Shown here: one piece after another, positions 1 through 64,000 of the stretch
How the letters are laid out: the number at the start of each line of letters is the position of its first letter
How positions within the stretch are numbered: position 1 is the stretch's first letter
Position numbers and translations under genes: made by a program
Assembly (NCBI RefSeq): GCF_023016045.1
Contig: NZ_JALKAP010000008.1
Coordinates: 62,001 to 126,000, forward strand
Origin: Marinobacter sp. S6332
GTDB taxonomy: Bacteria; Pseudomonadota; Gammaproteobacteria; Pseudomonadales; Oleiphilaceae
Length of the DNA stretch: 64,000 nucleotides
Reading direction: 5' to 3'
Notes under the pieces: generated by a model
Database searches by the model: none
The model's input: only the letters and a program-made list of their open reading frames with translations
Told to the model about the DNA's origin: nothing

Positions 1-944
1 GTGCGAATCGACCCTTAACCCTCGCTTGGGTGGCGGTCGAAGACCGTGGTGTTCGTACACTCGTGACAGGTGCTGGCGACGACCGAGCCAACTCTGCCGA
101 AACGGGCGTTTGGTCGGCAGCATTTGCTCGCGCTGCTCAGGAACGTGGGCTCCCAGTAGCCCTGCCTCCCGCAGGGTTCAGTGGTAATAGAGAGCTGTTG
201 TCGGATATATGGGGACAGTTCACCGGGCGCGTTCGCAAGGCGTCTGAAGGCGTGGAGCATGACGTGCTTGCGCTGGTTCGTGTTAGCCGCTCAGGCAATC
301 AGTGGCGTGCAGGCTGGGTATTTGAAGGTGCAAAGCTCAATAATAGTGAAGAGTCTGTTAGCGCTGACACGCGGGAAGCTCTTGCAGAGGCATTGGTTAA
401 TCGCTGGGCGGAGTTGTACGCCAACCGATATGCTGTGGCAGCAGGTGAGGTTGGGGAGCTACCTCAGGTGGAAATCGTATTGCGCGGTGTTAAGACTGTT
501 AAAGATTACGGCAACACCACTCAAGTTCTGGAGGGCTTAACTCCAGTTGTAAATGTAGGGGCATCCCGGGTTAAGGGCGAGCAGTTAACACTGAGAGTTG
601 GCTTTTCCGGTGAGCTTGATCAGCTCAGGGAGTATATTGCGCTGGATTCCCGGTTTGTGCCCATTGAGGGTGGATCACAGGAAAGCCAAGCGGCTGGTTC
701 GTCATCACTCCCGTCGTCAGCAGCCGCTTCGGCAAAACCGACACAACTCGACTCTAACGAAAATCAGCAAGAAGCGATTCCGGAAGATGAGTTGGAGAAA
801 GATTCTTCTGAGCAGTCTATGTTTACCTATCAGCCATCGCCGGTAGACAAAGAGGAAGCCGAGCAGGCGTTCGAATCACTTTATCAGGTTCTTTATTACC
901 GCTGGCAACCCTTGCCAGCTATCGGAAACAATGGCGGGCAGTAA
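1..944 (+). CDS. DUF2066 domain-containing protein, 5' truncated by window edge
   Basis: The reading frame is open from the first bases of the window (codon phase starts at base 3), so the GTG at 30 is internal and the N-terminus lies outside. The visible part, about 314 residues, begins with a stretch (ANRPLTLAWVAVEDRG) typical of the DUF2066 family, which is found next to purM/purN and hda in Pseudomonas-type genomes. The C-terminal third is rich in Ser, Ala, Gln and Glu and looks disordered before a short conserved tail. No catalytic motif is visible and the function is unknown. It lies 21 bp upstream of the CDP-alcohol phosphatidyltransferase gene and probably shares its transcript. Family assignment is by recognition; role is not inferred. 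Confidence 0.8.
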   Translation, partial: ANRPLTLAWVAVEDRGVRTLVTGAGDDRANSAETGVWSAAFARAAQERGLPVALPPAGFSGNRELLSDIWGQFTGRVRKASEGVEHDVLALVRVSRSGNQWRAGWVFEGAKLNNSEESVSADTREALAEALVNRWAELYANRYAVAAGEVGELPQVEIVLRGVKTVKDYGNTTQVLEGLTPVVNVGASRVKGEQLTLRVGFSGELDQLREYIALDSRFVPIEGGSQESQAAGSSSLPSSAAASAKPTQLDSNENQQEAIPEDELEKDSSEQSMFTYQPSPVDKEEAEQAFESLYQVLYYRWQPLPAIGNNGGQ

Positions 945-965
945 GCCGCTACCGGAGGCGATTGA

Positions 966-1526
966 GTGAGGTCACACGCCTGGCGCTGGATTCCCAATGC
1001 TCTGACGTTTGTGCGCATTTTATTGATAGCTCCCTTTGCCAGAGCGTTGCTGGTACAGGAGTACCGCCTCGCGTTGCTCATTTTTGCTGTGGCGTCGGTG
1101 ACAGATGGCCTTGATGGCTTTCTTGCACGGCATTTTAATTGGCGCTCCCGTTTCGGTGCTGTGGCCGATCCACTGGCCGATAAAGCGCTACTGATTACCG
1201 CCTATTTAATGCTGACTTATACCTCGGTTTTACCTCTGTGGTTGTTTGCGCTGATCCTCGGTCGAGACCTTCTTATTGTGGGAGGTGCGCTGGTATACCA
1301 TTACAGTATTGGCCGCTTCGAGATGGAGCCCAGCATACCCGGCAAGTTGAATACGCTGATTCAAATTGTTGTTATTTTAGGCATTATTGTCATTTTGGCT
1401 GGCTTGCCGGTGCAGGCGATATGGCTGGATATTGGAGTTTGGCTGGTCGCAGTTTCAACGGTCTTCAGTGGCGGGCACTATATTGTCGTTTGGGGTAAGC
1501 GCGCATGGAGGGCCAAACACCCGTGA
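966..1526 (+). CDS. CDP-alcohol phosphatidyltransferase family membrane protein
   Basis: This 186-residue integral membrane protein should transfer a phosphatidyl group from CDP-diacylglycerol to an alcohol. The family signature D-x2-D-G-x2-A-R-x8-G-x3-D-x3-D is complete at about residues 48-72 (DGLDGFLARH, then GAVADPLADK), so the metal and CDP binding aspartates are all present. Several hydrophobic helices surround it. The start is GTG at 966. The protein is the size of PgsA-like enzymes, but a position next to hda rather than uvrC suggests the paralogue commonly seen beside hda instead of the housekeeping PgsA; the acceptor alcohol cannot be read from sequence. It overlaps hda by four bases (GTGA), indicating translational coupling. 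Confidence 0.85.
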   Translation: MRSHAWRWIPNALTFVRILLIAPFARALLVQEYRLALLIFAVASVTDGLDGFLARHFNWRSRFGAVADPLADKALLITAYLMLTYTSVLPLWLFALILGRDLLIVGGALVYHYSIGRFEMEPSIPGKLNTLIQIVVILGIIVILAGLPVQAIWLDIGVWLVAVSTVFSGGHYIVVWGKRAWRAKHP

Positions 1527-2221
1527 GCAGCTCTCAGTTAGTGCTTGGCGTCCGGCTTCGGGACGACGCACGTTTTGACAACTTTCATGGTGATCGCAAC
1601 CGGGAAGCGGCATTGCGCCTGTCTTCGGTATGTAGTCAGCCGGCTGACTTGCCAGTGGTCGTAGTTTGTGGCGACTCGGATACCGGCAAAAGTCACTTGT
1701 TGCAGGCAGCTTGTCATCAGGCAGAAGCGGAAGGGAAAACGGCGGTTTGTATTAGTATTGCCGAGCTGGAGCCCTTCGGGCCGGAAGCACTGGCGGGACT
1801 GGATGCCATGGATGTGGTTGCACTGGATGATCTGGACCGGGTGGCGGGTAAGGCCGGCTGGGAGGAAGCGGTTTTTCATCTCTATAATCGGCTGCATGAT
1901 GGTGGTCATATGCTGGTTGTCAGTCTTTCTGAAGTCCCCGGGTCCTTGCCTTTCGTGTTGCCAGATTTAGTTTCCCGACTGCATCACGGCTTTATTGTGC
2001 AACTGGGAACCTATCGTGACGATGATCGCCTGAAGATTCTGATGGCTCGTGCACAAAAGCGCGGGCTGACTATGACGGACGATGTCGCAGGCTTTATTAT
2101 GCGCAGAGCCCCAAGGGGACTTGGCGAATTGTTAGGCATTCTCGATACCCTCGATGAAAACTCCTTGCAGGCGCAAAGGCGCTTGACTGTGCCGTTCGTG
2201 AAAGCAGTCATGAAGTGGTAA
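1523..2221 (+). CDS. hda: DnaA regulatory inactivator Hda
   Basis: Hda is a DnaA-like AAA+ protein that, with the DNA-loaded beta clamp, stimulates ATP hydrolysis by DnaA after initiation and so prevents re-initiation. The protein shows a Walker A motif (GDSDTGKSHLLQ), an acidic Walker B-like strand (VVALDDLDRV) and a C-terminal region like DnaA domain III. The N-terminal SQLVLGVRLRDD stretch is where Hda proteins carry their short clamp-binding peptide. I chose GTG 1523 (232 residues) over the in-frame ATG 1505: it forms a GTGA overlap with the upstream stop and has GGAGGG about 10 bp before it, while the ATG would lie inside that ribosome site. Confidence 0.93.
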   Translation: MSSSQLVLGVRLRDDARFDNFHGDRNREAALRLSSVCSQPADLPVVVVCGDSDTGKSHLLQAACHQAEAEGKTAVCISIAELEPFGPEALAGLDAMDVVALDDLDRVAGKAGWEEAVFHLYNRLHDGGHMLVVSLSEVPGSLPFVLPDLVSRLHHGFIVQLGTYRDDDRLKILMARAQKRGLTMTDDVAGFIMRRAPRGLGELLGILDTLDENSLQAQRRLTVPFVKAVMKW

Positions 2222-2304
2222 AAACATAGAAGCCAAGCGTTACATCACACAAAACAGAACTTAAACGATAAGACGCTGAATGAAGCGCCAGATGGAGAGA
2301 CGAC

Positions 2305-3102
2305 ATGAGACGGGTAGTATTTAACCAGAAAGGCGGAGTCGGCAAATCCAGTATTACCTGCAATCTGGCTGCAATCAGCGCTGCACGCGGCAAGCGCACT
2401 CTGGTGGTTGACCTTGACCCCCAAGGTAACTCAACGCATTACTTGTTGGGCAAGCCTGCTAGCGAGCTTCAAGATACTGTGGCAGACATGCTGGAGCAAA
2501 CGGTAGCGTTTAAGGTATTCAATCGTCGCCCTGAAGAGTTTGTTCATGCTTCACCGTTCAGAAATCTCTTTGTTTTGCCTTCCAGCCCTGAGCTGGATTT
2601 TCTTGAGCGCAAGCTTGAGGCAAAGCATAAAATCTACAAGCTGAGAGAGGCGCTGAAGAAGCTGGGTGATTCTTTTGATGAAATATACATTGATACAGCG
2701 CCAGCCCTGAATTTTTATACCCGCTCCGCGCTTATTGCTGCGCATCGGTGCTTGATTCCGTTTGACTGTGATGATTTTTCCCGTCAGGCACTTTATAACA
2801 TTCTTAATGAAATTCGCGACTTGCAAGAGGATCACAACGAAGAGTTGGTGGTTGAAGGTATTGTTGCAAACCAGTTTCAACCTCGGGCTAGCCTGCCAAA
2901 ACAGTTGGTTAAAGAGCTTGTTGCAGAGGGACTGCCGGTATTGCCAGTGCGCTTATCCAGCTCCGTAAAAATGAAAGAATCTCACCAGAGCCGGCAACCG
3001 CTGATTCACATGGCACCAAAACACCCGCTCACACGTCAGTTCGAAGATCTGTATCGCGTACTCAATGGCGAGGCGGTAGAGCTAGAGCCTTTGGCCGATT
3101 GA
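2305..3102 (+). CDS. ParA-family (MinD/ParA/Soj) ATPase, orphan
   Basis: A 265-residue deviant-Walker ATPase. The N-terminal KGGVGKSS motif with its signature lysine, followed by VVDLDPQGN, is diagnostic of the ParA/MinD superfamily, whose members form ATP-dependent dimers that position DNA or protein cargo. A GGAGAGA ribosome site precedes the ATG. There is no parB, no gid genes and no visible parS-like repeat nearby, so it is not the chromosomal parAB pair; orphan ParAs of this kind often position chemoreceptor, flagellar or other protein clusters, but no partner is evident here. The YqcC-family gene starts 12 bp downstream and is probably cotranscribed. Confidence 0.85.
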   Translation: MRRVVFNQKGGVGKSSITCNLAAISAARGKRTLVVDLDPQGNSTHYLLGKPASELQDTVADMLEQTVAFKVFNRRPEEFVHASPFRNLFVLPSSPELDFLERKLEAKHKIYKLREALKKLGDSFDEIYIDTAPALNFYTRSALIAAHRCLIPFDCDDFSRQALYNILNEIRDLQEDHNEELVVEGIVANQFQPRASLPKQLVKELVAEGLPVLPVRLSSSVKMKESHQSRQPLIHMAPKHPLTRQFEDLYRVLNGEAVELEPLAD

Positions 3103-3114
3103 ACCGGGAGCTTT

Positions 3115-3450
3115 ATGACGGATTCCAATAAGATTGCAGGGCAGGTTGCGGATTGTCTTCTGGCCATAGAAATGGAGCTTCGCACGATTGGCCTATGGGC
3201 AACCGAGCGCCCACCACAGGCGGCATTTCAAAGCACTGAGCCTTTCTGTATCGATACCTTAGAGTTCACCCAATGGGTTCAGTTTGTGTTTCTTGAGCGC
3301 ATGAAGCTGATCGTTGAAAGCGGGCATCCTTTGCCCTCTGTTTCTGGCATTGCGCCCATGGCTGAGGAGTACTTTCGCGGCCGCCCAGAATCTGGACAGG
3401 GCTTGATCCGAGCGCTTGAGGCGATCGATCAGCTACTTTCGGGGAGCTGA
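3115..3450 (+). CDS. YqcC family protein (DUF446)
   Basis: A 111-residue soluble protein recognised as YqcC/DUF446-like from its length and the pattern of an N-terminal helix (ADCLLAIEMELRTIGLW), a central FCIDTLEFTQWVQFVFLERM segment and a proline-rich loop near residue 75. The family is small, all-helical and lacks an assigned biochemical function; in enterobacteria it sits beside the truC pseudouridine synthase gene, which is absent here. A GGGAG site precedes the ATG. It follows the ParA-type gene by 12 bp and converges on nadC, whose stop lies 29 bp away. Confidence 0.75.
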   Translation: MTDSNKIAGQVADCLLAIEMELRTIGLWATERPPQAAFQSTEPFCIDTLEFTQWVQFVFLERMKLIVESGHPLPSVSGIAPMAEEYFRGRPESGQGLIRALEAIDQLLSGS

Positions 3451-3479
3451 CCAACGCCTATTGATGCTGACCATTCACG

Positions 3480-4319
3480 TCAGTCTAGGCGCATCGACAA
3501 GTCTACCGCTTTGACGTCTTTGGTGAGGGCGCCGATAGAAATATAATCGACTCCGGTTTCTGCAATGGGAACCAATGAGCCTGAGTTGATACCCCCGGAA
3601 GCTTCGAGCTTTGCGCGTCCTTCATTCATTGCGACTGCAGCCCGCAAATCTTCCATGGAAAACTCATCGAGCATGATGATGTCAGCGCCAGCTCGGAGTG
3701 CTTGCTCCAGTTCCGCCATATTCTCGGTTTCCACCTCGACAGGCTTGCCCGGTGCGATTCTATGAGCTTCTGCGATAGCTGCGGCGATGGAACCACATGC
3801 GGAAATATGGTTTTCCTTGATCAAGAAAGCGTCCCACAGGCCGATTCTATGGTTGTGGCAGCCGCCGCAAGTCACAGCATACTTTTGTGCAAATCGTAAG
3901 CCGGGTAGAGTCTTTCTAGTGTCGAGTAGGCGCACGGGTGTATGAGCAACCCGCTCGGCATAACCAGCGCAGCTTGTCGCAACAGCTGAAAGCGTTTGCA
4001 GCCAATTCAGTGCAGTCCTCTCGGCGGTAAGCAGGCTTCTTGCGGTTCCTTTCATGCGGAATAGAACCTGATTGGGGCTCACTCGCTCGCCATCCTCAAC
4101 TAGCCACTCTATCGCTACTGACGTGTCCACCTGACGAAAAACTTCGTCCACCCATGCTCGCCCAGCTATTGTTGCGTGCTCCCGCGTTATGACATGGCCG
4201 GAGCCCTGTTTATCCGCAGGAATAAGTTGGGCCGTGATATCGCCATCACCGATATCTTCGCGCAAGCTAGCGGCTACTGTTTCGATGAGTGACTGGCGTT
4301 GGCGTTCACTGAAATTCAT
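3480..4319 (-). CDS. nadC: Nicotinate-nucleotide pyrophosphorylase (carboxylating)
   Basis: NadC converts quinolinate and PRPP to nicotinate mononucleotide, CO2 and pyrophosphate in de novo NAD synthesis. The 279-residue length is normal. Quinolinate/PRPP-binding features are visible: the [10 protein letters not shown] segment (about residue 133), the [21 protein letters not shown] region, [11 protein letters not shown] and the phosphate-binding ASGGI loop near the C-terminus. It is transcribed alone, divergently from the DUF1631 gene, and converges on the YqcC-family gene. The nadC, DUF1631, ampD, ampE neighbourhood is common in Pseudomonas-like bacteria. Confidence 0.96.
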
Positions 4320-4424
4320 GGTTTTGCATCCGCTTGTGACTGGCTAAATGGTTCTGAAATATTCCGGATGAACGATTCTATAGTTCGACAACGGTTTCGC
4401 CAAATTATGCCAGAAACGTGATCT

Positions 4425-4470
4425 GAGACAGGCGTACACAAAAGGTGACAATTTCTGACACAAGATGACA
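4425..4470. promoter_or_regulatory. Helically phased ACA/TGACA repeat array upstream of the DUF1631 gene
   Basis: In the 234 bp divergent region between nadC and the DUF1631 start, five successive 10-base blocks end in ACA at 4430, 4440, 4450, 4460 and 4470. The last three are exact TGACA pentamers at 4446, 4456 and 4466. One helical turn of spacing puts every repeat on the same DNA face, as in cooperative activator arrays. A TATGAT hexamer at 4482-4487 could be a -10 box for rightward transcription, but no -35 box sits at normal distance. Assignment as a binding site is inference. Confidence 0.35.
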
Positions 4471-4553
4471 CGGTCTAATCGTATGATGTGTAATCAGAGT
4501 AGTTTGAAGTTTATGGTCAGGTGCTTCAGATGCAACGGCCGGGAGATCAGTCG

Positions 4554-6908
4554 ATGAAACAGGAAAACAAGGTTGTCAGCTTTTCAGGCCAGAAGCCGTT
4601 CTCACGGTTTGATCTGCCGCCTGCTCTTGTTCGCCTGCGTGATACCTCCGGACAAACTCTAAAAGGCGTTCTCGAACGTTTTTTCGAGCGTGCCGACGAC
4701 GCCTTGTTCGAGCTCGCAGATCGCGCCGGTTCCAACACAGATCAAACCATCTATTTTGATGCCATGCGGGAATTGCGTCTCAGACGCAAAGCCATGGTGG
4801 TTTCTGTGCTGCAATACGTCAGTCAGGCATTTAACGATATTGGCCAGTTTCGGCCCAAGCAGTCCGGTGGTGCATTGGACGAGGTTGATCAAGATTCTTT
4901 GAGCCTTGTTGAGCATTCAGATCTGGAGCAGCAGGTCGCCATCGACAACTTGATCAATAAAATGCGTAATAAGTACCAGACCCCTATTCAGCTTTTGTCT
5001 GTGCGGGTGAACCATCTGGTGCCGAGCGTGGAGTTGGCAGACAATCAGATGCCACTGAGCCCGGAAGTTATCTGTGGAGGTCTGGCTGAAGCCTGTTCAG
5101 ATCTCGATATAGATATCCGAGCAAAGCTTGTGGTGCTCAAGCTGTTCGATCGATTGCTGGGGGATAAGCTCGGTGATTTTTATCAAGAAGCGAACCGGAC
5201 TTTGGCTGCGGAAGGTGTCTTGCCGGATGCAAAGCGGCCTCCAGTACGTTCACCCGTTGCCCCTTCAGGTGCTCGGTCTGCAACCTCGGCCCCTGTGCCG
5301 CCGAGCTCTTCGCAGCATGGGGCGGCCAGCGGTCTGTCGAATGAGGTGGCTGGCAGCCAGTATTATAGTCACGACCAGATTCAGGGCGGTGCTTCCTATG
5401 CAACGTTTTCCGAATTGAGCGCGCTCCTGCACCAGCGGGGTGCAACCCAATCTGTGGTTGAGCCGGATAAGGCTGATGAAGCCTACCTTGATACCGAGCG
5501 GTTGATGGCGCTTCTCAGCGAGGCACAGTCGTCTTACGATCAGTGGGAAGGTGGTGAAGTTGCTTCTCTCGATCAACGCCTTCAACCTGTTCTCACGGCA
5601 GCCAATGGCCAAAAGGCGAGTGTTGGACAGGTAGACAATGATGTTATCAACCTAGTCTCGATGCTGTTCGATTTTATTTTGGAAGACCGACAGCTTCACC
5701 CGGTTATGAAGGCACTTATCGGGCGTCTCCAGATCCCCGTATTGAAGGTTGCCCTAAGCGATAAAAATTTCTTCAATCGTGGTGGGCATCCGGTTCGTAA
5801 GCTATTGAATGAGCTGGCATTGTCTGCTATTGGTTGGAGCGAAAAGCGCCCCGGCCAGCGTGATCCTTTGCATGAAAAAATTGAGTCGGTTGTCGATCGG
5901 GTATTGAGTGAATTTAGCACCAATGTGTCGCTTTTCGACGAGTTGCTAGAGGATTTTTGCCATTTCACCGATCTCGATCGTCGTCGCCGAGAGCTTGTAG
6001 AGCAGCGGTTGCGAGATGCCGAAGAAGGCCGGGCACGACAGGAGCAGGCCACCCAGATTGCCGAGTCGTTAGTGAAGGAACACACGTTTGGTAGAGATAT
6101 TCCCGAGCCTGTTCTTGCGATGCTCAACGAAGCATGGACAAAGTACTTGCAGTGGGTGGTATTGCGTGAAGGTGAAGATGGTGAGCGCTGGGCAGACGCT
6201 AAAGAGCTAACAGGGCATCTGGTATGGAGTGTTGACCCGCAGCCGGTTGAAAGCTCCACCCGTAGCGACCTGCTCCGTGCTATCCCGGCAATTGTGGACG
6301 ACTTCCGCTTAGCTCTTCAGGAAATCTCGTGGGACCCGTTTGCAACGGATACGGCAGTACGTGATCTGGAGTTGGCTCACGTTGATGTATTACAGAGCTT
6401 GGCAACAGCGCCTTCCAGTACCGCGGCATCAGCTCCGGAAGAAGCTGGAACAGAGGTCTGGTCTGAGCCTGCTGAAAATTCAGATCCAGAAGCAGCTGTA
6501 CCGGTCATCGATAAGCCCTTTGGCGTACTGAACGAACCGAGCGAGACATTTGCAGAGTCACAGCCCCAGCTTAATGTTGCAGAACCTCAAGCGGAAGCCT
6601 CGGCCGAACCGGAAATGGAAGAGGTTGCCGAACAATGGCTGATTCAGGCGGATAGACTCCGTGTTGGTGCATGGATTGAGCTCAGTCGAGATGGAACTAA
6701 GCTTCGTTGCAAGCTGGCGGCCGTGATAAGGGCTACGGGTAAGTACATCTTCGTTAATCGCAGCGGTGCAAAGGTTGCGGAATACCATCGACCGGAGCTG
6801 GCCGCCGCTATGGCAAATGGAGCCATAAGCATGCTTGATGATGGGCTCATTTTTGACAGGGCGCTTGAGTCCATTATCGACAATCTTCGCAGCAGTCGTA
6901 GGGATTGA
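4554..6908 (+). CDS. DUF1631 domain-containing protein
   Basis: A 784-residue cytoplasmic protein matching the DUF1631 family, sometimes mislabelled thymidine phosphorylase, of unknown function. It has an N-terminal helical region, an Ala/Pro/Ser-rich linker near residues 230-270, a long helical middle with an arginine- and glutamate-rich segment around residue 490, and a second low-complexity acidic linker (about 620-690). The last 90 residues (starting near ADRLRVGAWIEL) form a small beta-rich domain resembling the PilZ-like tail of this family. I chose ATG 4554 because GGGAGA lies 8 bp upstream; in-frame GTG 4521 and ATG 4530 lack such a site. Phased TGACA repeats lie upstream. Confidence 0.8.
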   Translation: MKQENKVVSFSGQKPFSRFDLPPALVRLRDTSGQTLKGVLERFFERADDALFELADRAGSNTDQTIYFDAMRELRLRRKAMVVSVLQYVSQAFNDIGQFRPKQSGGALDEVDQDSLSLVEHSDLEQQVAIDNLINKMRNKYQTPIQLLSVRVNHLVPSVELADNQMPLSPEVICGGLAEACSDLDIDIRAKLVVLKLFDRLLGDKLGDFYQEANRTLAAEGVLPDAKRPPVRSPVAPSGARSATSAPVPPSSSQHGAASGLSNEVAGSQYYSHDQIQGGASYATFSELSALLHQRGATQSVVEPDKADEAYLDTERLMALLSEAQSSYDQWEGGEVASLDQRLQPVLTAANGQKASVGQVDNDVINLVSMLFDFILEDRQLHPVMKALIGRLQIPVLKVALSDKNFFNRGGHPVRKLLNELALSAIGWSEKRPGQRDPLHEKIESVVDRVLSEFSTNVSLFDELLEDFCHFTDLDRRRRELVEQRLRDAEEGRARQEQATQIAESLVKEHTFGRDIPEPVLAMLNEAWTKYLQWVVLREGEDGERWADAKELTGHLVWSVDPQPVESSTRSDLLRAIPAIVDDFRLALQEISWDPFATDTAVRDLELAHVDVLQSLATAPSSTAASAPEEAGTEVWSEPAENSDPEAAVPVIDKPFGVLNEPSETFAESQPQLNVAEPQAEASAEPEMEEVAEQWLIQADRLRVGAWIELSRDGTKLRCKLAAVIRATGKYIFVNRSGAKVAEYHRPELAAAMANGAISMLDDGLIFDRALESIIDNLRSSRRD

Positions 6909-6980
6909 TCCGTAGTAACAAGCCTTACTTTGTGATTCAATCAATCCACATTGTAACGCTCTGATAGCTATGGATTCATA

Positions 6981-7631
6981 TTGTCCTATTCAGCCCGAAA
7001 TTCCCTAAGCGCGACCGTTTTCAGCGAAGATGTAAGCGCTCTCCGTCGAACGGGGCGTCTTTCAGCTGCCCGTTGGTGTCCGTCGCCTAATTACGGCCCG
7101 CGCCCATATGGCGCTTCAATAAGTCTTCTGGTAGTGCACAGCATCAGCTTGCCGCCAGGCGAGTTTGGCGGCCGTTATATTGAAGATTTTTTCACGAACA
7201 ACCTGAACCCCGCTCAACACCCATACTTTGAAACCATCGCCGACATGCGCGTTTCGGCCCACGTGTTGATCCGCCGAGATGGAAGCTTGACTCAATTTGT
7301 CAGCCTGCTCGACAGGGCCTGGCACGCTGGACGCTCTTGCTTTCAGGGGATAGAAGAGTGCAACGACTACTCGATCGGAGTTGAGCTGGAGGGCACAGAC
7401 GATATTCCGTACACCCCCGAGCAGTACCGGGCACTGGCTGAGCTCTCAGCGGTGATCTGCGTGGCCTGGCCGGACATTAGCAACGACCGTATTACTGGCC
7501 ACTGCGATATCGCCCCTGGCCGCAAGACCGATCCTGGGCCTGCCTTTAAATGGCACTACTTCCGGGTTGCTTTGGCAGAAGCTAAGTCTGGTCAGCACAG
7601 CGATGAGCCGCCCAGTAAAGGAGTCGTGTGA
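6981..7631 (+). CDS. ampD: 1,6-anhydro-N-acetylmuramyl-L-alanine amidase AmpD
   Basis: AmpD is the cytosolic zinc amidase that removes stem peptides from anhydromuropeptides during wall recycling and so keeps AmpR-type beta-lactamase induction low. The protein shows the RWCPSPNYGPRP entry motif, the zinc ligand histidine in VVHSIS and the C-terminal ligands in GHCDIAPGRKTDPGP, where H and D coordinate zinc. Length is 216 residues because of a roughly 30-residue N-terminal extension compared with the usual 185-190. No ATG or GTG is available in frame, so a TTG start at 6981 is the best choice, with only a weak ribosome site. It abuts ampE with no gap. Confidence 0.92.
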   Translation: MSYSARNSLSATVFSEDVSALRRTGRLSAARWCPSPNYGPRPYGASISLLVVHSISLPPGEFGGRYIEDFFTNNLNPAQHPYFETIADMRVSAHVLIRRDGSLTQFVSLLDRAWHAGRSCFQGIEECNDYSIGVELEGTDDIPYTPEQYRALAELSAVICVAWPDISNDRITGHCDIAPGRKTDPGPAFKWHYFRVALAEAKSGQHSDEPPSKGVV

Positions 7632-8519
7632 ATGGTTTTTGTGGTATTTCTTTTTGCCTATTTGGTGCGGCGTCGGCTTGATAGCTTAAATGCCGTCTCC
7701 AGTGACGAGCTTTGGCGGCGCTGGTTTCGTCAAGGGAGCGTTGTCAAGGCCGGTCACGAGTCAGGGATCTGGAATGGCCTGATTTTAGTGTTTGTGCCAG
7801 CCTTCCTCGCGGCCTTAGGTGTTTATATTTTGGCGTTGTACGGTTGGCGAATCGCAGCCTATCCGATCGAAACTCTCGTACTTGTATTGATGATGGGCAC
7901 GCCCGGGTGGCGGCAATCGGTTGAGCCCTATGCGCTGGCTTGGCATAAAGGAGACATGCAGGCGGCTTGGCACCTTATTCAGGAACGCCTGCCTGCCAGC
8001 GAGCGCGGAGCTGCTGCATCGCCTGAGCTTATGCATCTTTCTTTGAGCAAAGCGCTTATGTTGGCAGTATTTCAGCGATTCTTCCTGATTGCCTTCTGGT
8101 ACGTGGTGGGCGGCATCGGATTTGCGATTTTTGTGCGCGGGCTGGTGGCGCTGTCGGAACAGTGGCCTCAGGCGGCCGCGAGACCTCGGTATATGGCAGT
8201 TTGCGAGTGGTTTAACTGGATACCTGTGCGGCTGCTTTCAATAACCTTTGGTATCGCCGGTGATCTGTCAGGGTGGCTGGGTGAGGCGAGAGTGGCTATT
8301 GCGGGTATCACGAAAAAGACATCAGAAATCCTCATGATTTCTGCCAATGGGTCGTTAACCGGTTATGCGCTTGATCCGGCGCGCTTTTCCCAAATTCACC
8401 CGGATGAGTGGGCCAATTATGGCGGGCGCAGCCTGAGCGCGGTGAGGGATTTGCTCAACCGGAGTATGCTGGTATGGATTTGCACTTTGGCTTTGCTGGT
8501 GATTGCAGGCGTTGTCTGA
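7632..8519 (+). CDS. ampE: Regulatory signalling modulator protein AmpE
   Basis: A 295-residue inner-membrane protein encoded directly after ampD, starting one base past its stop, with AAGGAG about 9 bp upstream inside ampD. Hydrophobic segments occur at the N-terminus (VFVVFLFAYLV), near residue 50 (LILVFVPAFLAALGVYIL), around residues 140-180 and at the extreme C-terminus (MLVWICTLALLVIAGVV), as in AmpE, a polytopic protein thought to act as a sensor or accessory of the AmpD pathway. The biochemical role of AmpE remains poorly defined. Confidence comes from gene order plus topology. Confidence 0.9.
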   Translation: MVFVVFLFAYLVRRRLDSLNAVSSDELWRRWFRQGSVVKAGHESGIWNGLILVFVPAFLAALGVYILALYGWRIAAYPIETLVLVLMMGTPGWRQSVEPYALAWHKGDMQAAWHLIQERLPASERGAAASPELMHLSLSKALMLAVFQRFFLIAFWYVVGGIGFAIFVRGLVALSEQWPQAAARPRYMAVCEWFNWIPVRLLSITFGIAGDLSGWLGEARVAIAGITKKTSEILMISANGSLTGYALDPARFSQIHPDEWANYGGRSLSAVRDLLNRSMLVWICTLALLVIAGVV

Positions 8520-8621
8520 ATAGCAGGGTTGTAGTAAATAAAGCTTAAGTTTTCCGGTATTTGGGCGATAATAAAAAAAGAACATGCATTCAATTGTTTG
8601 CGTTTCAAAGAGAGGGCCGAT

Positions 8622-10652
8622 GTGAAGCAACTCATTTATCCCGCAGTAGCACTGATGAACCGGTTGCCGATGCTGTATAAGTTCAGTCTCATCAGCATCT
8701 TGTTCCTCTTGCCGATTGGTGGCTTATCCTGGCTTGTGATGACCGAGTTAAATCGCTCGGTTGCGACCATGACTCGTGGCGTAGAAGGGTTAGAGCAGTT
8801 GCGCCACATCGACCGCCTTGTTGATGCTTCCATGGACTACCGCGATTACCGTGCGCCGGCAGTAGCCAAAAATGACGACGCCATTAAGAAACTGTCCGAC
8901 GAAGCCGCAAGCGAGATAAGCTCTACTCTGGAAGCGCTAACGGCCCAGCCCCGCTCGTTCGATACATCTGGAGCCTGGGCTGATCAAGTCGAAGGTCTCA
9001 AGGCTCAGTGGCAAGCCCTTCGTGCCGATGATAATTACCAGACCAACTTTGACCCTCAATTCAAATACTTTCATGAGTTTGTGCAGAAAGCACTCGCGTT
9101 GCTGCCAGCTACTATTGAGACATCAGGGTTGGGGCAGGGTGCTTCAAGAGAAAATTTACTTATCTTGGGGCTTATCCGGGAAACCTTGCCTGAGGCCCGC
9201 AGCGTAATTGGGCAGGCTCATTCGTACAGTTTGTTTGCTCTGGTTGATGGCCAGGTAGGCTTTGCCCTTAGCGAAAACTTTAACGAAATCTATGACGCTT
9301 TAACCAACCGAAGTTCGCTCCTTTCTCCTGCGCTGACACTGACTGCCGATGCTTCTCCTGCTCTGGCATCTCAGGCTGACCGAGCGCTTCAACAGGTCGA
9401 TGAGAGCCTTCTGAATGTGCGTGAACTGCTTGATGTAAATATTATTACTCCGATGCGGCTAGAGATGACTTGGCAGGAGTTCGAATCCCGCGTTTCTGCA
9501 GAGTTGGCGAGTTACGGTGAGCTGAAAGGTGCAGCATTTGATGTAATAGATGCGAATTTGAGCGCCAAATTGGAGCAGGAAGTAAGTCAGCGCCGCATCA
9601 TTGTGGTGGCGTTGGTTGTGGTGTTGTTGTTTGTCGTTTATCTCTATATTGGCTTCTTTATGTCTGTGCGCACAGCGATCAATCGCTTTAGTGAAGCGGC
9701 TCGCAAGGTGGCTGCAGGCGATATGACGACTCGTATTTCCCTCGATAACCGTGATGAGCTGGGCGAGCTTACCGGCGAGTTCAATAACATGACTGATCGC
9801 ATTGCCGAGCTTATAAGGTCGGTCGGCCAGACAACATCGGAAGTTGACCAGCAAGCCGCTCGCGTTAATGAAACAGCGTCTGCCAATAGCGAAGCGGTAG
9901 CTCACCAAATGGCCGAAAGCGGCCAAATCAATGAAGCCATGAGCCAGATGGTAGAAGCGGTGAGTGAAGTAACTGAAAGCGCCCACCGGGTTGCAGACAG
10001 TGCGACCGCAGCAGAACAAGACACAGAAACCGGCCGCGGCGTTGTCTCTGATACCGTGGAAACCATCAATCGCCTTGCGACCGAGATTTCGGGCGCTGTG
10101 GATGTAATTAACCGGGTGAGTGAAGACAGCAACAATATCAGTCAGGTTTTGGTAGAAATCAAAGCTATTGCCGAACAGACCAACCTCTTAGCGCTTAACG
10201 CCGCCATTGAGGCAGCCAGAGCTGGTGAGCAGGGGCGTGGGTTTGCGGTGGTGGCTGATGAAGTGCGTTCCTTGTCGCAACGCACTCACAAGTCTACTGA
10301 AGAAATCGAGGGCATGATTACGCGTCTTCAGAGCGGCGTGAAAGATGCCGTGGCAGCCATGACCAATAGCCATGATGTTACTCAGGCAACGGTTCAGAAA
10401 TCGGGAGAGGTGACAGAAGCGTTGACTCGGATTGCGCAAGGCATCTCGGTGATTGTGGATATGAGCCACCAGATTGCTCAGGCTGCTGAGGAGCAGTCGG
10501 CGGTTTCCAAGGATGTGAATGCTAGCGTTGCGCATATTGGCGAGTTGGGCGCTTCCACCGCTACTAATGCGGAAGAAACTCTGGCTTCGTCTAGGGAAAT
10601 GTCAGATTTGACGGCTTCTTTGCAGAGGCTTGTTGAGGCATTTAAGGTTTAA
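8622..10652 (+). CDS. Methyl-accepting chemotaxis protein
   Basis: A 676-residue chemoreceptor. The first membrane helix (about residues 15-38, [14 protein letters not shown]) is followed by a roughly 285-residue periplasmic helical sensor region with no small-molecule motif I recognise. The second helix (about 326-350) leads to a HAMP domain ([14 protein letters not shown]) and a full cytoplasmic signalling hairpin whose tip contains [20 protein letters not shown]. There is no C-terminal NWETF-like CheR tether. I chose GTG 8622 (MKQLIYP) because AGAGAGG lies 7-14 bp upstream; the longer frame from TTG 8598 would swallow this site. It is a single-gene unit ending near a large hairpin (10661-10771). 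Confidence 0.93.
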
Positions 10653-10660
10653 GTTAAGAC

Positions 10661-10771
10661 GGTCAGGTAGCGGTATTAACTTCAGAAACACGCTGTGAAT
10701 ACGTCCTTGTATGCTTGGCTCCGCCATCCATGGCTACGCACAGTTTCTGAAGTTAATACCGCTACCTGACC
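10661..10771. repeat. Long hairpin element A (29 bp perfect stem, 53 nt structured cap)
   Basis: The arms 10661-10689 and 10743-10771 are perfect inverted repeats of 29 bp. The 53 nt cap (10690-10742) contains two small hairpins: ATAC/GTAT closing the loop GTCCTT (10699-10712) and GCCA/TGGC closing TCCA (10723-10734). The cap matches the cap of element B at 45 of 53 positions by eye, but the arms are unrelated beyond the loop-proximal GAAAC. It lies between the chemoreceptor and pduO-type genes, which converge, so it could also act as a bidirectional terminator, although no clean T-run follows. Confidence 0.85.
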
Positions 10772-10815
10772 TGATTTTGGTGCAGGCCGTCACGCACTTC
10801 TAGTCGTAGTGAGTG

Positions 10816-11373
10816 TTACATCCCCGACTTCTTTTGATCCCACAAAATCTCTTCAGCGCCTTCTCTGCGCGCTAACACCCTTGAAGCTACAAACAACAAG
10901 TCTGATAAACGGTTCAAGTACTGGCGTCCCAGCGGGTTGATGGAGTCCTCATGGCTGAGGGCTACCACCACACGCTCTGCTCGTCGGCAAACGGCGCGGG
11001 CTAAGTGGCACTGGGCTGCTGCAGGGCTTCCGCCGGGTAGGATGAAGTTCTTCAGAGGTGGGAGAGGCTCGTTCATTTCATCCAGCAGGTTTTCCAGCCA
11101 GCTAATATGGTCTTCAGTGATCGCCTTGCTTCCCGGAATCGCAAATTCACCGCCCAGATCAAACAGGTGATGCTGAATGCGACGCATGGATTCCAGCATC
11201 TCGTCGTCGCTGTCCAAGGTTTCAATCAGCAGGCCGATATGGCAGTTCAGTTCATCGGCCATGCCCATGGCTTCAACACGCTGAGCATTTTTGGCAATAC
11301 GGTTGCCATCGGCCAGGCCGGTGGTACCGTCGTCACCTGTGCGGGTGTATATCTTGGAAAGGCGATTGCCCAT
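10816..11373 (-). CDS. Cob(I)yrinic acid a,c-diamide adenosyltransferase, PduO type
   Basis: This enzyme transfers the adenosyl group of ATP to cob(I)alamin, forming adenosylcobalamin. The 185-residue protein has the PduO/MMAB signatures: N-terminal KIYTRTGDDGTTGLADG for ATP binding, the VEAMGMADELNCHIGL helix and the C-terminal RRAERVVVAL and YLNRLSDLLFVASR segments. It is unrelated to CobA/BtuR-type enzymes. It is the last gene of the leftward pepA-holC-valS-panE-like series, 38 bp after the panE-like stop. No cobalamin synthesis genes are nearby, so it probably serves salvage. Confidence 0.93.
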   Translation of the reverse strand: MGNRLSKIYTRTGDDGTTGLADGNRIAKNAQRVEAMGMADELNCHIGLLIETLDSDDEMLESMRRIQHHLFDLGGEFAIPGSKAITEDHISWLENLLDEMNEPLPPLKNFILPGGSPAAAQCHLARAVCRRAERVVVALSHEDSINPLGRQYLNRLSDLLFVASRVLARREGAEEILWDQKKSGM

Positions 11374-11411
11374 GATGAGTGCTCCTGTTTAAAACCCATT
11401 TATTTAAAGCG

Positions 11412-12431
11412 TTAGAGACCTTTTACTCGCTCGGTCAGCATTTGGTTTACCGGCGTAGCAATACCATGGCGCTTTCCGCACTGCACAAGATAGCCGTTGA
11501 TAAAATTAATCTCGGTTTTACGCCTAGCTATAACGTCTGCGCGCATGGACGAAGTGTTGCCGGCGGTATTTCTCGCCACTTTCTCAATACGCTCCCGAAG
11601 GACCAACGGCGCTACAGCCTCCGAGGTTTCGGCCTGCAGCAGAAGAGATATCTCTGAACAAAGCCCGTCAATATTCTGTTGATAGAGTGGCAAGGCCAGA
11701 ATATCGCCATTAGGGCAGTCGAGCAGGGCGGTAAAAGGATTTATCCCGGCATTAACCACCAGCTTTTGCCAAAGCCGCTGCAGAATCTTGTTCTCAGCAT
11801 GAATTCGCAGACCGGTTTCAGTCAACTGTTGAACGACACCTGTTACATGTTCAGCCGCAGAAGCAGTAAGTGCACCTACCCAGGTGTCACCAGCCCCGGC
11901 ATGAACCAGCACATCCTGCGATGGCCGATTCGCCCCTTCGGTAGTGCTGGCAGCCAAAATCGGCCGTTGCGGCCAGCGCTCAGCAACTGCTTGCTGGCTG
12001 CCTAAGCCGTTTTGAAACAAAACAACGGGGGTGTCGTCCGGAGTATGAGGTAACCAGTCATTAAGGCCCGTAAGCGTATCGCCAGCCTTGGTGGTTACGA
12101 GCAGAAGCTTTACATTCTCAGCTGACCTAAGCCAAGGCAAATCAACATGGATGCAGGCTTCACCCGAGTCCGGCGAAGCCTTCAGGAAGTCCCTCCCGAA
12201 ACCTTGCGGAGCCATGGATGGCGGAGCAGAGTGTACAAGGATGTATTCACAGCGTGTTTCGGGAGGGACTTCCTGAAGGCTGAAGCTTCTCCGAAGTTCA
12301 CCACCAGAGCACCGAGGCAAAAAGCCACATTGGCCAGACGGCAAAAGGGCGGCCCAAAGCCGCCCCAAAGAACCCGCTCCAAGAATGGCAATCACCCCGC
12401 CACCCCCGGAACGCTCATCCGCAGACACCAT
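11412..12431 (-). CDS. 2-dehydropantoate 2-reductase-like protein with in-frame hairpin insertion
   Basis: A 339-residue ketopantoate reductase (PanE/ApbA) homologue, expected to reduce 2-dehydropantoate to pantoate with NADPH in coenzyme A synthesis. The N-terminal dinucleotide motif ILGAGSLGRLWAALL, the TTKAGDT strand, LFQNGLGSQ, the catalytic-lysine helix LWQKLVVNAGINPFTAL and the C-terminal TEINFINGYLV support this. It starts 2 bp after the valS stop. Residues 51-85 correspond exactly to hairpin element B: 105 nt, or 35 codons, read through without a stop. They fall between the second Rossmann strand and the conserved PWL...LLLVTTKAGD region, where the family has no such insert as far as I know. 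Whether the enzyme remains active is unclear, and panE paralogues are common, so I leave the symbol blank. Confidence 0.85.
   Translation of the reverse strand: MVSADERSGGGGVIAILGAGSLGRLWAALLPSGQCGFLPRCSGGELRRSFSLQEVPPETRCEYILVHSAPPSMAPQGFGRDFLKASPDSGEACIHVDLPWLRSAENVKLLLVTTKAGDTLTGLNDWLPHTPDDTPVVLFQNGLGSQQAVAERWPQRPILAASTTEGANRPSQDVLVHAGAGDTWVGALTASAAEHVTGVVQQLTETGLRIHAENKILQRLWQKLVVNAGINPFTALLDCPNGDILALPLYQQNIDGLCSEISLLLQAETSEAVAPLVLRERIEKVARNTAGNTSSMRADVIARRKTEINFINGYLVQCGKRHGIATPVNQMLTERVKGL
12177..12281. repeat. Long hairpin element B, inside the panE-like coding sequence
   Basis: The arms 12177-12202 and 12256-12281 form a perfect 26 bp stem around a 53 nt cap (12203-12255). Read on the minus strand, the cap is nearly that of element A, including the TAC/GTA mini-hairpin around ATCCTT and the GCCA/TGGC mini-hairpin around TCCA. 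Total length is 105 nt, a multiple of three. The minus strand is open in the gene's frame and encodes residues 51-85 of the reductase-like protein. A weaker outer extension (12171-12177 with 12286-12292) exists beyond a bulge. Confidence 0.88.
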
Positions 12432-12433
12432 GC

Positions 12434-15286
12434 CTACATGGCCTCAATATCTGCGCGCTGCTGCTGCAACCGGCCCATATTACCCTGAGCCTCAGCCAGC
12501 TTCTCCTGCTCCTTGGCCACAACTTCCGCAGGTGCCTTAGCAGTAAACTTCTCATTGTTCAGCTTACCCTCAAGACGCCCGATCTCTTTCTGCAAACGCT
12601 CAAGCTCCTTATCCAGCCGCTTCAGCTCCGCATCCTTATCAATCAGCCCAGCCATAGGCACCAACACTTCCATATCGCCAACCAGCTGAGTGGCACACAT
12701 GGGCGCATTGTCACCCTCAAACCACTCAAGGCTCTCCAGTTTGGCCAGAGAACTCAGGAATTGACGATTTTCATTCATTCGGCGCTGACCTTCCGCACTG
12801 TTGCCACGGAACAGAACCGGAATCTTCTTCGCCGGGGAAATATTCATCTCGCCGCGAATGTTACGCACGGCCACAATCACACCCTTAAGCCATTCAATAT
12901 CTTCGACGGCTTTAGCATCGTGCTTGCTGGTATCCACCTGCGGGAAAGGCTGCAACATGATGCTGTCGCCGGATTTGCCAGCCAGCGGTGCAATGCGCTG
13001 CCAAATTTCTTCCGTGATAAACGGCATGATCGGGTGCGCCAGGCGCAGAACGGTTTCCAGCACGCGCACCAAAGTGCGGCGGGTGCCGCGCTTCGCTTCA
13101 ACACTACCGCTGTCGTCGCTCAGGCAAGGCTTGGAAAGCTCCAGATACCAGTCGCAGTATTCATTCCAGATAAACTCATACAGAGCGTGAGAGGCCAGAT
13201 CGAAACGGTACTGATCTAAATGGCGGGTTACATCCTGCTCGCACTGCTGCAGGGCGCTGATAATCCAGCGATCGGCCAAAGACAGCTCTACCGGCTCGCC
13301 ATTCACGCCGCAGTCTTCGCCTTCCACGTTCATCAGCACGTAACGGGCAGCGTTCCACAGCTTGTTGCAGAAGTTGCGGTAGCCCTCCAGGCGCTTCATA
13401 TCCCAGTTGATGTCGCGACCAGTCGTTGCCATGGCTGCCAGAGTGAAGCGCAGGGCATCGGTGCCGTGGGCAGAAATACCTTCCGGGAACTCCTTTTCAG
13501 TCTGCTTGGCAATTTTCTTCGCCAGCTTGGGCTGCATCATGTTGCCGGTGCGCTTTTCCAGCAGCGGGGCAAGATCGATGCCGTCAATCATATCCAGAGG
13601 GTCAATCACGTTACCCTTGGATTTGGACATCTTGTCGCCGTGCTCGTCGCGGATCAGGCCCGTGACGTAAACGGTTTTGAAGGGAACCTGCGGGGTGCCG
13701 TCTTCATTTTTCATGAAGTGCATGGTCATCATGATCATCCGGGCAACCCAGAAGAAAATGATGTCAAAACCGGTCACCAGAACATCCGTCGGGTGGAAGG
13801 TTTTAAGGCGCTCGGTGATTTCTGGCCAGCCCAGTGTGCCGAATGTCCAAAGGGCAGAGCTAAACCAGGTGTCCAGCACATCGTCGTCCTGCTTTAGGCC
13901 GAAGTCGGCGGCCAGATTATGCTTCTGGCGGACTTCCTCCTCACTGCGACCCACATAAATATTGCCTTCGGCGTCGTACCAGGCAGGAATGCGGTGGCCC
14001 CACCAAAGCTGGCGGGAAATACACCAGTCCTGAATGTCACGCATCCAGGAGAAGTACATGTTCTCGTACTGCTTGGGCACAAATTGAATGCGACCGTCTT
14101 CGACCGCCTCAATGGCAGGCTCGGCTAGTTTCTTCGCATCGGCAAACCACTGGTCGGTCAGCATCGGCTCGATGATCAGGCCAGAGCGGTCACCACGGGG
14201 TACGCTCAGTACGTGATCTTCCACTTGCTGAACCAGATCGGCAGATTCCATATCGGCCACTATCTGTTTGCGGGCGTCCTCCCGGCTCAGACCCGCGTAA
14301 GCTGCGGGTAGGCTGGCATCCAGTTCGGTGTTTTCTGTACCGTCGCTGTTGAACACTTCGGCCTGCTCACGGATATCTGCATCCTGAGTCAGCACGTTCA
14401 TCATTGGCAGATTGTTACGTTTGCCTACGGCGTAATCGTTAAAGTCGTGTGCTGGCGTAATCTTCACGCAGCCGGAACCTTTCTCAGGGTCGGCGTGGTG
14501 GTCGGCAATCACCGGTATGCGACGGTTTACCAGCGGCAGCATCACGAACTTGCCAATCAGGTGCTGGTAACGCTCGTCATCTGGGTGAACGGCTACGGCG
14601 GTATCGCCCAACATGGTTTCAGGGCGGGTAGTGGCCACAACCAGATAGTCTTTACCATCCTGAGTGGTGGCGCCATCGGCCAGTGGATAGCGCAGGTGCC
14701 AGAAAAAGCCTTTTTCTTCCTTGTTCTCAACTTCCAGGTCTGAAATGGCGGTGTGCAGCTTCGGATCCCAGTTCACCAGACGCTTGCCTCGGTATACCAG
14801 GCCGTCTTCGTACAGGCGCACAAACACTTCCTGTACAGCTTTGTAAAAGCCGTCGTCCATGGTGAAGCGTTCGGTGTCCCAATCAACGGAGTTGCCTAAC
14901 CGGCGCATCTGGCCGGTGATGGTGCCACCCGATTCTTCCTTCCATTCCCAGATACGCTTGATGAACTCGTCGCGACCCAAGTCGTGCCGGGTTTTGCCTT
15001 CTTCGGCCGCCAGCTTGCGCTCAACCACCATTTGAGTAGCGATACCTGCGTGGTCGCTGCCCACTTGCCATAGGGTGTTATGGCCCTGCATGCGCTTGTA
15101 GCGGGTGAGGGTGTCCATGATGGTGTGCTGAAAGGCATGGCCCATGTGCAGGCTGCCGGTCACATTGGGTGGCGGAATGGCGATGCTGTAGGACTCGCCC
15201 TCTCCGCTGGGGCGGAAGTAGCCTTTGGATTCCCAGTTTTGGTACCACTGGCGCTCAATGTTTTCTGGCTGGTAGGTTTTTTCCAT
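12434..15286 (-). CDS. valS: Valyl-tRNA synthetase
   Basis: A class I synthetase of 950 residues that charges tRNA-Val, with editing of misactivated threonine. The HIGH-type motif appears as [14 protein letters not shown] (about residue 38), the editing CP1 domain holds [17 protein letters not shown], and the KMSKS loop is KMSKSKGNV (about residue 558). The C-terminal 65 residues are a charged coiled coil ([17 protein letters not shown]), typical of bacterial ValRS. It lies downstream of pepA-holC, but a 267 bp gap carrying hairpin element C separates it from holC, so it may have its own promoter. Confidence 0.97.
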
Positions 15287-15416
15287 GGGTTTTTCTGGCG
15301 ACCGTTTGATTGATTCACAAGGGGAAATTGAAACGCTGGATTATACATGGTCGCCTTCTGTCGGGCGAACCTTGGGTCGTTGCTTTCTACTCAGGACTGG
15401 ACGTTGGGAGTACTGC

Positions 15417-15520
15417 GAGCACGGCAGGGCTGTACCAAAACACGCTACAAGCACATCCCTGTGCGCTTGTTTCGGGCCGTCCTTGGCCCTCTACAGTTTT
15501 GGCACAGCCCTGCCGTGCTC
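15417..15520. repeat. Long hairpin element C between holC and valS
   Basis: The arms 15417-15441 and 15496-15520 form a 25 bp stem with a single A-C mismatch (15434 with 15503). The 54 nt cap (15442-15495) has the same architecture as elements A and B but a different sequence subtype: GCAC/GTGC closing ATCCCT (15451-15464) and GGGCC/GGCCC closing GTCCTT (15474-15489). It fills most of the 267 bp gap between the holC stop and the valS start, inside a leftward operon. No other gene is seen in that gap. Confidence 0.85.
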
Positions 15521-15553
15521 ACATTCAGGCATTGTGCTATTCGCTTAATAGGT

Positions 15554-16069
15554 TCAGCGGTTTCTCTGATCGTGAACTCTGGGCTCAATCCCCAGAGCCC
15601 TAAGCTGCCTGAAGTGCGATCGAGCCTGATTGAGAACCGCGGGATTGTTATGGGCCACCAAGGCGAGGCGTTTGAATTTGTCCGCGTTCGCAGGAAGCGT
15701 CTCGGAGAGAATGATCACTGTATCCCAGTCCTCCGCTACCGGCGGGCACAGCAGTATGCCGACAGGTTCGGTGCAGGGTGTGCCGGTATCGAGAATGACA
15801 CTGTGCGGGATAAACGCGTCCGGGCTAAAGTTCCAGATTAGTTCGTCCAGTTCTTCAGCTTGTTGCTGGGTGTCGCACACGATGCAAACCCGGTCACCCT
15901 GCTGCCAGGCCTTGTTTACAAGCTTTGTAGCATGCAAGTGGCGGGCGGCAGGGGTGTCTTGCAGAAGAATGTGAAACCAGTAACGCTGGTTTTTATCTTC
16001 CTGCGCGGACGCGGACTGGGAGTTACCGGCAGCCGGGCTGCCGGGTCTTTGTGTCTCATTGCTTTCCAT
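15554..16069 (-). CDS. holC: DNA polymerase III chi subunit
   Basis: HolC (chi) links the clamp loader to single-strand binding protein at the replication fork. The 171-residue protein matches the family after a polar N-terminal extension of about 28 residues (rich in Gln, Ser and Ala). Conserved elements are FHILLQDTPAARHLHATKLVNKAWQ, the WNFSPDAFIPHSV motif and the central WDTVIILSE segment. Usual length is about 140-150. Its ATG overlaps the pepA stop by one base (TAATG), giving the pepA-holC-valS order seen across gammaproteobacteria. Confidence 0.92.
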   Translation of the reverse strand: MESNETQRPGSPAAGNSQSASAQEDKNQRYWFHILLQDTPAARHLHATKLVNKAWQQGDRVCIVCDTQQQAEELDELIWNFSPDAFIPHSVILDTGTPCTEPVGILLCPPVAEDWDTVIILSETLPANADKFKRLALVAHNNPAVLNQARSHFRQLRALGIEPRVHDQRNR

Positions 16070-17562
16070 TACTTACCAGCACGGGACATCAGGTAATCCA
16101 CCAGCAGGGGAACCGGGCGGCCAGAAGAGCCTTTGGCTTTACCTGAGTGCCAAGCAGTGCCAGCGATGTCCAGATGCGCCCAGCGGTAATCTTTAGTGAA
16201 ACGTGCCAAGAAGCAGGCCGCGGTAATGGTACCCGCGGTGCGGCCACCGATGTTGGCCATATCTGCAAAGTTGCTGTCCAACAGGCTCTGGTACTCATCC
16301 CAAATAGGCAGGCGCCAGGCTTTGTCGCTAGCGCGCTCGCTTGCAGCCAGCAGTTCGTTGGCCAGATCGTCGTTGTTTGCCATCAGGCCTGTTGTCTCGT
16401 GGCCAAGTGCAATGATGCAGGCACCGGTAAGTGTTGCCAGATCAATGACCACTTCCGGATCGAACTTCTTCACGTAGGTGAGGGCATCGCACAATACCAG
16501 ACGGCCTTCGGCGTCTGTGTTGAGGATCTCTACCGTTTGGCCGGACATGGTGGTTACGATATCGCCGGGGCGGGTGGCATTCCCGTCTGGCATGTTTTCA
16601 GCAGCAGCGATAACCGCAACCACGTTGATTTTGGGTTGGGTTTCCGCAAGAACTTGCATGGCGCCGAATACAGCGGCAGAGCCGCCCATATCGTATTTCA
16701 TTTCATCCATGCCAGCGCCCGGCTTGAGGCTGATGCCGCCAGTATCGAAGGTAATGCCTTTGCCTACCAGAACATGAGGCTTGTCTTTAGCATTGCCGCC
16801 GCGGTATTCCATGATGATCAGGCGGGGTGGCTGAGCACTGCCCTGGCCAACGGCCAAAAGGGAGTTCATGCCGAGTTCTTTCATCTGCTTTTCATCAAGC
16901 ACTTCGGTCTTGATGCAATCGTGCTCGGTGGCCAGTTTGTTGGCTCGCTCTGCCAGCCATGAAGGGTGGCAGATATTCGGTGGCATATTGCCCAGATCAC
17001 GGGCCAGATTCATGCCGCGACCGGTTGCCAAGCCCAGATTAAAGGCTTCTTTTCGAGTTTTGCCCGCCTCTGACGCATTTACCAAAACCTTGTTGAGTTT
17101 GCGGTCGGTCGGCTTTTCGCTTTTAAATTCGCTGAATATGTAGAGCTGGTCTTCAAGAGTACGGCCAATCAAGCTGAGTTTCGCCTGTTCAGAGCTAACG
17201 CTATCGTCTCCGGTGACATTGGTATCGGTTAGGGCAATCAGCACGCTTTTTGAAGGGCCGCCTTTAAGGGCACCCATCATTGCAATCAATGCCTTGCGGA
17301 AGTATGCGCTGTTGCGCTCGGCATCTTTTCCAGTGCCAACTACAAGCAATCTATTCCATGGCTGGTCGACGAGTGGAACCTGATTTGTCTCAGCATTCTT
17401 GCCATTGATATCACCGGCTTTCTGGAGTTTGCTGATCAGCCCGCCTAATGCGCTGTCGGCCTCGGTGGTCGAGGCTGGCCAGTCGCCTTGTTCCGGAAGG
17501 GCGACAACTAAGCAGTCGGCTTTGGTGCTCGCAATGGCATTATTATTAAGGCTGAAGTTCAT
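16069..17562 (-). CDS. pepA: Leucyl aminopeptidase (cytosol aminopeptidase PepA)
   Basis: A two-zinc M17 aminopeptidase that removes N-terminal residues from peptides; in E. coli it also binds DNA in Xer recombination and carAB control. The protein is 497 residues from ATG 17562, chosen because AGGAG lies just upstream; the frame extends further to 17631 without such a site. The catalytic domain shows VGKGITFDTGGISLKP, the metal ligands in MKYDMGG and the signature NTDAEGRL. The C-terminus ends at residues typical of PepA. It is the first gene of the leftward series and diverges from lptF. Confidence 0.96.
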   Translation of the reverse strand: MNFSLNNNAIASTKADCLVVALPEQGDWPASTTEADSALGGLISKLQKAGDINGKNAETNQVPLVDQPWNRLLVVGTGKDAERNSAYFRKALIAMMGALKGGPSKSVLIALTDTNVTGDDSVSSEQAKLSLIGRTLEDQLYIFSEFKSEKPTDRKLNKVLVNASEAGKTRKEAFNLGLATGRGMNLARDLGNMPPNICHPSWLAERANKLATEHDCIKTEVLDEKQMKELGMNSLLAVGQGSAQPPRLIIMEYRGGNAKDKPHVLVGKGITFDTGGISLKPGAGMDEMKYDMGGSAAVFGAMQVLAETQPKINVVAVIAAAENMPDGNATRPGDIVTTMSGQTVEILNTDAEGRLVLCDALTYVKKFDPEVVIDLATLTGACIIALGHETTGLMANNDDLANELLAASERASDKAWRLPIWDEYQSLLDSNFADMANIGGRTAGTITAACFLARFTKDYRWAHLDIAGTAWHSGKAKGSSGRPVPLLVDYLMSRAGK

Positions 17563-17811
17563 GGAAACTCCTATAGTTGTCCGGGAAAGGCCGCAAATGT
17601 ATGCGGCAGAATTGATTCGATTCTGTTCCACTAAGCATTGGGGTTTGCAGGTGGATTATCAAGTTGAGTTAGCAGGTTGATTCGGTTTATTGGGGCATAA
17701 TCTGTAGTTACCTTAACGCTGCTACACTGTCATTCGGCCCTAAGGTTACATAGAATACGCGCAGTTTTCCTATTCCTCCATGTTCCGGTTTACACGGGCA
17801 GAGAAACCGTT

Positions 17812-18915
17812 TTGAGCATTATTTTTCGCTATCTCATACGACAAGTTATGGTCAGCATGGTTGCCGTTTCGGGCATCCTTTTGCTGGTATTCATGAGCGG
17901 GCGTTTTATCAAATACTTGGCGGGTGCTGCCGAGGGCAAGATTGCGCCGGGTGTGCTGTTTGAAATTATGGCGTACCGCTTTCCAGGATTTCTCGAACTC
18001 ATCCTCCCACTGGGCTTGTTCATTGGCATTTTGCTCGCCTACGGCCGTATGTACATGGAAAGCGAAATGACGGTGCTCTACGCCTGTGGCGTGAGTGATC
18101 GCCAGCTGCTTGCAAAAACTCTAATTGGCAGCCTTTTTGTGATGTTGATCGTTGGAAGCATGAGCCTGATGGTTTCGCCCTGGGGGATGAAACAGGTTGA
18201 GAAAATTTTTGCGGAACAAGCGAAGGCAACTGAGTTCGATTTGCTTGCGCCGGGGCGATTTCAGAAGCTCTCATCGGGTGGTCGAGTCACCTATACCGAA
18301 GCTCTTAGTGATGATAAACGCCGTTTGAAAGGAGTTTTTATTGCCGAGTACGGCCAAGGCGGGACCGGCGTAAGCGTTATTACTGCTGATTCCGGCTCGC
18401 AGTTAATTGATGAAGAAACCGGCAGTCGCTTTCTTATTCTTGAAAACGGGGCTCGTTTCGATGGCATTCCGGGCAAACTGGATTATCAGATTACCGGCTT
18501 CGAGGCCTATGGATTGAAGATTCGCAGCGGTAGTAGCGGCGATGTGGAGTTGGATGAAGGGGTTACTACTGGCCAACTTATGCGTTCCGACGACCCGCGA
18601 GATAGAGCTTTGTTGCATTGGCGCTTCTCGTTGCCGTTGATTGTACCCATAGTGGCGCTGTTAGCGGTTCGGCTTAGCCGGGTAAACCCCCGCCAAGGGC
18701 GGTTTTTCCACCTTTTACCTGCCATGCTCGTTTATGTTGCTTACCTTGGCTTGCTGATTGTCGCCCGCGACGCCATGGCTGAGGATAAGGTGCCTGAGTG
18801 GCTCGGCATGCTTTGGGTGCACGCTATTTTCCTAGCGCTTGGCCTTTGGCTGCATTTTGGCCCAGCCTGGTTTCACAAAAGAAAAGTGAAGCGGGAGGCT
18901 GTGGCTAGTGCGTAA
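17812..18915 (+). CDS. lptF: LPS export ABC transporter permease LptF
   Basis: LptF pairs with LptG in the inner-membrane LptB2FG transporter that extracts lipopolysaccharide and passes it to the LptC/A/D bridge. The 367-residue protein has the YjgP/YjgQ layout: membrane helices at about 10-30, 50-75 and 100-120, a periplasmic beta-jellyroll domain (about 135-265) and three helices at the end. TTG 17812 is the only reasonable initiation codon (MSIIFRYLIRQ fits known N-termini). It overlaps lptG by 8 bp and diverges from pepA, with a 249 bp intergenic region that must contain both promoters. Confidence 0.94.
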   Translation: MSIIFRYLIRQVMVSMVAVSGILLLVFMSGRFIKYLAGAAEGKIAPGVLFEIMAYRFPGFLELILPLGLFIGILLAYGRMYMESEMTVLYACGVSDRQLLAKTLIGSLFVMLIVGSMSLMVSPWGMKQVEKIFAEQAKATEFDLLAPGRFQKLSSGGRVTYTEALSDDKRRLKGVFIAEYGQGGTGVSVITADSGSQLIDEETGSRFLILENGARFDGIPGKLDYQITGFEAYGLKIRSGSSGDVELDEGVTTGQLMRSDDPRDRALLHWRFSLPLIVPIVALLAVRLSRVNPRQGRFFHLLPAMLVYVAYLGLLIVARDAMAEDKVPEWLGMLWVHAIFLALGLWLHFGPAWFHKRKVKREAVASA

Positions 18916-19969
18916 AATTGATCGTTATGTGATGCGCAATGTTGGCGGCGCCATGTTTTTGGTCATGGTTGTGGTGCTGTCTCTGGATCTTATTTTTGCC
19001 TTTGTTGCCGAGCTGGAGGACACCCGGAACAATTACCAGATTCTGGATGCGCTCTGGTATGTGGCCCTCACTTTACCGCGCAGAATTTACGATTACCTGC
19101 CGCTGGGTGCCTTTATGGGGTGCCTCATTGGGTTGGGTGGCATGGCCAGTTCCTCTGAGCTTACGGTTATTCGTGCTGCCGGGGTTTCTATAAAACGAGT
19201 TGTTTGGTCAGCCATGAAGCCAGCACTGGTGATTGTTTTGGCGGGTGTGCTTATAGGTGAGTATTTGGCGCCGCCTGCAGAACGAGCCGCTCAGAGCCAC
19301 AAGGCAGTTGCCCTGGGCGCGGGCCAAAATGTTGCAGCGGCTCATGGGGTATGGCACCGCGAAGGTAACGTTTTTATGCATCTAAACGCGGTGCAAACGA
19401 ACGGAGTTCTACATGGCGTTTCCTTGTTCCGTTTCGATGAACAGAGGCAGCTAGTAGCGGCCAGTTTTTCTGAGCGCGCGATTTTTCAGGGCGATCATTG
19501 GATTCTGCAAAACACCAAAACTACCCGGCTTGAGGGTGTCTCGACCAGCCGTGTGGACGATCAGAGCCTGCGCTGGGATACAGGCCTTTCCCCAAGTGTG
19601 TTGAGCGTGCTGATCGTTAAGCCGGAAAACCTGTCAATGACAGGCCTATACACCTATGCCACCTATCTTGGTGATCAGGAACTAAATGGCGCGCCCTACT
19701 GGCTGGCTTTTTGGAAAAAGACACTAATGCCCTTGGGTACCGGCGTGATGGTACTGGTGGCGATTTCTTTTATATTCGGGCCGCTGCGCTCGGTAACCAT
19801 GGGTTTTCGTATTTTTACCGGGCTCCTGGTGGGGCTGTTGTTTAAATATATGCAGGACTTGCTGGGCCCGATGAGCTTGGTCTTCGGGTTTAACCCAATA
19901 CTGGCGGTTGCAGCGCCGATTGCTGTAAATGCAGCGGTGGGGGCCTTGTTAATGCGCCGGGCAGGTTAG
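18908..19969 (+). CDS. lptG: LPS export ABC transporter permease LptG
   Basis: Partner of LptF in the LptB2FG complex. At 353 residues it has the same fold: three N-terminal membrane helices including the MFLVMVVVLSLDLIFAF segment and a cytoplasmic coupling region (PRRIYDYLPLGAFMGCLIGLG), a periplasmic jellyroll domain (about 130-255) and three C-terminal helices. The N-terminus KIDRYVMRNV is characteristic of LptG. The GTG start at 18908 lies within the end of lptF, so translation is coupled. The gene converges on the RDD-family gene 17 bp downstream. Confidence 0.94.
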   Translation: MRKIDRYVMRNVGGAMFLVMVVVLSLDLIFAFVAELEDTRNNYQILDALWYVALTLPRRIYDYLPLGAFMGCLIGLGGMASSSELTVIRAAGVSIKRVVWSAMKPALVIVLAGVLIGEYLAPPAERAAQSHKAVALGAGQNVAAAHGVWHREGNVFMHLNAVQTNGVLHGVSLFRFDEQRQLVAASFSERAIFQGDHWILQNTKTTRLEGVSTSRVDDQSLRWDTGLSPSVLSVLIVKPENLSMTGLYTYATYLGDQELNGAPYWLAFWKKTLMPLGTGVMVLVAISFIFGPLRSVTMGFRIFTGLLVGLLFKYMQDLLGPMSLVFGFNPILAVAAPIAVNAAVGALLMRRAG

Positions 19970-19986
19970 CTGCCCGGCACTCTTTT

Positions 19987-20526
19987 TCAACCCGCCTTAG
20001 CTTTTGCGGGCAGAGCAACAACTACACTGTCTGAAAACCTGTCTGTTACCGAAAGCCCGTTGATGGGGTAGAACAAAGCGATCATGGCCGGTACGGAGAG
20101 AAATAGAGTTGCAGACCCAAGATAGTGACCTGCTAAAAGCGCCAAAAAAAACACTGCGGCAGCGGTAACGTAACGCCGAAGTGCTTGGCTCCAGCTCACA
20201 GAAGACCCGTCGATATTTTGAATACGAACGCGCCAAACCTGCATGCCCAGTGTCTGCCCGATTCGCGTCCAGAAGTAAGCAAAGAACAAATACATCACCA
20301 GAAACAACACGAACGTCAGGCCGGGGTCTCCGGATAACTGGCCTGCTTCTGCTTTTTGTTCAAGACGATCCCAGCCTGTAATCCAGCCGGTGATCAGGGT
20401 GTAAATCCATGTGGTAACCAAAAGCACAGCGATGCTGATCAAACCGTCGTAGATGATGGCCAATGATCTTTTTAGGAATGTGGCTGGCGGAAGTAGTTCG
20501 TCAGCAGCGTCGAAGCGGCGGGGCAT
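19987..20526 (-). CDS. RDD family membrane protein
   Basis: A 179-residue protein with the RDD domain: the opening PRRFDAADELLPPATFLKRSLAIIYD segment with its Arg and paired Asp residues, membrane helices near 28-48, 80-100 and 125-160, and the WRVRIQNIDG turn typical of the family. Function is not defined; some RDD proteins act in Na+/H+ exchange, others only accompany other membrane genes. It often sits next to lptFG in this group of bacteria. It is transcribed toward lptG and diverges from alaS. Confidence 0.85.
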   Translation of the reverse strand: MPRRFDAADELLPPATFLKRSLAIIYDGLISIAVLLVTTWIYTLITGWITGWDRLEQKAEAGQLSGDPGLTFVLFLVMYLFFAYFWTRIGQTLGMQVWRVRIQNIDGSSVSWSQALRRYVTAAAVFFLALLAGHYLGSATLFLSVPAMIALFYPINGLSVTDRFSDSVVVALPAKAKAG

Positions 20527-20682
20527 GGGGTCTCCTGTGATGTTTCACGTTTTTCCTGTATTCATTTTTCCTATAACCGGCGTGTGCTAGAGTAGCCGAT
20601 TTGCACACGCATGTAAGTATTCGTATTCAATCGCGGATCCGGCCGATTTACGGTGGGATTTCTGGAAAGGTATCAAAGGGCT

Positions 20683-23313
20683 ATGAAAACCGCAGAGTTG
20701 CGACAGGCATTTCTCGATTATTTCAAACAGCAAGGTCACTCCATTGTTTCAAGCAGCTCGTTGGTGCCGGCAGATGATCCGACACTGCTGTTTACCAATG
20801 CGGGAATGAACCAGTTCAAAGATGTATTTTTGGGCCGTGAGGAGCGCGACTACAACCGCGCGACCAGTTCTCAAAAATGCGTTCGTGCTGGCGGCAAGCA
20901 TAACGACTTGGAAAACGTGGGTTACACGGCGCGCCATCATACATTCTTCGAAATGCTGGGCAACTTCAGCTTCGGCGACTATTTCAAGCGCGAAGCCATT
21001 AACTACGCGTGGACCTTCCTGACTGGAGAACAATGGCTGAATCTGCCTTCTGAAAAGCTCTGGGTAACCGTCTACGCAGACGACGACGAAGCCTACGATA
21101 TCTGGAATAAAGAAGTAGGCGTGCCAGCAGATCGCATTGTGCGTATCGGGGATAACGGAGGTGCTCCCTATGCTTCAGACAACTTCTGGCAGATGGGTGA
21201 TACCGGCCCTTGCGGCCCCTGTACTGAGATTTTCTACGACCACGGCCCCAATGTAGCCGGAGGCCCTCCCGGAAGCCCCGAGGAGGACGGAGACCGCTAC
21301 ATTGAGATCTGGAACGTGGTCTTTATGCAGTATAACCGCACCGCAGATGGTGAAATGCTTAACCTTCCGAAGCCCTCCGTGGATACGGGCATGGGATTGG
21401 AGCGGGTAACAGCAGTTTTGCAAGGTGTGCACAGCAACTATGAAATTGACCTGTTTGATGATTTGCTGAAAGCCGCATCAGCCATCTTGGGCGGCGCCGC
21501 AAAAACCGAGGCTAGCTTGCGAGTAGTGGCTGATCACATTCGTTCCTGCGCGTTCCTGATTTCTGATGGCGTTATGCCTTCCAATGAAGGGCGAGGCTTT
21601 GTTCTCCGCCGGATTATTCGTCGAGCAGCGCGACACGGCAACAAGCTGGGTGCCACTGGTCCCTTCTTCTACAAGTTAACTGCTGCTTTGGTTGAGTTGA
21701 TGGGCGAGGCGTTCCCGCAGTTGGTGAGCAGCCAGAAGCAAATAGAGAAAGTGTTGCTTCAGGAAGAAGAGCAGTTTGTGAAAACGCTTGATAAAGGTTT
21801 GCGCCTTTTGGAGCAGGATATCGCCGAGCTGAAAGGCGATGTTATTCCCGGCGAGACGGTGTTTACACTGTATGACACCTTCGGATTCCCCGTGGATCTC
21901 ACCAATGATATAGCACGTGAGCGCGGCCTGACGCTTGATTATGAAGGCTACGAAAAAGCTATGGAAAGCCAGCGTGAACGTGCGCGGGCAGCCAGTAAGT
22001 TCGGAATAGATTACAACGCAGCGGGTCTAAGCATCGATGGTAAAACCGAATTCACTGGCCACGAACATATTGATGGTCATGAGCGCATACGCGCGGTGAT
22101 TGTTGCCGGTGAGCAGAAAACCGCAGAAGCTGGCGATGAAGCCGTTGTAGTGCTGGAACGCACGCCATTTTACGCAGAGTCTGGTGGTCAGGTAGGCGAT
22201 ACCGGTTTGCTTACCTGGAGTGGTGGACGCTTCAAGGTAACCGATACCCGCAAAGACGGCGATAACCACCTACATGTGGGCACACTTATCGAGGGTGAGT
22301 TATTCGAAGGGCTGGAAGTTGATGCACGGATTGACCACGCGCGGCGTGAGCGGATTCGTCGAAATCACTCTGCCACACACTTATTACACGCAGCATTACG
22401 CAAAGTGTTAGGTGAGCATGTAGGGCAGAAAGGCTCACTTGTCGACCCGGATAAACTGCGTTTTGATTTCTCTCATTTTGAGGCCGTTACCCCGGAACAG
22501 TTGAAGGAAATCGAACTTCAGGTAAATGAACAGATTCTCGGCAACACAGCTGTAGAAACTGACATTACGGATATGGAGCAGGCGCAGGCCAAAGGCGCCA
22601 TGGCGCTGTTTGGTGAAAAGTATGGCGATGTAGTTCGTGTATTGAGCATGGGTTCAGACAACTACTCTGTAGAGCTGTGTGGTGGTACACACGTATCACG
22701 CACCGGCGATATTGGGTTGCTTCGCATCACTTCCGAAAGTGGCATATCCTCCGGTGTTCGTCGTATTGAGGCAGTGACTGGCTTGGGAGCGCTTGAGTGG
22801 ATAGACGATACCGAGCGCACTCTGCGTGAAACTGCCCGCTTGGTAAAAGGCAGTCGGGAAACGGTTGTCGACAAGGTGCAGCAAACGGTTGAGCGCAATC
22901 GCCAGCTCGAAAAAGACGTTGATGCCTTGAAAGCTAAGCTTGCTAGCTCCGCAGGTAGCGATCTGGCTGACTCTGCGGTAGACGTTGCGGGCCTAAAGGT
23001 CGTTGCCTCTGAGCTTGCAGGTGCAGATCGAAAAGCACTTATGGAAACCACTGACCAGCTTAAAAACAAGCTTGGTGAAGGCGTTGTGGTGCTTGCCAGT
23101 GTTGATGACGGGAAGGTAACTCTAGTTGCAGGTGTAACCAAGTCTGCAACGGGTAAGATCAAAGCCGGCGATTTGATGAAGCACCTTGCTGGCTTGGTCG
23201 ATGGTAAAGGTGGCGGTCGACCTGACATGGCGCAAGGCGGAGGTAATGATCCTTCCAAGCTTGCCGAGGCTCTTGCTGGTGTGCCTGAATGGGTTGAAAA
23301 AAATCTCGCTTAA
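20683..23313 (+). CDS. alaS: Alanyl-tRNA synthetase
   Basis: A class II synthetase charging tRNA-Ala and editing Ser/Gly mischarging. From ATG 20683 it is 876 residues, the E. coli length; an in-frame GTG at 20653 would add ten atypical residues. The catalytic core begins with [24 protein letters not shown], the editing site shows [14 protein letters not shown] and [13 protein letters not shown] (zinc ligands H, H, C, H), and a C-terminal DHHA1-like domain follows a coiled coil. It is followed by lysC and csrA in the order usual for Pseudomonas and relatives; recA/recX are not upstream here. Confidence 0.97.
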
Positions 23314-23422
23314 GCAACTATTTTTCTGAAGCGGTCGGGGTTTATAATTCTGGCCGCTTGTTTACTGACTGGCAGGGCGCTCCGCCCTGCCACAGATCTC
23401 TGATTCGGATACTGGAAAGACA

Positions 23423-24661
23423 ATGGCTCTGTTGGTTCAGAAATTTGGTGGCACCTCGGTGGGAACAGCCGAGAGGATAGAAGCGGTTGCTGAAAAAGTT
23501 TGCGGCTTCCGTAACGAAGGTCATGGTGTGGTGGTCGTGGTTTCTGCCATGAGTGGCGAAACCAATCGGTTGATTGCTCTGGCCAACAGTATTACGGAAG
23601 AGCCTACACCGCGTGAGATGGACGTTCTGGTCTCCACCGGGGAGCAGGTAACGATCGCACTTCTTTGCATGGCACTGCAGAAGCAAGGTTGTGATGCGCG
23701 CTCCTATACGGGTTCTCAGGTGCGCATATTGACTGACAGTATGCACACTAAAGCCCGTATCAAGCAGATCGACGAGCAGCGCATGCGCGAAGATCTCGAT
23801 GCTGGCCGCGTGGTGGTGGTTGCCGGATTTCAGGGTGTTGATGAACACGGCAATATCACAACGCTGGGCCGGGGCGGCTCAGACACCACAGCCGTTGCAT
23901 TGGCGGCAGCGTTAAAGGCTGATGAATGCCAGATTTATACCGATGTGGATGGTGTTTACACCACTGACCCCAGAGTTGTGGACAGTGCTCGCCGTCTAGA
24001 GCGGATCACATTTGAAGAAATGATGGAAATGGCGAGTCTTGGTTCCAAAGTGCTCCAGATTCGCGCCGTAGAGTTTGCGGGCAAATACAACGTTCCGTTA
24101 AGGGTTCTCTCCAGCTTTAAAGAAGGTGAGGGCACTCTGATTACATTTGAGGAAGAAATCGCCATGGAACAACCGGTCGTTTCCGGCATCGCTTTTAACC
24201 GTGATGAAGCCAAAGTTACTATCTCGGGCGTGCCCGATACCCCGGGTAGTGCGCTGGGCATTCTAAAGCCAATCAGTGATGCCAATATCGATGTGGACAT
24301 GATTGTCCAGAACGTAGGTGAAGACAACCGGACAGCCTTTACCTTTACGGTTCACCGCAATGATTTCAATCGCGCAAAAAGCGTTCTCCAGAAAGTTTCA
24401 GACGAACTGGGTGCACGCGGTGTAAGCGGTGACACCAAGATTGCAAAGGTCAGTATTGTTGGTGTTGGTATGCGCTCCCATGCTGGTGTGGCAACCAAAA
24501 TGTTCGAAGCCCTTTCGGTTGAAGGCATCAATATTCAGATGATCTCCACATCGGAAATTAAGATTTCTGTGGTGATTGACGAGAAATATCTTGAGCTTGC
24601 GGTTCGCGCCCTGCACAGTGCGTTTGAACTAGACAAGCCTGGGGTAGAAGAAACCCTGTAA
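23423..24661 (+). CDS. lysC: Aspartate kinase
   Basis: Phosphorylates aspartate in the first step toward lysine, threonine, methionine and diaminopimelate. The 412-residue protein shows the N-terminal [10 protein letters not shown] kinase motif, [27 protein letters not shown], and two C-terminal ACT domains (about 265-340 and 345-412) that bind feedback effectors. It is not fused to homoserine dehydrogenase, so it is the Pseudomonas-type single enzyme. The 109 bp upstream gap is too short for a complete lysine riboswitch and I saw none. Confidence 0.96.
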
Positions 24662-24810
24662 CATGGGCATTTGTCTGGTTTGCAGGGCGTTATAAAAAGA
24701 GGTTTATTTTCTGACCTTATGATCGCACGGGACCGTATAAGGGAATGTGCGGCTTTTGGTCGGCCAGTGATCTCACTATAAACGTAGAACCAATTAAAAA
24801 ATTACTTGTC

Positions 24811-24841
24811 GGAACAGGTAGCTCAGGATAGGGAGTAAGGA
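24811..24841 (+). promoter_or_regulatory. GGA-motif cluster in the csrA leader, candidate CsrA autoregulatory site
   Basis: Four GGA triplets occur at 24811, 24826, 24832 and 24839 within 31 bases; the last three overlap the ribosome binding region of csrA. CsrA/RsmA dimers bind closely spaced GGA motifs and block translation, and csrA mRNAs in gammaproteobacteria are known to be self-controlled. That this cluster works so here is inference. Confidence 0.45.
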
Positions 24842-24843
24842 AT

Positions 24844-25041
24844 ATGTTGATTCTAACTCGCCGCGTTGGCGAAACTTTGATGGTTGGTGATGACATCACC
24901 GTAACCGTACTCGGGGTAAAAGGTAACCAAGTGCGGATTGGGGTAAATGCACCGAAAGAAGTTGCTGTACACCGTGAAGAAATTTACCAGCGTATTCAGT
25001 CTGAAAAAGGCGTGGATGAGCAGGAACCCGGCAACAGCTGA
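24844..25041 (+). CDS. csrA: Carbon storage regulator CsrA (RsmA)
   Basis: A 65-residue RNA-binding dimer that represses or activates mRNAs by binding GGA motifs near ribosome sites, controlling carbon flux, motility and biofilm. [18 protein letters not shown] and the [12 protein letters not shown] segment are near invariant, including R44, needed for RNA contact. The last ten residues are a variable tail. It follows lysC by 182 bp, with a clear intrinsic terminator downstream and tRNA-Ser next, the arrangement shared with Pseudomonas and E. coli. Confidence 0.97.
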
Positions 25042-25047
25042 GTAGCG

Positions 25048-25086
25048 AAAAAAGGCCGTTCAGGGTGAATCTGAGCGGCTTTTTTG
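25048..25086 (+). terminator. Intrinsic terminator of csrA
   Basis: The arms GCCGTTCAG and CTGAGCGGC (25055-25063 with 25071-25079, one G-T pair) enclose a 7 nt loop. They are flanked by an A-run before and six T residues after, the form of a Rho-independent terminator that works for rightward transcription leaving csrA. Confidence 0.9.
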
Positions 25087-25169
25087 TATTTAGGGAAAAC
25101 GAAGGCTAAAAAAATCGTGTCAACCCTATGAAAACAGAAAAATTATGGTAGTATACGCCCCGTTCTGAA

Positions 25170-25261
<92 letters not shown>

Positions 25262-25325
25262 TTCTTTTTGATAAGAAAAGCGGAACAGGTTGAAGTTGCT
25301 TTCAACCAGAAAAAGTGATCAATGC

Positions 25326-25402
25326 GCGGCTGTAGCTCAGCTGGATAGAGTACTCGGCTACGAACCGAGCGGTCGGAGGTTCGAATCCTCCCAGCCGCGC
25401 CA
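25326..25402 (+). tRNA. tRNA-Arg (anticodon ACG), copy 1
   Basis: A 77 nt tRNA with acceptor GCGGCTG/CAGCCGC, discriminator G, encoded CCA, D-loop AGCTCAGCTGGAT, and anticodon loop CTACGAA carrying ACG (A34 is expected to be edited to inosine). It is identical to copy 2, which starts 210 bp downstream. Confidence 0.97.
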
Positions 25403-25612
25403 CTTTTAAGAACACTGATGAATGAACCCTGCTTTAGAGTCAGGCTCACAAGTCAGACAGGATTTGAACCGAAAAGAGGTTCGACCGAAACCTGCAAAGC
25501 AGGTTGAGGAACGCCAGAGCGAAGCGACGGCGGCCCCGAAGGGGTGAGGGCTGAAAGCCCGAATAATCCTCCCATTGGCTCACACCCATCCGGGCAGGAT
25601 AAAAAGTTATCG
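25403..25612. repeat. Spacer between the two tRNA-Arg genes with a string of short hairpins
   Basis: This 210 bp spacer has no gene. It carries consecutive short perfect hairpins: GAACC/GGTTC (25466-25482), AACCTGC/GCAGGTT around AAA (25489-25505), CCCC/GGGG around GAA (25534-25544) and GGGCT/AGCCC around GAA (25548-25560). The bases just after (25561-25572) resemble the 3' T-arm tail of the flanking tRNA-Arg, with two bases inserted, suggesting a decayed tRNA end. The hairpins may guide processing of a tRNA precursor. Confidence 0.6.
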
Positions 25613-25689
25613 GCGGCTGTAGCTCAGCTGGATAGAGTACTCGGCTACGAACCGAGCGGTCGGAGGTTCGAATCCTCCCAGCCGCGCCA
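25613..25689 (+). tRNA. tRNA-Arg (anticodon ACG), copy 2
   Basis: Identical over all 77 nt to the copy at 25326-25402, including encoded CCA. It is the last gene of the tRNA-Ser/tRNA-Arg/tRNA-Arg group and is followed directly by a terminator hairpin. Confidence 0.97.
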
Positions 25690-25699
25690 TATTAAGATC

Positions 25700-25740
25700 A
25701 AAGCGCCTCAGCTTGTGAACTTCACATCCTGAGGCGTTTT
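25700..25740. terminator. Terminator after the tRNA-Arg genes
   Basis: The arms CGCCTCAG (25704-25711) and CTGAGGCG (25729-25736) enclose a 17 nt loop; A residues lie before and TTTT after. It ends rightward tRNA transcription and, because of the flanking A-run, may also stop leftward transcription of the dctPQM-regulator unit. Confidence 0.75.
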
Positions 25741-25777
25741 GCTTTCTAACCCTGCATGACGCTACGTATGTAACGAC

Positions 25778-26335
25778 TCAAAGCGACGCAGCAGAACGCG
25801 CCGCTTGGTCGTAAAGCCCCGATATCCCTCTCAAGAAGCCCGCTACAGCCCCGGTGTCGGACCCAGAGAACCCTAATGTCCGTAGCGAATCTATAAGGCA
25901 CTCTTCACGGATTTCGCGGTAGCGACGGCAGACAGTCTTGCCCTTTTCCGTGGCTGAATAGAAAGTCTCTTTACCGTGTTTCTCCGAAGCAACCACTCCG
26001 TGTTTTAACAACTTCTTGAGCGCGTAGGTCACGGTATGGCTGTCTTCCACGTTCAACACCAGACAAATGTCAGCGGTTTTCTTCGCGCGATCGCGGTGGT
26101 TTACGCTGTGTAAAACCAATATGTCTAAAGGGCTTAATTCAGGTAGGCCAGCCGCGTTCATGCAGCGAACCATCCATCGGTTGAAGGCGTTGCTGGCCAC
26201 GATCAGCCCGAATTCTAGCTCGGATAATTCCATTGCACTGTCGGAGGCGAGGTGAGCAGATGACACAATGGGGCCCACTTTACGCTGCGCTGCGCTCTGA
26301 TCTGGACTTTGCGAAGAATCTCTAGTTTTTTTCAT
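25778..26335 (-). CDS. Winged-helix (MarR-like) transcriptional regulator next to the TRAP transporter
   Basis: A 185-residue protein of the winged-helix DNA-binding type. After a polar 30-residue N-terminus it has a helix (MELSELEFGLIVASNAFNRWMVRCM), a recognisable helix-turn-helix (ELSPLDILVLHSV, then TADICLVLNVEDSHTVTYALKKLLKHGVV) and a wing (EKHGKETFYSATEKG). It lies 58 bp downstream of dctM in the same direction, so it is likely cotranscribed and controls the transporter; the inverted repeat at 29506-29532 upstream of dctP is a candidate operator. Effector unknown. Confidence in a DNA-binding role is good; in the target moderate. Confidence 0.8.
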   Translation of the reverse strand: MKKTRDSSQSPDQSAAQRKVGPIVSSAHLASDSAMELSELEFGLIVASNAFNRWMVRCMNAAGLPELSPLDILVLHSVNHRDRAKKTADICLVLNVEDSHTVTYALKKLLKHGVVASEKHGKETFYSATEKGKTVCRRYREIREECLIDSLRTLGFSGSDTGAVAGFLRGISGLYDQAARSAASL

Positions 26336-26393
26336 GATAAAACAAGTGCTCTTTATTAACGGAGTTTCTTTAGGTTGTCCGCCACGAACTCCA

Positions 26394-27698
26394 CTAGTTG
26401 CCCATTTTCCCTGGCAGGTAGGTCACAATCTCCGGGAACAGGGTAATGAGAATTACGCCACTCAGGATCAGAAGGAAGTAGGGCAGTGCGGCCCAAGCAA
26501 TTCGCAGAATGTTCTCTCCGGTCAGCCCTTGGATGACGAAAAGGTTGAACCCTACAGGCGGAGTAATCTGGCTCATTTCAACAACGATTACGAGGTAAAT
26601 GCCGAACCACAGTGGGTCAATACCCGCAGCCTCAACCATTGGTAGAATGACCGAAGTGGTCAGCACCACAACTGAAATACCGTCAAGAAAGCAGCCTAGG
26701 AGAACGAAGAACAGGGTCAGTGCCACCAACAACATATAAGGTGACAGGCCCAGAGTGTCGATCCAAGCCGCAAGCTCGCGCGGGATACCGGTGAAGCCCA
26801 TAGCGCTAGTCAGGAAATGAGCACCTATAAGGATGAAGGCAATCATTGATGAGGTCTTTACGGTTCCCATCAGCCCGGTTGAAAAGGTGTTCCAGTTCAG
26901 TGAGCCGCTTTTCCAGGATAGAAGGTGCGCCAGAGCCACACCGATCGCAGCTGACTCCGTGGGCGACGCCAACCCCGTGTAAATTGAGCCAATAACGCCA
27001 ACAATCAGCAGCATTACGGGAATAAGAGGGCGGCTACGACGTACTTTTTCACCAAAGGAGAAGGATTCGGCTTCACCAGCGGGCACGCCGGACGGGTTCA
27101 TCATGGACCAGATCATGACGTACCCAGCAAACAGGGATATGAGCATCAACCCGGGCAGTATGCCAGCAACGAAAAGACGGGCGATGGACTGTTCCGTGGC
27201 TACTCCGTATACAATCAGAATGATGGAGGGGGGGATCAGCAAGCCCAGAGTCGCGGAGCCGGCCAGCGTACCGAGAATCTGGTTCTTGTTGTAACCACGG
27301 TTGGTGAGCTCCGGTATCGACATTTTGCCGATTGTTGCGGCGGTTGCGGCAGAAGAGCCGGAAATTGCCGCGAAAATGCCGCAGCCTAAAATGTTGGTAT
27401 GCAGCAGGCGCCCGGGTACCTTGCCAACCCAGGGGGATATGCCTCGGAACATCTCTTCGGACAGGCGCGAGCGAAACAGAACCTCCCCCATCCAGATGAA
27501 CATGGGAAGCGCTGCCAGATCCCAGGATACACTTGCGCTGTAAAAGGCTGTGGAAAGACTGTCTCCGACAGGGATGCCGCTGAAAAAAAACAGTGCAATG
27601 CAGCCAATAGTGGTTAGTGAGAACGCAACCCACAGGCCGCTGGCAAGAAGCGCCAGAAGTACGCATAGCAACAGTAAACTCATCCAGATCATTTCCAT
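26394..27698 (-). CDS. dctM: TRAP transporter large permease (DctM-like)
   Basis: The large membrane subunit of a tripartite ATP-independent periplasmic transporter, which uses an ion gradient to import organic acids delivered by the binding protein. It is 434 residues from ATG 27698, with AGGAG overlapping the dctQ stop; the frame runs further to 27752 but has no ribosome site. About eleven to twelve hydrophobic helices are present, with family motifs such as AAISGSSAATAATIG, LGLLIPPSIILIVYG and the C-terminal SQITPPVGFNLFVIQG. The substrate cannot be told from sequence. Confidence 0.92.
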   Translation of the reverse strand: MEMIWMSLLLLCVLLALLASGLWVAFSLTTIGCIALFFFSGIPVGDSLSTAFYSASVSWDLAALPMFIWMGEVLFRSRLSEEMFRGISPWVGKVPGRLLHTNILGCGIFAAISGSSAATAATIGKMSIPELTNRGYNKNQILGTLAGSATLGLLIPPSIILIVYGVATEQSIARLFVAGILPGLMLISLFAGYVMIWSMMNPSGVPAGEAESFSFGEKVRRSRPLIPVMLLIVGVIGSIYTGLASPTESAAIGVALAHLLSWKSGSLNWNTFSTGLMGTVKTSSMIAFILIGAHFLTSAMGFTGIPRELAAWIDTLGLSPYMLLVALTLFFVLLGCFLDGISVVVLTTSVILPMVEAAGIDPLWFGIYLVIVVEMSQITPPVGFNLFVIQGLTGENILRIAWAALPYFLLILSGVILITLFPEIVTYLPGKMGN

Positions 27699-27702
27699 GA
27701 GC

Positions 27703-28242
27703 TTACTCCTGAGGCGTTTCGTTTTTGAGCTGGGTGATCCTGCCACTGGCAAGTAGAATTAGTGCGTCCAGAAGGGCAATTAACAGCCAAACTAGACCAA
27801 GTGTCATAACGGCCTGTGGAATCCACAGTGGCACCGGCACCATACCGATTGAGAGGTCGCCATAGTTGTGGCTGTCGAGAGCCAGCCGTGCGCTGTGCCA
27901 AGCCGCAAAGCCCGTGATCGAAACAGCAACCAGAGTTACCGCTATATCCATGACGCGATGCAAGGGTTTGGGTAGATACTGAATTATCAAGGTGACGCGG
28001 ATGTGACCGCCTTGCCAGAACGTATACGCAAGACCAAAAAAAGTTGCGCCAAGCAGCATGAACGCAGCAATTTCCGCAAGCCCTGGCACGTTGAGCCCGA
28101 GAGCATCAAAGCCCGCCCACCCCAGCAGTTTATCCAGAACGCGGCCCAGCACCTGAGCCACAATCAATGCCATAATGAGAGTCAGGTGCACTGCGGAAAG
28201 CGCGCCCCCCAGTTTGTAAAAGGCATCAAGTGCTCTGCGCAT
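27703..28242 (-). CDS. dctQ: TRAP transporter small permease (DctQ-like)
   Basis: A 179-residue, four-helix membrane protein that joins DctM in the TRAP membrane complex. Hydrophobic stretches lie at about residues 18-35, 58-75, 95-115 and 140-165, and the FWQGGHIRVTL segment after helix 2 is typical of DctQ proteins. It follows dctP by 94 bp, with a strong intercistronic hairpin, and is separated from dctM by four bases. Confidence 0.9.
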   Translation of the reverse strand: MRRALDAFYKLGGALSAVHLTLIMALIVAQVLGRVLDKLLGWAGFDALGLNVPGLAEIAAFMLLGATFFGLAYTFWQGGHIRVTLIIQYLPKPLHRVMDIAVTLVAVSITGFAAWHSARLALDSHNYGDLSIGMVPVPLWIPQAVMTLGLVWLLIALLDALILLASGRITQLKNETPQE

Positions 28243-28295
28243 GGGCCTGTCCTCTTGTTGTGACCCGTATTGCAGGGAGGGAGTCGTTCAAATGC

Positions 28296-28322
28296 CACAG
28301 CACCCGGCCACAGGGTGCTGTG
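28296..28322 (-). promoter_or_regulatory. Intercistronic hairpin between dctP and dctQ
   Basis: The arms 28296-28305 and 28313-28322 form a perfect 10 bp stem with a 7 nt loop. On the transcribed (minus) strand no T-run follows, so a terminator is unlikely. Hairpins here commonly protect the upstream binding-protein message from 3' decay, giving more DctP than membrane subunits; that role is inferred. Confidence 0.55.
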
Positions 28323-28336
28323 ACGTTGCTTTGCGA

Positions 28337-29359
28337 TTACTGCTTGTTATAAGCGTCAAGCAGAGCCTGACCGCTTTCGCCTGCACGCCCGAGCCATTCC
28401 TCTGTCATGGCTTCGCCAATTTTTTGCAGATGCTTGACCAACTGCGGTGAGGGCTCCGAGACCTCGATGCCGTTATCCCGCATGATTTTTATTTTAGCTT
28501 CGGTTTCCGCTTTACTCGCTTCCCAGCCCCGCTTTTCTGCCACTTCAGCGGCGCTTTCCAGCGCTTTCTGTGCTTCTTCCGACAGGCTGTCGAAAGCTTT
28601 TACGTTCACAACGACCATGTTCTTGGGAAGCCACAGTTGGGCATGGTTGAAGTGTGTCAGGTAGTCCCAGGCTCGGGTATTGGCGCCGGTAGAGGGAGAG
28701 GTAATCATCGCGTCAACACGGCCTGTGCCAAAAGCAGTAGGAATGTCAGGCACTTCAACCTGAGTTGGTAGTGCGCCAAGCAGGTCGGCAAGCTGTTCAC
28801 TAGATTTATTGTAGGCGCGCATTTTAACGCCCTTCAATTCTTCGCCGGTGTTTACTGCAAACTGGGTGTAAATGCCTTGGGGAGGCCAGGGTACTGCAAA
28901 GAGTAGCTTCAGGCGCTGGCCTTCGAGACGCTGAGCGAGCACATCTTTCGATGCCTGCCAGAGTTTCCACGCCTGATCATAATCACTGGCAAGGTAGGGT
29001 ACTGAGTCGACTTCAAACAGCGGGTCTTCGTTTGCTAGACGCGACATAATCAGCTCGCCAATGGGAACCAATCCACGGCGCACAGAATTTTTGATTTCCT
29101 GATGCTTAATCAAAGAGCCGCTGCTGTGGATGGTGATATCTAGCTCGCCGTCGGTAGCTTCCCGCACGTCATCAGCAAACTGGAGGATGTTAACAGTGTG
29201 AAAATTTGAATCACCGTAGGGTGTTGGCATATCCCAGTCTGTGGCCTGAGCGCTGCCGACGCAAAACGTTAGTGCTGCGGCTGTGAGCACACCGCCAAGG
29301 CGCTTTCTATAAGGGGTAGAACCCTGTGTTTGGTGTGAGGATCTGGTGTTTGTTTGCAT
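28337..29359 (-). CDS. dctP: TRAP transporter substrate-binding protein (DctP-like)
   Basis: The periplasmic solute receptor of the TRAP system, 340 residues from ATG 29359, which has AGGAG about 10 bp upstream. A signal peptide is visible (RKRLGGVLTAAALTFCVGSAQA, cleavage near residue 38), followed by the WDMPTPYGDSNFHTVNI opening and the conserved GVKMRAYNKSS segment in which the arginine normally binds the carboxylate of the ligand. It is the first gene of the dctPQM-regulator unit, with a possible promoter at 29443-29471. Confidence 0.92.
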   Translation of the reverse strand: MQTNTRSSHQTQGSTPYRKRLGGVLTAAALTFCVGSAQATDWDMPTPYGDSNFHTVNILQFADDVREATDGELDITIHSSGSLIKHQEIKNSVRRGLVPIGELIMSRLANEDPLFEVDSVPYLASDYDQAWKLWQASKDVLAQRLEGQRLKLLFAVPWPPQGIYTQFAVNTGEELKGVKMRAYNKSSEQLADLLGALPTQVEVPDIPTAFGTGRVDAMITSPSTGANTRAWDYLTHFNHAQLWLPKNMVVVNVKAFDSLSEEAQKALESAAEVAEKRGWEASKAETEAKIKIMRDNGIEVSEPSPQLVKHLQKIGEAMTEEWLGRAGESGQALLDAYNKQ

Positions 29360-29442
29360 AGTGCTTGGCTCCTGGCACTGGCCCACACGGTGGGTGTCAG
29401 TTGTGTCTATTGTTGTATTTTTCTGAGTGCTTTGTCTGATCA

Positions 29443-29471
29443 AAACTAGTTGTACGGCAGGCAGCTGTCAA
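29443..29471 (-). promoter_or_regulatory. Candidate sigma-70 promoter for dctPQM
   Basis: On the minus strand a perfect TTGACA (29466-29471) is followed after 17 bp by TAGTTT (29443-29448), about 85 bp before the dctP start. The -35 box is ideal and the -10 box weak, consistent with an activated or repressed promoter. Confidence 0.45.
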
Positions 29472-29505
29472 ACTTATTGCTAAAAATCATCAAGAAAGTA
29501 TCGTG

Positions 29506-29532
29506 ATTTTATTGGTAAGTTATCAATAAAAT
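29506..29532. promoter_or_regulatory. Inverted repeat upstream of dctP, candidate operator
   Basis: Perfect 9 bp arms ATTTTATTG (29506-29514) and CAATAAAAT (29524-29532) separated by 9 bp lie 35 bp upstream of the possible dctP -35 box. The rest of the 263 bp gap between dctP and the thioredoxin gene shows no gene. An operator for the local winged-helix regulator is a reasonable guess only. Confidence 0.35.
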
Positions 29533-29622
29533 GCTCTTATTGAGTATTGGTTGGCCGTAATGAACAGCCCAGCGCTAGGCTCCAGAGCTGCTCATGGTTG
29601 TTTTATCTCTTTTCGATAGGTG

Positions 29623-30426
29623 TTAGAAGCTTCTTAAGTTGTGTGCCAGAGAGGCCTTCGAGAGCTCTCCGAGGTGGGCATTGACCTGTTGACCGCTGGC
29701 ATCGTAGAACAGTGTCGTCGGTAGCGCCTGGCTGCCGGTTATGCGGCCAAGTCTGGCGCTGGTGTCGGTTAGCACATTCTGCAGCGAGAGGTTGTGCTGG
29801 CTCATAAAGTGGGTGACTGTTTCAGGCTGCTCACCTTGGTTTACATATACAAAGGTGATGTCGGGATTGTCCTGTTGGGCTTTTTCTAATACTGGCATTT
29901 CACGGATGCAGGGTGGGCACCAACTAGCCCATAAGTTGACAACGATTGGCTTGTCTTGGGCTACTTCAGCCAAGGTAACAGGAGTACCGTCCAGTAGTGT
30001 GAAGCTGGCTTCAGGCAGCCCTCGGGAGCTGGTTTCTATCAATGCTGTCAGTAGTGAAATAGAGCCCCAGGTTATCAAGCCCGAGGTTACCGCAAGTGAG
30101 AGTGGCCTGCGTATTGCGGGGTGGCGCCAGAGCTTCCAGACGGTCAGTGCCAATGCGCCAATTAGGCCGGCGATAACGTGAAAGCCACCATCCCGTATGT
30201 CAATAATGTCCCAGAGGTTTTCTTGATAGTGTTCGAAGTATTGGATAACAAACCCTATGCGCGCTGCCACCATGGACGCCAGAAATATGTCAGACAGGGT
30301 TCCGGCAATAGGTATGCTTTGTTTGCGTCCACTAATAGCGCCAACAATCAGCGCGATGGCGAAGGCGCTGATCAGCAAAAGGTGAGCCAGAGACAGGCTC
30401 AGAGGGCCCAAGTTAACCGATAACAT
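29623..30426 (-). CDS. Membrane-anchored TlpA-like thioredoxin with N-terminal Lgt-like region
   Basis: A 267-residue protein in two parts. Residues 1-130 are hydrophobic with about four membrane helices and a segment (AARIGFVIQYFEHY, then DGGFHVIAGLIG) that resembles a shortened prolipoprotein diacylglyceryl transferase. Residues 135-267 are a thioredoxin-like domain with the active site WASWCPPCIREMP and the cis-proline loop SQALPTTLFYD, as in TlpA/ResA-type disulfide reductases. It therefore probably acts on periplasmic disulfides. The Lgt-like part is too short for a working transferase and may only anchor or deliver electrons. It is transcribed toward dctP but 263 bp away. Confidence 0.8.
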   Translation of the reverse strand: MLSVNLGPLSLSLAHLLLISAFAIALIVGAISGRKQSIPIAGTLSDIFLASMVAARIGFVIQYFEHYQENLWDIIDIRDGGFHVIAGLIGALALTVWKLWRHPAIRRPLSLAVTSGLITWGSISLLTALIETSSRGLPEASFTLLDGTPVTLAEVAQDKPIVVNLWASWCPPCIREMPVLEKAQQDNPDITFVYVNQGEQPETVTHFMSQHNLSLQNVLTDTSARLGRITGSQALPTTLFYDASGQQVNAHLGELSKASLAHNLRSF

Positions 30427-30543
30427 CTTCGCTCCTTGTTTATGATTGGCAGGTCTACGACCCCAGAGGCTCCCATGAGTTCCTTTTTCGGGCTATTGTT
30501 GGTCGTGACATTTGGTTTCCAAAAAAACTAATTGGGTGCAGAT

Positions 30544-31275
30544 ATGCTATTGAATTGTGATATCGGCGAAAGTTACGGCGCCTGGACCATGGGGCTGGAC
30601 GATCAGGTAATGCCATTCATAGATCAGGCAAACATCGCCTGTGGGTTTCACGCCAGTGATCCTCTTGTTATGCACAACACGGTACGGTTGGCACTTCAGC
30701 ACAAGGTGATTATGGGGGCACACCCGGCCTACCCGGATCTTCAGGGTTTTGGTCGACGCCCCATGGTGTGCAGCCCCGAAGAAATTCACGCCATGGTGCT
30801 TTATCAGGTGGGTGCTCTGGGCCAGATTGCAGCAGCGCAGGGTGGGAGTCTCAGCTACGTTAAGCCCCACGGCGCGCTGTATAACGATATGATGCGGGAC
30901 GAAAAAGTGCTGCGTGCTATTCTCGGCGCACTGAGTCAGTCCATTGGCGGGCTTGCGCTTATGGCGATGACGACCGCAAATAATGAGCCGTTAAAGGATC
31001 TGTGTGCCGAGTACGGCGTGAAGTTGCTATTAGAAGCCTTTGCAGACCGCGCCTACGATGAAAACGGCTACATAGTGTCGCGCAATATGGCGGGAGCTGT
31101 TCATCAGGACTCGGATATTATTCTGAATCAAGCTGTAGCCATTGCCCGTGGGCGTGCGATCCAGACGATCGACGGTAAGTCGCTTTCTCTTGAGGCAGAC
31201 ACTCTGTGTGTCCACGGTGATAACCCAGAGTCCATTGCTGCAGTGAAAGCTATCCGTCAAGCGCTGGCGGCCTGA
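30544..31275 (+). CDS. pxpA: 5-oxoprolinase subunit A (LamB/YcsF family)
   Basis: PxpA with PxpB and PxpC forms the ATP-dependent bacterial 5-oxoprolinase that opens pyroglutamate to glutamate. The 243-residue protein begins LLNCDIGESYGAW and contains ANIACGFHASDP, GAHPAYPDLQGFGRR and YVKPHGALYN, all family hallmarks. I chose ATG 30544; an in-frame TTG lies 12 bp upstream. Neither pxpB nor pxpC is next to it, which is unusual since the three genes normally cluster; they may lie elsewhere. Confidence 0.93.
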   Translation: MLLNCDIGESYGAWTMGLDDQVMPFIDQANIACGFHASDPLVMHNTVRLALQHKVIMGAHPAYPDLQGFGRRPMVCSPEEIHAMVLYQVGALGQIAAAQGGSLSYVKPHGALYNDMMRDEKVLRAILGALSQSIGGLALMAMTTANNEPLKDLCAEYGVKLLLEAFADRAYDENGYIVSRNMAGAVHQDSDIILNQAVAIARGRAIQTIDGKSLSLEADTLCVHGDNPESIAAVKAIRQALAA

Positions 31276-31308
31276 CGGCTAGCTTAGGTTGCGCTTTCGC
31301 ACGACCGT

Positions 31309-31845
31309 TTACCACATCAGGTCGTCAGGAATCTCATAACCCGCGTATGGATCATCGTCACCCACATCGTCCTTCTTGCGGTCGTGAAGCACTACAACCG
31401 CTTGCGCGTCGCGCTCGATAATTTTGCGTGCCACTCCCTCGGCGACAATCTCATACTGGCCATTCACAAACACAATAGCTAAGCGGCCTCGTGAGAGTTG
31501 ATCGGCCATAGTATCGTCCACATACAGTTTTTTGATCTTTTTGTCGTGAACGAATTGGTAAGACGTTTCGCCTCGGCTACGATCCAACCGGTTCGTATCC
31601 ACGAGTTGGCGAATCTGGGCTTGAATGGCCTTTTTTTCAGCCTCCTCCTGGCGTTTAAGGTTCAGCTGGCGGTCTCGCTCGGCTTTTTCCTCGCGGGCCT
31701 GACGAGCACGGACTTCGGTCTCGTTTATCTGCACTGCGCCTTTCGGCTGCTGCTTGCGCTGCTTGTGTTTTTCATTGCGAATCGCTTTGGCCTTTTTCTG
31801 ATCGGCCAAGCCCGCCTTCAATAGCTGATCCTGCAGGGACGCCAT
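31309..31845 (-). CDS. DUF2058 domain-containing protein (YaiL family)
   Basis: A 178-residue highly charged protein. The start ASLQDQLLKAGLADQKKAKAIRNEKHKQ is the diagnostic DUF2058/YaiL N-terminus, followed by a long Lys/Glu/Gln coiled coil (residues 20-85) and a compact C-terminal domain (DRSRGETSYQFVHDKKIKKLYV onward). The family has no proven function; the basic helix suggests nucleic acid binding. It is transcribed alone, divergent from dbpA and converging on pxpA. Confidence 0.88.
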   Translation of the reverse strand: MASLQDQLLKAGLADQKKAKAIRNEKHKQRKQQPKGAVQINETEVRARQAREEKAERDRQLNLKRQEEAEKKAIQAQIRQLVDTNRLDRSRGETSYQFVHDKKIKKLYVDDTMADQLSRGRLAIVFVNGQYEIVAEGVARKIIERDAQAVVVLHDRKKDDVGDDDPYAGYEIPDDLMW

Positions 31846-31952
31846 GGGATAACTCCATTAATTGGTCATGATTTCTGATACTCTATCGCGCTAGTATACG
31901 CCCTCGAGCTTACCTTCTTAACCAGCAACCGCTGATTCCGGGATTTTCTTGT

Positions 31953-33326
31953 ATGCCATCCTTTAAAGATCTTGATCTGTCTGCAGCCATGCAGGCCAAT
32001 CTTGCCCAGTTAGGCTTTTCACAGCCTACAGATATTCAGGCCAGGGCTTTGCCACATTGCTTGGCGGGTCGTGATGTGATCGCAATGGCGCAAACCGGCA
32101 GTGGTAAGACGGCTGCGTTTGGTATCGGGTTAATTGAAAGCCTCAAGCCGAAGCTGTTTGCGGTTCAGGGGCTGGTTCTATGCCCCACCCGTGAGCTGGC
32201 GGACCAAGTTGCGAAAGCATTGCGGGAAATGGCAAGAGCGCAGGAAAACGTAAAGATACTCACCCTATGTGGCGGCGTGTCTATTGGTCCGCAAATTGGC
32301 TCGCTGGCCCATGGCGCTCATATCGTTGTAGGTACGCCAGGACGAATTGCGGATCATCTGCGCAAAGGAACTCTGGATTTAAAGCGCCTCTCTACTTTGG
32401 TGCTGGATGAGGCAGACAGAATGCTCGATATGGGTTTTCAGCCTGCTATGGAAGAAATGCTGAGTTACATGCCTAAAAAGCGTCAGACGCTAATGTTTTC
32501 TGCTACCTGGCCAGAGTCTATTCGAAAGCTAAGCGCGGGTTTTCAGCGGGATCCTGTTGATGTGAGGGCAGAGGCTCAAAGCATGAATAGCGATATCCGC
32601 GAACTGTTTTATGAAATTCCTGCACCTGAGCGTACACATGCCATTGTGAGTTTGCTGTCCGAATATCAACCTGCATCCTGCTTGGTGTTCTGCGCCATGA
32701 AGCAACAGTGTGATGAGTTGGCCGCAGAGTTAGGTGCTCAAGGTTTTTCGGCGCTGGCATTGCACGGTGACCTTGAACAACGTGAGCGGGACAGCGTGCT
32801 GGTGCGCTTTGCCAATCAGAGCTGTCAGGTTTTGGTGGCAACAGACGTTGCAGCCCGCGGATTGGATATCAAAGCGTTGCCGCTGGTTATCAATGCCGAA
32901 CCCGCGCGGGATCCGGAAGTGCATACCCACAGGATAGGGCGCACCGGGCGTGCGGGAGAGGCTGGTTTGGCTGTTACCCTATGTAGCCCGGCCCAGGGGC
33001 ACAAAATCAATCGTCTTGAGAGTGAACGCGGCACCTCGGTCGTCTGGGGGGATGCGGAAATTCTACTTTCAATGCCTGCAGAGCCTGTTCCTCCGGCCAT
33101 GAGAACTCTTTGCATTGCTGCCGGGCGCAAGGACAAGCTCCGGAGAGGGGATGTGTTGGGCGCCCTCACCGGCGAAGCGGGGCTGGATGGCCAATCCGTC
33201 GGCAAGATTGATTTGTTTGACTTTCAGTGCTTTGTCGCTGTAGAGGCTAAACAGGCCAAACGCGCCCTAAAGCGCCTTGAGGATGGAAAAATAAAAGGTC
33301 GCAAACTAAGAGTCAGACTAGTCTGA
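31953..33326 (+). CDS. dbpA: ATP-dependent RNA helicase DbpA
   Basis: A DEAD-box helicase specific for 23S rRNA hairpin 92 during large-subunit assembly. In 457 residues it shows the Q-motif region, Walker A AQTGSGKT, motif Ib TPGR, DEAD (LVLDEADRMLDMGF), SAT, and motif VI HRIGRTGRAG. The C-terminal 75 residues form the DbpA RNA-recognition-like domain (KIDLFDFQCFVAVEAKQAKRAL), which distinguishes it from RhlB/RhlE. It appears monocistronic. Confidence 0.95.
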   Translation: MPSFKDLDLSAAMQANLAQLGFSQPTDIQARALPHCLAGRDVIAMAQTGSGKTAAFGIGLIESLKPKLFAVQGLVLCPTRELADQVAKALREMARAQENVKILTLCGGVSIGPQIGSLAHGAHIVVGTPGRIADHLRKGTLDLKRLSTLVLDEADRMLDMGFQPAMEEMLSYMPKKRQTLMFSATWPESIRKLSAGFQRDPVDVRAEAQSMNSDIRELFYEIPAPERTHAIVSLLSEYQPASCLVFCAMKQQCDELAAELGAQGFSALALHGDLEQRERDSVLVRFANQSCQVLVATDVAARGLDIKALPLVINAEPARDPEVHTHRIGRTGRAGEAGLAVTLCSPAQGHKINRLESERGTSVVWGDAEILLSMPAEPVPPAMRTLCIAAGRKDKLRRGDVLGALTGEAGLDGQSVGKIDLFDFQCFVAVEAKQAKRALKRLEDGKIKGRKLRVRLV

Positions 33327-33365
33327 GAACTGTTGTCACAGGGTTTCTCGGCAAGTTAGAGCCGT

Positions 33366-33489
33366 CGAGCAACGCTCGGAAACTCCGTATAGTCATTTGC
33401 ATTTTGGTTGCTCACAGCCTGCGAAACCGGTAAATTACGCAGGATTTTGCCTCCCGGTTTGCTCTGACGCGGCTAAGACATAGGTCTTA
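33366..33489 (+). promoter_or_regulatory. Structured 5' region upstream of oadGAB
   Basis: The 218 bp gap between dbpA and oadG has no gene but several complementary segments: CGAGC/GCTCG (33366-33378), CCTGCG/CGCAGG (33418-33443), AAACCGG in its loop (33424-33430) complementary to CCGGTTT downstream (33454-33460), and TAAGAC/GTCTTA (33474-33489). The third pairing would be alternative to or knotted with the second. The first hairpin may end dbpA. Regulatory role is inferred. Confidence 0.35.
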
Positions 33490-33544
33490 TGCGGCTCCGT
33501 TGCTCCGGGGAAAATCCATAAACCAATACAGGTAGCTGTTCAAT

Positions 33545-33796
33545 ATGGATGACCTGATGTCACAAGCCGTCGATCTGATGGTTGCGGGTATGGGCTTTGT
33601 GTTCGTGTTCCTGATTATTCTGGTGTTCGCGACCCTGCTTATGTCCAAACTGCTTACCCGGTTTGCTCCACCAGAGCCGGTGACCCCGGCCAGAACTCCT
33701 CGTGCCAAGCCTAAGGCGCCTGCATCAGTAGACCCTGATACAGCCGAGGCTATTAAAAAGGCGATTGCACAATTCCGGTCACGCCACAAGAAGTGA
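33545..33796 (+). CDS. oadG: Oxaloacetate decarboxylase gamma subunit
   Basis: OadG is the small membrane subunit that assembles the Na+-translocating oxaloacetate decarboxylase and binds zinc. The 83-residue protein has one membrane helix (MGFVFVFLIILVFATLLMSKLL) followed by a Pro/Ala-rich linker and a basic C-terminus that should contact OadA. It is directly upstream of oadA (45 bp) and oadB, the usual GAB order. Confidence 0.9.
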   Translation: MDDLMSQAVDLMVAGMGFVFVFLIILVFATLLMSKLLTRFAPPEPVTPARTPRAKPKAPASVDPDTAEAIKKAIAQFRSRHKK

Positions 33797-33841
33797 TCTG
33801 GCACCCGATTAGATACAACCTTTAAACAGAAGGCTGACACG

Positions 33842-35629
33842 ATGACTGACACAAAGAAACCGCTGGGGATTACGGACGTTATCCTGCGTGACGCCCACCA
33901 GTCCCTGCTTGCCACCCGTATGCGGCTTGACGATATGCTGCCCATTGCCGAGAAACTCGACAAAGTCGGTTTCTGGTCTTTGGAATCTTGGGGCGGCGCT
34001 ACCTTCGACTCCTGCATTCGTTATTTGGGTGAAGATCCTTGGGAGCGTATCCGCGAACTGAAAAAAGTAATGCCTAACACGCCCCAACAAATGTTGCTGC
34101 GTGGCCAGAACCTTTTGGGTTACCGGCATTATGCAGATGATGTGGTAGACCGTTTCTGTGAGCGTGCAGCCGAAAACGGCGTGGATGTGTTCCGTATTTT
34201 CGATGCGATGAACGATCCCCGTAACATGGATCGCGCCATCAAGGCCGTTCGCAAAACCGGCAAACACGCTCAAGGCACTATTGCCTACACCACAAGCCCG
34301 GTACACACTATCGAGATGTGGGTTGAGTTGGCAAAAGAAGTTGCGGACATGGGTGCAGACTCCATCGCGATCAAGGATATGGCGGGTATTCTAAAGCCGT
34401 ACGTGGCGTTTGATCTAGTTAGTCGCCTGAAGAAAGAACTCGATATCCCGATTCACATGCAGTGCCACGCGACCACCGGCATGTCTACCGCTACAGCCAT
34501 CAAGGCCGCGGAAGCCGGTATTGATAACGTGGATACAGCCATTTCTTCTATGAGCATGACCTACGGTCATTCGCCCACTGAGGCGGTTGTAGCCATTCTT
34601 GAAGGCACCGAGCGTGACACCGGGCTGGATTTGGTACTGTTGGAAGAAATTGCCAGCTACTTCCGCGAAGTGCGCAAGAAGTATGCGAAGTTTGAAGGCA
34701 GCCTTCGTGGCACTGACTCCCGCATCCTGATTGCTCAGGTGCCGGGTGGCATGCTTACTAACATGGAAAACCAGCTCAAGGAACAGAACGCTGCGGACAA
34801 GTTCGACCAAGTATTGGCTGAGATTCCTAAGGTGCGTGAGGATCTGGGTTTCATCCCGCTGGTAACGCCGACTTCCCAAATTGTTGGTACCCAAGCGGTC
34901 CTGAATGTTCTAACCGGCGAGCGCTACAAATCCATTTCGAAAGAAACCTCTGCCATCCTGAAAGGTGAGTATGGTGCTGCTCCGGCGCCGATGAACAAGG
35001 AACTGCAAGAGCGTGTTCTGGATGGCAAAGAAGCTATCACCTGTCGTCCGGCGGACAACATTGAGTCGGAAATGGACAAGTTGACCGACGAGCTGAAGAA
35101 GCTGGCCGACGAAAAGGGAATCAAGCTGGCAGATAACGTTGTTGATGACGTTCTGACCTATGCACTGTTCCCGCAGATCGGCCTGAAGTACCTTGAAAAC
35201 CGCAACAACCCAGATGCCTTTGAGCCGGTTCCTTCCGCAGAAGATGCGGCGCCTGCCAAGAAGGCTGGCGGCCCAGAAACCTACACTGTTGATGTCAACG
35301 GCAAAAAGTTCGTGGTTGCTGTGTCTGAAGGCGGTGAAATCACCCAGATTCAAGGCGAGGGCGGTGCTGCATCCGCTCCAGCGGCAGCTTCTGCGCCTGC
35401 TCCGGCGGCTGGTGAAGGTGAGCCTGTTATCGCACCTCTGGGCGGCAATATCTTCAAGGTACTGGTTTCACCGGGTGATGCCGTTGAAGAAGGCGATGTG
35501 CTGATTATTCTCGAGGCCATGAAAATGGAAACTGAGATTCGTGCACCGAAAGCCGGCACTGTCGGCGAAGTCTTCATCAAGGTCGGTGATGCCGTCTCCC
35601 CTGATGATGAAATGCTGACAATCGCATAA
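33842..35629 (+). CDS. oadA: Oxaloacetate decarboxylase alpha subunit
   Basis: The soluble carboxyltransferase and biotin carrier of the sodium pump: it moves CO2 from oxaloacetate to biotin, giving pyruvate. Of 595 residues, the N-terminal TIM barrel has [13 protein letters not shown] and the metal-binding [10 protein letters not shown] segment. A Pro/Ala-rich linker (about 510-530) leads to a biotinyl domain with the EAMKMETEI motif, whose lysine is biotinylated. Oxaloacetate rather than methylmalonyl or acetyl-CoA chemistry is supported by the adjacent oadG and oadB. Confidence 0.96.
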
Positions 35630-35643
35630 AGGGCCAGCATTCC

Positions 35644-36978
35644 ATGGATAAGTTAATGACGTTATGGACAGGTAGTGGCCTGTTCAATATAGAACTCGGT
35701 CAGGTGATTATGATCGCCGTTGGCCTGCTTCTTCTGTTCCTTGCAATTCGCAAAGGGTTTGAGCCATTGCTGCTGGTGCCTATCGGGTTTGGTGGCATTC
35801 TGGCGAATATTCCGGAGGCAGGGCTTGCTCTGACTGCGGCGGAAAATGCTATCCATCTTGCCATGAGTGGCGGGAAAGGGGAGTTGCTGGCTACGCTGGC
35901 TGCGCCTCTGGATGTGGCTTATCAGGCTGGGCAAGCAATTACGCCCGAGCTGAAAGAAGCCTTCAAGCTGGCCGTGAAAGAAGCTAGCTATTCCGAAATG
36001 GCGGCAGCGAATACGGTCGCTCAGGATGCCGGTTATGGTAATGGCATGCTGTATAACTTCTATTCAGTAGTTATCGGCAGCACCATCGGGCCTCTGGTGA
36101 TTTTCATGGGTGTTGGTGCAATGACGGATTTCGGTCCGTTGCTGGCTAACCCGAAAACCATGCTGCTGGGTGCAGCGGCCCAGTTCGGTATTTTTGGTAC
36201 GGTTTTGGGTGCTGCACTGCTGGACTGGCTAGGTATTCTTGATTTTACCATTCTGGAAGCCGCTGCTATCGGTATCATTGGTGGTGCTGATGGTCCAACA
36301 TCCATCTACGTTTCCAGTGTTCTGGCTCCGCATCTGTTGGGTGCAATTGCTGTCTCCGCGTATGCGTACATGGCGATGGTTCCTATGATTCAGCCGCCGA
36401 TCATGAAGGCGCTGACTACTGAGAAAGAGCGGGCTATCAAGATGTCCCAGCTGCGCCCTGTCAGCAAGCGTGAAAAGATTGTTTTCCCGCTGGTTGTTTT
36501 GATCGCTGTGGTTCTGTTCTTGCCAGATGCTGCGCCTCTGCTGGGTATGTTCTGCTTTGGTAATCTGATGCGTGAGTGTGGTGTGGTGGAGCGCTTGAGT
36601 GACACTGCACAGAATGCCCTGATCAACATTACTACTATTTTCCTTGGTTTGTCTGTTGGCTCCAAGCTGATGGCAGACAAGTTTCTGGACGCTCAAACTC
36701 TGGGTATTCTGGGGCTGGGTATCGTAGCGTTTGGTGTTGGTACTGCTTGCGGTGTTCTGATGGCCAAGCTGATGAATAAGGTCAGTAAGGATCCGATCAA
36801 CCCGTTGATTGGTTCTGCTGGTGTATCTGCGGTGCCGATGGCAGCGCGGGTTTCCAACAAGGTTGGTCTTGAGGCGAATCCGCAGAACTTCCTGCTGATG
36901 CATGCTATGGGGCCGAACGTTGCTGGTGTTATTGGTTCGGCTGTTGCTGCGGGTGTGATGATCAAATTGCTTAGCTGA
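35644..36978 (+). CDS. oadB: Oxaloacetate decarboxylase beta subunit (Na+-translocating)
   Basis: OadB decarboxylates carboxybiotin and couples this to export of Na+. The 444-residue polytopic protein has about nine to eleven membrane helices, the conserved [10 protein letters not shown] motif whose aspartate binds sodium, [21 protein letters not shown], and the late motif [10 protein letters not shown]. It follows oadA by 14 bp, with an intrinsic terminator downstream. It allows energy conservation from oxaloacetate, consistent with a marine, sodium-rich habitat. Confidence 0.96.
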
Positions 36979-37004
36979 TTGTTGCTCTTGCAGTGCTTTA
37001 CGGA

Positions 37005-37031
37005 AGACCCCGCCTTTGTGCGGGGTTTTCT
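37005..37031 (+). terminator. Intrinsic terminator of oadGAB
   Basis: A GACCCCGC stem pairs with GCGGGGTT across a TTTGT loop about 27 bp past the oadB stop, followed by a short T-rich run. It fits a Rho-independent terminator for the rightward oadGAB transcript. Confidence 0.8.
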
Positions 37032-37079
37032 GCTTTCTGGGCCTGTTAACTTGGGTGTCTGAGCCGGAGAGGCGCCTTC

Positions 37080-37230
37080 TTTCAGGAACCGCTTCGAGCA
37101 CCCGCAAGCGGGTCCGGACAGCAATCATAGATTGCTGTCGTTCGGCTGCGCATGAAGCTTCGCTTCATAAACGCTTGCCTCACCCCTGTGGCTTGTCTCC
37201 GGCCGTCCTTGGCCTACGACATTCCTGAAA
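37080..37230. repeat. Composite hairpin element D, in the oadB-dnaE2 intergenic region
   Basis: The 306 bp between oadB and dnaE2 contains no gene. After the terminator it holds an outer 9 bp stem (37080-37088 with 37222-37230) enclosing a row of perfect small hairpins: 37100-37113, 37117-37139 (10 bp stem, ATA loop), 37152-37168 (7 bp stem) and 37201-37214 (GGCC/GGCC around GTCCTT). The last third resembles the cap of element C. It appears to be a degenerate or compound member of the same family. Confidence 0.6.
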
Positions 37231-37284
37231 ATCAGCCCCGCACCAACTCTTTGATCTTCGGTATTCGCCTTCTTAAAGACTGAT

Positions 37285-40200
37285 TTAATGAAAATCTCGT
37301 GAGGTGACTGGAAGCGCCTGTATCAGATGACTCAGGTCCGAGAGTTTTCCCGCCATAACATGAACAATCTCTCCCTCTCTTTCCAGAATGCCTTTTACGT
37401 GCAGCAACCGTGCGGTGAGTAACGGTTTGCGCTGGCGGCGGGCGGTTTCGAGCCAGACGACAACGTTTACGTTGCCGGTTTCGTCTTCCAGGGTTACGAA
37501 GGTAACGCCGGAGGCGGAGCCGGGGCGTTGGCGGCCGGTTACCAACCCGGCTACCTGTACGGGGATGCCAGCCTTGGTGGTTTTGAGTTGTTCGGCGCTC
37601 AGGCAGAGCTGTAGGTGGCCTTGTTCCCGAAGCAGGGCCAGTGGGTGGCGTTGGAGGGTTAGGCCTTGGCTGGCGTAGTCGGCGAGGATGTTTTGGCCTT
37701 CTGTGGGTTCCGGTAGCAGGTCGCAGGTTTCCGGTTCGTAGTTTTCTTTGTCTTCTGCTGCTTCTATCCCGGCAAAAAGTTCACTGGGTTTTTCATGGGC
37801 CAGTAGTTGCCAGTAAGCTTGGTGGCGGTTGCTGGAGAAAGCAGGCATGGCGTTGGTACCGGCGAGGAGTTCCATTTCCCTTTGATTGAGGTCTGCCAGA
37901 CGGCGTAGTTCGGATGAGGAGCGGTAGCCGGTTGCTGGGCGGTGCAGGTTCAGGCGTTGTGATGCGTTTTCCGAGAGACCCCGGATAATTCTTAAACCCA
38001 AGCGCAGTTGCAGGTCAGCGCCCTCTAGAGTGTGGTCCCACTGGCTCTTGTTAATGTCTGGGGGCAGTGCCACTACGTTATGGCGTTTGGCATCCTGTAG
38101 CAGTTGCGACGGAGAGTAGAATCCCATGGGTTGGCTGTTGAGTAGGGCGCAGTAGAAGGCTGCTGGGTAGTGGCGTTTGATCCAGGCGGAGACGTAAACG
38201 AGCAGAGCGAAGCTGGCGGCGTGGGATTCGGGGAAACCATAGCCACCGAAGCCGCAGATCTGCAGGTAGAGTCGTTCGGCAAAGTCGGCATTGTGGCCAC
38301 GTGCCAGCATGCCGTTGATGAGTTTTTCCCGGAAGGGGGTCATGTCGCCGTGGGATTTCCAGGCGGCCATGGCGCGGCGGAGTTGGTCGGCTTCGCCAGC
38401 GGTAAAACCCGCGGCAACCATGGCGAGTTTGATGACCTGTTCCTGGAAAATGGGCACGCCTAGCGTGCGTTCCAACACGCCACGGATGGCGTCGTTGGGG
38501 TAGTCCACTGGCTCCAGTCCGTGTTTGCGGCGCAGGTAGGGGTGCACCATGTCGCCCTGGATGGGGCCAGGGCGGACTATGGCTACTTCGATCACCAGGT
38601 CGTAGAAAGTTTCGGGTTTCAGTCTCGGCAGCATGTTGATCTGGGCGCGGGATTCCACCTGAAATACGCCAATGCTGTCGCCTTTTTGCAGCATGTTGTA
38701 GGTAGCCCGGTCTTCTCGTGGAATGTCCTGCATGCGAAAGGGGTGACCTTTCTGCTGGCTGATTAGTTCGAGAGCCTTGCGGATGGCCGTGAGCATGCCC
38801 AGTGCGAGTACGTCCACTTTCATCAGACCCAGGCTTTCCAGGTCGTCTTTGTCCCACTGGATAACAGTGCGGTCTGCCATGGCGGCGTTTTCCACGGGCA
38901 CCAATTCGCTTAGCGGGCCAGAGCTGATAACAAAGCCCCCCACATGTTGAGAGAGGTGGCGGGGGAAGCCGAGCAGGGTGTTCACCAGAGCAAAGAACTG
39001 GTCTGCGACTTTCGGGTTGCGGGTCAGGCGTTTGTCGAGAATCTGCTGGCGCCAGTTGGTGGCTTTGTCTCGCCAGTCGATGCCTTCCAGCAGTTGTTCC
39101 ACTAGTGCTGGATCAAACCCCAGAGCCTTACCAACGTCGCGAATAGCGCTCTTTGGGCGATAGCGGATAACTGTGGCTGCCAATGCCGCCCGCCCTCGGC
39201 TATAGCGTTGGTAGATGTACTGAATCACTTCTTCCCGGCGTTCGTGTTCAAAGTCCACGTCGATATCCGGCGGCTCGTTTCTGTCTTTGGAGATGAAGCG
39301 TTCAAACAGCAGGTCGACCTGGGCCGGGTTTACTTCGGTAATGCCCAGGCAATAGCACACGGCGGAGTTGGCTGCAGAGCCTCGTCCCTGACATAGAATG
39401 CCCTGACTGCGTGCGAAGGCAACTATGTCGTGGATGGTGAGGAAGTAGTGTTCGTACTTCATCTCGGAAATCAGCCCCAATTCTTTGTGGATCAGGGCCT
39501 GAACAGACAATGGCGTGCCTGACGGATAGCGTTTCTGTTCACCTTGCTGCGTTAAACGCTTCAGATAGGCAGCCGGGGTTTCACCCTCTGGAACCAGGTC
39601 TGGGGGATATTCGTAACGCAAGCTGCCTGGCTCAAAGGTGCACTGTTGAGCAATGCGTACAGATTCTTGCAGCCAGGCTTCCGGGAACAACCGGTGCAAT
39701 ACCGATAGGGGGCGTAGGTAGCGCTCGCCATTCTGGAACAGGCAATGGCCGGCCTTTTCAAGGCTGGTGTGATTACGGAGGGCTGTGAGCACGTCTTGCA
39801 AGGGCTGGCGTTGCCGGTTGTGCATGTGAGCTTCGCCAACGGCCGTAATCGGGCATCGTAAATGGTCACTAAGCCAGCGGGCTCTGGCCAGTTGTTGCTC
39901 TTCGCCAGATTCCAGGGTTCGGGCGGCGGCAATCCAAAGGCGGTGTTCAAACAGCCGGAGCAACCATTCGCCACAGGCCAGAGCCTGATCGGCATCGGCT
40001 TCAGCTGGTGAGGGCGGCAACCACAGGCACAGGCAGTCATCCAGAGCATGGGTTTCCGCATCGCTATGGAAAAGCTGATATTGGCCTTTTTCGGCCCGGC
40101 GCCGGCCGGTGGTTATAAACTGGCAAAGCTGGCCGTAACCTTTTCGGGTACGGGCCAGAAGAATGAATCGGGGGGCGCTGGCACCGGCTGGGCTATCAGC

Positions 40201-40416
40201 CAACTCAAACCAGCTTCCGGTAATCAGTTTTACCGGGCTTTCTTTCAGTGCCGCCCAGGCGCGGGGAATGCCTGCAACCGAACAGGCGTCGGTAATGGCC
40301 AGTGCGGTATACCCAAGCTCTGCGGCGCGCTCTGCCAGCTCATGGGGATGAGAAGCTCCGGTCAGAAAGGTGAAATTGCTGAAGCAAAACAACTCAGCAT
40401 AAGGAGGTTCATTCAT
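37285..40416 (-). CDS. dnaE2: Error-prone DNA polymerase DnaE2 (ImuC)
   Basis: A C-family polymerase of 1043 residues that performs damage-induced mutagenic synthesis with ImuA and ImuB. It has the N-terminal PHP domain (FCFSNFTFLTGASHPHELAE), the catalytic aspartates in PDIDVDFEHERR, the palm and finger segments (RGSAANSAVCYCLGI, CGFGGYGFPESHA) and a C-terminal OB domain. It is shorter than replicative DnaE (about 1160), as usual for DnaE2. ATG 40416 overlaps the imuB stop by one base (TGATG). It is cotranscribed with imuA-imuB under LexA. Confidence 0.96.
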   Translation of the reverse strand: MNEPPYAELFCFSNFTFLTGASHPHELAERAAELGYTALAITDACSVAGIPRAWAALKESPVKLITGSWFELADSPAGASAPRFILLARTRKGYGQLCQFITTGRRRAEKGQYQLFHSDAETHALDDCLCLWLPPSPAEADADQALACGEWLLRLFEHRLWIAAARTLESGEEQQLARARWLSDHLRCPITAVGEAHMHNRQRQPLQDVLTALRNHTSLEKAGHCLFQNGERYLRPLSVLHRLFPEAWLQESVRIAQQCTFEPGSLRYEYPPDLVPEGETPAAYLKRLTQQGEQKRYPSGTPLSVQALIHKELGLISEMKYEHYFLTIHDIVAFARSQGILCQGRGSAANSAVCYCLGITEVNPAQVDLLFERFISKDRNEPPDIDVDFEHERREEVIQYIYQRYSRGRAALAATVIRYRPKSAIRDVGKALGFDPALVEQLLEGIDWRDKATNWRQQILDKRLTRNPKVADQFFALVNTLLGFPRHLSQHVGGFVISSGPLSELVPVENAAMADRTVIQWDKDDLESLGLMKVDVLALGMLTAIRKALELISQQKGHPFRMQDIPREDRATYNMLQKGDSIGVFQVESRAQINMLPRLKPETFYDLVIEVAIVRPGPIQGDMVHPYLRRKHGLEPVDYPNDAIRGVLERTLGVPIFQEQVIKLAMVAAGFTAGEADQLRRAMAAWKSHGDMTPFREKLINGMLARGHNADFAERLYLQICGFGGYGFPESHAASFALLVYVSAWIKRHYPAAFYCALLNSQPMGFYSPSQLLQDAKRHNVVALPPDINKSQWDHTLEGADLQLRLGLRIIRGLSENASQRLNLHRPATGYRSSSELRRLADLNQREMELLAGTNAMPAFSSNRHQAYWQLLAHEKPSELFAGIEAAEDKENYEPETCDLLPEPTEGQNILADYASQGLTLQRHPLALLREQGHLQLCLSAEQLKTTKAGIPVQVAGLVTGRQRPGSASGVTFVTLEDETGNVNVVVWLETARRQRKPLLTARLLHVKGILEREGEIVHVMAGKLSDLSHLIQALPVTSRDFH

Positions 40417-41834
40417 CAGCCAAACCAGCCATGTATAAACCAGCCTTCCCGCATATCCCGGAATACCCATGCAAGCTGCCCGCTATTCAGTTGGGCAATG
40501 TAATAATCCCGCTGTACACGCTGACCGTCCCACCAGCCGCCACTGATCCTTTCCGGGCCGGTAAACCATGCTTTCGGAGTTTCTGTAAGTGGTTGGGGGC
40601 CTTGTAGAAGCCACAGAGGGCGGCGAGGCAGTTGGTCTGTTGCTGCTATTGTTGCTGGGCTTGGTCGCCGCACTTCCGACGTGCGCCATGCCCGCTCAGG
40701 CCGATGATCAGCATTGGGTGCTAGCTGCTTGAGTGCAGTGGCCCCAAGTCTGGCTTGCAAGCGGCTGATCAGAGTATGCCAGGCTTCGTTCAGATCCTGA
40801 GTTTCGCCCAGCAGGTCCTGCCCGCCGGGCACTTCCCGCCCCAGAAACCGCTTAACCGTCAGGCGTAGTGAGGCGACCGGAGCCTGTAATGGCTGCTGCT
40901 CAAATCGCAGGCTGATCAGATTCAGGAAGGCTTCCGCCCGATGTTCGGGGCCGGATGTGCGGATGCGCAGGCGCGTTGGTTCCCCGCGTCTGTGTTGAAG
41001 TACCAGCAGCAAACAATCGGTATCCTGCTGGCGCCAACACAGATCCTTCTCAAGCTCAGTCAATATGCGGCGCAAGGGAAACATCAATCCTTGTGATTGC
41101 TCAATATCCTGCACAAAGTCTGCCTGTTGCCGAAAGTAGTGAGGCGGTTGCCAGGGTGCTTGAGGATCTGGTCTGGCGCCCTGAATTTTCTGGATATAGG
41201 CCAGGGTTTCCGGCGACAACCTGCGCGCCATTTCTGCCGGAGGTAAGTTGAATACTTCGCCCAGGGTATTCAGGCCAAGCCTTTGCAGGCGTGTGCAGGT
41301 GCGCCCGTCAAACTCCGCAGCCAGCAGTGGCATCGTGCCTAAGATCTGGAGAATACGGCCTGTGTCGGATGAGCATTCACCCAAGCCATTGCGTGCGACC
41401 AGACCCGCGGCTAGCGGTGTGTGACCAATGCCTATCCAGGCGGTAAGCTGACGTTCGTGTAGGACTTCTTCTATTGTTCGCCAAACAGCAGGAAGGCCAC
41501 CGTACATTCGCTGCAGGCTGCCGATTTCAGCCAGCAAGCCGTTAGTTGGAACCAGCACAATGTTAGCCACATAGCGGTATAACCAGCGGGCCTGGTCTTC
41601 CAGAATGCGGGCTTCTTGTGGCGGGTCTGCTCTTACTATTCCCAGCTCAGGCACAAGGCTAATGGCTGTTTTCAGCCGCATCCCAATCTTTACACCCAGG
41701 TTTCTGGCCGTTGGGCAGGCCTGTATTACTTTCTGCCCGGAGCCCTCAACAATCACCAGGGCAGCAACGTTTTCACCGGAACGGCGAATGTGATCCAGCA
41801 GCAAGTGAGGGAAGTGCAAGTGCAGCCAAAGCAT
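40416..41834 (-). CDS. imuB: ImuB, catalytically inactive Y-family polymerase-like protein
   Basis: ImuB is the hub of the mutasome: a Y-family-like protein that binds the beta clamp, ImuA and DnaE2. The 472-residue protein starts MLWLHLHFPHLLLDH, where active Y-family enzymes carry catalytic aspartates, and those acids are missing; the second acidic site is likewise altered (NGLLAEIGSLQRMYGG). The C-terminal DQLPRRPLWLL stretch (about residue 405) is the likely clamp-binding peptide. It lies 5 bp after imuA and overlaps dnaE2 by one base. Confidence 0.92.
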   Translation of the reverse strand: MLWLHLHFPHLLLDHIRRSGENVAALVIVEGSGQKVIQACPTARNLGVKIGMRLKTAISLVPELGIVRADPPQEARILEDQARWLYRYVANIVLVPTNGLLAEIGSLQRMYGGLPAVWRTIEEVLHERQLTAWIGIGHTPLAAGLVARNGLGECSSDTGRILQILGTMPLLAAEFDGRTCTRLQRLGLNTLGEVFNLPPAEMARRLSPETLAYIQKIQGARPDPQAPWQPPHYFRQQADFVQDIEQSQGLMFPLRRILTELEKDLCWRQQDTDCLLLVLQHRRGEPTRLRIRTSGPEHRAEAFLNLISLRFEQQPLQAPVASLRLTVKRFLGREVPGGQDLLGETQDLNEAWHTLISRLQARLGATALKQLAPNADHRPERAWRTSEVRRPSPATIAATDQLPRRPLWLLQGPQPLTETPKAWFTGPERISGGWWDGQRVQRDYYIAQLNSGQLAWVFRDMREGWFIHGWFG

Positions 41835-41839
41835 GAAGA

Positions 41840-42529
41840 TTACCGTGTCGCCGCGGGCCAGGGGCCTTGAACCACTCGGGGTGTTTCATGATGAAATAAG
41901 CTGGCCCGGTGAGCCATCGCCAGCGAGCAACGCTGGCCTGGCCAACTGCCACGGCGCTTTACCACATTCACTTTCAGGCCCTGTTGAACGTCAGGCTCCA
42001 AATCAAGGCGCAAGGCTGCCGGGGAGTTCTGTTCGGCATAGTGGCGATCACGGAAAAGCACGCACACATTGCTTCCGGCCTCGGCCGCCAACTGTAAACG
42101 CCGGATTTCCCGAGCGGCCAGTTTGCCGGGCCAGGCTATAACCAGGCCCGTAACCGGGGAGCGCAGGCAGTTTTCCAGAGTCCATAGGAAATCGCCTTTG
42201 TCTTCAGTGTGGACCATGATGACATGATCCAGATTGATACCTTCCCGTGCCAGTGCCGGGGCATAGGGCGTATGTGGCGGATTCAACCAGAACACGGTTT
42301 TACCGGTCTGCGACAGCTTCTGCATCAGCGGCATTAACAAAGTCAGCTCGCCAATACCGGGGGCATCCAGTAAGCATTCGCTCAAAGCGCCTCGGGGCCA
42401 GCCAAGCCCTCCGAGTTGGTTATCCAGAGCCTGATAACCGGTCGGTTCTGCCGCTTGAGTGGTTTTTGTATGCCTGTGCCCCTGCCAGACACGGGCGTCT
42501 TTCATTAGCGTGTTAAGAAGCTCGCTCAT
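41840..42529 (-). CDS. imuA: ImuA, SulA/RecA-like translesion synthesis accessory protein
   Basis: A 229-residue RecA-superfamily protein without a proper Walker A motif (LDAPGIGELTLL occupies that place). ImuA-type proteins accompany ImuB and DnaE2 and are needed for induced mutagenesis; some bind RecA and modulate it. Segments such as GYQALDNQLGGLGWPRGALSE and VFWLNPPHTPYAPALAREGI are typical. It is the first gene of imuA-imuB-dnaE2, with the LexA box 18-33 bp upstream of its ATG. No lexA gene is in the operon. Confidence 0.9.
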   Translation of the reverse strand: MSELLNTLMKDARVWQGHRHTKTTQAAEPTGYQALDNQLGGLGWPRGALSECLLDAPGIGELTLLMPLMQKLSQTGKTVFWLNPPHTPYAPALAREGINLDHVIMVHTEDKGDFLWTLENCLRSPVTGLVIAWPGKLAAREIRRLQLAAEAGSNVCVLFRDRHYAEQNSPAALRLDLEPDVQQGLKVNVVKRRGSWPGQRCSLAMAHRASLFHHETPRVVQGPWPAATR

Positions 42530-42540
42530 GGTGTAATCTC

Positions 42541-42568
42541 GGAATACTGTTTAAATATACAGTATTCC
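42541..42568. promoter_or_regulatory. LexA box controlling imuA-imuB-dnaE2
   Basis: CTGTTTAAATATACAG at 42547-42562 matches the gammaproteobacterial LexA consensus CTG-N10-CAG, with an A/T-rich centre. It sits in a longer palindrome with perfect 10 bp arms (42541-42550 and 42559-42568). The position, 18 bp before imuA, would block RNA polymerase until SOS induction. Confidence 0.93.
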
Positions 42569-42672
42569 GATGAGGCGCTGATTTCAAGACGCCAGTTGAT
42601 AAAATGAGTGGCCGGACCCATGTTGTATGGTGTGTAGCGGTAAAAACTCGGATATCAGCTCGGAGGTTGAGC

Positions 42673-43011
42673 ATGAATGGATTGGCTGAACAACGCTGTG
42701 AGGCGTGTAATGCGAACGCCCCCAAGGTAGCTGATGAAGAAAAGCTGTCACTGCATAAAGACGTTCAGGACTGGGAGATTCTCAGCGTCGATGGTGAAGA
42801 ACAGTTACGCCGGATATTCAAGTTCAAGAATTTTTCTCAAGCCTTGGCTTTTACCAACAAGGTGGGGGAGCTGGCTGAGAGAGAAAACCATCACCCGGCC
42901 ATCTTGCTGGAGTATGGCAAATCAACCGTAAGCTGGTGGACCCACGCAATTGGTGGGTTACACAAAAACGATTTCATCATGGCCGCGAGAACAGACTCGG
43001 CTTACCACTGA
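42673..43011 (+). CDS. phhB: 4a-hydroxytetrahydrobiopterin dehydratase
   Basis: PhhB dehydrates the carbinolamine made by phenylalanine hydroxylase, regenerating the pterin cofactor. The 112-residue protein has the active-site pattern [21 protein letters not shown] with paired histidines, plus the C-terminal [16 protein letters not shown] 42673 was chosen because CGGAGG lies 6 bp upstream; the frame extends to 42604 without a signal. No phhA is adjacent. The gene end overlaps the DUF2897 gene by 10 bp, tail to tail. Confidence 0.93.
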
Positions 43012-43175
43012 TCGTCTTTTTTCTCTTGGGCTTCAAGTTCTGCTTTTCGCTTGCGGACTTTCTCCAGCTTGTCCTTCGGGATATGCATTTTGCTGGCCGA
43101 ATCCCGAAGCATGAATAGGCTGCCCAAGACCAGGCCCAAGGCAACGAGTATAAATATCCAGCCTATCATTGGCAT
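43002..43175 (-). CDS. DUF2897 family small membrane protein
   Basis: A 57-residue gene easily missed for its size. It begins [19 protein letters not shown], one membrane helix, then a short turn ([18 protein letters not shown]) and a very basic, then mixed charged helix ([18 protein letters not shown]). This is the DUF2897 pattern: N-terminal anchor with a charged cytoplasmic coil. AGGGAG precedes the ATG. Function is unknown. It overlaps the phhB end by 10 bp in convergent orientation. Confidence 0.82.
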
Positions 43176-43313
43176 GGGTCAGGCTCCCTTTTTGGTTGTT
43201 GTCGTGTAGTAGAAGTGTTTTTCTATAGTGGAATGTCCCGGCCGGATTGGCAGAACATTCCATTCCTTATCATGCATTATGGCAGTGTATGCTAAAAACA
43301 GGAGTTCTATCAG

Positions 43314-43616
43314 ATGGCAAAGTTATTACAGGTTGATTTTCCGTTTACTGGTCCTTTTGGTGCAGAAATGGCTGAGGCACTGAAAGATCTTGCCGTTTCT
43401 ATCACTGAAGAGCCTGGCTTTATCTGGAAGATATGGACAGAGAATGCGTCTGAAAACGATGCTGGCGGGATTTACCTTTTTGAAACAGAAGAAACGGCTC
43501 AAGCTTATCTTGAGAAGCACACAGAAAGGCTCAAAGGGCTTGGTGTTGAAAAGGTTCATGGCAAGATTTTTGATGTGAATATGGACTTGTCGAAGATCAC
43601 TAACGGGCCTGTTTAA
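43314..43616 (+). CDS. YdhR-type putative monooxygenase
   Basis: A 100-residue single-domain protein of the dimeric alpha-beta-barrel type. [24 protein letters not shown], the [24 protein letters not shown] segment and the spaced acidic/aromatic residues match YdhR-like proteins, which resemble small cofactor-free monooxygenases, but the activity has not been shown for most members. It lies 62 bp upstream of the yghU-like gene in the same direction. Confidence 0.82.
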
Positions 43617-43678
43617 GGTTCCGGGATCAGCGCAGAATACACCCACTAGCAAAAACAGCATTCAAGGAGCCCGTCATT

Positions 43679-44560
43679 ATGAGCGATTCCAGTTACATCC
43701 CGCCCAAGGTCTGGAAGTGGGAGTCTGCAAGCGGTGGCGCTTTTTCAAATATCAACCGCCCCATTGCAGGCCCCACCCACAACAAAGAGCTTCCGGTTGG
43801 CAAGCATCCTTTTCAGCTTTATTCGCTGGCTACCCCCAACGGTGTGAAAGTAACAATAATGCTGGAAGAGCTTCTGGAATTGGGCATCAGTGAGGCTGAA
43901 TATGACGGCTGGCTGATTCGCATCAATGAAGGCGAGCAGTTCGGCAGTGGGTTTGTGGGCGTTAACCCCAACTCCAAGATTCCGGCGTTGTTTGATCACT
44001 CTCAGGGCCCAGCTGTTCGAGTATTTGAATCGGGTTCCATCTTGCTCTATCTGGCAGAGAAGTTTGATAAGTTCCTGCCGACGGATATCACAGCTCGTAC
44101 CGAGACCCTTAACTGGCTATTCTGGCAAATGGGCAGTGCGGCCTTTGTAGGCGGGGGCTTTGGACATTTCTTTGCTTATGCACCTGAGAAGTACGAGTAC
44201 CCGATTAATCGATACACCATGGAAGTGAAACGGCAGTTGGATGTACTGGATCGTCAGTTGGCCAATAATCAGTATATTGCCGGCGATGAATACACTATTG
44301 CCGATATGGCGGCCTGGCCTTGGTATGGCGCTCTGGTGACTAACGCCGTTTACGATGCCGCAGAGTTTCTTGAAGCACACACCTATACCAATGTGATGCG
44401 CTGGGCTCTGGAAATTAAAAAACGGCCAGCCGTTCAGCGTGGGCGCATGGTGAACCGCGCCTGGGGTGAGCCAGAAACCCAGTTGCATGAACGCCATGAT
44501 GCGAGCGATTTTGAGCACAAAACCCAGGATAAACTTGCTGGTGCCTCAGAAGATTCCTGA
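43679..44560 (+). CDS. yghU: Glutathione-dependent disulfide-bond oxidoreductase, YghU type
   Basis: A 293-residue glutathione transferase homologue of the Nu class, which reduces disulfides using two bound glutathiones. The opening YIPPKVWKWESASGGAFSNINRPIAGPTH is typical, followed by the thioredoxin-like part (YSLATPNGVKVTIMLEEL, then NPNSKIPAL and FESGSILLYLAEK) and the helical C-terminal domain (IADMAAWPWYG). It is near full length for YghU (288 in E. coli). Confidence 0.92.
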   Translation: MSDSSYIPPKVWKWESASGGAFSNINRPIAGPTHNKELPVGKHPFQLYSLATPNGVKVTIMLEELLELGISEAEYDGWLIRINEGEQFGSGFVGVNPNSKIPALFDHSQGPAVRVFESGSILLYLAEKFDKFLPTDITARTETLNWLFWQMGSAAFVGGGFGHFFAYAPEKYEYPINRYTMEVKRQLDVLDRQLANNQYIAGDEYTIADMAAWPWYGALVTNAVYDAAEFLEAHTYTNVMRWALEIKKRPAVQRGRMVNRAWGEPETQLHERHDASDFEHKTQDKLAGASEDS

Positions 44561-44592
44561 TTATCCAACTTTGACTCAACTCAGGCTTTTTG

Positions 44593-45318
44593 ATGATGTC
44601 TGATATTGCCTACATCGTTGGTTTGACGGCACTTGCCGGTATCTGCATTCCACTTGGCGGATTACTGGCAAGTGTTGAGCGCATTGGTCCCAACTGGCTG
44701 GAACAGGAGTTCCGGCACTTCCTGATTGCCTTGGGTGGTGGCATTTTGCTGGGCGCCGTGACCATAGTGCTGATACCGGAAGGGCAGTCGAGTATCGGTA
44801 ATTCGTTCTGGGCTATCCCAGCGATCATAGCTGGTGGCGTGCTGTTTTTCTGGGTAGAGCGAATGCTTGGCGTTCATCACCGGGAATCACCACAGCTAAT
44901 GGGCGTAATGCTGGATTTTGTACCTGAAGCCGCCGCTTTGGGTGGGTTGATCATAGTAAACCCAAGCCTCGCGCCCTTGATGGCGGTGCTGATTGCTATG
45001 CAAAATCTGCCTGAGGGCTTTAACGCCTATCGGGAGTTTCTGGATAAGCCGGGCTATACACCGAAGAAAACTCTGGCTGTCATGTCCAGTCTCGCAATGG
45101 CCGGGCCGGCCGCAGGGCTTCTTGGGTACTTCTTCCTGTCTGAGCAGCCCGTAGTGCTGGGAACCATAATGCTGGTGGCGTCTGGCGGGATTCTGTATCT
45201 GATTTTCCAGGATATAGCGCCTCAGTCCCGGCTGGACAAGCACTGGGGGCCTCCGCTTGGTGCGGTGCTGGGATTTTGCCTGGCATTGTTCAGCGATATG
45301 TTGGTTACGCAGGCCTGA
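44593..45318 (+). CDS. ZIP family metal transporter
   Basis: A 241-residue, roughly eight-helix divalent metal permease. The substrate motifs of ZIP transporters are partly kept: LDFVPEAAALGGLIIV in the fourth-helix position and MQNLPEGFNAYREF in the fifth, where Asn, Pro and Glu line the metal site; the histidines seen in zinc-specific members are mostly replaced. Two adjacent ATG codons (44593, 44596) could start it. It converges on the ftsH-like gene 36 bp away. Confidence 0.82.
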   Translation: MMSDIAYIVGLTALAGICIPLGGLLASVERIGPNWLEQEFRHFLIALGGGILLGAVTIVLIPEGQSSIGNSFWAIPAIIAGGVLFFWVERMLGVHHRESPQLMGVMLDFVPEAAALGGLIIVNPSLAPLMAVLIAMQNLPEGFNAYREFLDKPGYTPKKTLAVMSSLAMAGPAAGLLGYFFLSEQPVVLGTIMLVASGGILYLIFQDIAPQSRLDKHWGPPLGAVLGFCLALFSDMLVTQA

Positions 45319-45354
45319 GGCTTGTAGGAAAGCTTCAGGCCCGGGCCCGATAAC

Positions 45355-47262
45355 TCAGGCAATTTTACGTGTGGACTTTTTGTTAAGGATTTTCTCAATC
45401 TCTTCCGCCGAGAGGTTTTCCTTCTTGAGCGCGGCATTGGCCAGCGCCTCAAGCTGGTCCCTGTTATCCGTCAGAAATTCGATGGTGGCTGCTTCCATGG
45501 CCAGAAGTTCTGACTGGATTTCTGCGTCAATAAGCTCCGCCATCTTCTCACTGTATTCCCGGCTAGCACCCATTTCGCGCCCCAGGAATACGTGTTCCTC
45601 TCCAATGCTCAGACCTACCGGGCCAATCTTATCGTTCATGCCCCATTGGCCGATCATGCGGCGGATGAGTTTAGTGGCTTCCTTGAGATCGTTCTGGGCA
45701 CCGGTGGTCACTTCTCCGTAGATGATTTTTTCTGCGGAACGCCCACCGAGCATTACCTTGATGCGATCCCTGAGGTAGCTTTCGGAGTAGTTGTAGCGAT
45801 CTTCCGTTGGCGTTTGCTCGGTGACGCCCAAAGCCATGCCATGGGGGATAATGGTAAGCCGTGTGAGAGGGTCAGCTTTTGGCATGTAATAGGCCATAAT
45901 CGCGTGACCACTCTCGTGGTAGGCCACCACCTCCCGTTCTTCCGGCGACAGTCTTGCGTCACGCTTTTCCCCCAGAACGATGCGGTCCCGGGCAATCTCG
46001 AAACAACGAGCCGTGACTTCTTTGAGGTTTTCCCGGGCGGCTGTCAGGGCAGCTTCGTTCACCAGGTTCTTCAGGTCGGCACCGGAAAAACCTATGGTGC
46101 GGGCCGCCAGTTGTTCCAGATCTACATCTGAGGCCAGGGGCACTTTACGCACATGCACTGCAAGAATAGCGTCCCGTGCATCCTTGTGCGGGAGATCCAG
46201 AGTAATCTTGCGGTCAAAGCGGCCGGGCCGGAGCAGGGCGCTGTCCAGAACATCGGGGCGGTTGGTAGCGGCCAGCACAAGAATGTTCTCGTGGGATTCA
46301 AAGCCGTCCATTTCCGTAAGAATCTGGTTCAGTGTCTGTTCTCTTTCATCGTGCCCACCACCCAGGCCTGCGCCCCGGGAGCGGCCGATGGCGTCGAGTT
46401 CGTCAATAAATATCAGTGCCGGGGCTTCCTTGCGGGCATTCTCGAACATGTCCCGAACCCTTGAGGCGCCCACGCCCACAAACATCTCGATAAACTCCGA
46501 GGCGCTCACACTGAAGAAGGGCACTTCCGCTTCACCGGCAATAGCGCGGGCAAGCAGGGTTTTACCAGTCCCCGGCGGGCCCACCATAAGCACGCCTTTG
46601 GGCATGGATGCGCCCAGTGCCCGGTACTTGTCCGGTGATTTCAGGAAGTCGATAATTTCCGCAATTTCCCGTTTGGCCGATTCAATGCCTGCTACATCAT
46701 TCAGTGTGGTGGTGGACGTTTCTTTTATCGCCCGACGGGCTTTCGACTGGCCCTGGTTAAACATGCCGCCACCCTGCATCATGCGCTTCTGGGCAGATCC
46801 CCAGAACCAGTACATCAGGGCCAGCAACAGTATCCAGGGCAGAAAGCCACGAATCAGTTCCTGCCACCACAGCAGCCCCGCAGACTGGGCCCGGATAGTG
46901 ACATCCTGGGCTTCCAGCAGAGAGAGCAGTTCCGGATCATCCATGGGTGGACGGGTGGTGTTGAACCCGGGACTTGAGTTTTGCGATGCGTTTTCAGAGT
47001 TGAAAGAGGCTCGGCCCTGATCGCTGAACAGGCCGGTTATGTTCTCTTCCTTCAGCGTTACCTCGGACACCTGGTTGTTAGCCACGGCAGTTTTGAATTC
47101 GGAATACGCCAGCTCCTGAAGTTTGGGAGTACCGCTGTCCTGCAACCACATAAATGCCAGGAAGATGGCTGCGCTAAGCCAGAGAAAGGAGTACTGCTTG
47201 GGTACCTCGGGCTTCTGGTCAGCAGGCGGTGTCTGGTTTCCGGAACGGTTGGGGTTGGTCAT
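45355..47262 (-). CDS. ATP-dependent zinc metalloprotease, FtsH type (probably a second copy)
   Basis: A membrane AAA+ protease of 635 residues from ATG 47262, which has GGAG 7 bp upstream. Two N-terminal membrane helices (about 25-42 and 140-158) flank a periplasmic region; then come Walker A GPPGTGKTLLA, Walker B IFIDELDAIG, the SRH TNRPDVLDSALLRPGRFDR and the zinc site HESGHA. All catalytic residues are present. It lacks the usual rlmE-ftsH-folP-glmM setting and is instead coupled by an ATGA overlap to a thiamine-binding-family gene, which suggests an additional specialised FtsH. That a canonical copy exists elsewhere is assumed. Confidence 0.92.
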   Translation of the reverse strand: MTNPNRSGNQTPPADQKPEVPKQYSFLWLSAAIFLAFMWLQDSGTPKLQELAYSEFKTAVANNQVSEVTLKEENITGLFSDQGRASFNSENASQNSSPGFNTTRPPMDDPELLSLLEAQDVTIRAQSAGLLWWQELIRGFLPWILLLALMYWFWGSAQKRMMQGGGMFNQGQSKARRAIKETSTTTLNDVAGIESAKREIAEIIDFLKSPDKYRALGASMPKGVLMVGPPGTGKTLLARAIAGEAEVPFFSVSASEFIEMFVGVGASRVRDMFENARKEAPALIFIDELDAIGRSRGAGLGGGHDEREQTLNQILTEMDGFESHENILVLAATNRPDVLDSALLRPGRFDRKITLDLPHKDARDAILAVHVRKVPLASDVDLEQLAARTIGFSGADLKNLVNEAALTAARENLKEVTARCFEIARDRIVLGEKRDARLSPEEREVVAYHESGHAIMAYYMPKADPLTRLTIIPHGMALGVTEQTPTEDRYNYSESYLRDRIKVMLGGRSAEKIIYGEVTTGAQNDLKEATKLIRRMIGQWGMNDKIGPVGLSIGEEHVFLGREMGASREYSEKMAELIDAEIQSELLAMEAATIEFLTDNRDQLEALANAALKKENLSAEEIEKILNKKSTRKIA

Positions 47263-47513
47263 TTTGGTCTCCGGTCGCCCTCCATGATCTTGGCCACGAA
47301 AACGGATTTTCCATAGGTCTCGAACGACCACTTCATGGTGTCGGAGAGTACTTTCATAACCTCGTCGTACTCGCCGAAGATTTCTGTACTCATGCGGCCA
47401 GCGACAACTTGCAGGCCGGTCTCTTCCAGCCGGGCGATGAGATCCCAGATGGGTTGTTTGTAGTCATCCTTGAGGGGATAACAGCTCAGTTGTACAGACA
47501 GGAACATAAACAC
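47259..47513 (-). CDS. Small thiamine-binding/YkoF-like protein (MTH1187 family)
   Basis: An 84-residue protein starting FMFLSVQLSCYPL, with the central GLQVVAGRMSTEIFGEYDEVM and SFETYGKSVFVAKI segments characteristic of the MTH1187/YkoF-like fold, a ferredoxin-like domain that binds thiamine-type ligands in characterised members. Its stop overlaps the ftsH-type start by four bases (ATGA), so the two are made together. Ligand and role are not known; an adaptor or sensor for the protease is one possibility. Confidence 0.72.
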   Translation of the reverse strand: MFMFLSVQLSCYPLKDDYKQPIWDLIARLEETGLQVVAGRMSTEIFGEYDEVMKVLSDTMKWSFETYGKSVFVAKIMEGDRRPK

Positions 47514-47558
47514 CTCCAGCTTTCGTATTTGGCACAGTATTGCCCAGTGGTGACTGTA

Positions 47559-49325
47559 TCAGTAACCCATGGCCGAGGACGTGCTGCGTCTCGGATCTGC
47601 GCCACCGTACAAGGTACCATCGTCTCCTATCATAATACTCTGAATAGCCCCCATAGCCGAGTTGGTGACCACCTTGTGGCCGCGGCTTTCCAGCAGGCGC
47701 ACTGAGTCTTTGCTGATACCTTGCTCGATTCTGATTTCATCCGGTAACCACTGGTGGTGGATACGGGGCGCGTTGACGGCAGTTTGTATATTCATGCCGT
47801 GGTCAATCACGTTCATAATTACCTGCAGGGTTGTCGTGATAATGCGCGAACCGCCAGGGCTGCCGGTGACCAGAAAGTTGCGCTCGCCTTTGCGAACGAT
47901 GGTGGGCGACATGGAACTGAGCATACGCTTACCAGGCTCCACTTTGTTTGCTGCTCCGCCAATCAAGCCGTAGGCATTGGGCACGCCCGGTTTGGCGCTG
48001 AAATCGTCCATTTCGTTATTGAGTAAAAAGCCCGCGCCCTTAACGGTAATGCCTGAGCCATAACTGAAGTTGATGGTGTAAGTGTTCGATACCGCATTGC
48101 CCCACTTGTCTACTACTGAAAAGTGGGTGGTTTCGGGGCTTTCGTAGGTCGCTGGCTGGCCGTGGCGAACGTCTTGGGCAGGGCGCGCCTTGTCTTGTTT
48201 GATGCCTCGCCGTAATTCTTCTGCATAATATTTGCTGGTCAGCCCTTTCAGGGGCACGTCAACATAATCCGTATCGCCCAAATATTCGGATCGGTCGGCA
48301 TAGGCCAGTTTCATGGCTTCAGCCATATAGTGAATCGTATCCGCCGAGTTGTGGCCCAGCTCTGAAATCGGGAAGCCTTCAAGTACATTCAGTATCTGCA
48401 CAATGTGAGCGCCGCCAGAGGAGGGCGGTGACATGGAGTAGATATCGTAGCCACGATAACTTCCATGCACCGGCGTGCGCACAGCCGGCTGATAGTTTTC
48501 AAGATCCTGCCGGGTAATGAGGCCGCCGTGCCTTTCCATTTCTTCAACAATCAGTTTTGCGGTTTCACCTTGGTAAAACCCTTTTACGCCATCATCGGCA
48601 ATACGTTGCAGCGTATCGGCCAGTTCTGGCTGGCGAAAGCGCTCACCGGCTTGCCAGGCAGAGCCGTCTTCTTTGTAAAAGGTTGCCCGGGTTGCAGGCC
48701 AGCGCTGAAGACGCTCTCGCGCTTGTTCAAGCCCTTCATTGAAACGCTTGGGAACAATGAAGCCATCACGGGCAAGTTTGATGGCCGGTGCCAGCGCCTG
48801 TTTCAGGGAAAGGGTGCCATGGCGTTCAAGAGCCAGGGCAAGTCCTGCCACAGTACCGGGGACGCCTGCGGCCAGATGCGTAAACCGGCTGCGGTTCTTT
48901 ACTACCTCGCCGGATTCATCCTGATACATGGTTTCGGTGGCGCCTGAGGGTGCTTTTTCGCGGTAATCTATAGCTTCCGGCTCGGAGCCGTCGCCTTTGG
49001 ATATCAGCATGAAGCCACCGCCGCCGATGTTTCCGGACCTTGGCTGGGTGACGGCCAAGGCAAACCCGGCCGTTACCGCCGCATCTACGGCGTTGCCACC
49101 GTTTTTCAGCACGTTTAACGCTACCTCGGTGGCTAAGGTGTGGCTAGTCGCCACCATGCCGTTACGTGCGCTGGCAGGATGAAAGCGCTCGCCTTCGAGA
49201 ATGGCTTGGCTAAGAACCGGCGTTGCCAGAGTTGTAAGGCAGAGGCTTAGGGTTAGTACGCGTAAGGCGCTTGAGCGCCCGGTAAGGCGGGTTTTTCCTG
49301 ATTGCTGGTGTAGGTCTCTGTCCAT
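47559..49325 (-). CDS. ggt: Gamma-glutamyltransferase (periplasmic)
   Basis: A 588-residue Ntn hydrolase precursor that cleaves or transfers the gamma-glutamyl group of glutathione. A signal peptide ends near residue 40 (LTLSLCLTTLATPVLSQA). Maturation should occur before the second threonine in ETTHFSVVDKWGNAVSNT (about residue 395), which becomes the nucleophile of the small subunit; the SMSPPSSGG and SPGGSRIITT substrate-binding segments are in place. It appears to be a single-gene unit, divergent from purU. Confidence 0.95.
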   Translation of the reverse strand: MDRDLHQQSGKTRLTGRSSALRVLTLSLCLTTLATPVLSQAILEGERFHPASARNGMVATSHTLATEVALNVLKNGGNAVDAAVTAGFALAVTQPRSGNIGGGGFMLISKGDGSEPEAIDYREKAPSGATETMYQDESGEVVKNRSRFTHLAAGVPGTVAGLALALERHGTLSLKQALAPAIKLARDGFIVPKRFNEGLEQARERLQRWPATRATFYKEDGSAWQAGERFRQPELADTLQRIADDGVKGFYQGETAKLIVEEMERHGGLITRQDLENYQPAVRTPVHGSYRGYDIYSMSPPSSGGAHIVQILNVLEGFPISELGHNSADTIHYMAEAMKLAYADRSEYLGDTDYVDVPLKGLTSKYYAEELRRGIKQDKARPAQDVRHGQPATYESPETTHFSVVDKWGNAVSNTYTINFSYGSGITVKGAGFLLNNEMDDFSAKPGVPNAYGLIGGAANKVEPGKRMLSSMSPTIVRKGERNFLVTGSPGGSRIITTTLQVIMNVIDHGMNIQTAVNAPRIHHQWLPDEIRIEQGISKDSVRLLESRGHKVVTNSAMGAIQSIMIGDDGTLYGGADPRRSTSSAMGY

Positions 49326-49481
49326 GTCTCCACTCCTCGTTTCTGATGATCATATAGGCTATGATAGCCCGTCATTTTATAGGGTGCGTACCGCTAACCT
49401 TGGTTCCTTTTCGAGCTGCCGTTTCTGGTAATGGTTTCCGTCGCATCTGCTTTCCCGTTTTTCAGTTAAGGAAAGGCTTTC

Positions 49482-50336
49482 ATGGAGCATACCTATCGTC
49501 TTGTGATTTCTTGCCCGGATGGGGTGGGAATTGTCGCCAAGGTGAGTAATTTTCTGTCCACTTACAATGGCTGGATAACCGAAGCAAGCCACCACTCCGA
49601 TACCCACAGTGGTTGGTTTTTCATGCGTCACGAAATTAAAGCCGAGTCTATTCCGTTTGGTCTTGAGCAGTTCCGTGCTGCATTTGCGCCGATTGCCCGG
49701 GAATTCGATATGAATTGGCATATCGCCGATTCGGCCCAGCCCAAAAAAGTGATTCTCATGTGCAGTAAGGAGTCCCACTGTGTGGCCGACCTCCTGTACC
49801 GTTGGCACAGCAACGAAATCAACGCGGAAATTGTTGCGGTTATCTCCAATCATGACGATTTACGCCCTATGGTGGAGTGGCACGGTATTCCATACCATCA
49901 CATTCCGGTGGGTAAGGCTAACCGTGACGAAGCATTCGCCCAAATTGACGAACTTTTCCAGAATTATGAAGCCGATGTAGTGGTGCTTGCGCGCTATATG
50001 CAGATTTTACCTGCGGAGCTTTGTGCAAAGTATTCTGGCAAGGTGATCAACATACACCATAGCTTTCTACCATCCTTTGCCGGAGCGCGGCCCTATCATC
50101 AGGCGTACAGTCGCGGAGTGAAGTTGATTGGTGCTACCTGTCATTACGTGACTCAGGATCTTGACGAGGGCCCGATTATTGAGCAGGACGTTATACGCAT
50201 TAATCACAGCGATACCATCGAAGACATGGTGCGTCTGGGTAAGGATGTAGAGAAAAATGTTCTTGCCCGGGGATTGCGCTCTCATATCGAAGATCGTGTG
50301 ATTACCCACGAAAACAAGACAGTAGTATTTGATTAA
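49482..50336 (+). CDS. purU: Formyltetrahydrofolate deformylase
   Basis: PurU hydrolyses 10-formyl-THF to formate and THF, balancing one-carbon pools. The 284-residue protein has an N-terminal ACT regulatory domain (residues 5-80, CPDGVGIVAKVSNFLS) and a formyltransferase-type catalytic domain with NIHHSFLPSFAGARPYHQAY and GATCHYVTQDLDEGPIIEQD, containing the Asn, His and Asp catalytic residues. It stands alone ahead of gyrA. Confidence 0.95.
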   Translation: MEHTYRLVISCPDGVGIVAKVSNFLSTYNGWITEASHHSDTHSGWFFMRHEIKAESIPFGLEQFRAAFAPIAREFDMNWHIADSAQPKKVILMCSKESHCVADLLYRWHSNEINAEIVAVISNHDDLRPMVEWHGIPYHHIPVGKANRDEAFAQIDELFQNYEADVVVLARYMQILPAELCAKYSGKVINIHHSFLPSFAGARPYHQAYSRGVKLIGATCHYVTQDLDEGPIIEQDVIRINHSDTIEDMVRLGKDVEKNVLARGLRSHIEDRVITHENKTVVFD

Positions 50337-50343
50337 GGCTGCC

Positions 50344-50380
50344 TCACAGATGCCCTTGAAGGGCGTGACTGTGCTAGAAT
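50344..50380 (+). promoter_or_regulatory. Hairpin and extended -10 promoter before gyrA
   Basis: An extended -10 box TGCTAGAAT (50372-50380) lies about 80 bp before gyrA; no good -35 is present, as expected for an extended type. Just upstream, CACAG/CTGTG arms (50345-50373) enclose a GCCC/GGGC mini-hairpin, which may end purU transcription or respond to supercoiling; the latter is speculation. Confidence 0.45.
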
Positions 50381-50460
50381 CGGCGGCTTGATGAAGAATA
50401 ACTACGGGGCCCAGAAGCTGCCCTAAACGACTTCCAGATAACGCAAAGGAACCTTTCTCG

Positions 50461-53067
50461 ATGGGTGAATTAGCCAAAGAGATCCTGCCGGTCAATATTG
50501 AAGACGAACTGAAGCAGTCTTACCTGGATTACGCCATGAGCGTCATCGTCGGGCGAGCGCTTCCTGACGTGCGGGATGGCCTCAAGCCGGTTCACCGTCG
50601 TGTTCTGTTCGCTATGTCTGAACTGAACAACGACTGGAACAAGGCCTACAAGAAGTCTGCCCGTGTGGTGGGTGATGTTATTGGTAAATACCACCCGCAT
50701 GGTGACTCTGCTGTTTACGACACCATCGTTCGTATGGCTCAGCCTTTCTCTCTGCGGTATCCGCTGGTAGATGGTCAGGGCAACTTTGGTTCTATCGACG
50801 GTGATAACGCGGCAGCCATGCGTTACACCGAAATCCGTATGAAGAAAATTGCCCACTCGTTGCTGGCGGATCTCGATAAAGAAACCGTAGATTTTGTCGA
50901 CAACTACGACGGCACAGAGCGTATTCCAGAGGTTATGCCTACCCGGGTTCCTAACCTGCTGGTGAATGGCTCCTCCGGTATCGCTGTAGGTATGGCGACC
51001 AATATTCCGCCCCATAACCTGACAGAAGTGGTTAACGGTTGTTTGGCGCTGATTGATAATCCGGATCTCACCTGTGATGAACTAATGGAGTTCATTCCGG
51101 GCCCGGATTTCCCGACCGAAGGCATTATCAATGGCCGTGCCGGCATTGTTGAAGCCTATCGCACCGGTCGTGGCCGCATTTACATTCGCGCCCGCCACGA
51201 GATTGAAACCGACAAGAAGACCAACCGCGACGCCATCATCATTACCGAGCTGCCGTATCAGCTGAACAAGGCCCGTCTGATCGAAAAGATCGCCGAGCTG
51301 GTGAAGGAAAAGCGTCTGGAAGGTATTACCGAGCTGCGGGACGAGTCCAACAAGGAAGGTATCCGCATCTTTATCGAGTTGCGCCGTGGTGAAAATCCGG
51401 AGGTTGTGGTCAACAACCTGTTCAAGCACACCCAGTTGCAGACGGTATTCGGCATCAACATGGTTGCGCTGATCAACGGCGAGCCACGAATCCTGAATCT
51501 CAAGGAAATGCTGGATGCGTTCGTGCGCCACCGCCGTGAAGTGGTGACCCGCCGTACCATCTTTGAGCTGCGTAAAGCCCGCGAGCGTGGCCACATTCTT
51601 GAAGGCCTGACTGTAGCACTGGCCAACATCGATGAGATGATCGAACTGATCAAGGCCTCCCCAAGCTCAGTGGAAGCCAAAGAGAAGCTGATGGCCCGCG
51701 GCTGGGCGCCGGGTGACGTAATGGCGATGCTTGAGCGAGCCGGCGAAGACGCTTGCCGCCCGGACGATCTGCCGGAAATCTACGGCCTGCGTGACGGCCT
51801 GTACTTTATGTCTCCGGAGCAGACTCAGGCGATCCTGGACATGCGTCTTCACCGTCTGACCGGTCTGGAAACTGAAAAGCTCCAGAACGAGTACAAGGAA
51901 ATCCTTGAGAAAATTGCCGGACTGCTGGAAATCTTAGGTGACCCGGATCGCTTGATGCAGGTTATCCGTGAGGAGCTGGAAGCCGTAGTAGAAGAGTTTG
52001 GTGATGAGCGTCGTACAGAAATAACCAGCTCTCAGCGTGATCTTACGATCGCCGACCTGATTGATGAAGAAGAACTGGTTGTCACGATTTCCCACAGTGG
52101 TTACGCCAAGACTCAAGCGGTTGAGGATTATCAGGCCCAGCGCCGTGGTGGCCGTGGTAAAGCTGCGACTTCCATGAAAGACGAAGATTTCGTTGAAAAG
52201 CTACTGGTCGCTAACTCCCACGACACCATTTTGTGCTTCTCCAACCGTGGCAAGGTGTACTGGTTGCGCGTGTTCGAGATTCCCCGCGCCAGCCGCGCAT
52301 CTCGTGGTAGGCCGATGGTAAATATTCTGCCGTTGGATGAAGGTGAGCGTATTACCACCTTCCTGCCGGTGCGCGATTATCCGGAAAACCAGTTTGTTCT
52401 GATGGCAACGTCTGCGGGCGTCGTTAAGAAAACACCTTTGCCGAACTTCTCACGCCCGCGGAGCAGTGGTTTGATTGCCTTGTCTCTTGATGAAGGCGAT
52501 ACGCTGATTGGCGCTGCGATTACCGAAGGCGATGCTGAAATCATGCTGTTCTCTACAGCAGGTAAAGCGGTTCGTTTCAACGAAGAAGCCGTTCGCCCGC
52601 TAAGTCGAACTGCCCGTGGTGTGCGTGGTATCAGAATGCCAGAAGGGCATCATGTTGTGTCTTTGATCATTCCTCAGGAAGGCGGAGTTATTCTGACAGC
52701 CAGCGAGAATGGTTACGGCAAGCGGACTGCGCTTGAAGAGTTCCCAACGTACGGTCGTGGCAGCCAAGGCGTTATTGCTATGCAATGCTCCGAGCGTAAC
52801 GGCAATCTTGTCACCGCGTTGCAGTTATTCGAAGGCGACGAGATGATGCTGATTTCCGACAAGGGCACGCTGGTTCGTACCCGCACGGATGAAGTATCGG
52901 TTCTTAGCCGGAACACGCAAGGTGTGCGCCTGATCAGGTTGAGTCAGGAAGACGAGCGTTTGGTAGGTGTTGAGCGAATTGCCGAAACCGACGATGACGA
53001 CATGGAAGATGCCTCAACAGATGAAAACGCAAACAACAGTCCGGAACAGGATGCTGGCGAGGAATAA
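50461..53067 (+). CDS. gyrA: DNA gyrase subunit A
   Basis: The breakage-reunion subunit of gyrase, 868 residues. The active tyrosine lies in [11 protein letters not shown] (about residue 122), the quinolone region reads [20 protein letters not shown] with the wild-type Ser and Asp, and the GyrA box QRRGGRGK begins the six-bladed C-terminal wrapping domain. The last 25 residues are very acidic. It is followed by serC after 50 bp, an arrangement shared with Pseudomonas (gyrA-serC-pheA-hisC-tyrA/aroA-cmk-rpsA). Confidence 0.97.
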
Positions 53068-53117
53068 GCCGGCACTGCCGAACACCGAATCCGCAAGACG
53101 TGAGAGACCACAGGAAC

Positions 53118-54200
53118 ATGAGCAGGGCGTATAACTTTTGTGCAGGTCCGGCAACCTTGCCGGAAAGTGTGCTGGCACAGGCACGGGATGAAATGCTGGA
53201 CTGGCGTGGCACGGGCATGTCGGTAATGGAAATGAGCCATCGCAGTGATGAGTTTGTGGAAATTGCCGAAATGGCCGAGCAAGATCTGCGTGAATTGGCC
53301 GGAGTATCAGATGATTACGCTGTACTCTTCATGCAGGGCGGAGCTTCCAGCCAGTTCTCCACCATTCCTTTAAACCTGTTGGGCGACAAAACGTCTGCGG
53401 ATTACGTTAATACTGGCATCTGGTCGAAGAAGGCCATTGCCGAGGCTAAGCGCTATGCCGATGTAAATGTGGTTGCCAGTTCGGAAGAGGGCGGCTTTGT
53501 CAATATTCCCGATCATGCGTCGTGGCAGACCAGCTCCGATGCGGCTTACTTGCACTACACACCGAACGAAACCATTGGTGGTCTGGAGTATGACTTTATT
53601 CCCGACAGCGGCATGGTGCCCTTGGTAGCAGATATGTCATCCACCATGCTTTCGCGCCCGGTTGATGTGTCCAAGTTTGGTCTGATTTACGCTGGCGCCC
53701 AAAAGAATATCGGCCCTTCCGGGCTGGTTGTGGTCATTATTCGGAAAGACCTTCTGGGCAAAGCCCGAAAGGAAACGCCGACCATGATGAACTATCAGGT
53801 GATTGCGGATAACGGCTCCATGTACAACACGCCAGCGACTTACTCTTGGTATCTCGCGGGTCTGGTATTCAAGTGGTTGAAAGCTCAGGGCGGTGTAAAA
53901 GCCATGGGTGAGATAAACCGAAGGAAAGCAGAAAAACTGTACGGTTTCATCGATGCTAATGAATTTTACGCCAACCCTATCGACCCACGCTTCCGTTCTT
54001 GGATGAATATACCCTTCACGCTGCAGGACGATGGCTTGAATGCTGCCTTCCTTAAGGGTGCCGACGCTCGGGGCTTACTCAATCTGGCGGGGCACCGTTC
54101 CGTGGGAGGTATGCGTGCCAGCATCTATAACGCCATGCCAGAAGCTGGTGTGGATGCGCTGATTCAGTATATGACAGAGTTTGCGAAGGAGCGGGGCTGA
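53118..54200 (+). CDS. serC: Phosphoserine aminotransferase
   Basis: SerC makes 3-phosphoserine from 3-phosphohydroxypyruvate for serine and, via a side activity, 4-phosphohydroxythreonine for pyridoxal phosphate. From ATG 53118 (AGGA upstream) it is 360 residues. It starts YNFCAGPATLPESVL, binds PLP through the lysine in YAGAQKNIGPSGL and ends with the family motif LAGHRSVGGMRASIYNAMP. It is 2 bp from pheA. Confidence 0.96.
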   Translation: MSRAYNFCAGPATLPESVLAQARDEMLDWRGTGMSVMEMSHRSDEFVEIAEMAEQDLRELAGVSDDYAVLFMQGGASSQFSTIPLNLLGDKTSADYVNTGIWSKKAIAEAKRYADVNVVASSEEGGFVNIPDHASWQTSSDAAYLHYTPNETIGGLEYDFIPDSGMVPLVADMSSTMLSRPVDVSKFGLIYAGAQKNIGPSGLVVVIIRKDLLGKARKETPTMMNYQVIADNGSMYNTPATYSWYLAGLVFKWLKAQGGVKAMGEINRRKAEKLYGFIDANEFYANPIDPRFRSWMNIPFTLQDDGLNAAFLKGADARGLLNLAGHRSVGGMRASIYNAMPEAGVDALIQYMTEFAKERG

Positions 54201-54202
54201 CC

Positions 54203-55300
54203 ATGAGCGATGAGCAGATCCGCCTCGGAGAACTACGGGAAGAAATAGACAGCCTTGATCAGAAGATCATGGAACTGATCAGTGCCCGTGCGAAATGCGC
54301 GCAGGAAGTGGCCCATGTAAAAATGGAAGCCAACCCCGGTGAAGATGTGTTTTTTTACCGTCCTGAGCGTGAGGCTCAGGTGCTGCGCCGCATAAAAGAA
54401 GCTAACCCGGGGCCATTGCCAGGCGAAGAGATGGCCCGGTTGTTTCGCGAAATTATGTCGGCTTGTCTGGCGCTAGAAAAGCCCATGCATATTGCCTTCT
54501 TGGGACCTGTCGGCACTTTTACCCAGGCGGCAGCGCTCAAACATTTCGGGCATTCTGTTGTTAGTGTGCCTTTGCCTGCCATTGATGCCGTTTTCCGCGA
54601 AGTCGCGTCCGGCGCTGCCCACTATGGAGTGGTGCCGGTTGAAAACTCCACGGAGGGTATGATCAATCACACGCTTGATATGTTCATGTCCTCACCGCTG
54701 AAGATTTGCGGCGAGGTTCAGCTGAGAATTCACCATCATCTTTTGGTGTCACCTGAATTCCGCGATCAAGAAATAACACGCATTTATTCGCACCAGCAGT
54801 CATTTGCCCAATGCCGCCAGTGGTTGGATACCCACCGTTACGGTGTTGAGCGGGTAACGGTTTCCAGTAACGCCGAAGCTGCGCGCCGCGCCGCGCAGGA
54901 GCCGGGTACCGCTGCGATAGCAGGTGATATGGCGGCCGAGCTATACGGCTTAGAGAAGCTTGCGAATAGCATTGAAGACCGCCCGGATAACACCACGCGG
55001 TTCCTCATTATCGGCCGGGAAGAAGTACCGGCCAGCGGGCATGATAAGTCATCGATACTTGTTTCAATGAGAAATAAACCCGGCGCACTGTATCAGCTAT
55101 TGGAGCCGTTTCACCGTCACGGCATCAGTCTTACGCGGATCGAAACCCGGCCATCACCCAGTGGTACCTGGGCCTATGTTTTTTATATTGATTTTGAAGG
55201 GCACATGGATGACGAGCAGGCCAGAAAAGTGCTTGCGGAAGTAGATGAAGAAGCTGTCGAACTCAAACGTTTGGGCTCCTATCCCATCGGTGTACTTTAA
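54203..55300 (+). CDS. pheA: Bifunctional chorismate mutase / prephenate dehydratase (P-protein)
   Basis: Makes phenylpyruvate from chorismate in two steps. The 365-residue protein has an AroQ chorismate mutase domain (residues 1-88, LREEIDSLDQKIMELISARAKCA), a prephenate dehydratase domain (about 93-275, with FLGPVGTFTQAAA, VPVENSTEGMINHTLDMF and the NTTRFLIIG catalytic TRF) and a C-terminal ACT domain (SSILVSMRNKPGALYQLL, with the IETRP effector motif) that gives phenylalanine inhibition. No leader peptide attenuator was seen. Confidence 0.96.
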   Translation: MSDEQIRLGELREEIDSLDQKIMELISARAKCAQEVAHVKMEANPGEDVFFYRPEREAQVLRRIKEANPGPLPGEEMARLFREIMSACLALEKPMHIAFLGPVGTFTQAAALKHFGHSVVSVPLPAIDAVFREVASGAAHYGVVPVENSTEGMINHTLDMFMSSPLKICGEVQLRIHHHLLVSPEFRDQEITRIYSHQQSFAQCRQWLDTHRYGVERVTVSSNAEAARRAAQEPGTAAIAGDMAAELYGLEKLANSIEDRPDNTTRFLIIGREEVPASGHDKSSILVSMRNKPGALYQLLEPFHRHGISLTRIETRPSPSGTWAYVFYIDFEGHMDDEQARKVLAEVDEEAVELKRLGSYPIGVL

Positions 55301-55353
55301 AATTGATCTGGCACGTGAATAGCATCGGAATTCAGGCGGTTTAAGGAAGGTAT

Positions 55354-56478
55354 ATGGCCATCGATTATCAGAGTCTTGCGGTAAAAGGCGTTCAGGCTTT
55401 GTCTCCCTATCAGCCGGGCAAACCTATTAGCGAGCTGGCTCGTCAATTGGGTCTAGACCCGGCTGCGATCATCAAGCTTGCGAGCAACGAGAATCCATTG
55501 GGCCCCAGTAAAATAGCTATTGCGGCGGCTGAAACTGCCTTGTCCGAGCTTTGCCTATACCCCGATGGCAACGGGTTTGAACTCAAACAGAAGCTGTCCA
55601 AGCGTCTTGGGGTTGGTGCTGATCAGATCACACTAGGCAATGGCTCCAACGATGTGCTTGAAGTCATTGCGCGTTGCTTTGCGGACGCCAGTTCCGAGGT
55701 TGTCTTTTCCCAGTATGCGTTTGCCGTTTATCCGATTGTTACTCAAGCTATTGGTGCCACAGCGGTCTCTGTGCCGGCTAAAGACTGGGGCCACGACCTT
55801 GATGCCATGGCGGCGGCAGTAACCGAGCGCACGCGGCTGGTATTTGTGGCCAACCCGAACAATCCTACGGGAACCGTGCACGACTCAGACGCCATTGAGG
55901 CGTTTCTCGACAAAATTCCGCAAAATGTTCTCGTGGTTTTAGACGAAGCCTACTGCGAATACATGACCGGAGAAAAAGATCCGGATGGTGTTGCGCTTCT
56001 AAGCCGTTTCCCCAACCTAATTGTGTGTCGTACTTTTTCCAAAGCTTGGGGGCTCGCGGCTTTGCGTGTCGGCTATAGCATTAGTTCACCGGCTATCGCT
56101 GATATTCTTAACCGTGTGCGCCAGCCTTTTAATGTGAACTCCCTCGCTCTTGCAGCCGCCACGGCAGTGCTGGATGACGAAGACTATCTACAACGTTCCC
56201 GCGAGGCGAATACAGCTGGGTTGAAGCAGCTACAAAAGGCCTTTGATGAAATGGGCCTTCGGTATATTCCGTCTTCGGGGAATTTTGTGGCCGTTGAAGT
56301 GGGGCCGCATGCCATGGGCGTGTATCAGGCGTTGCTGGCTCAGGGCGTAATAGTACGCCCTGTTGCGGGTTACGGCATGCCTAACCACCTGAGGGTGTCG
56401 GTAGGTTTGCCGTTGGAGAATGAGCAGTTTATCGACGCGCTCGCAAAAGCGTTGGTTGCGGCTGGGCAGGGCGCCTGA
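55354..56478 (+). CDS. hisC: Histidinol-phosphate / aromatic aminotransferase HisC
   Basis: A fold-type I PLP aminotransferase of 374 residues. ASNENPLGPSK, GNGSNDVLEVIARCF, VFVANPNNPTGTV and the PLP lysine in RTFSKAWGLAALRVGY identify HisC. Lying between pheA and tyrA-aroA it probably transaminates phenylpyruvate and hydroxyphenylpyruvate as well as, or instead of, imidazole acetol phosphate; many genomes have a second copy in the his operon. AAGGAAGG precedes the ATG. It ends one base before tyrA. Confidence 0.94.
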   Translation: MAIDYQSLAVKGVQALSPYQPGKPISELARQLGLDPAAIIKLASNENPLGPSKIAIAAAETALSELCLYPDGNGFELKQKLSKRLGVGADQITLGNGSNDVLEVIARCFADASSEVVFSQYAFAVYPIVTQAIGATAVSVPAKDWGHDLDAMAAAVTERTRLVFVANPNNPTGTVHDSDAIEAFLDKIPQNVLVVLDEAYCEYMTGEKDPDGVALLSRFPNLIVCRTFSKAWGLAALRVGYSISSPAIADILNRVRQPFNVNSLALAAATAVLDDEDYLQRSREANTAGLKQLQKAFDEMGLRYIPSSGNFVAVEVGPHAMGVYQALLAQGVIVRPVAGYGMPNHLRVSVGLPLENEQFIDALAKALVAAGQGA

Positions 56479-56479
56479 T

Positions 56480-58738
56480 ATGCCGCTGCGCGAACCGCTT
56501 TTCCAGCGAGTTGCGGTCATCGGGCTGGGCCTGATAGGTGGCTCGTTGGCCAGTGCCATTCGCAAAAATAGTCTGGCTCTAGATGTTGTTGGCGCAGACC
56601 TGCGTAAAGAAGATCTTGTGCTGGGCCAATCTTTGGGCGTGATTGATACGATCGCGGGTAGCACAGCGGAGGCGGTGCGTGGGGCAGATCTAGTTGTACT
56701 GGCGGTGCCAGTGCAGGCAACACGCAAGGTGTTGGAGGAAATTCGCCCGCATTTAGCGGCCGATGCCCTTCTTACCGATGTAGGTAGTACTAAATCTGGT
56801 TTTGTTAAGGATGTTGAGGCGGTGTTCGGAGAGTTTTCGCCCCGTATAATTCCAGGGCATCCGATTGCAGGGTCAGAACGCAGTGGTATTCGAGCCGCCA
56901 ACCCGGATATGTTCACCCATCACAAGGTGATACTCACGCCACCCGATAACGTCAGCGCCCCCCATCTGAAAAAGCTCCGTGCATTGTGGGAAGCCTGCGG
57001 TGCCACTGTGCTTACCATGTCGGTGGCGTATCACGATGAAGTCTTGGCGGCGACCAGCCACTTACCCCATCTAATTGCTTTCTCGTTGGTAGATACGTTG
57101 GCCGGCGAAGACGAGAATATGGATATTTTCCGGTATGCTGCTGGTGGGTTCCGCGACTTCACCCGGATTGCAGCCAGTGATCCGGTGATGTGGCACGATA
57201 TCTTTCTATCCAACCGCGACGCAGTACTTCGAGTCATTGACCATTTTACCCGGGATCTCGATCAGTTGCGCACGGCGATTGCCGATCAGGATGGCGCCAC
57301 GCTGCTGCGAGTATTCAGCCGCGCCAAAGCGGCACGCGAACACTTTTCAAAAATGCTTTCAGGACAGGCTTACGTGACAAATAATAGTGAAAATCAAGTG
57401 ACGTTTCGTCTTCAGCCCGGTGGTTCCGTAACCGGCGATATTCGAGTGCCCGGCGACAAGTCTATGTCCCACCGCTCGATTATGCTCGGGGCTCTCGCTG
57501 AGGGGATAACGGAAGTAAAGGGCTTCCTTGAAGGCGAGGACAGTCTCGCAACATTGCAGGCATTCCGCGATATGGGGGTTGCCATTGAAGGGCCGGATAA
57601 TGGCTTTGTACGTATTCACGGCGTTGGAATGCATGGGTTGCAGCCGCCCCGCGGCCCGATATATTTGGGGAACTCCGGCACTGGCATGCGCCTATTTACT
57701 GGCCTGTTGGCGGCACAGCCTTTTGAGTCCGAGCTAACCGGCGATGCCAGCCTTTCAGTCCGCCCTATGAATCGCGTTGCAGACCCGCTGCGGTCTATGG
57801 GTGCTGTTATCGATACAGCGGAGGGCGGTCGGCCGCCTTTAAAAATTAGAGGTAGTAAGGATAAGAAGCTGGTCGGTATCCACTATGACATGCCGGTTGC
57901 TAGTGCTCAGGTGAAATCTTGCCTGTTGCTTGCCGGCCTATATGCCGACGGCACTACCTCAGTCACCGAACCCGCACCAACGCGGGATCACACTGAGCGT
58001 ATGCTGGCTGGCTTTGGTTATAAAGTAGAACGCGACGGCCCAACTGCAAGCGTTACAGGTGGTGGCAAGCTAACAGCCAATGCGATTGATGTGCCTGCAG
58101 ATATTTCATCAGCGGCATTTTTTCTCGTTGCAGCCAGCATTGCACCTGATTCGGACCTGATACTACGCCATGTTGGAATGAACCCAACGCGAGTAGGTGT
58201 TATCAATATACTGCAGCAAATGGGCGCAAATATTGACATTATGGATGAGCGTGAGATTGGCGGTGAGCTGGTTGCTGACCTACGTGTGCGCTCTGCTGAA
58301 TTAAAGGGCATTGAGATCCCTGAAGATCAGGTGCCTCTGGCAATTGACGAATTTCCTGCCCTGTTTATTGCGGCCGCTTGCGCGTCCGGTCGTACGGTTT
58401 TGACCGGAGCAGAGGAACTACGGGTAAAAGAAAGTGACCGTATTCAAGTGATGGCGGATGGTTTGGCAGCGCTAGGCGTGAAAACTGAGGTTACAGAAGA
58501 CGGTATTATTATTGAAGGCGGACAAACCATTAAGGGCGGCTCCGTGCACAGCCACAGTGACCACCGTATAGCCATGTCGTTTGCTGTGGCTTCCTTGCGT
58601 GCCACTGGGGACATCGAAATTAATGACTGCGCAAATGTTGCGACATCCTTTCCCGGATTTGTAGAGTTGGCGCAACAAACAGGTATCAAAATCTCCGCCG
58701 AGGAGGCCAAAGCTGGCGTTGAACAGGGAGCAGATTAA
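56480..58738 (+). CDS. Bifunctional prephenate dehydrogenase / EPSP synthase (TyrA-AroA fusion)
   Basis: A 752-residue fusion. Residues 1-295 are prephenate dehydrogenase (Rossmann motif [14 protein letters not shown], then [12 protein letters not shown] and [10 protein letters not shown]), making hydroxyphenylpyruvate for tyrosine. Residues 303-745 are 5-enolpyruvylshikimate-3-phosphate synthase (Aro[40 protein letters not shown] and KESDRI), making the chorismate precursor. This joins a shared upstream step to one branch of the pathway. The same fusion is known in Pseudomonas. ATG 56480 starts one base after the hisC stop; the longer frame from 56420 would overlap hisC. Confidence 0.96.
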
Positions 58739-59418
58739 TGTCGCAAGACAATGCACCAGTCATCGCAGTGGACGGCCCAGGCGGGTCTGGAAAGGGCACT
58801 GTTACGCAAATGTTGGCGAAAAAACTTGGCTGGCATTTGCTCGACAGTGGCGCGCTTTATCGGTTGACCGCGCTTGCAGCAATTCGCCAAAACGTGTCGC
58901 TAGATAACGAAACGGAACTTGTGCGCGTCGCTGCTTCACTCGATGTGGCTTTTGAACCCACACCGGAGGGGGAGCCTGCAAAAGTGATTCTTTCAGGTGA
59001 GGACGTTACCGCCGAGATCCGTACGGAAACCTGTGGCGACAACGCATCCCGTATTGCTGTAATGCAACCGGTTCGCGATGCTCTGTTACAGCGCCAGCGC
59101 GACTTCCAGCAAGAGCCGGGACTCGTTGCCGATGGACGCGATATGGGAACCGTTGTGTTTCCGAATGCCTCGGTCAAGATTTTCCTGACAGCCAGTGCGG
59201 AAGAACGAGCGCACCGGCGTTTTAGCCAGTTGAAGGCTGCGGGTGTCGATGTTAGTATTGACGCCCTTTTAGAAGAGATACGGGTTCGTGATGAACGGGA
59301 TATGAACCGTTCCGCAGCCCCTCTCAAGCCCGCAGATGATGCGCAAGTCATTGATTCTACAGGTTTGAGTATAAAGGAGGTGTTAGACAGGTGTTTGGCC
59401 GCTGTAGGTCAGGCCTGA
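58738..59418 (+). CDS. cmk: Cytidylate kinase
   Basis: Phosphorylates CMP and dCMP. The 226-residue protein has the P-loop [16 protein letters not shown], the CMP-binding [15 protein letters not shown], and the [19 protein letters not shown] segment typical of bacterial Cmk. The ATG overlaps the aroA stop by one base (TAATG). rpsA follows after 131 bp, the order conserved from E. coli to Pseudomonas. Confidence 0.96.
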
Positions 59419-59549
59419 CGGCACCTTTTTGGCGTTGAAATGCCGGGAACAGCGCAACCTGCCAGCCGCTGGCTGATTTCCGGAACTTATTAACAGACCG
59501 TGTTGCTGGCGACACGGAGCATACTTGCATTGAACCTATAGGACTCATA

Positions 59550-61244
59550 ATGAGCGAGAGCTTTGCGGATCTTTTTGAAGAAAGTCTAAAAGAAATTGAC
59601 ATGAAACCAGGTTCCATCGTCCAGGGAACCGTAGTTGATGTCGATAGCGACTGGGTCACAGTTAACGCCGGGCTGAAGTCCGAAGGTGTTATCCCCGCCT
59701 CCCAGTTCCTGAATGAAAAAGGCGAGTTGGAAGTAGCTATTGGCGACCTTGTCGACGTAGCACTGGATGCAGTGGAAGATGGTTTCGGTGAAACCCGTCT
59801 TTCCCGTGAAAAGGCCAAGCGTGCTGAATCTTGGAAGGTGCTTGAGAAGTCCTTCGAAGCTGAAGAAGTGGTTAAAGGTATTATTAACGGTAAGGTCAAA
59901 GGCGGTTTCACCGTTGATCTGGCCGGTATTCGCGCGTTCCTGCCGGGTTCTCTGGTAGATGTTCGCCCGGTTCGCGACACTGCGCACCTGGAAAACAAAG
60001 AACTCGAATTCAAAGTTATCAAGCTAGACCAGAAGCGTAACAACGTGGTTGTTTCTCGCCGCGCCGTTCTGGAAGCTGAAAACAGCGCTGAGCGTGAAGC
60101 TCTGCTTGAAACCCTGACCGAAGGTCTGGAAATCAAGGGTATCGTTAAGAACCTGACTGACTACGGCGCGTTCGTAGATCTGGGCGGTGTTGACGGCCTG
60201 CTGCACATTACCGATATGGCTTGGAAGCGCATCAAGCACCCGAGCGAAATCGTAAACGTTGGTGACGAAATCAACGTTAAGGTTCTGAAGTTCGATCGTG
60301 AGCGTAATCGTGTATCTCTGGGTCTTAAGCAGCTGGGTGAAGATCCCTGGGTTGATATCAAAGGCCGTTACCCTGAGGGTACCAAGGTTACTGCACGCGT
60401 AACCAACCTAACCGACTACGGCTGCTTCGCTGAGCTGGAAGAAGGTGTTGAAGGTCTGGTTCACGTATCCGAAATGGACTGGACCAACAAGAACATCCAC
60501 CCATCTAAAGTTGTTAATGTTGGCGACGAAGTGGGCGTGATGATTCTGGACATCGACGAAGAGCGTCGTCGTATTTCTCTGGGTATCAAGCAGTGTGTAT
60601 CTAACCCATGGGAAGATTTCTCCGGCAACTTCAACAAGGGCGACCGTATCTCCGGTAAGATCAAGTCAATCACTGACTTCGGCATCTTCATCGGTCTAGA
60701 CGGTGGCATTGATGGTCTGGTTCATTTGTCAGACATCAGCTGGAATGAAACCGGCGAAGAAGCCGTTCGTGAATACAAGAAGGGTGACGATGTTGACACC
60801 GTTATCCTGTCTGTAGATCCCGAGCGTGAGCGTATCTCTCTTGGTATCAAGCAGCTTGAAAGCGATCCGTTCGCTGAGTTTGTTCAGCTGAACGATAAAG
60901 GCTCCATTGTTAAGGGCACTGTTTCCGCCGTTGACGCTAAGGCAGCCACTATCGCTTTGAATGACGAAGTTGAGGCGGTATTGAAGGCGTCTGAAATTAG
61001 CCGTGATCGCGTTGAAGATGCGCGTAACGCTCTGAAAGAAGGCGAAGAAGTCGAAGCTAAGATTATCAGCATCGATCGCAAAAACCGCATCATCAACCTG
61101 TCTGTTAAGTCTAAGGACGTAGAAGACGACAAGCAGGCTATTGATACTGTGCGCAGTAAAGCTGCAGAATCTGCTTCCGGTGCGACCACCATTGGTGATC
61201 TCATTAAGGAACAAATGCAGCAGCAGAACGCCAATAAGGACTAA
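59550..61244 (+). CDS. rpsA: 30S ribosomal protein S1
   Basis: Binds mRNA upstream of start codons and brings it to the ribosome. The 564-residue protein holds six S1 RNA-binding domains (about 21-86, 106-171, 192-260, 277-347, 364-434 and 451-520); domains 3-6 show the clear G-x-V-x3-T-x-Y/F-G pattern, such as [21 protein letters not shown]. The first two bind the ribosome. The 131 bp leader may carry the autoregulatory structure known for rpsA, which I did not resolve. A strong terminator follows. Confidence 0.97.
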
Positions 61245-61260
61245 TCTCCGATTGGTATGA

Positions 61261-61291
61261 AAAAAACGGGCTCTAAGAGCCCGTTTTTTTT
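61261..61291 (+). terminator. Intrinsic terminator of rpsA
   Basis: A 13 bp stem running from an A6 stretch through CGGGCTC (61261-61273) pairs with GAGCCCGT and a T-run (61277-61289) around a TAA loop. More T residues follow. This is a strong Rho-independent terminator 16 bp after the rpsA stop. Confidence 0.95.
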
Positions 61292-61376
61292 GTGTTTTTT
61301 TTCGATTTAGCTAAACTGAAGAGGTGGGAATTCGGCAATAAACGGTCGAATAAAAAAGAAAAGAGGGAAGTACCAC

Positions 61377-61673
61377 ATGACGAAGTCTGAACTGGTCGAA
61401 TTGATTGCCTCAAAACAAACACAGCTTTCTGTAAAAGATGTGGAGCTGGCGGTAAAAACAATTATTGAGCATATGTCCCAGTCGCTTGCCAATGGGCAGC
61501 GGATTGAAATTCGGGGATTTGGCAGTTTTTCGCTTCATCATCGGGCGGCCCGTACAGGGCGGAACCCGAAAACCGGTGAAGCTGTGCAGTTGCCGGCAAA
61601 GTATGTTCCACACTTCAAGCCCGGAAAGGAGCTCCGCGAACAGGTGAATGACAGTTTAAAACAAGGGTTTTAG
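61377..61673 (+). CDS. ihfB: Integration host factor beta subunit
   Basis: A 98-residue member of the HU/IHF family that, with IHF-alpha, bends DNA sharply at specific sites. [23 protein letters not shown], the [26 protein letters not shown] segment with the R-N-P tip (whose proline intercalates in DNA) and [12 protein letters not shown] are as in IhfB. It lies between rpsA and lapA, the usual place. Confidence 0.96.
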
Positions 61674-61740
61674 GCTTTTCATCTTTGCGGCGAACCACCT
61701 ATAATTCTGGCACTTAAAAGCATTTGGGAGAGCGAGATCT

Positions 61741-62043
61741 ATGGCAGGATTGCAGAAGATCCTTTTGATTCTGTTGGTGCTGATCCTAGTGTTACTGGCG
61801 CTTGTTTTCTCTCTCAATAATCAGATGGCAGTGGCTCTCAATTTTTTGGTGTTCGAGACTAAGCCCCATGGTGTTGCCATTTGGATTATCATGTCTTTTA
61901 TTGTTGGCGCTCTAGTAGGCATATTAATGACCCTTCTCGCCACATTCCGCACATCGGTTTCCCGTCGCACCCTTCAGAAACGGCTTGATCGCGCCGAGCA
62001 GGCATTGGAGAAGTCCAGAGCCCAAAACGACCAGGTCGTTTAA
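61741..62043 (+). CDS. lapA: Lipopolysaccharide assembly protein LapA
   Basis: A 100-residue inner-membrane protein with two helices (about 5-25 and 43-65), a DUF1049 core (SLNNQMAVALNFL) and a cytoplasmic coiled coil. With LapB it takes part in control of LPS synthesis by adjusting FtsH-mediated LpxC turnover. Its TAA overlaps the lapB ATG by one base. Confidence 0.92.
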   Translation: MAGLQKILLILLVLILVLLALVFSLNNQMAVALNFLVFETKPHGVAIWIIMSFIVGALVGILMTLLATFRTSVSRRTLQKRLDRAEQALEKSRAQNDQVV

Positions 62044-63212
62044 TGGACATAGTGCTTCATTGGCTGCTGTTAACGATTGCAGTTGCCGTTGGCTGGTTTG
62101 TTGGGCGTCTGGGTAACGGCCGTAATCAAGCCCAGGCAAGGGTTGCAGACGAAGAATCCGTTAAAGATCGGCTGCAGTTTTTGTTTACGAACTACTCCGA
62201 TCAGGCTGTCGACAATTTCGTTCAATCCCTTGCTGTTAATAAAGATACGGTAAGTCTCCATCTTTCTATTGGTCGTCACTTTCGCAATAAAGGTGAGACC
62301 GATCGAGCCATCTTGGTTCATCAGAACTTGCTTGCCAGGCCAGAGCTTCCTCCGCGATTCTCCCCTCAGGTAACGCTTGAGCTGGCCATGGACTTTCTCA
62401 ATGCTGGCTTGTTGGACCGCGCTGAAGCATTGCTGCAGCAACTGATGGGTGATCGCGAGTATGGGCGCAAAGCTGCACAACAATTAATTGAACTGTATCA
62501 GCAAGAAAGAGAGTGGGGTAAGGCTGCAGACGTCGCGCGTACTCTAACCAGAAACGATGCAGATCCGAGCATGTTCAAGGATCTTGCCTACCTTACCTGT
62601 GAGTTGGCGGAAAAAGCTCTCGCGCAGGACGACCGCTGGGCTGCTCAAAAACTTGCCAAAGAAGCGTTGGATTACGATCACTCCTGCGTTCGTGCAACCC
62701 TTATACTGATGAAAATTCTGGTCCGGCAGGGCAGCTATCGGGAAGCAGGTAATCAAGGGCTAAAAGTTTTTGATCAGAACCCGGATTTTGGTCCAGAATC
62801 TATTGATCGATTAATGAAGCTAGAGCATGAGCATGGCGATATAGGCCGGCTCGTAAAAAAACTTCGCAAACTATACGAAGCCTATCCAAGTACCAGTTTG
62901 TTGCTGGCTTTGGCTGAGTCTGTTGAGCGGGACTCCGGTCGCCCTGCAGCTATCGACCTGTTACGTAGGGAGCTGGAAATTCGCCCCAGTATGCGAGGGC
63001 TTTTGCGGCTCGTGGAGATGGCAGGCTATGAGAAGGGCATGACCACAGACGAAGGTCGATTGGTGAGTCGTATCGGGCTCTTGATTCTCGCCAACAGACC
63101 GGTTTACCGCTGTGTAAGCTGTGGTTTCTCAGGCCAGCAACTTCACTGGCTGTGCCCGAGCTGTAAACAATGGGAAACTGTTCGCCCGATTCAGGGCGTT
63201 GAAGCTGAATAA
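62043..63212 (+). CDS. lapB: Lipopolysaccharide assembly protein LapB
   Basis: LapB (YciM) joins FtsH and LPS-related factors, promoting LpxC degradation. Of 389 residues, the first 20 form a membrane anchor (IVLHWLLLTIAVAVGWFVG), the middle is a row of TPR-type helices (roughly 60-345) and the end is a rubredoxin-like metal site, YRCVSCGFSG followed by LCPSCKQWE, with four cysteines binding iron. It is coupled to lapA by a one-base overlap. Confidence 0.95.
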   Translation: MDIVLHWLLLTIAVAVGWFVGRLGNGRNQAQARVADEESVKDRLQFLFTNYSDQAVDNFVQSLAVNKDTVSLHLSIGRHFRNKGETDRAILVHQNLLARPELPPRFSPQVTLELAMDFLNAGLLDRAEALLQQLMGDREYGRKAAQQLIELYQQEREWGKAADVARTLTRNDADPSMFKDLAYLTCELAEKALAQDDRWAAQKLAKEALDYDHSCVRATLILMKILVRQGSYREAGNQGLKVFDQNPDFGPESIDRLMKLEHEHGDIGRLVKKLRKLYEAYPSTSLLLALAESVERDSGRPAAIDLLRRELEIRPSMRGLLRLVEMAGYEKGMTTDEGRLVSRIGLLILANRPVYRCVSCGFSGQQLHWLCPSCKQWETVRPIQGVEAE

Positions 63213-63259
63213 TTAGTTATCGATTCCCTCTACTATAAAACCCCGCAGGACATTTCAAC

Positions 63260-63970
63260 GTGCAAACTTCTAACGACCCCAAAATTATCGTGGCTCTGGA
63301 CTTCCCCTCTGCAAACCCGGCGCTGGAACTGGCAGATAAGCTGGACCCTGCCAAATGCCGGTTGAAGGTTGGCAAAGAACTCTTCACCCGCTCCGGCCCG
63401 CAGTTAGTTGAAAGTTTGCAGAAGCGCGGTTTTGATGTGTTTCTGGATCTGAAATTTCACGACATTCCCAATACCGCCTCAGCGGCCGTGGCTGCGGCGG
63501 CTGATCTGGGTGTGTGGATGGTGAATGTCCACGCCTCGGGCGGCGCGAAGATGATGCTGGCCTGTCGCGAGCGGCTGAATCCCTTTGGCAAAGATAAGCC
63601 TTTGTTGATCGCCGTTACGGTGCTGACCAGCATGGGTGCTGAAGATCTTGCAGGAATTGGTATCACAGGCTCGCCGGAAGCTCAGGTGTCCCGCTTGGCA
63701 ACACTAACCCGGAATTGTGGTCTGGACGGCGTAGTCTGCTCCGCGCAGGAAGCGAAGAAGCTGAAAACAGAGCAGGGCATCGATTTCAAGCTGGTTACTC
63801 CTGGAATCCGGCCCCTGACTGCCGACAAAGGCGATCAGCAACGCATCATGACCCCCAGCGATGCCCTCCAAGCCGGTTCCGACTACCTTGTTATAGGTCG
63901 CCCGATTACCCAGACGGCTGATCCACTGGCAGCGCTTGAGGCCATTCATGCTGAGGTGATCGGGCTTTAG
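63260..63970 (+). CDS. pyrF: Orotidine 5'-phosphate decarboxylase
   Basis: Catalyses the last step of UMP synthesis. The 236-residue TIM barrel has [16 protein letters not shown], the catalytic Lys/Asp set in [12 protein letters not shown], and the phosphate-binding [12 protein letters not shown]. It starts with GTG at 63260 and lies 47 bp after lapB, as in Pseudomonas and E. coli. Confidence 0.96.
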
Positions 63971-63985
63971 CTTGGTGTTTTGATT

Positions 63986-63997
63986 GGGCTTCGGCCC
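63986..63997 (+). terminator. Possible terminator hairpin after pyrF
   Basis: GGGC-TTCG-GCCC, a stable UUCG tetraloop hairpin, lies 15 bp after the pyrF stop. The window ends before a T-run could be seen, so termination is probable but unproven. Confidence 0.4.
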
Positions 63998-64000
63998 TAG

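What the first reader, a model, noticed from the sequence alone, without database searches (positions are those of the whole stretch)
10661..15520. Family of long hairpin elements with conserved structured caps and copy-specific stems
Seen directly: three elements (10661-10771, 12177-12281, 15417-15520) share length (111, 105 and 104 nt), a cap of 53, 53 and 54 nt, and loop-proximal AAAC/GTTT. Their outer stems are 29, 26 and 25 bp with at most one mismatch, yet unrelated in sequence between copies. The cap carries two mini-hairpins whose stems change in a compensatory way (ATAC/GTAT versus GCAC/GTGC; GCCA/TGGC versus GGGCC/GGCCC), while the apical loops keep the pattern RTCCYT or TCCA. Such covariation argues that structure, as RNA or folded single-stranded DNA, is selected or is copied by a mechanism that rebuilds the second arm from the first, for example template switching. 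Known REP/RAYT elements have conserved, short stems, so this pattern is different. I know of no named family with these properties, although similar repeats may exist unnamed in related genomes.
Basis: partly seen in the sequence, partly recalled or inferred. Interest (0 to 1): 0.8.

Follow-up and report, generated by a model that had tools for sequence, protein, structure and literature searches.

The report
Long hairpins with self-rewriting perfect stems
Some marine bacteria, probably Marinobacter, carry dozens of long hairpin repeats whose two matching arms keep changing together, as if one arm were repeatedly copied from the other, around a conserved and probably RNA tip that looks like a docking site for the regulator CsrA.

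Summary
In detail: three elements at the stated coordinates, arms 29/26/25 bp with 0/0/1 mismatch. The family matches in all 37 same-genus genomes searched, 3 to at least 82 times. The cap resembles Rfam TwoAYGGAY, previously proposed to bind CsrA; window copies score below the cut-off, nine copies in relatives above it. Arms are not wholly unrelated: the inner 11 bp share a consensus. At orthologous loci both arms change together. In a close species pair arms differ by 10.7% (median) against 12.0% at 4-fold sites; in distant species arms lag. Point mutation plus selection under-predicts paired changes about 15- to 80-fold in the close pair; adding arm-to-arm copying comes near. Caps also invert and change length. 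Best reading: a TwoAYGGAY-like RNA whose outer stem is rewritten by replication template switching. Neither Y1 transposase nor reverse transcriptase tracks it.

The parts
10661..10771 (-). Element 1 (strand given is the GGA strand): arms 10661-10689 and 10743-10771 (29 bp, 0 mismatch), cap 10690-10742; 44 bp downstream of the cobalamin adenosyltransferase gene on the same strand and convergent with a chemotaxis-receptor gene
   Evidence: (94.5 bits with model R1)
10723..10734 (-). Cap hairpin A, GCCA-TGGA-TGGC, GGA in the loop
10700..10711 (-). Cap hairpin B, TACA-AGGA-CGTA, close to the CsrA SELEX consensus RUACARGGAUGU (PMC7652899 passage)
12177..12281 (+). Element 2: arms 12177-12202 and 12256-12281 (26 bp, 0 mismatch), cap 12203-12255. 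Lies in frame inside the panE-like ORF; the GGA strand is antisense to it
   Evidence: (94.2 bits)
15417..15520 (-). Element 3: arms 15417-15441 and 15496-15520 (25 bp, 1 mismatch, G-U on the GGA strand), cap 15442-15495; between the valS and holC genes
   Evidence: (72.3 bits)
37063..37230 (-). Decayed long-cap copy: inner arms still pair over 9 bp (TTTCAGGAA/TTCCTGAAA), outer arms no longer do
   Evidence: (23.5 bits, E 0.005)
11412..12431 (-). panE-like ketopantoate reductase ORF that carries element 2 as about 35 in-frame codons
24844..24999 (+). csrA, the only CsrA match in this genome; candidate ligand, not shown to bind
   Evidence: G000:C38:86844-86999, converted

Best explanation
These are TwoAYGGAY-like structured elements, folded on the GGA strand, most likely as RNA. 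The conserved cap presents two short hairpins with GGA loops of the kind CsrA/RsmA binds; the outer 25-30 bp stem is a clamp whose sequence matters little beyond its inner end. The stem stays near-perfect because a mutation in one arm is often copied to (or erased from) the other by replication template switching between the arms (quasipalindrome correction), at roughly 20 times the point-substitution rate, with weak selection that tolerates G-U on the GGA strand. The same process can invert the cap. SHOWN: family, covariation, strand asymmetry, paired arm change far above the expectation from independent mutations, cap inversion and cap length switching at fixed loci. INFERRED: template switching as the agent, transcription of the GGA strand, CsrA binding, and a titrating (sponge) or 3'-UTR role.
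For: Paired change: with arm identity >=0.7, both-arm Watson-Crick replacements make up 44 of 525 stem columns in the close pair G007/G017 and 220 of 2,197 in four more distant species, against 0 of 192 and 9 of 521 in orthologous terminators. In the close pair median arm substitution divergence is 0.107 (27 pairs) against 0.120 at 4-fold sites. In a Markov model the point-mutation-plus-selection settings nearest the observed mismatch load predict 0.1-0.3% (close) and about 2% (distant); conversion c=20 with weak selection gives 4-7% and 24%. Transversion-type doubles, which cannot pass through G-U, are 105 of 220. Double changes cluster: 40 adjacent against 19.8 expected (pairs share elements, so not independent). 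Caps are inverted in 4 of 72 distant pairs (3 loci) with arm identity >=0.75 and at four close-pair loci. Arm homogenisation plus spacer inversion is the described signature of template switching (PMC8604942 abstract; PMC8794818 abstract and passages). Strand: 98 G-U on the GGA strand, 8 on the other, 42 neither (213 elements); one element per ortholog group 42:4, P=5e-9; other taxa 20:2, with 14 neither. RF01731. CsrA consensus.
Against: No expression data. In tandem gene contexts the GGA strand is sense for 24 ortholog groups and antisense for 14, a weak bias, and cap inversion would flip the transcript. In panE the GGA strand is antisense. T-runs follow the 3' arm on the GGA strand in 6 of 213, but on the other strand in 21 of 213. 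Arms diverge less than the adjacent 40 nt in most pairs (arm above flank in 3 of 23 close and 19 of 100 distant pairs, identity >=0.7), and in distant species far less than 4-fold sites (0.12 against about 0.45), so arm sequence is constrained to some degree. In the most similar arm pairs (>=0.85) only 12 of 44 doubles are transversion-type, as ordinary G-U-mediated compensation would also give. Some loci show wholesale arm replacement with an unchanged cap (L217/L237), which simple arm-to-arm copying does not explain and which inflates the double count. The model ignores recombination between alleles, and its distant prediction (24%) overshoots the 10-16% seen.
Confidence: 0.56

Rival explanations
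1. Ordinary compensatory evolution of a functional RNA: single mutations, often through G-U, later compensated under selection; no special copying.
For: G-U bias on one strand 98:8; transition-type doubles dominate in the most similar pairs, 32 of 44; strong covariation; arms diverge less than adjacent flanks.
Against: The model predicts about 0.1-0.3% doubles in the close pair at the observed mismatch load, against 4.9% (18 of 371, identity >=0.8) to 8.4% (44 of 525, >=0.7). Orthologous terminators, also RNA hairpins, change far less. Adjacent changes cluster.
Confidence: 0.13
2. A mobile DNA element recognised as a folded single strand (like REP/RAYT or integron attC), structure being kept for a nuclease or recombinase.
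For: 3 to at least 82 dispersed matches per genome; strand-specific G-T tolerance would also fit ssDNA; a weak flanking motif CACCAAAG on both sides; one in-frame copy inside panE; ten comparisons at five sites are truly empty.
Against: 133 orthologous filled pairs against 24 comparisons without a detected element, of which 14 held a missed or broken copy; but the stretches were fetched around cap hits, so shared sites are over-represented. No target-site-duplication signal: longest flank direct repeat 4.95 against 4.97 re-paired. Y1_Tnp and RVT_1 not found in several high-copy genomes. No match on plasmids or phages, nor by one exact pattern in viral contigs.
Confidence: 0.22
3. Arms are target DNA: the cap inserts and the local sequence is copied in inverted orientation at birth, giving copy-specific stems.
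For: Identical caps with different arms (L013, L014, L015). At some unfilled sites one arm-like stretch is present (L149:10320, L149:14496).
Against: At L232/L251 the single remaining arm comes with part of the cap, so it is a deletion product. Arms share an inner consensus. No clean pre-insertion site was recognised.
Confidence: 0.1
4. Transcription terminators or generic 3'-end stem-loops of neighbouring genes.
For: Convergent gene pairs are enriched: 25 of 74 ortholog groups flanked by two genes against 123 of 809 gaps; many sit 10-60 nt after a stop codon.
Against: T-run of four or more within 15 nt in 6 of 213 on the GGA strand and 21 of 213 on the other; long structured cap with conserved GGA.
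Confidence: 0.04

Closest known systems
Rfam TwoAYGGAY RNA (RF01731)
   Same: Two GGA-loop hairpins on a long external stem that is poorly conserved in sequence; listed for human gut, Gammaproteobacteria and Clostridiales (passages of PMC2864571 and PMC4333381). Nine copies in relatives exceed the curated cut-off.
   Different: Window copies score 31.4 and 24.8 bits or give no hit, below the cut-off of 43. High copy number, stems rewritten on both arms, cap inversion and cap length switching are not mentioned in the passages I read.
CsrA/RsmA-sequestering RNAs (CsrB, RsmZ)
   Same: GGA in short hairpin loops; hairpin B ACANGGANGU is close to the SELEX consensus (PMC7652899 passages).
   Different: Dispersed hairpins with 25-30 bp stems, no shown transcript; binding untested.
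Template-switch (quasipalindrome) arm homogenisation
   Same: Arms homogenised, spacer inverted, multi-base paired changes (PMC8604942 abstract; PMC8794818 abstract and passages).
   Different: In what I read it was reported for 39 yeast genes and for rRNA stems of short perfect pairing; here one repeat family with stems of mostly 25-30 bp shows it at many loci.
REP/RAYT elements
   Same: Dispersed, mostly intergenic palindromes.
   Different: Stems long and variable; no Y1 transposase match in G000. The REP definition is recalled.

Membership tests
TwoAYGGAY RNA (RF01731) | Bit score at or above the curated gathering score (43) | tested here: not met
   Window copies 31.4 and 24.8 bits, third no hit; two microRNA models also hit element 2 far below their cut-off, as long hairpins do. 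In relatives 9 copies in 7 of 38 genomes pass; 0 of 14 controls
TwoAYGGAY RNA (RF01731) | Two hairpins with AYGGAY-type loops | tested here: met
   GGA invariant in loop B, GG invariant and A at least 90% in loop A, in 63 aligned copies; loop B is A-N-GGA-N rather than strictly AYGGAY
TwoAYGGAY RNA (RF01731) | External stem, poorly conserved in sequence | tested here: met
   description in PMC4333381
CsrA/RsmA sponge RNA | Several GGA motifs in hairpin loops | tested here: met
   two loop GGA per cap; match to the SELEX site judged by eye
CsrA/RsmA sponge RNA | Transcribed and binds CsrA | not testable with these tools
   csrA present once in G000; no expression or binding data
Template-switch-maintained inverted repeat | Paired arm changes in excess of independent double mutation | tested here: met
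Template-switch-maintained inverted repeat | Spacer inversion between conserved arms | tested here: met
   4 of 72 distant pairs (3 loci) with arm identity >=0.75; four close-pair loci, two of them with arm identity below 0.7
REP/RAYT | Y1_Tnp-family transposase in the genome | tested here: not met
   no match in G000, G001, G005, G008, G009, G021-G024
REP/RAYT | Short stem with conserved sequence (definition recalled) | tested here: not met
Integron attC | Cassette array and tyrosine integrase nearby (definition recalled) | not tested
   copies are dispersed; no integrase search made
Intrinsic terminator | U-run after the 3' arm | tested here: not met
   6 of 213 on the GGA strand, 21 of 213 on the other

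The most novel reading that the evidence does not exclude
The loci form a class of hypervariable, near-perfectly paired hairpins in which both arms are rewritten as a unit while the cap is kept, possibly by a dedicated or cap-directed process rather than passive fork errors, so that each cell carries dozens of private duplex stems displayed on one conserved CsrA-type head. Behind it stand wholesale rewriting with an unchanged cap (L217/L237) and the same architecture in Lachnospiraceae with arms of 34-98 bp.
Probability: 0.12. Interest if true: 0.88.

Novelty: new variant of a known kind. Interest (0 to 1): 0.64.

Why it matters
How long RNA stems stay paired while their sequence drifts is an old question; template switching has been proposed from rRNA stems with short perfect pairing (PMC8794818). 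Here one repeat family offers, among six genomes of one genus, 102 ortholog groups of mostly 25-30 bp stems with measurable rates, clustered paired changes and cap flips, so the mechanism can be tested directly, for example in DNA-repair mutants. It also gives the functionally unassigned TwoAYGGAY RNA a folded strand, a structure and a testable CsrA-binding hypothesis, and warns that covariation can come from DNA copying as well as from selection on RNA.

Tried and rejected
RAYT link: Y1_Tnp does not follow copy number (G004 has 22 Y1 matches but 7 elements). Reverse transcriptase: no match in G001, G005, G010, G017, G031, G035, which have 58 to at least 82 element matches. CsrA gene number: one in 33 of 37 same-genus genomes while element number varies from 3 to at least 82. 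Target-site duplication: no signal. Arms shared between paralogs: 30 of 3,700 within-genome pairs match at >=11/14 against 16.5 after column shuffling (maximum 23), a weak excess only. Phage or plasmid carriage: no matches.

Rows dropped and limits: 6 of 154 inverted repeats judged not to be the family; 10 of 75 in the G007/G017 set when building the 213-element table; ortholog pairs involving two REP-type palindromes, L242:5683 and L249:8758. Two of the 27 close pairs (L222/L242) may be cross-paired neighbours; without them the median arm divergence is 0.105 instead of 0.107. Stretches of G061, G008, G022, G007 and G017 were chosen around cap hits, so sharing of sites is over-counted. Results depend on the arm-identity cut; searches give several. 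A first 4-fold estimate of 0.073 for G007/G017 counted false frames and was replaced by 0.120; one blastn line in that script named files that did not exist and returned nothing. BLAST with the cap alone found nothing in G033, the covariance model found 5. Gene calls are my own ORF and codon-usage heuristic.

Papers: PMC4333381, PMC2864571, PMC11701678, PMC7657543 and PMC7652899 were seen as passages; PMC8604942 as abstract and outline; PMC8794818 as abstract, outline and passages; all others only in search listings. That paired rewriting of TwoAYGGAY stems is not in print rests on searches of an open-access library.
Full report
Observation. An inverted-repeat scan, blind to the cap, of 1.41 Mb from four species of the genus (stretches fetched around cap hits) gave 154 long hairpins, 146 of them with loops of 53-58 or 131-137 nt, and none in 1.26 Mb of Markov sequence; 148 are this family. 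With a covariance model built here, all 37 same-genus genomes searched, the own genome included, have matches, from 3 (G012, G020, G026) to at least 82, the scoring limit; outside the genus, 4 of 21 same-order genomes do. Among named contigs most of those with the same cap and AAAAC-ended arms are Marinobacter, so the genus is probably Marinobacter (inference).

Strand and structure. Read on the reverse strand the common cap is TGTGCGGA-GCCATGGATGGC-GGAGCCAAGCG-TACANGGANGTA-TTCACAGCGT: two short hairpins with GGA in their loops, and in many copies a GGA/GGA internal loop below the first. In 63 aligned copies (of 102 ortholog-group representatives, picked by hand) 20 of 22 pairs have changes on both sides; 98.4% of cells pair, against 77.4% shuffled and at most 46.6% slid. 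Across 213 elements and 5,827 stem pairs there are 148 mismatches: 98 are G-U on the GGA strand, 8 would be G-U on the other strand, 42 are neither; 99 of 213 stems are perfect; one element per ortholog group gives 42 to 4 (P = 5e-9). In named contigs outside Marinobacter it is 20 to 2, with 14 neither; in Marinobacter contigs 12 to 0, with 6 neither. The GGA strand is therefore the one that folds, as RNA or as single-stranded DNA.

What it is. Rfam gives sub-threshold matches to TwoAYGGAY, RF01731 (31.4 and 24.8 bits for elements 2 and 1, none for element 3; cut-off 43). The lowest E-value in that call belongs to a microRNA hairpin model, 33.1 bits against a cut-off of 66, which I take as a generic long-hairpin match. 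Over 38 genomes RF01731 rings in 24, over the cut-off in 7 (9 hits), and in 0 of 14 controls. Five RF01731 hits that I compared (G000 C23:342430, G007 C1:766007, G022 C1:49360 and C1:595184, G008 C12:358208) coincide with elements or cap hits. [quoted passage not shown] Hairpin B resembles the CsrA SELEX consensus RUACARGGAUGU (PMC7652899 passages). Because the window copies miss the curated score I call them TwoAYGGAY-like, not members.

How the stems evolve. Flank matching gave 133 orthologous filled pairs among four species; of 24 comparisons without a detected element, 14 hold a missed or broken copy and 10, at five sites, are empty. Because stretches were fetched around cap hits this over-counts sharing. 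Arms at the same locus range from identical to largely different, yet remain complementary. In the close pair (G007/G017) 4-fold sites differ by 12.0% and arms by a median 10.7% in substitutions, 27 pairs (median identity 0.82 when length differences count). In the distant species 4-fold divergence is 0.39-0.47 but arms differ by only 0.12 at identity >=0.7, less than the adjacent 40 nt (0.18), so arms are not free of constraint. Requiring arm identity of at least 0.7, both-arm Watson-Crick replacements fill 44 of 525 columns (close) and 220 of 2,197 (distant), with 25 and 92 columns in which one or both carry a differing mismatch; orthologous intrinsic terminators in the same stretches give 0 of 192 and 9 of 521. 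At >=0.8 the element figures are 18 of 371 and 100 of 1,598.

A 16-state Markov model puts numbers on this. With point mutation and selection alone, the grid settings nearest the observed mismatch load (1.7% G-U, 0.9% other) predict 0.1-0.3% doubles for the close pair and about 2% for the distant ones, some 15- to 80-fold and 3- to 6-fold too few. Adding arm-to-arm conversion at 20 per unit of neutral substitution, G-U neutral and weak selection against other mismatches (scaled S of 2), gives 4-7% and 24%, with 2.3% G-U and 1.0% other. This is a coarse fit with simplifying assumptions and it overshoots the distant data. Changed pairs are also clustered (40 adjacent against 19.8 expected, 72 stems). 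A clear example is L216:15488 against L236:4443: two neighbouring pairs replaced on both arms while the cap and the rest of the arms are identical. Transversion-type doubles are 105 of 220 at identity >=0.7 but 12 of 44 at >=0.85, so G-U-mediated compensation probably contributes.

Cap dynamics. Among 72 distant pairs with arm identity of at least 0.75, 17 have a short cap in one species and a long (about 131-137 nt) cap in the other, and 4 pairs at 3 loci have the cap inverted. In the close pair four further loci are inverted (L225/L245, L230/L250, L233/L253, L235/L255), two of them with arm identity below 0.7. Homogenised arms and inverted spacers are the described footprint of template switching (PMC8604942 abstract; PMC8794818 abstract and passages). 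One locus (L217/L237) keeps an identical 57-nt cap while about 16-19 outer bp of both arms are different; I cannot explain this by simple correction. Short orthologous caps are 0.957 identical when arms match (>=0.75), 0.900 when they do not, paralogous caps 0.818, so caps are mostly inherited vertically.

Context and spread. Counting one vote per ortholog group, 25 lie between convergent genes, 24 and 14 in tandem pairs with the GGA strand sense and antisense, 11 between divergent genes; the background of gaps is 123 convergent, 481 tandem, 205 divergent. A T-run follows the 3' arm in 6 of 213 on the GGA strand and 21 of 213 on the other. A weak CACCAAAG motif lies on both flanks (31 of 102 and 54 of 102 at >=6/8, against 14.4 and 29.9 expected) without the behaviour of a target duplication. 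No match was found on plasmids or phages, nor by one exact pattern in viral contigs. Y1 transposase and reverse transcriptase are not needed for high copy number.

Beyond the genus. Those with stems include Stenotrophomonas, Lysobacter, Pseudoxanthomonas, Vreelandella, Halieaceae and Lachnospiraceae. The five Lachnospiraceae copies have arms of 34-98 bp around a cap of roughly 130-165 nt; whether those arms are also rewritten was not tested.

Mechanism, graded. Shown: family, fold strand, covariation, paired arm change far above independent mutation, cap flips. Inferred: template switching (about 0.75), RNA rather than ssDNA (about 0.7), CsrA as ligand (about 0.45). Unknown: how new copies arise and why some loci change arms wholesale.

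Noticed in passing
12177-12281 inside 11412-12431: Element 2 adds about 35 in-frame codons to a panE-like gene between the Rossmann motif and the rest of the N-terminal domain (about 25 residues more than PDB homologue 6k1r, judged from two alignment pieces of which the first is weak). The element is at the same place in G061, G022, G008 and apparently G081, so paired arm changes alter the protein at two places at once.
   Followed up: partly
L296, L309, L326, L338, L339: Lachnospiraceae contigs carry TwoAYGGAY-type hairpins with arms of 34-98 bp; four have at most 2 mismatches, L296 has 6 in 83 bp. All mismatches are G-U in L326 and L338, one of two in L339, none in L296.
   Followed up: partly
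37063-37230: Decayed long-cap copy whose outer arms no longer pair, showing that stems are not always maintained.
   Followed up: partly
flanks of elements, e.g. L018, L038, L044: Motif CACCAAAG on the GGA strand a few nt outside both arms, at a preferred distance; role unknown.
   Followed up: partly
L230:11060, L242:5683, L249:12548: A different palindromic repeat, GTAGGTCGGATTAG..CTAATCCGACCTAC, recurs in G007/G017; it looks REP-like.
   Followed up: no
L159:15114, L178:2603: Another inverted repeat around CCCCTCTCCC..GGGGAGAGGGG in G008 and G022.
   Followed up: no
L139 about 7400-7550: In G061 one whole element is followed by what looks like the right half of a second one; G008 keeps only the first, G000 and G022 only the second, suggesting loss by deletion between neighbours.
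   Followed up: partly
G051 (same order): Carries 9 CsrA matches and 75 element matches, the highest CsrA number among the 58 genomes searched.
   Followed up: no
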